In this document: positions 1 through 8,996 of the stretch, piece by piece
How positions within the stretch are numbered: position 1 is the stretch's first letter
How the letters are laid out: the number at the start of each line of letters is the position of its first letter
Source: an uncultured delta proteobacterium
Lineage (GTDB): Bacteria; RBG-13-61-14; DRUE01
Length of the DNA: 8,996 nucleotides
Assembly: GCA_903930515.1 (NCBI GenBank)
Contig: CAIYYW010000037.1
Coordinates: 1 to 8,996 of the forward strand
Direction of reading: 5' to 3'
Notes under the pieces: model-generated
The model's input: the letters and a program-made list of their open reading frames with translations, nothing else
Told to the model about the DNA's origin: nothing
Database searches by the model: none
Made by a program: the position numbers and the translations under genes

Positions 1-186
1 TCCCAGGCTGCGGCCCAGGCGGGTGGATGAGGCGCGGCCCCGGGAATCTTTTTGGTCTTTGGCTTCGGTCATAGCCAGGAATTTTATGCTGCCGCAGTTG
101 GGGCAGTTTCCGGGCAGGATCGGTCCGAAGGGGATGATCCATTCGTGCTTGCATTGCAGGCAGCTAAATTTTCTCAGGTTGGACAT
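1..186 (-). CDS. Small CxxC-CxxC zinc-ribbon protein, 3' end outside the window
   Basis: The minus-strand frame opens at an ATG (184-186) and stays open for 62 codons to the window edge, so the C-terminus is missing. The protein begins MSNLRKFSCLQCKHEW and has two knuckles, Cys9-x2-Cys12 and Cys28-x2-Cys31, joined by a hydrophobic stretch containing Trp-Ile-Ile-Pro-Phe-Gly. This is a classic four-cysteine zinc ribbon. After it comes a polar, Lys/Arg/Ser-rich tail with no visible fold. GAGG lies 4 nt before the ATG, which is close but supports the start. Similar short ribbons with a W-x-x-P-F-G segment are known from Desulfobacterota and archaea, sometimes beside iron-molybdenum-cofactor or Mrp-type genes. 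That link is from memory and the neighbours here do not test it. Function unknown; it could bind nucleic acid or a protein partner. Confidence 0.72.
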   Translation of the reverse strand, partial: MSNLRKFSCLQCKHEWIIPFGPILPGNCPNCGSIKFLAMTEAKDQKDSRGRASSTRLGRSLG

Positions 187-210
187 CGTTCCTCAAACAG
201 ATCTTTTTTA

Positions 211-240
211 GCACAGGGACACCGAGATCACCGAGAATAC
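211..240. repeat. Degenerate CACCGAGA tandem motif
   Basis: The sequence holds two adjacent nonamers, caccgagat (220-228) and caccgagaa (229-237), directly after gcacaggga. Motifs of this kind (cacagggac...accgag) recur between genes in many environmental bacterial genomes. In this window there is one copy, lying in the leader of the zinc-ribbon gene. Its role is unknown. Confidence 0.35.
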
Positions 241-275
241 TTTTTGCGCGACGATCCTTTCCTCGCTAACCGTTT

Positions 276-322
276 CCCGCCTGCCCGCCACAGTCCCGCC
301 TTAAAGCGGGGGCAAAGGCGGG
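276..322. repeat. GC-rich palindrome (REP-like hairpin) after the third PHP gene
   Basis: The arm cccgcct (276-282) is the reverse complement of aggcggg (316-322). The stem continues with gccc (283-286) against gggc (310-313), leaving a two-base bulge, and a smaller hairpin cccgc/gcggg (295-299/306-310) can form inside. It starts 12 nt beyond the stop codon of the PHP gene that ends at 335, so it probably protects or ends that transcript. There is no T-run on the minus strand, so it is not a textbook rho-independent terminator. The rest of 187-334 shows no gene. Confidence 0.55.
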
Positions 323-334
323 TTCAGCCCGCAT

Positions 335-1645
335 TTATTTCCAGTTTGCAAAAATCGGATTGGTGTAGAGCAGGGTTGCATTGCTGAGTTCCATCGGCCC
401 ATCCCCGATCAACTGCACCCGGTAATAAGAAGGGATTGCGAGTTTGGCCCCTTCCGTATCGGTGAACTCAAAGTTGGAATTGGTTGCGGTGTAGATGACT
501 TTTCCGTTCCGGATCAGACGCGCTTCCTTGACCGGCAGTTCTTTATTCAGCGAAAACCGGATCACCGCGGGGCCGGACAAATTCACCCATTCCCCCAGCA
601 TCACCTTGTTCGGGACCGCTTTGTCTCCGACGGAAAATTCCTTGACATAACTTTCCTGGAACAACTCTCCCATCAGGGCGACCATCCTTCCGGATTTGAT
701 CGCGTCAAAAACGCCGTTACTGGAATATTCCTTTAGGTAGAACAGGGTGGTTCCGATCCTGAGATTATTGGCGGGATTCTTCGGGTCCGGGCAATGGAAA
801 TCGGTGTCGCCGGTTCCCCAGAGCGGCTCGGCCCTATACCCGGTCAGGTATTCCATCAAAGCCAGGTCCCAGGCCCCGCCCGGACTGCCGGGCCCGAAAA
901 TTCCGTCCGGGATCACGGCCACTCCGGTCAGGCGCGGGAGTTGTGCGGCAAACATATTGGGCGCGTCTGCGCGCGCTTCCGCGACCATATAGTCCACGGG
1001 ATTGATCCAATCCGGATGTGCCTGGAACACCATCCCGCCGTGATCGCGGACATAGTTCACAAAATCGTTATATGGTTTGAAGCCCGGATCCGGCTGGGCC
1101 TTGGTGGTGATGTTTCGGGACAGGGGCATATCTTCAAATACCTTGGGGTCGGTGATTCCATAAACGGTATAATGACGGCTTTCTCCCTTGAGCAACAGCT
1201 TGGGAGAGCGCTCGTTCCAGAAATAAGGCGCGAATTCCATCCCCGGAATCACAATCGGGTTTTGACTTTCATCCGCCAGGGCGGTGATGGTCTTGAAATA
1301 TTTTTCAAAGCCTTCCTTCTTGGAATCCACTCCGCCGGTATCCAGGCAGACCTTATTATTGATGCAAGTCCTGCCCTCGCGATGATCCGTAATGGACAGC
1401 ACCGCGACCCCTTCGTTGCGCGCCTGCTGGATCAGGTCTTCGGGGGTTCGGCAGCCGTCGCTCCAAATGGTGTGATTATGGATGGAACCCCGGGCGATGA
1501 TCCAGCCCTGATCGTTCCAGATCGGAGTGTGTTCCGGCGACGCCTTTTTCTCCGACAGGGGCAGGGGCGTGGACTTGGTCAGCACCGCGCAACCCGTTGC
1601 CATGACCGCGATTAAGACGAAACCCAGAATCGCCGATCTCTTCAT
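335..1645 (-). CDS. PHP-domain metallohydrolase lipoprotein, CehA/McbA-like (paralogue 3 of the array)
   Basis: This 436-residue exported protein starts MKRSAILGF. A longer reading from 1672 is rejected because that ATG overlaps the -10 hexamer, whereas ATG 1645 has GGGAGG at 1654-1659. An N-terminal hydrophobic segment ends in Ala-Thr-Gly-Cys19, a lipobox that predicts lipid anchoring. The PHP fold is complete: His56-x-His58, Asp63, Thr-Asp87-His88, Glu137, His158, His210, and Asp282-x-His284, which together fit a multinuclear metal site. The C-terminal ~120 residues form a beta-rich domain with LIRNGKVIY and a terminal TNPIF. That layout matches the CehA/McbA family, whose named members hydrolyse carbaryl. 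The natural substrate here is unknown, and phosphoester, ester or amide bonds are all possible. Four cysteines outside the lipobox (65, 94, 100, 285) are shared by all three paralogues. It has its own promoter and is closest in sequence to the middle paralogue. Confidence 0.9.
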   Translation of the reverse strand: MKRSAILGFVLIAVMATGCAVLTKSTPLPLSEKKASPEHTPIWNDQGWIIARGSIHNHTIWSDGCRTPEDLIQQARNEGVAVLSITDHREGRTCINNKVCLDTGGVDSKKEGFEKYFKTITALADESQNPIVIPGMEFAPYFWNERSPKLLLKGESRHYTVYGITDPKVFEDMPLSRNITTKAQPDPGFKPYNDFVNYVRDHGGMVFQAHPDWINPVDYMVAEARADAPNMFAAQLPRLTGVAVIPDGIFGPGSPGGAWDLALMEYLTGYRAEPLWGTGDTDFHCPDPKNPANNLRIGTTLFYLKEYSSNGVFDAIKSGRMVALMGELFQESYVKEFSVGDKAVPNKVMLGEWVNLSGPAVIRFSLNKELPVKEARLIRNGKVIYTATNSNFEFTDTEGAKLAIPSYYRVQLIGDGPMELSNATLLYTNPIFANWK

Positions 1646-1720
1646 CGCCCAAACCTCCCAAATTTTTGACATTATACAATGATCCCGATCCGGTTCAAGG
1701 AAAGATGCGCAAATGACCTG
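1646..1720 (-). repeat. Intergenic block duplicated upstream of two PHP genes (copy A)
   Basis: This is the complete spacer between paralogues 2 and 3. It is exactly as long as the spacer at 3032-3106 and aligns to it without gaps; by hand, 60 of 75 bases match. A perfect 29-nt match covers 1684-1712, that is the -35 box and the sequence upstream of it. Differences cluster near the ATG and near the preceding stop codon. The block contains the promoter and RBS listed separately. Confidence 0.85.
1671..1698 (-). promoter_or_regulatory. Sigma70-type promoter of PHP paralogue 3
   Basis: On the minus strand TTGAAC (1693-1698) and a consensus TATAAT (1671-1676) are separated by 16 bp. The expected start of transcription is about 1664, giving a leader of roughly 20 nt that contains GGGAGG 8 nt before ATG 1645. 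The same arrangement recurs before paralogue 2, which supports function. Confidence 0.75.
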
Positions 1721-3031
1721 TTACCTGGTCCAGTCCACAAAAATCGGATTGGTGTAAAGCAGGCTGGCGTTTGCCATCTCCATCGGCCCTTCGCCGATCA
1801 ACTGCACCCGGTAATATGCCGGGATCCCGAGCCTGGCCGCGTCCGCGTCAACATATTCAAAGTTGGAGCCCTGGCCCCGGTAAATAACCTTTCCGTTCCG
1901 GATCAAGCGCACTTCCTTGAGGGTCAGCTCTTGATTAAGGCCGAACCGGATCACGGGCGCTCCGGTAAGCTTCACCCGTTCTCCCAGCATCACCTTGTTC
2001 GGGACCGGTTTGTCTCCGATGGAAAATTCCGAGACATATACTTCCTGGAACACCTCTCCCATCAGGGCGACCATCCTTCCGTTTCTCATCGCGTCATAAA
2101 CCTGGTCTCGGTTTAAATCCTTGAGATAGAACAAGGTGGTTCCGGTCCGGAGAGTCAGGTTGGGGTTTTTAGAGGATGTGCAATGGAAGTCGGCCTCGCC
2201 CCAGGCCCAGAGCGGCTCCGAGCGGTATCCGGACAGGTATTCCATCAAAGCCAGATCCCAGACCCCGCCCGGGACGCCGGCGCTGAAAATTCCTTCCGGA
2301 ATCGGCGCAATCCCGGTCAGGCGCAAAAGTTCGGCCGCCAACATTGTGGGCGCTTCCGAGTGGGCTTCTCCCACGCCATAGTCCGAGGGATTGATCCAGT
2401 TCGGATGGGCCTGGAACACCATCCCGCCGTGATCGCGGACATAGTTTATGAAAGTATTATAAGGCTCGGGACCGGGGTCAAGCTGAACCTTGGTGGTGAT
2501 CCCGCGGGTGACCGGCATCTGTGCGATTACCTTGGGATCCGTGATCCCATAGACCGTGAAATGCCGATTATCCCCCCGGACCAAAATCTTGGGGCTGCGC
2601 TCGTTCCAGATATAGGGCACGACCTCAATCCCGGGGAGGATGATCGGGCTTTGGCTCTGATCCGCGAGATTGGCCAGGGCGCTCATATATTCATCATAGC
2701 CGGAGCCTTTGGAGCCGACTCCGCCGGCATCCGGGCAGAACTTGTCATTGATGCAGACCCCGCCTTGGCGATGGTCCGTGATCGCCAGCACCGCGATCCC
2801 CTCGTTGCGCGCCTGTTGCGCCAAATCCTCGGGGGTGCGGCAGCCGTCGCTGAAATTGGTGTGGTTGTGAACCGACCCGCGCGCGATCACCCATTCTCCG
2901 CTTTTAAAAGTAGGAGTATGGACCGGGGTGTCCCGTTTTTCAGCAAGCGGAGTCGGCTTGCCTTTGCCCAAAGCGTATCCGGCTGAAAGCAAAGCCAAAA
3001 CCAGCAATCCGGCTGGAATTATTTTCTTCAT
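1721..3031 (-). CDS. Secreted PHP-domain metallohydrolase, CehA/McbA-like, lacking a lipobox (paralogue 2)
   Basis: This protein of 436 residues starts at ATG 3031 with GGAGG (3040-3044) 8 nt upstream. The metal-binding set is intact: His55-x-His57, Asp62, Thr-Asp86-His87, Glu136, His157, His209, Asp281-x-His283. The C-terminal beta domain ends TNPIFVDWTR. The signal peptide aligns with paralogue 3 without a gap, but residue 19, the lipobox cysteine there, is Tyr here (TAC instead of TGC). The segment reads SAGYALGK, which fits signal peptidase I cleavage after Ala20. The enzyme is therefore probably released into the periplasm or medium rather than membrane-anchored. Four conserved cysteines remain (64, 93, 99, 284). 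By eye it is about two-thirds identical to paralogue 3 and clearly less similar to paralogue 1. Substrate unknown. Confidence 0.9.
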   Translation of the reverse strand: MKKIIPAGLLVLALLSAGYALGKGKPTPLAEKRDTPVHTPTFKSGEWVIARGSVHNHTNFSDGCRTPEDLAQQARNEGIAVLAITDHRQGGVCINDKFCPDAGGVGSKGSGYDEYMSALANLADQSQSPIILPGIEVVPYIWNERSPKILVRGDNRHFTVYGITDPKVIAQMPVTRGITTKVQLDPGPEPYNTFINYVRDHGGMVFQAHPNWINPSDYGVGEAHSEAPTMLAAELLRLTGIAPIPEGIFSAGVPGGVWDLALMEYLSGYRSEPLWAWGEADFHCTSSKNPNLTLRTGTTLFYLKDLNRDQVYDAMRNGRMVALMGEVFQEVYVSEFSIGDKPVPNKVMLGERVKLTGAPVIRFGLNQELTLKEVRLIRNGKVIYRGQGSNFEYVDADAARLGIPAYYRVQLIGEGPMEMANASLLYTNPIFVDWTR

Positions 3032-3106
3032 TTACAAAACCTCCAAATTTTCTGACATTATCTAATGACCCCGATCCGGTTCAAGGAAAGATGCGCAAGC
3101 CACCCA
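3032..3106 (-). repeat. Intergenic block duplicated upstream of two PHP genes (copy B)
   Basis: This spacer between paralogues 1 and 2 is the counterpart of 1646-1720: same length, gapless, with the perfectly conserved 29-nt core at 3070-3098. Duplication of the spacer together with the gene indicates that the array grew by tandem duplication of a gene-plus-promoter unit. Confidence 0.85.
3057..3084 (-). promoter_or_regulatory. Sigma70-type promoter of PHP paralogue 2
   Basis: TTGAAC (3079-3084) and GATAAT (3057-3062) on the minus strand are 16 bp apart, in the same place as the promoter of paralogue 3. The -10 differs from that copy by one base (G for T at the first position), so this copy may be somewhat weaker. 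The predicted leader is about 20 nt with GGAGG. Confidence 0.7.
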
Positions 3107-4405
3107 TTACCTGGTCCAGTCCACAAAAATAGGGTTGGTGAACAGCCGGGATCGGCCGTCCTCCCCGACCAGTTCCACCCGGTAAAATACCGGCGCCCCT
3201 TTCTTAAAAGCGTCTTCGTCCCGGAATTCCAGTTTGGAGGTTTTAGAAGTGGCAATCACTTTTCCGTTCCGGATCAGCTTGGCCTCCTGAACCGGGATTT
3301 CCTTGTTGAGCGAGAACCGGATATCAACCGGGCCGTTCAACTTGACTTCTTCTCCCAGCATTATTTTTTCCGCCCCCGGCTGGTCGCTGACGGAAAAGTT
3401 GCTGACAAAAATATCCTGAAAATCATTCCCCATCAGCGCTACCATTTTACCGGCGCGCATCGCCTTGAAGACCTCGGCCTTGCTCAAGGATTTAAGATAG
3501 AACAGGGTGGTGCCGGTCCTGAGATTATAGGGGAGGTCCGGGCACTCAAAATCAGAGTCTCCCGTGGCCCAGAGCGGTTTTTCCCGGATTCCGGCCAGGT
3601 ATTGCGCCTGGGCCCGGTCCCATTCGCCGGCCGGCTGTCCCACCTGGTTTAAGCCGCTCGGGATCACGGCCACCCCGGTCAGGTTGAGCAGATTGTCGGT
3701 GAGATGCGTGGGCGCCGCGGCCAGTAGATAAACCAGGTCGTAATACCGCTGATATTCCGTGCTTTCCGGATGAGCCTGAAAAACCAGGCCGCCTTGTCCG
3801 ATCACATAATTGACAAAATCCGCGTAAGGCTTGATCCCGGGATCGGGCTGCGGCTTCATCAGAATCCCCCAGGGGGCAGGCATCTTGGCGTAAAGCTCCG
3901 GGGTATCAATCCCGTAAACCGTGAAATGCCAATGGGTGGCCTTGAGGGTCAGATACGGGAAATAGCCCTCATTCCACATATAGGGCCCGATCTCAAACCC
4001 GGTCAGAACAAGGGGGGATTCCGTCTCGGAGGACAGACGGTTGATCTGCTCAAAATATTTTTCGGTCCCGACCTTTTTGCTGTCAAACCCGCCCATATTG
4101 GCGCAAATTTCATGATGCTTGCCCACGCAGGTTCTGCCCTCGCGATGGTCCGTGATCCCGAGCACCGCAATCCCCTCGTTGCGCGCCTGCTGAATTAAAT
4201 CCTCCGGACTGCGACAGCCGTCTGAAAAGGTGGTATGGTTGTGAACCGACCCTCGGGCAATGACCCAATCACCCATCTGATAAACCGGCGTTGTCTCAGG
4301 CGGGGCTTTACTTTTTGTAAGCAGGATTCGCTCCTGATGAATGTACCCGCATCCCATTGCCAGAACCAAGACGATCATCAGCGCCTGAATTTTCTTGTTG
4401 CCCAT
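3107..4405 (-). CDS. PHP-domain metallohydrolase lipoprotein with altered last metal motif (paralogue 1)
   Basis: The start chosen is ATG 4405 (MGNKKIQAL, 432 residues). AAGGGG lies 8 nt before it and the signal peptide begins there; the upstream in-frame ATG at 4444 would put 13 non-signal residues in front. The hydrophobic core ends Ala-Met-Gly-Cys19, predicting a lipoprotein. PHP ligands present are His55-x-His57, Asp62, Thr-Asp86-His87, Glu138, His160 and His212. The last motif reads Gly-Asp-Ser-Asp285-Phe-Glu287, with Glu where the paralogues have His. This needs two base changes (CAT to GAG), so it is not a simple sequencing error. The C-terminal beta domain ends TNPIFVDWTR. It is the most divergent of the three: the region after His212 is rewritten and the GPMEM/GPMEL segment is missing. 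A weak promoter candidate (TTGCTT-17 bp-TAAACT, 4479-4484 and 4456-4461) lies upstream. Activity may differ from its sisters; substrate unknown. Confidence 0.88.
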   Translation of the reverse strand: MGNKKIQALMIVLVLAMGCGYIHQERILLTKSKAPPETTPVYQMGDWVIARGSVHNHTTFSDGCRSPEDLIQQARNEGIAVLGITDHREGRTCVGKHHEICANMGGFDSKKVGTEKYFEQINRLSSETESPLVLTGFEIGPYMWNEGYFPYLTLKATHWHFTVYGIDTPELYAKMPAPWGILMKPQPDPGIKPYADFVNYVIGQGGLVFQAHPESTEYQRYYDLVYLLAAAPTHLTDNLLNLTGVAVIPSGLNQVGQPAGEWDRAQAQYLAGIREKPLWATGDSDFECPDLPYNLRTGTTLFYLKSLSKAEVFKAMRAGKMVALMGNDFQDIFVSNFSVSDQPGAEKIMLGEEVKLNGPVDIRFSLNKEIPVQEAKLIRNGKVIATSKTSKLEFRDEDAFKKGAPVFYRVELVGEDGRSRLFTNPIFVDWTR

Positions 4406-4461
4406 TTGATTAACCCCTTCAAAATTTTGGAAAACAATTAACAAGAATTTTTTAAAGTTTA

Positions 4462-4484
4462 TTGCTTTATAAATATAAAAGCAA
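4462..4484. promoter_or_regulatory. AT-rich inverted repeat upstream of PHP paralogue 1
   Basis: Ttgcttt (4462-4468) and aaagcaa (4478-4484) are perfect inverted repeats around a 9-bp AT-rich centre. It lies 57 nt upstream of the start codon and overlaps a weak -35/-10 pair (TTGCTT/TAAACT, 17-bp spacer). It could be an operator or only a small hairpin; the evidence is the symmetry alone. Confidence 0.3.
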
Positions 4485-4520
4485 GCCCTCCCCGCGCTTT
4501 GAACTTAAGGTTGCATCCTA

Positions 4521-4721
4521 ACAGGGTGTTGAAAAAGTCTTTTTTAAGCAATAAGCGCGAAAAATTGTCTCCTCTCCCTTGATGGGAGAGGAACCAGGAG
4601 AGGGTGATTTGGTCCTTATTTCGCAAGGCTTTGCGGGCTTTGACTATGAGTAAATTTGAGGCGACCCTCTCCCCGACCCTCCCCCCTCCCAGGGGGAGGG
4701 AGGTATTATTCAACACCATGC
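4521..4721. mobile_element. MITE-like element with terminal inverted repeats and TA flanks
   Basis: The left end acagggtgttgaaaaa (4521-4536) and the reverse complement of the right end (4706-4721) match at 13 of 16 positions. TA flanks both sides (4519-4520 and 4722-4723), as for TA-targeting elements of the IS630/Tc1-mariner type. The 201-bp interior has no convincing gene and is rich in hairpins: cctctccc/gggagagg (4571-4578/4584-4591), ccctccccc/gggggaggg (4677-4685/4692-4700), cgcaa/ttgcg (4622-4626/4631-4635), and a long-range pairing 4597-4605 with 4664-4672. No transposase is in the window, so mobilisation would be in trans. It sits in the 354-bp gene-free gap between the esterase and PHP paralogue 1 and may fold in transcripts read from the esterase. 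The remainder of that gap (4406-4520, 4724-4759) holds only the RBS, the weak promoter and the small inverted repeat. Confidence 0.65.
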
Positions 4722-4759
4722 TAAATCTGCTTCTGATTGGCTCTAAAAGCTCAAAGGGT

Positions 4760-5716
4760 TTATTCCTTAAGATACCGGTCAAAAAACTTCACGATCGCCA
4801 CTACCGAATCCACCGAGGCCTGGTCCCAGTATTCCCAGGTGAACCCGTGCTTCTTTCCCGAAGCGGTGAAAAGTTCGGAGTCAACGCCCAGTTCCTTCAA
4901 TTTCTTCACCGATTCCACCGATTGCGGATAAAGCTTGAGCTCGTCCGCGTCGCCGGTGAGGAAGATGGTGGGCGGGTCGTCGGCCTTGATGAAATTTATG
5001 GGCGAGATGTGCTTGATCTCTTCCTGATATTTTTTCCCGACCGATCCGGCCAGCAGCGCGTCCCCCAGCCAGGCCAACCCGTCCCCATTCTCCTTCATCG
5101 TCCGGTCAATATCTATCACCGGGTAATAAAGCGCGGCCACCTTCACCTTAGAGTCCACGCCCTTTTCCGGATGCCCGGTCGGTTGGAAATACGGATCGTC
5201 GCTTGCCCAGCCAACCATCGCGGCCAGGTGTCCGCCGGCGCTCCCTCCGACCACGCCCATCCGCGCCGGGTCGGCCCCGTATTCCTTGGCGTGTTCCTTC
5301 ACCCAGATCACCGCCCCCATCGCATCTTCCACCTGCAGCTTGATCGGGTATTTCGGCGCCAGCCGATAGTTAATATTGAAAACCACATAGCCGTTCTTGG
5401 CGAGCACCTGGCAGACATAGACCTTGTTGTCCATTTCCTTGTCGCCCTTGGTCCAGGCCCCGCCGTGGATCGCCACCACTGCCGGCAGAAGCCCCTCATG
5501 CGGATTGGAATAGATGTCCAGCTTGAGCCGGTCCGCGCCGGGAACGCCCGCGGCGTAAGCGATATCCTTGATCACGATCTCGGCTTTGGCCCCGTAATTC
5601 TCGTGCGGCCCCGGCGGCTTTTTTCTTAAGGACGCGCAGGAAAAAAACAGCGTCGCGCCAAGGGCGATAAAAAGGATTCGGCTGAAAACTCCATACCCGG
5701 ATTTTTTTGCGATCAT
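4760..5716 (-). CDS. Exported alpha/beta-hydrolase, esterase-type lipoprotein
   Basis: The start chosen is ATG 5716 (MIAKKSGYG, 318 residues) with AAGGAG at 5723-5728, 6 nt upstream. A TTG two codons earlier would touch the RBS. The N-terminal hydrophobic segment ends Phe-Phe-Ser-Cys27, a probable lipobox, although Phe at -3 and -2 is atypical. The catalytic core is clear: oxyanion-hole His-Gly-Gly (residues 84-86), nucleophile elbow Gly-Gly-Ser159-Ala-Gly-Gly, acid most likely Asp258 in Leu-Thr-Gly-Asp-Ala-Asp, and base His290 in Lys-Lys-His-Gly-Phe. This is the hormone-sensitive-lipase/BD-FAE type of carboxylesterase fold, typically acting on acyl or feruloyl/acetyl esters of sugars or small molecules. 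It has its own promoter in the divergent region. It lies upstream of the three exported PHP enzymes in the same orientation, but 354 nt and a MITE-like element separate them, so an operon is not certain. Substrate unknown. Confidence 0.87.
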   Translation of the reverse strand: MIAKKSGYGVFSRILFIALGATLFFSCASLRKKPPGPHENYGAKAEIVIKDIAYAAGVPGADRLKLDIYSNPHEGLLPAVVAIHGGAWTKGDKEMDNKVYVCQVLAKNGYVVFNINYRLAPKYPIKLQVEDAMGAVIWVKEHAKEYGADPARMGVVGGSAGGHLAAMVGWASDDPYFQPTGHPEKGVDSKVKVAALYYPVIDIDRTMKENGDGLAWLGDALLAGSVGKKYQEEIKHISPINFIKADDPPTIFLTGDADELKLYPQSVESVKKLKELGVDSELFTASGKKHGFTWEYWDQASVDSVVAIVKFFDRYLKE

Positions 5717-5744
5717 CTCCAACTCCTTAAGTAATGATGCCCAA

Positions 5745-5773
5745 ATTATAAATCAGACCGGCTTTCCCCTCAA
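5745..5773 (-). promoter_or_regulatory. Sigma70-type promoter of the esterase gene
   Basis: TTGAGG (5768-5773) and a perfect TATAAT (5745-5750) on the minus strand have an ideal 17-bp spacer. The predicted start near 5738 gives a leader of about 22 nt containing AAGGAG. It diverges from the phosphodiesterase promoter, with 48 bp between the two -35 boxes. Confidence 0.75.
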
Positions 5774-5821
5774 GCGCCTGAACGGGTTTCGGACGCCCTC
5801 TTGCAATCGTTCGGGAAATCC

Positions 5822-5850
5822 TTGCAAAGCTTATCCGGATTTGATATAAC
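5822..5850 (+). promoter_or_regulatory. Sigma70-type promoter of the phosphodiesterase-ligase pair
   Basis: TTGCAA (5822-5827) and TATAAC (5845-5850) are separated by exactly 17 bp. Transcription would start about 7 nt beyond the -10, which is the GTG start codon at 5857. A heptamer cttgcaa occurs at 5821-5827 and again at 5800-5806, 21 bp upstream, a spacing of two helical turns that might mark a regulator site. Confidence 0.7.
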
Positions 5851-5856
5851 CGGATT

Positions 5857-6369
5857 GTGAAGATCCTGGTGATCAGCGACACCCACCGCTCAATCAAGCT
5901 CGCGGAATCTGCAATCAAGGATCACCTTCCCGCGGACCTGCTGATCCATCTCGGAGATTTCGTTGAAGATGGCCGGGAGCTGGCTGATCTTTTGGGCTTG
6001 GAATTCAAAGGCGTTCGCGGCAACAACGATTTGCGCGAAGGCCCGAACGAGCTTGAGTTCCATCTGAACGGTTTCAAAATCATCGCCCTGCACGGCCATT
6101 CCCAGGAGTTGGATTCCGGCCTGGACCGGCTTTTTCAAACCGCGGTCTCCCGCGATGCCCGTCTGGTTTTGTTCGGCCATAACCATCGGCCCGGAATTTA
6201 CCGGCGGAAGCAAACCTGGCTGATGAACCCGGGCAATTTGTTTTTTGCCGAATCCGAGCAAAGCCTGGGAGTGATCCAGGAAGAGGATACACGAATAGTC
6301 CTGAGCATCTTCAACCTCAAGCAAGGAGCTTTTACCGATGTTCGAGAAATACCGACTGGCCCTGGATAA
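5857..6369 (+). CDS. YfcE/MJ0936-type calcineurin-like phosphodiesterase
   Basis: This 170-residue protein of the usual family length starts MKILVISDTH at GTG 5857. The start is forced: an in-frame TGA lies at 5842-5844 and the family N-terminus begins here. Metallophosphatase motifs appear in order: Asp8-Thr-His10, Gly-Asp34, Gly-Asn56-Asn-Asp58, Gly80 flanked by His79 and His81, then Gly-His108-Asn-His110, followed by Asn-Pro-Gly (124-126) near the usual end of the core. Family members are Mn-dependent cytosolic phosphodiesterases tested mainly on artificial substrates; physiological targets are mostly unknown. No Shine-Dalgarno precedes the start, and the -10 box ends 6 nt before it, so the mRNA is probably leaderless. 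Its 3' end overlaps the acyl-CoA ligase by 32 nt, so the two are co-transcribed. Confidence 0.9.
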   Translation: MKILVISDTHRSIKLAESAIKDHLPADLLIHLGDFVEDGRELADLLGLEFKGVRGNNDLREGPNELEFHLNGFKIIALHGHSQELDSGLDRLFQTAVSRDARLVLFGHNHRPGIYRRKQTWLMNPGNLFFAESEQSLGVIQEEDTRIVLSIFNLKQGAFTDVREIPTGPG

Positions 6370-7990
6370 AGACCTCAATATCGCCAACATCCACGACAAG
6401 CTCTTGAAATACTACGGCTCGCGCCGGAGCGCCCTTTTGGACCAGGGAGACGAGATGCGCTATCAAACCTTCTCCGGCAACGAGGTCGCGGTCAAGGACG
6501 GCCACTATTTCGTCAACCGGGTCGGGAACGCCTTAAGGGGACTGGGGGTCAAGCCCGGAGACCGGGTCGCGGTCTGCACCACCAACAAGATTGACCTGCC
6601 CCTAAGCATCTTCGGGATTATGCGCCTGGGCGCGATCGCGGTTCCGCTCAACTGGCAATTAAAGCAGGACGAGATTGCGTATATCATTGAGAATTGCGGC
6701 GCCAAGACCCTGATGGTTGACCGGGAGGTCTTCTCCAATTCCATCAAGGACCGCAAGAACATTGCCGGCATTGATAGATGGATTATGGCCGGGCCGCAAA
6801 GCGAATGTCTGGAAGGTTTCCACAGCCTGGACGCCCTCACCGCCAAAGTCAGCCCGGAGATGGACCCGGCCAAGATCAGCCCGGACGACCCGGTCGCGAT
6901 CTTCTATACCTCCGGCACCACCGGCTTTCCCAAAGGCGCCCTGATGTCCAGCCGCGCCTTGCTCACCGGCCAGAAATTCGCCGCCGCCCTCCTCCCCACC
7001 AACACCCGCAAGGATTTCGGAATCCTCGCCCTGCCCATCTCGCACATTATGGGCTTCTGCACCTCCCTGATGGGAATGATCGCCGGGGTGCACGGACTGT
7101 TTATGAGCCGCTTCAACCCCAAGCGGGTCCTGGAAGCGATTGAAAAATATCACGCCACCTTTTTCGTGGGCGTGCCCGCGATGTACGCGATGATGATCGC
7201 AGAGGGCATTGATAAATACAACCTCTCCAGTATGAAGGCCTGGTGCTCCGCAGCCGACGCCATGCCCCCGGAGCATGTTGAAATATTCCGCAAAAAAGGC
7301 GGCTTGGTCAAGCTGTTCGGAAAGCCGATCCTGCCGGCCCTGTTCGTGGAAGCCTATGGGATGGTGGAGTTGGCCGGGATTTCCATGATCAAGTTCAACC
7401 TCCCCGGAATCAGGTTCGCGAGGGGATGCGTGGGAATGCCCGTGTATCCTTACCGGATCAAGGTGATCAAGGAGGACGGCGCGGGGGCCAAACCCGGCGA
7501 GGTCGGCGAGATCTGGGCCAAAGGACCGGGCGTGACCAAGGGATACTTCAACAACCCGGACGCCAGCCGCGACCTGATCCATCAGGGTTGGCTCAATACC
7601 GGGGACCTGGGAAAAAAGAATCGGCTCGGCCTGATTTATTTCGTGGACCGGAAAAAAGATATGATCAAGGCCGGTGGATACTCAATCTTCTCGGTTGAGA
7701 TTGAGCAGAAGCTGATGCGCCATCCCAAAATCTCCAGAGCCGTGGTCATCGGCATCCCCCATCCGACCCAAAAGGAAATGCCCGTGGCCATCATCTGCCT
7801 CAAGCCGGATATGGACGCCACCGAGCAGGAGATCATCAGTTGGGCCAATGAGCATATGGCTCATTACAAAGCCCCGCGTCTGGTCAAGATCATCCCCGAA
7901 TCCGAAATCCCCATGGGAATGACCCTTAAGGTGCTCAAGCGAGAGCTTAAATCCAAATACCTATCCGAATTCTCCGGCCGGATCAAATAA
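6338..7990 (+). CDS. Class I adenylate-forming acyl-CoA ligase (AMP-binding)
   Basis: This 550-residue protein of typical length activates a carboxylic acid with ATP to an acyl-adenylate and transfers it to CoA. The P-loop-like motif Tyr190-Thr-Ser-Gly-Thr-Thr-Gly-Phe-Pro-Lys-Gly200 is perfect. Ala-Tyr-Gly-Met-Val-Glu344 is the A5 motif, with Val where Thr is usual. Thr-Gly-Asp423 binds the ribose and Asp-Arg438-Lys is the hinge. The C-terminal subdomain contains the A10 lysine, Lys531, in Pro-Met-Gly-Met-Thr-Leu-Lys-Val-Leu-Lys, where the usual Gly before Lys is Leu. The region after the hinge reads GGYSIFSVEIE rather than the usual GGENI/YP pattern. The start at ATG 6338 is supported by AAGGAG (6323-6328) lying inside the preceding gene, so translation is probably coupled. 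No signal peptide, so cytosolic. Fatty or aromatic acid specificity cannot be told from these motifs. Confidence 0.92.
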   Translation: MFEKYRLALDKDLNIANIHDKLLKYYGSRRSALLDQGDEMRYQTFSGNEVAVKDGHYFVNRVGNALRGLGVKPGDRVAVCTTNKIDLPLSIFGIMRLGAIAVPLNWQLKQDEIAYIIENCGAKTLMVDREVFSNSIKDRKNIAGIDRWIMAGPQSECLEGFHSLDALTAKVSPEMDPAKISPDDPVAIFYTSGTTGFPKGALMSSRALLTGQKFAAALLPTNTRKDFGILALPISHIMGFCTSLMGMIAGVHGLFMSRFNPKRVLEAIEKYHATFFVGVPAMYAMMIAEGIDKYNLSSMKAWCSAADAMPPEHVEIFRKKGGLVKLFGKPILPALFVEAYGMVELAGISMIKFNLPGIRFARGCVGMPVYPYRIKVIKEDGAGAKPGEVGEIWAKGPGVTKGYFNNPDASRDLIHQGWLNTGDLGKKNRLGLIYFVDRKKDMIKAGGYSIFSVEIEQKLMRHPKISRAVVIGIPHPTQKEMPVAIICLKPDMDATEQEIISWANEHMAHYKAPRLVKIIPESEIPMGMTLKVLKRELKSKYLSEFSGRIK

Positions 7991-8023
7991 TAAAACCCCC
8001 GCCCAGACACCCTTGCTTATTGC

Positions 8024-8129
8024 CGCTTTCAGGAATTTGCGAGCGGCACTCCGCGAGTCCCGCGGATGCCTGCGGAGCAGGCCGAGGCGGGATGCGAGCG
8101 AATTCAGGGCGGTTTTTTTTCTGAAAGCG
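8024..8129 (+). terminator. Nested palindromic element with T8 run, probable terminator of the ligase transcript
   Basis: The outermost arms cgctttcag (8024-8032) and ctgaaagcg (8121-8129) are perfect inverted repeats. Inside them, gaatttgc (8033-8040) pairs with gcgaattc (8098-8105) with one G-T wobble. Three further small hairpins follow: gcgg/ccgc (8043-8046/8051-8054), tcccgc/gcggga (8058-8063/8087-8092) and gcctg/caggc (8068-8072/8078-8082). GGCGG followed by eight T (8113-8120) comes after the structured part. It begins 34 nt after the ligase stop and should end transcription there. Its multi-hairpin form is more elaborate than a simple terminator and may be a mobile palindromic repeat. 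Confidence 0.65.
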
Positions 8130-8149
8130 TTCGTGGCTTTTCTTCCCGT

Positions 8150-8218
8150 TCAGAATTTGGAGTAGCGGTAGAAAATTTTCTTGGAGAGTTCCGCTTCCCT
8201 AAGCGGGACCCAGGCTAT
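8150..8218 (-). pseudogene. Coding-looking gene tail without a head
   Basis: The minus-strand frame ending with TGA at 8150-8152 reads IAWVPLREAELSKKIFYRYS and then Lys-Phe before the stop. It has a balanced, protein-like composition, and many of its third codon positions are G or C. Upstream this frame runs into the DUF4870 gene out of frame, and there is no start codon or RBS of its own. It could be the remnant of a gene whose 5' part was displaced, or chance. No family recognised. A small hairpin ccgctt/aagcgg (8191-8196/8201-8206) overlaps it and could act as a weak end signal for the DUF4870 gene. Confidence 0.25.
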
Positions 8219-8583
8219 TTGATGAACCGGATGGTCAGCGGGTAGCGGTATTTTTCTCCTTTTTGCGCCTGGTCAATGGCCCGGACCACATGGATGATCC
8301 CGAAAATGAAAACGCCGATCAGGATGGGGATCCCGATCAGGACTATGCAGAGCAGGCCCGCGGCCAGGGCGTAAATGGTCAGGTTGATCTGGAAATTTAA
8401 TGACTCCTTGGCCTGGTCGTCAACAAACGGAATCTGGTCCTTCTTGATCAGCCAGACCGCGAGCGGTCCGAAAATATTCCCGTGCGGGAAAATAAATCCG
8501 GCCAGCGATGACAGGTGGCAGAGCATTCTCCAGTTCTTCTCCTGCTCAAACCAACCTTGCTTTTTTGCGGCATTCTCAGCCAT
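8215..8583 (-). CDS. DUF4870 (Tic20-like) small membrane protein
   Basis: This 122-residue protein matches the DUF4870 pattern along its whole length. It has a polar N-terminus, a first hydrophobic segment around residues 20-46 containing the family stretch His-Leu-Ser-Ser-Leu-Ala-Gly and Pro-Leu-Ala-Val-Trp-Leu-Ile-Lys-Lys, then Phe-Val-Asp-Asp-Gln-Ala-Lys-Glu-Ser-Leu-Asn-Phe-Gln (53-65). Two close membrane segments follow (about 66-83 and 85-103), and the typical end is Tyr-Arg-Tyr-Pro-Leu-Thr-Ile-Arg-Phe-Ile. Family members lie in the cytoplasmic membrane and their function is unknown; a distant likeness to the Tic20 translocon is only structural. The ATG at 8581-8583 has no Shine-Dalgarno and lies 9 nt after the -10 box of a good promoter, so the leader is at most a few nucleotides. 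Length and both ends fit the family. Confidence 0.9.
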   Translation of the reverse strand: MAENAAKKQGWFEQEKNWRMLCHLSSLAGFIFPHGNIFGPLAVWLIKKDQIPFVDDQAKESLNFQINLTIYALAAGLLCIVLIGIPILIGVFIFGIIHVVRAIDQAQKGEKYRYPLTIRFIK

Positions 8584-8592
8584 GGTTTTTTT

Positions 8593-8620
8593 ATTATACG
8601 CGCAAGCAATTGACAGTAAA
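8593..8620 (-). promoter_or_regulatory. Promoter of the DUF4870 gene
   Basis: TTTACT (8615-8620) and a perfect TATAAT (8593-8598) on the minus strand are separated by 16 bp. Transcription should begin around 8586, about 3 nt before the ATG. A consensus TTGACA also lies on the plus strand at 8610-8615, but no -10 follows it at a workable distance. Confidence 0.6.
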
Positions 8621-8782
8621 ACCGAAATCAGTTGAAGAAGATGAGGATGGCAAAGAAGGAATCATTGAAGCGATTCAAAAGCCCGCAGGGGTCAGGGAAT
8701 GATGTTTTATCCTGTCCGGTCAGAAGGATTTGGGCAGCAGACCCTCAAGACTTGACCTTTCGGGCCCCACGACCCACCCGCA
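8621..8782. other. Intergenic stretch between divergent genes, no supported gene
   Basis: Open frames here lack an RBS and family signature. One short plus-strand frame ends in an acidic run (VEEDEDGKEGIIEAIQ) and stops at 8700-8702, but it has no good start. A palindrome tcaagacttga lies at 8745-8755 and a ggggtcaggg segment near 8688. Sequences like these occur around REP-associated transposase elements in some bacteria, but none is present here. Confidence 0.4.
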
Positions 8783-8811
8783 TTTACATTGCTTTAAAAA
8801 GTCTATATACT
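8783..8811 (+). promoter_or_regulatory. Sigma70-type promoter of the terminal lipoprotein gene
   Basis: TTTACA (8783-8788) and TATACT (8806-8811) have a 17-bp spacer, each one base from consensus. The predicted start is near 8818, giving a leader of about 58 nt, the longest in the window and AT-rich, ending in GGAGG (8863-8867) 8 nt before the ATG. Confidence 0.65.
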
Positions 8812-8875
8812 CTTATAAATCAGGTAACTAATGAATGGTTCCTGCGACTAAAAAGTAAAAATGGAGGAATTTAAG

Positions 8876-8996
8876 ATGAAAGGGACTAACCAGGGACTTG
8901 GGTTTATGGCAATCATTAGTCTTTTGTGCGCCATTTTCCTTATTCAAACCGGATGCCAGGGGGAAGGGTCCGCAGAGACCAATCCCGCTTCGGGAA
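8876..8996 (+). CDS. Lipoprotein, N-terminal part only (runs off the window)
   Basis: Forty codons are visible. ATG 8876 follows GGAGG with an 8-nt gap. The product begins MKGTNQGLGF and has a hydrophobic core (residues 8-23). Next comes Ile-Gln-Thr-Gly-Cys27, a plausible lipobox with an unusual Gln at -3. After it come Gln-Gly-Glu-Gly and a Ser/Pro/Asn-rich linker, as usual behind a lipid anchor. The functional domain lies outside the window, so no family can be given. It is the fourth probable lipoprotein in about 9 kb, and its RBS spacing equals that of the PHP genes. Confidence 0.75.
   Translation, partial: MKGTNQGLGFMAIISLLCAIFLIQTGCQGEGSAETNPASG

Follow-up and report, generated by a model that had tools for sequence, protein, structure and literature searches.

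In a head-to-tail array of three paralogous genes, the second and the third gene each follow a copy of one spacer carrying a predicted sigma-70-type promoter, and we consider, with a probability of about 0.6, that recombination within the tandem array copied this promoter and that purifying selection then held it. The evidence comprises the copied anatomy of the two spacers, the mosaic tail of the second gene and a difference in divergence between the promoter and its flanks. The array was found in a stretch of 8,996 nt (hereafter the window) that forms the start of contig C37 in a genome of 3.65 Mb and 401 contigs, and its tandem minus-strand genes stand in the transcription order C, B, A (Table 1). 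The scores of the three proteins for the PHP domain PF02811 (27.3, 31.3 and 33.8 bits) were all above the gathering cut-off of 26.4 bits, and those for the CehA/McbA metallohydrolase family NF038032 (79.8, 79.2 and 79.7 bits) were borderline, falling just short of the curated 80-bit cut-off. The N-termini of A (MATGC) and C (LAMGC) are lipobox-like, as are those of the paralogues in a congener, and in B the cysteine is replaced (LSAGY; window 2950-3031). Thus, to judge from this motif, B may be secreted instead of lipid-anchored. A literature search retrieved no paper on such an array.

Table 1. Positions of the genes, spacers and conserved elements of the array within the window.
Feature	Positions	Strand	Description
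Paralogue 1 (C)	3107-4405	minus	ORF, 432 aa; PHP-domain, CehA/McbA-like hydrolase; Pfam PF02811 5.2e-8, NCBIfam NF038032 2.4e-22
Paralogue 2 (B)	1721-3031	minus	ORF, 436 aa; PHP-domain hydrolase; Pfam PF02811 3.2e-7
Paralogue 3 (A)	335-1645	minus	ORF, 436 aa; PHP-domain hydrolase; Pfam PF02811 5.1e-6; ends NWK-stop
Spacer S1 (C to B)	3032-3106	minus	75 nt; 60/75 identical to S2, gapless
Spacer S2 (B to A)	1646-1720	minus	75 nt; 60/75 identical to S1, gapless
29-nt core, copy 1	3070-3098	minus	exact match to 1684-1712
29-nt core, copy 2	1684-1712	minus	exact match to 3070-3098
Predicted promoter block, copy 1	3053-3098	minus	46 nt; TTGAAC, 16-nt spacing, GATAAT; sigma-70-like, 9/12
Predicted promoter block, copy 2	1667-1712	minus	46 nt; TTGAAC, 16-nt spacing, TATAAT; sigma-70-like, 10/12
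Putatively C-derived tail of B	1721-1744	minus	ATTTTTGTGGACTGGACCAGGTAA (IFVDWTR-stop); 24/24 identical to C 3107-3130

The initial annotation of this DNA had described the spacers upstream of B and A as equal in length and free of gaps, with a perfectly conserved 29-nt core, and had added that paralogue 1 lacks the block. All of this was borne out (Table 1): the block is absent upstream of C, where the sequence is unrelated to the promoter spacers of B and A. The intergenic region 5' of C (window 4560-4705) contains terminator-like inverted repeats, CTCTCCC/GGGAGAGG and CCCTCCCCC/GGGGGAGGG. The protein identity of about two-thirds given in the same annotation fits the A-B pair (64%) but not B-C (50%) or A-C (53%), and its statement that the noncoding sequence is more conserved than the coding sequence is correct on average (80% vs 71%), although A and B have an exact coding run of 38 nt in common. 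The exact coding runs common to these two genes measure 38, 28, 25 and 23 nt. The core is thus the second longest run at the locus and not unique, and taken alone it proves nothing special to noncoding DNA. The 38-nt run (NYVRDHGGMVFQA) is located at window positions 1020-1057 and at the corresponding place in B, about 1389 nt farther along, and it could be the product of protein constraint or of a small conversion tract.

The low synonymous divergence expected if the similarity reflected recent duplication only was not observed: dS between A and B was 0.83 (NG86) or 1.42 (YN00), which means that these duplicates are not recent. At the identity of A-B fourfold sites (65%), about 2e-4 runs of 29 nt or longer would be expected, and the probability of a clean run of at least 29 nt when 15 mismatches are scattered randomly over 75 positions is 0.0035. 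It is therefore extremely unlikely that duplication alone took place and the core is a chance survivor. Long exact matches do occur at this locus, as the A-B runs of 38 and 28 nt in coding DNA show, but protein constraint acts on those.

Read on the minus strand, the conserved sequence is TTGCGCATCTTTCC-TTGAAC-CGGATCGGGRTCATTRK-ATAAT-GTCA, in which predicted -35 and -10 hexamers precede the start codons with a spacing inside the 15-19 nt range of sigma-70-type promoters. In both spacers the -10 box is situated about 25 nt 5' of the start codon, and between the two lies a GGAGG that resembles a Shine-Dalgarno sequence. The block that begins with the core and ends four bases beyond the -10 box is identical at 43 of 46 positions between the copies. 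When compared with the fourfold sites of A and B (87/134), this gave P = 1e-4, an optimistic value, as the limits of the block were drawn on the same data after the mismatches had been seen. The other 29 bases of the spacer (17/29 identical) have diverged to the same degree as the fourfold sites (P = 0.53). A promoter scan of the 4.8-kb array gave four hits against 3.3 expected, which is the chance level, so that hexamer matches by themselves do not exceed chance; two of the four hits are intergenic, and these are the two block copies. We infer that this predicted promoter is active. We had also considered an RNA element but dropped this idea, since no Rfam match was obtained within the window and neither S1 nor S2 folds better than its shuffles; a strong dyad was likewise absent from the spacers.

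Two relatives were available for comparison, a congener (G001) and a species from the same order (G002), the whole phylum being represented in the set by three species. The congener has three such genes, g1, g2 and g3, with gaps of 30 nt (g1-g2) and 71 nt (g2-g3), and its g1 (L028:1561-2846, G001 contig C557) is in two reading frames because of either a frameshift or an assembly error. The member of the same order has two genes and no comparable spacer. WK-stop endings were found in A (NWK) and in all three genes of the congener (SWK in g1, NWK in g2 and SWK in g3), and VDWTR-stop only in C and B. The 24-nt identity of the ends of C and B, as opposed to WK-stop elsewhere, indicates that the tail of C and the adjoining spacer were put onto the 3' end of B, by either unequal crossover or conversion. 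Moreover, B matches g3 of the congener over 27 nt through ATTTTTGTG and then agrees with C up to and including the stop codon, the switch from the g3-like to the C-like sequence falling within ATTTTTGTG (1736-1744). Thus, the 3' end of B is a mosaic, of the B/A type up to about 1736-1744 and of the C type beyond.

These features are consistent with homologous recombination that involved the 3' ends of C and of a B/A-type gene; the last codons of C and the entire C-B spacer, promoter included, would thereby have been copied to between B and A. If the tails of these two genes underwent one unequal crossover, the product would be C, the spacer, B with the tail of C, the copied spacer and A in this order, and a later conversion of the C tail and spacer onto B would give the same arrangement. 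The proposal of the initial annotation that the promoter blocks were copied with the genes is thus supported by the gapless, equal spacers and by the derived VDWTR-stop tail, which is restricted to C and B. Its suggestion of local gene conversion can be upheld in a weaker form, as recombination of C's tail and the spacer onto B; a recent patch fits poorly. From the tail to the far end of the core there are 61 nt with five mismatches, and all five fall in a single 8-nt gap between the stop codon and the core (P = 0.0004, assuming an even scatter). This clustering, and the fact that the spacer outside the promoter has diverged to the neutral level, speak for an older copy whose promoter is constrained.

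The same mismatches bear on the alternative in which the core was made uniform by a short gene-conversion patch of later date between C-tail/S1 and B-tail/S2, which would make selection on the promoter unnecessary. The identical 24-nt tails of B and C beside the identical core are what such a patch would leave, and in the DNA tree B joins g3 of the congener (96/96; P-AU for an A+B clade 0.02). On that topology the C-like tail of B postdates the A/B duplication, and a later exchange is needed. However, a patch accounts poorly for the concentration of all tail-to-core mismatches in one short gap and for a spacer that has otherwise reached neutral divergence, and the protein tree leaves the branching of A, B and g3 unsettled (80/85; P-AU for A+B 0.09). 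We consider this explanation rather unlikely, and we infer that it is selection, not a later conversion patch, that keeps the promoter copies alike. If the DNA tree holds, the A/B duplication would predate the split from the congener and the tail exchange would postdate it. C is the orthologue of g2 of the congener (59% identical; tree support 99/98). We rejected the possibility that g3 is a mosaic of A and B, as the informative sites along the gene cluster weakly.

The identity between the two blocks extends beyond the hexamers, taking in the 14 nt that precede TTGAAC and the first 9 nt of the promoter spacer. These additional identical bases could point to the binding site of a dedicated transcription factor that co-regulates B and A and perhaps other genes. 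We find this very unlikely: the exact core is present in two copies in the 3.65-Mb genome, those in S1 and S2, and a search of the whole genome for further copies with up to three mismatches gave only three 19-mer near-matches (3 mismatches) without promoter context. A wider regulon was accordingly rejected, as the core does not recur upstream of other genes in this genome. In addition, the poor folding of the spacers and their lack of a strong dyad speak against a factor-binding site, as does the congener. Its g2-g3 spacer aligns to S1 and S2 above shuffles, mostly in the ribosome-binding part, but the core and the -35/-10 pair are absent from this matching spacer in the one congener compared. 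Long-term constraint is thus not seen, there is no support for a regulator site of broad conservation, and the promoter copies appear, as far as can be seen, to be specific to this lineage. The shared regulator site proposed in the initial annotation was therefore not confirmed, since the footprint coincides with a sigma-70-type promoter and neither the genome nor the congener's spacer contained a further copy. A special regulator is possible and has no independent support. More narrowly, we regard it as quite unlikely that the core is a lineage-specific site for a regulator overlapping the -35 region, which would tie B and A together and set them apart from C; if this were true, the copying of the spacer would have wired a new gene into an existing circuit.

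An exact 15-nt match to the core (TCTTTCCTTGAACCG) was detected in inverted orientation about 26 nt 3' of the g3 stop codon of the congener, and its alignment score was matched by none of 3000 shuffles. The 15-mer is located inside a long hairpin (z -4.8) that belongs to a family of palindromic repeats dispersed in that genome, for which 24 matches to a 100-nt stretch and 31 to the repeat unit were counted. The family, one member of which is at L029:1135-1234 (G001 contig C369), is built from 7-nt units like CCGTTNA/CCGTGAA; the 31 matches were obtained with this pattern, and its reversed control gave 0. No member of this family was found in the genome of the window at the same threshold. We therefore rejected the 15-mer as a relic of the spacer. 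The match to the core is probably coincidental, as part of it is supplied by the CGGTTCA of the repeat itself.

In the reading that we prefer, copying followed by selection, B and A would each have received a separate copy of a single sigma-70-type promoter, and C would have kept its unrelated upstream region. Afterwards the unneeded parts of the spacer would have reached the neutral level by drift, and the promoter block, from about -50 to +3 and including the core, would have been held by selection for promoter function, with a shared regulator possibly touching the -35 region. If so, the array provides a tidy case of a tandem duplicate born with its own promoter, in which divergence along the copied spacer tells promoter from filler; in a lineage that has hardly any relatives, such a comparison could serve to find promoters by sequence alone.

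The three proteins resemble the CehA/McbA-type PHP metallohydrolases in matching NF038032 (79-80 bits) and the Pfam PHP domain, and they differ in that each lies just under the curated 80-bit cut-off and in that the lipobox cysteine, present in A and C, is absent from B. The array itself appears to be an ordinary tandem duplication that calls for no new mechanism. Nothing clearly distinguishes it from known tandem duplications by unequal crossing-over with the promoter in the unit, although the duplication may be older than the separation from the congener, so that the exchange may have happened more than once. It agrees with them in its head-to-tail unit of about 1386-1389 nt, in the gapless copied spacer with a mosaic 3' end at the junction, and in a first gene that remains outside the copied promoter unit.
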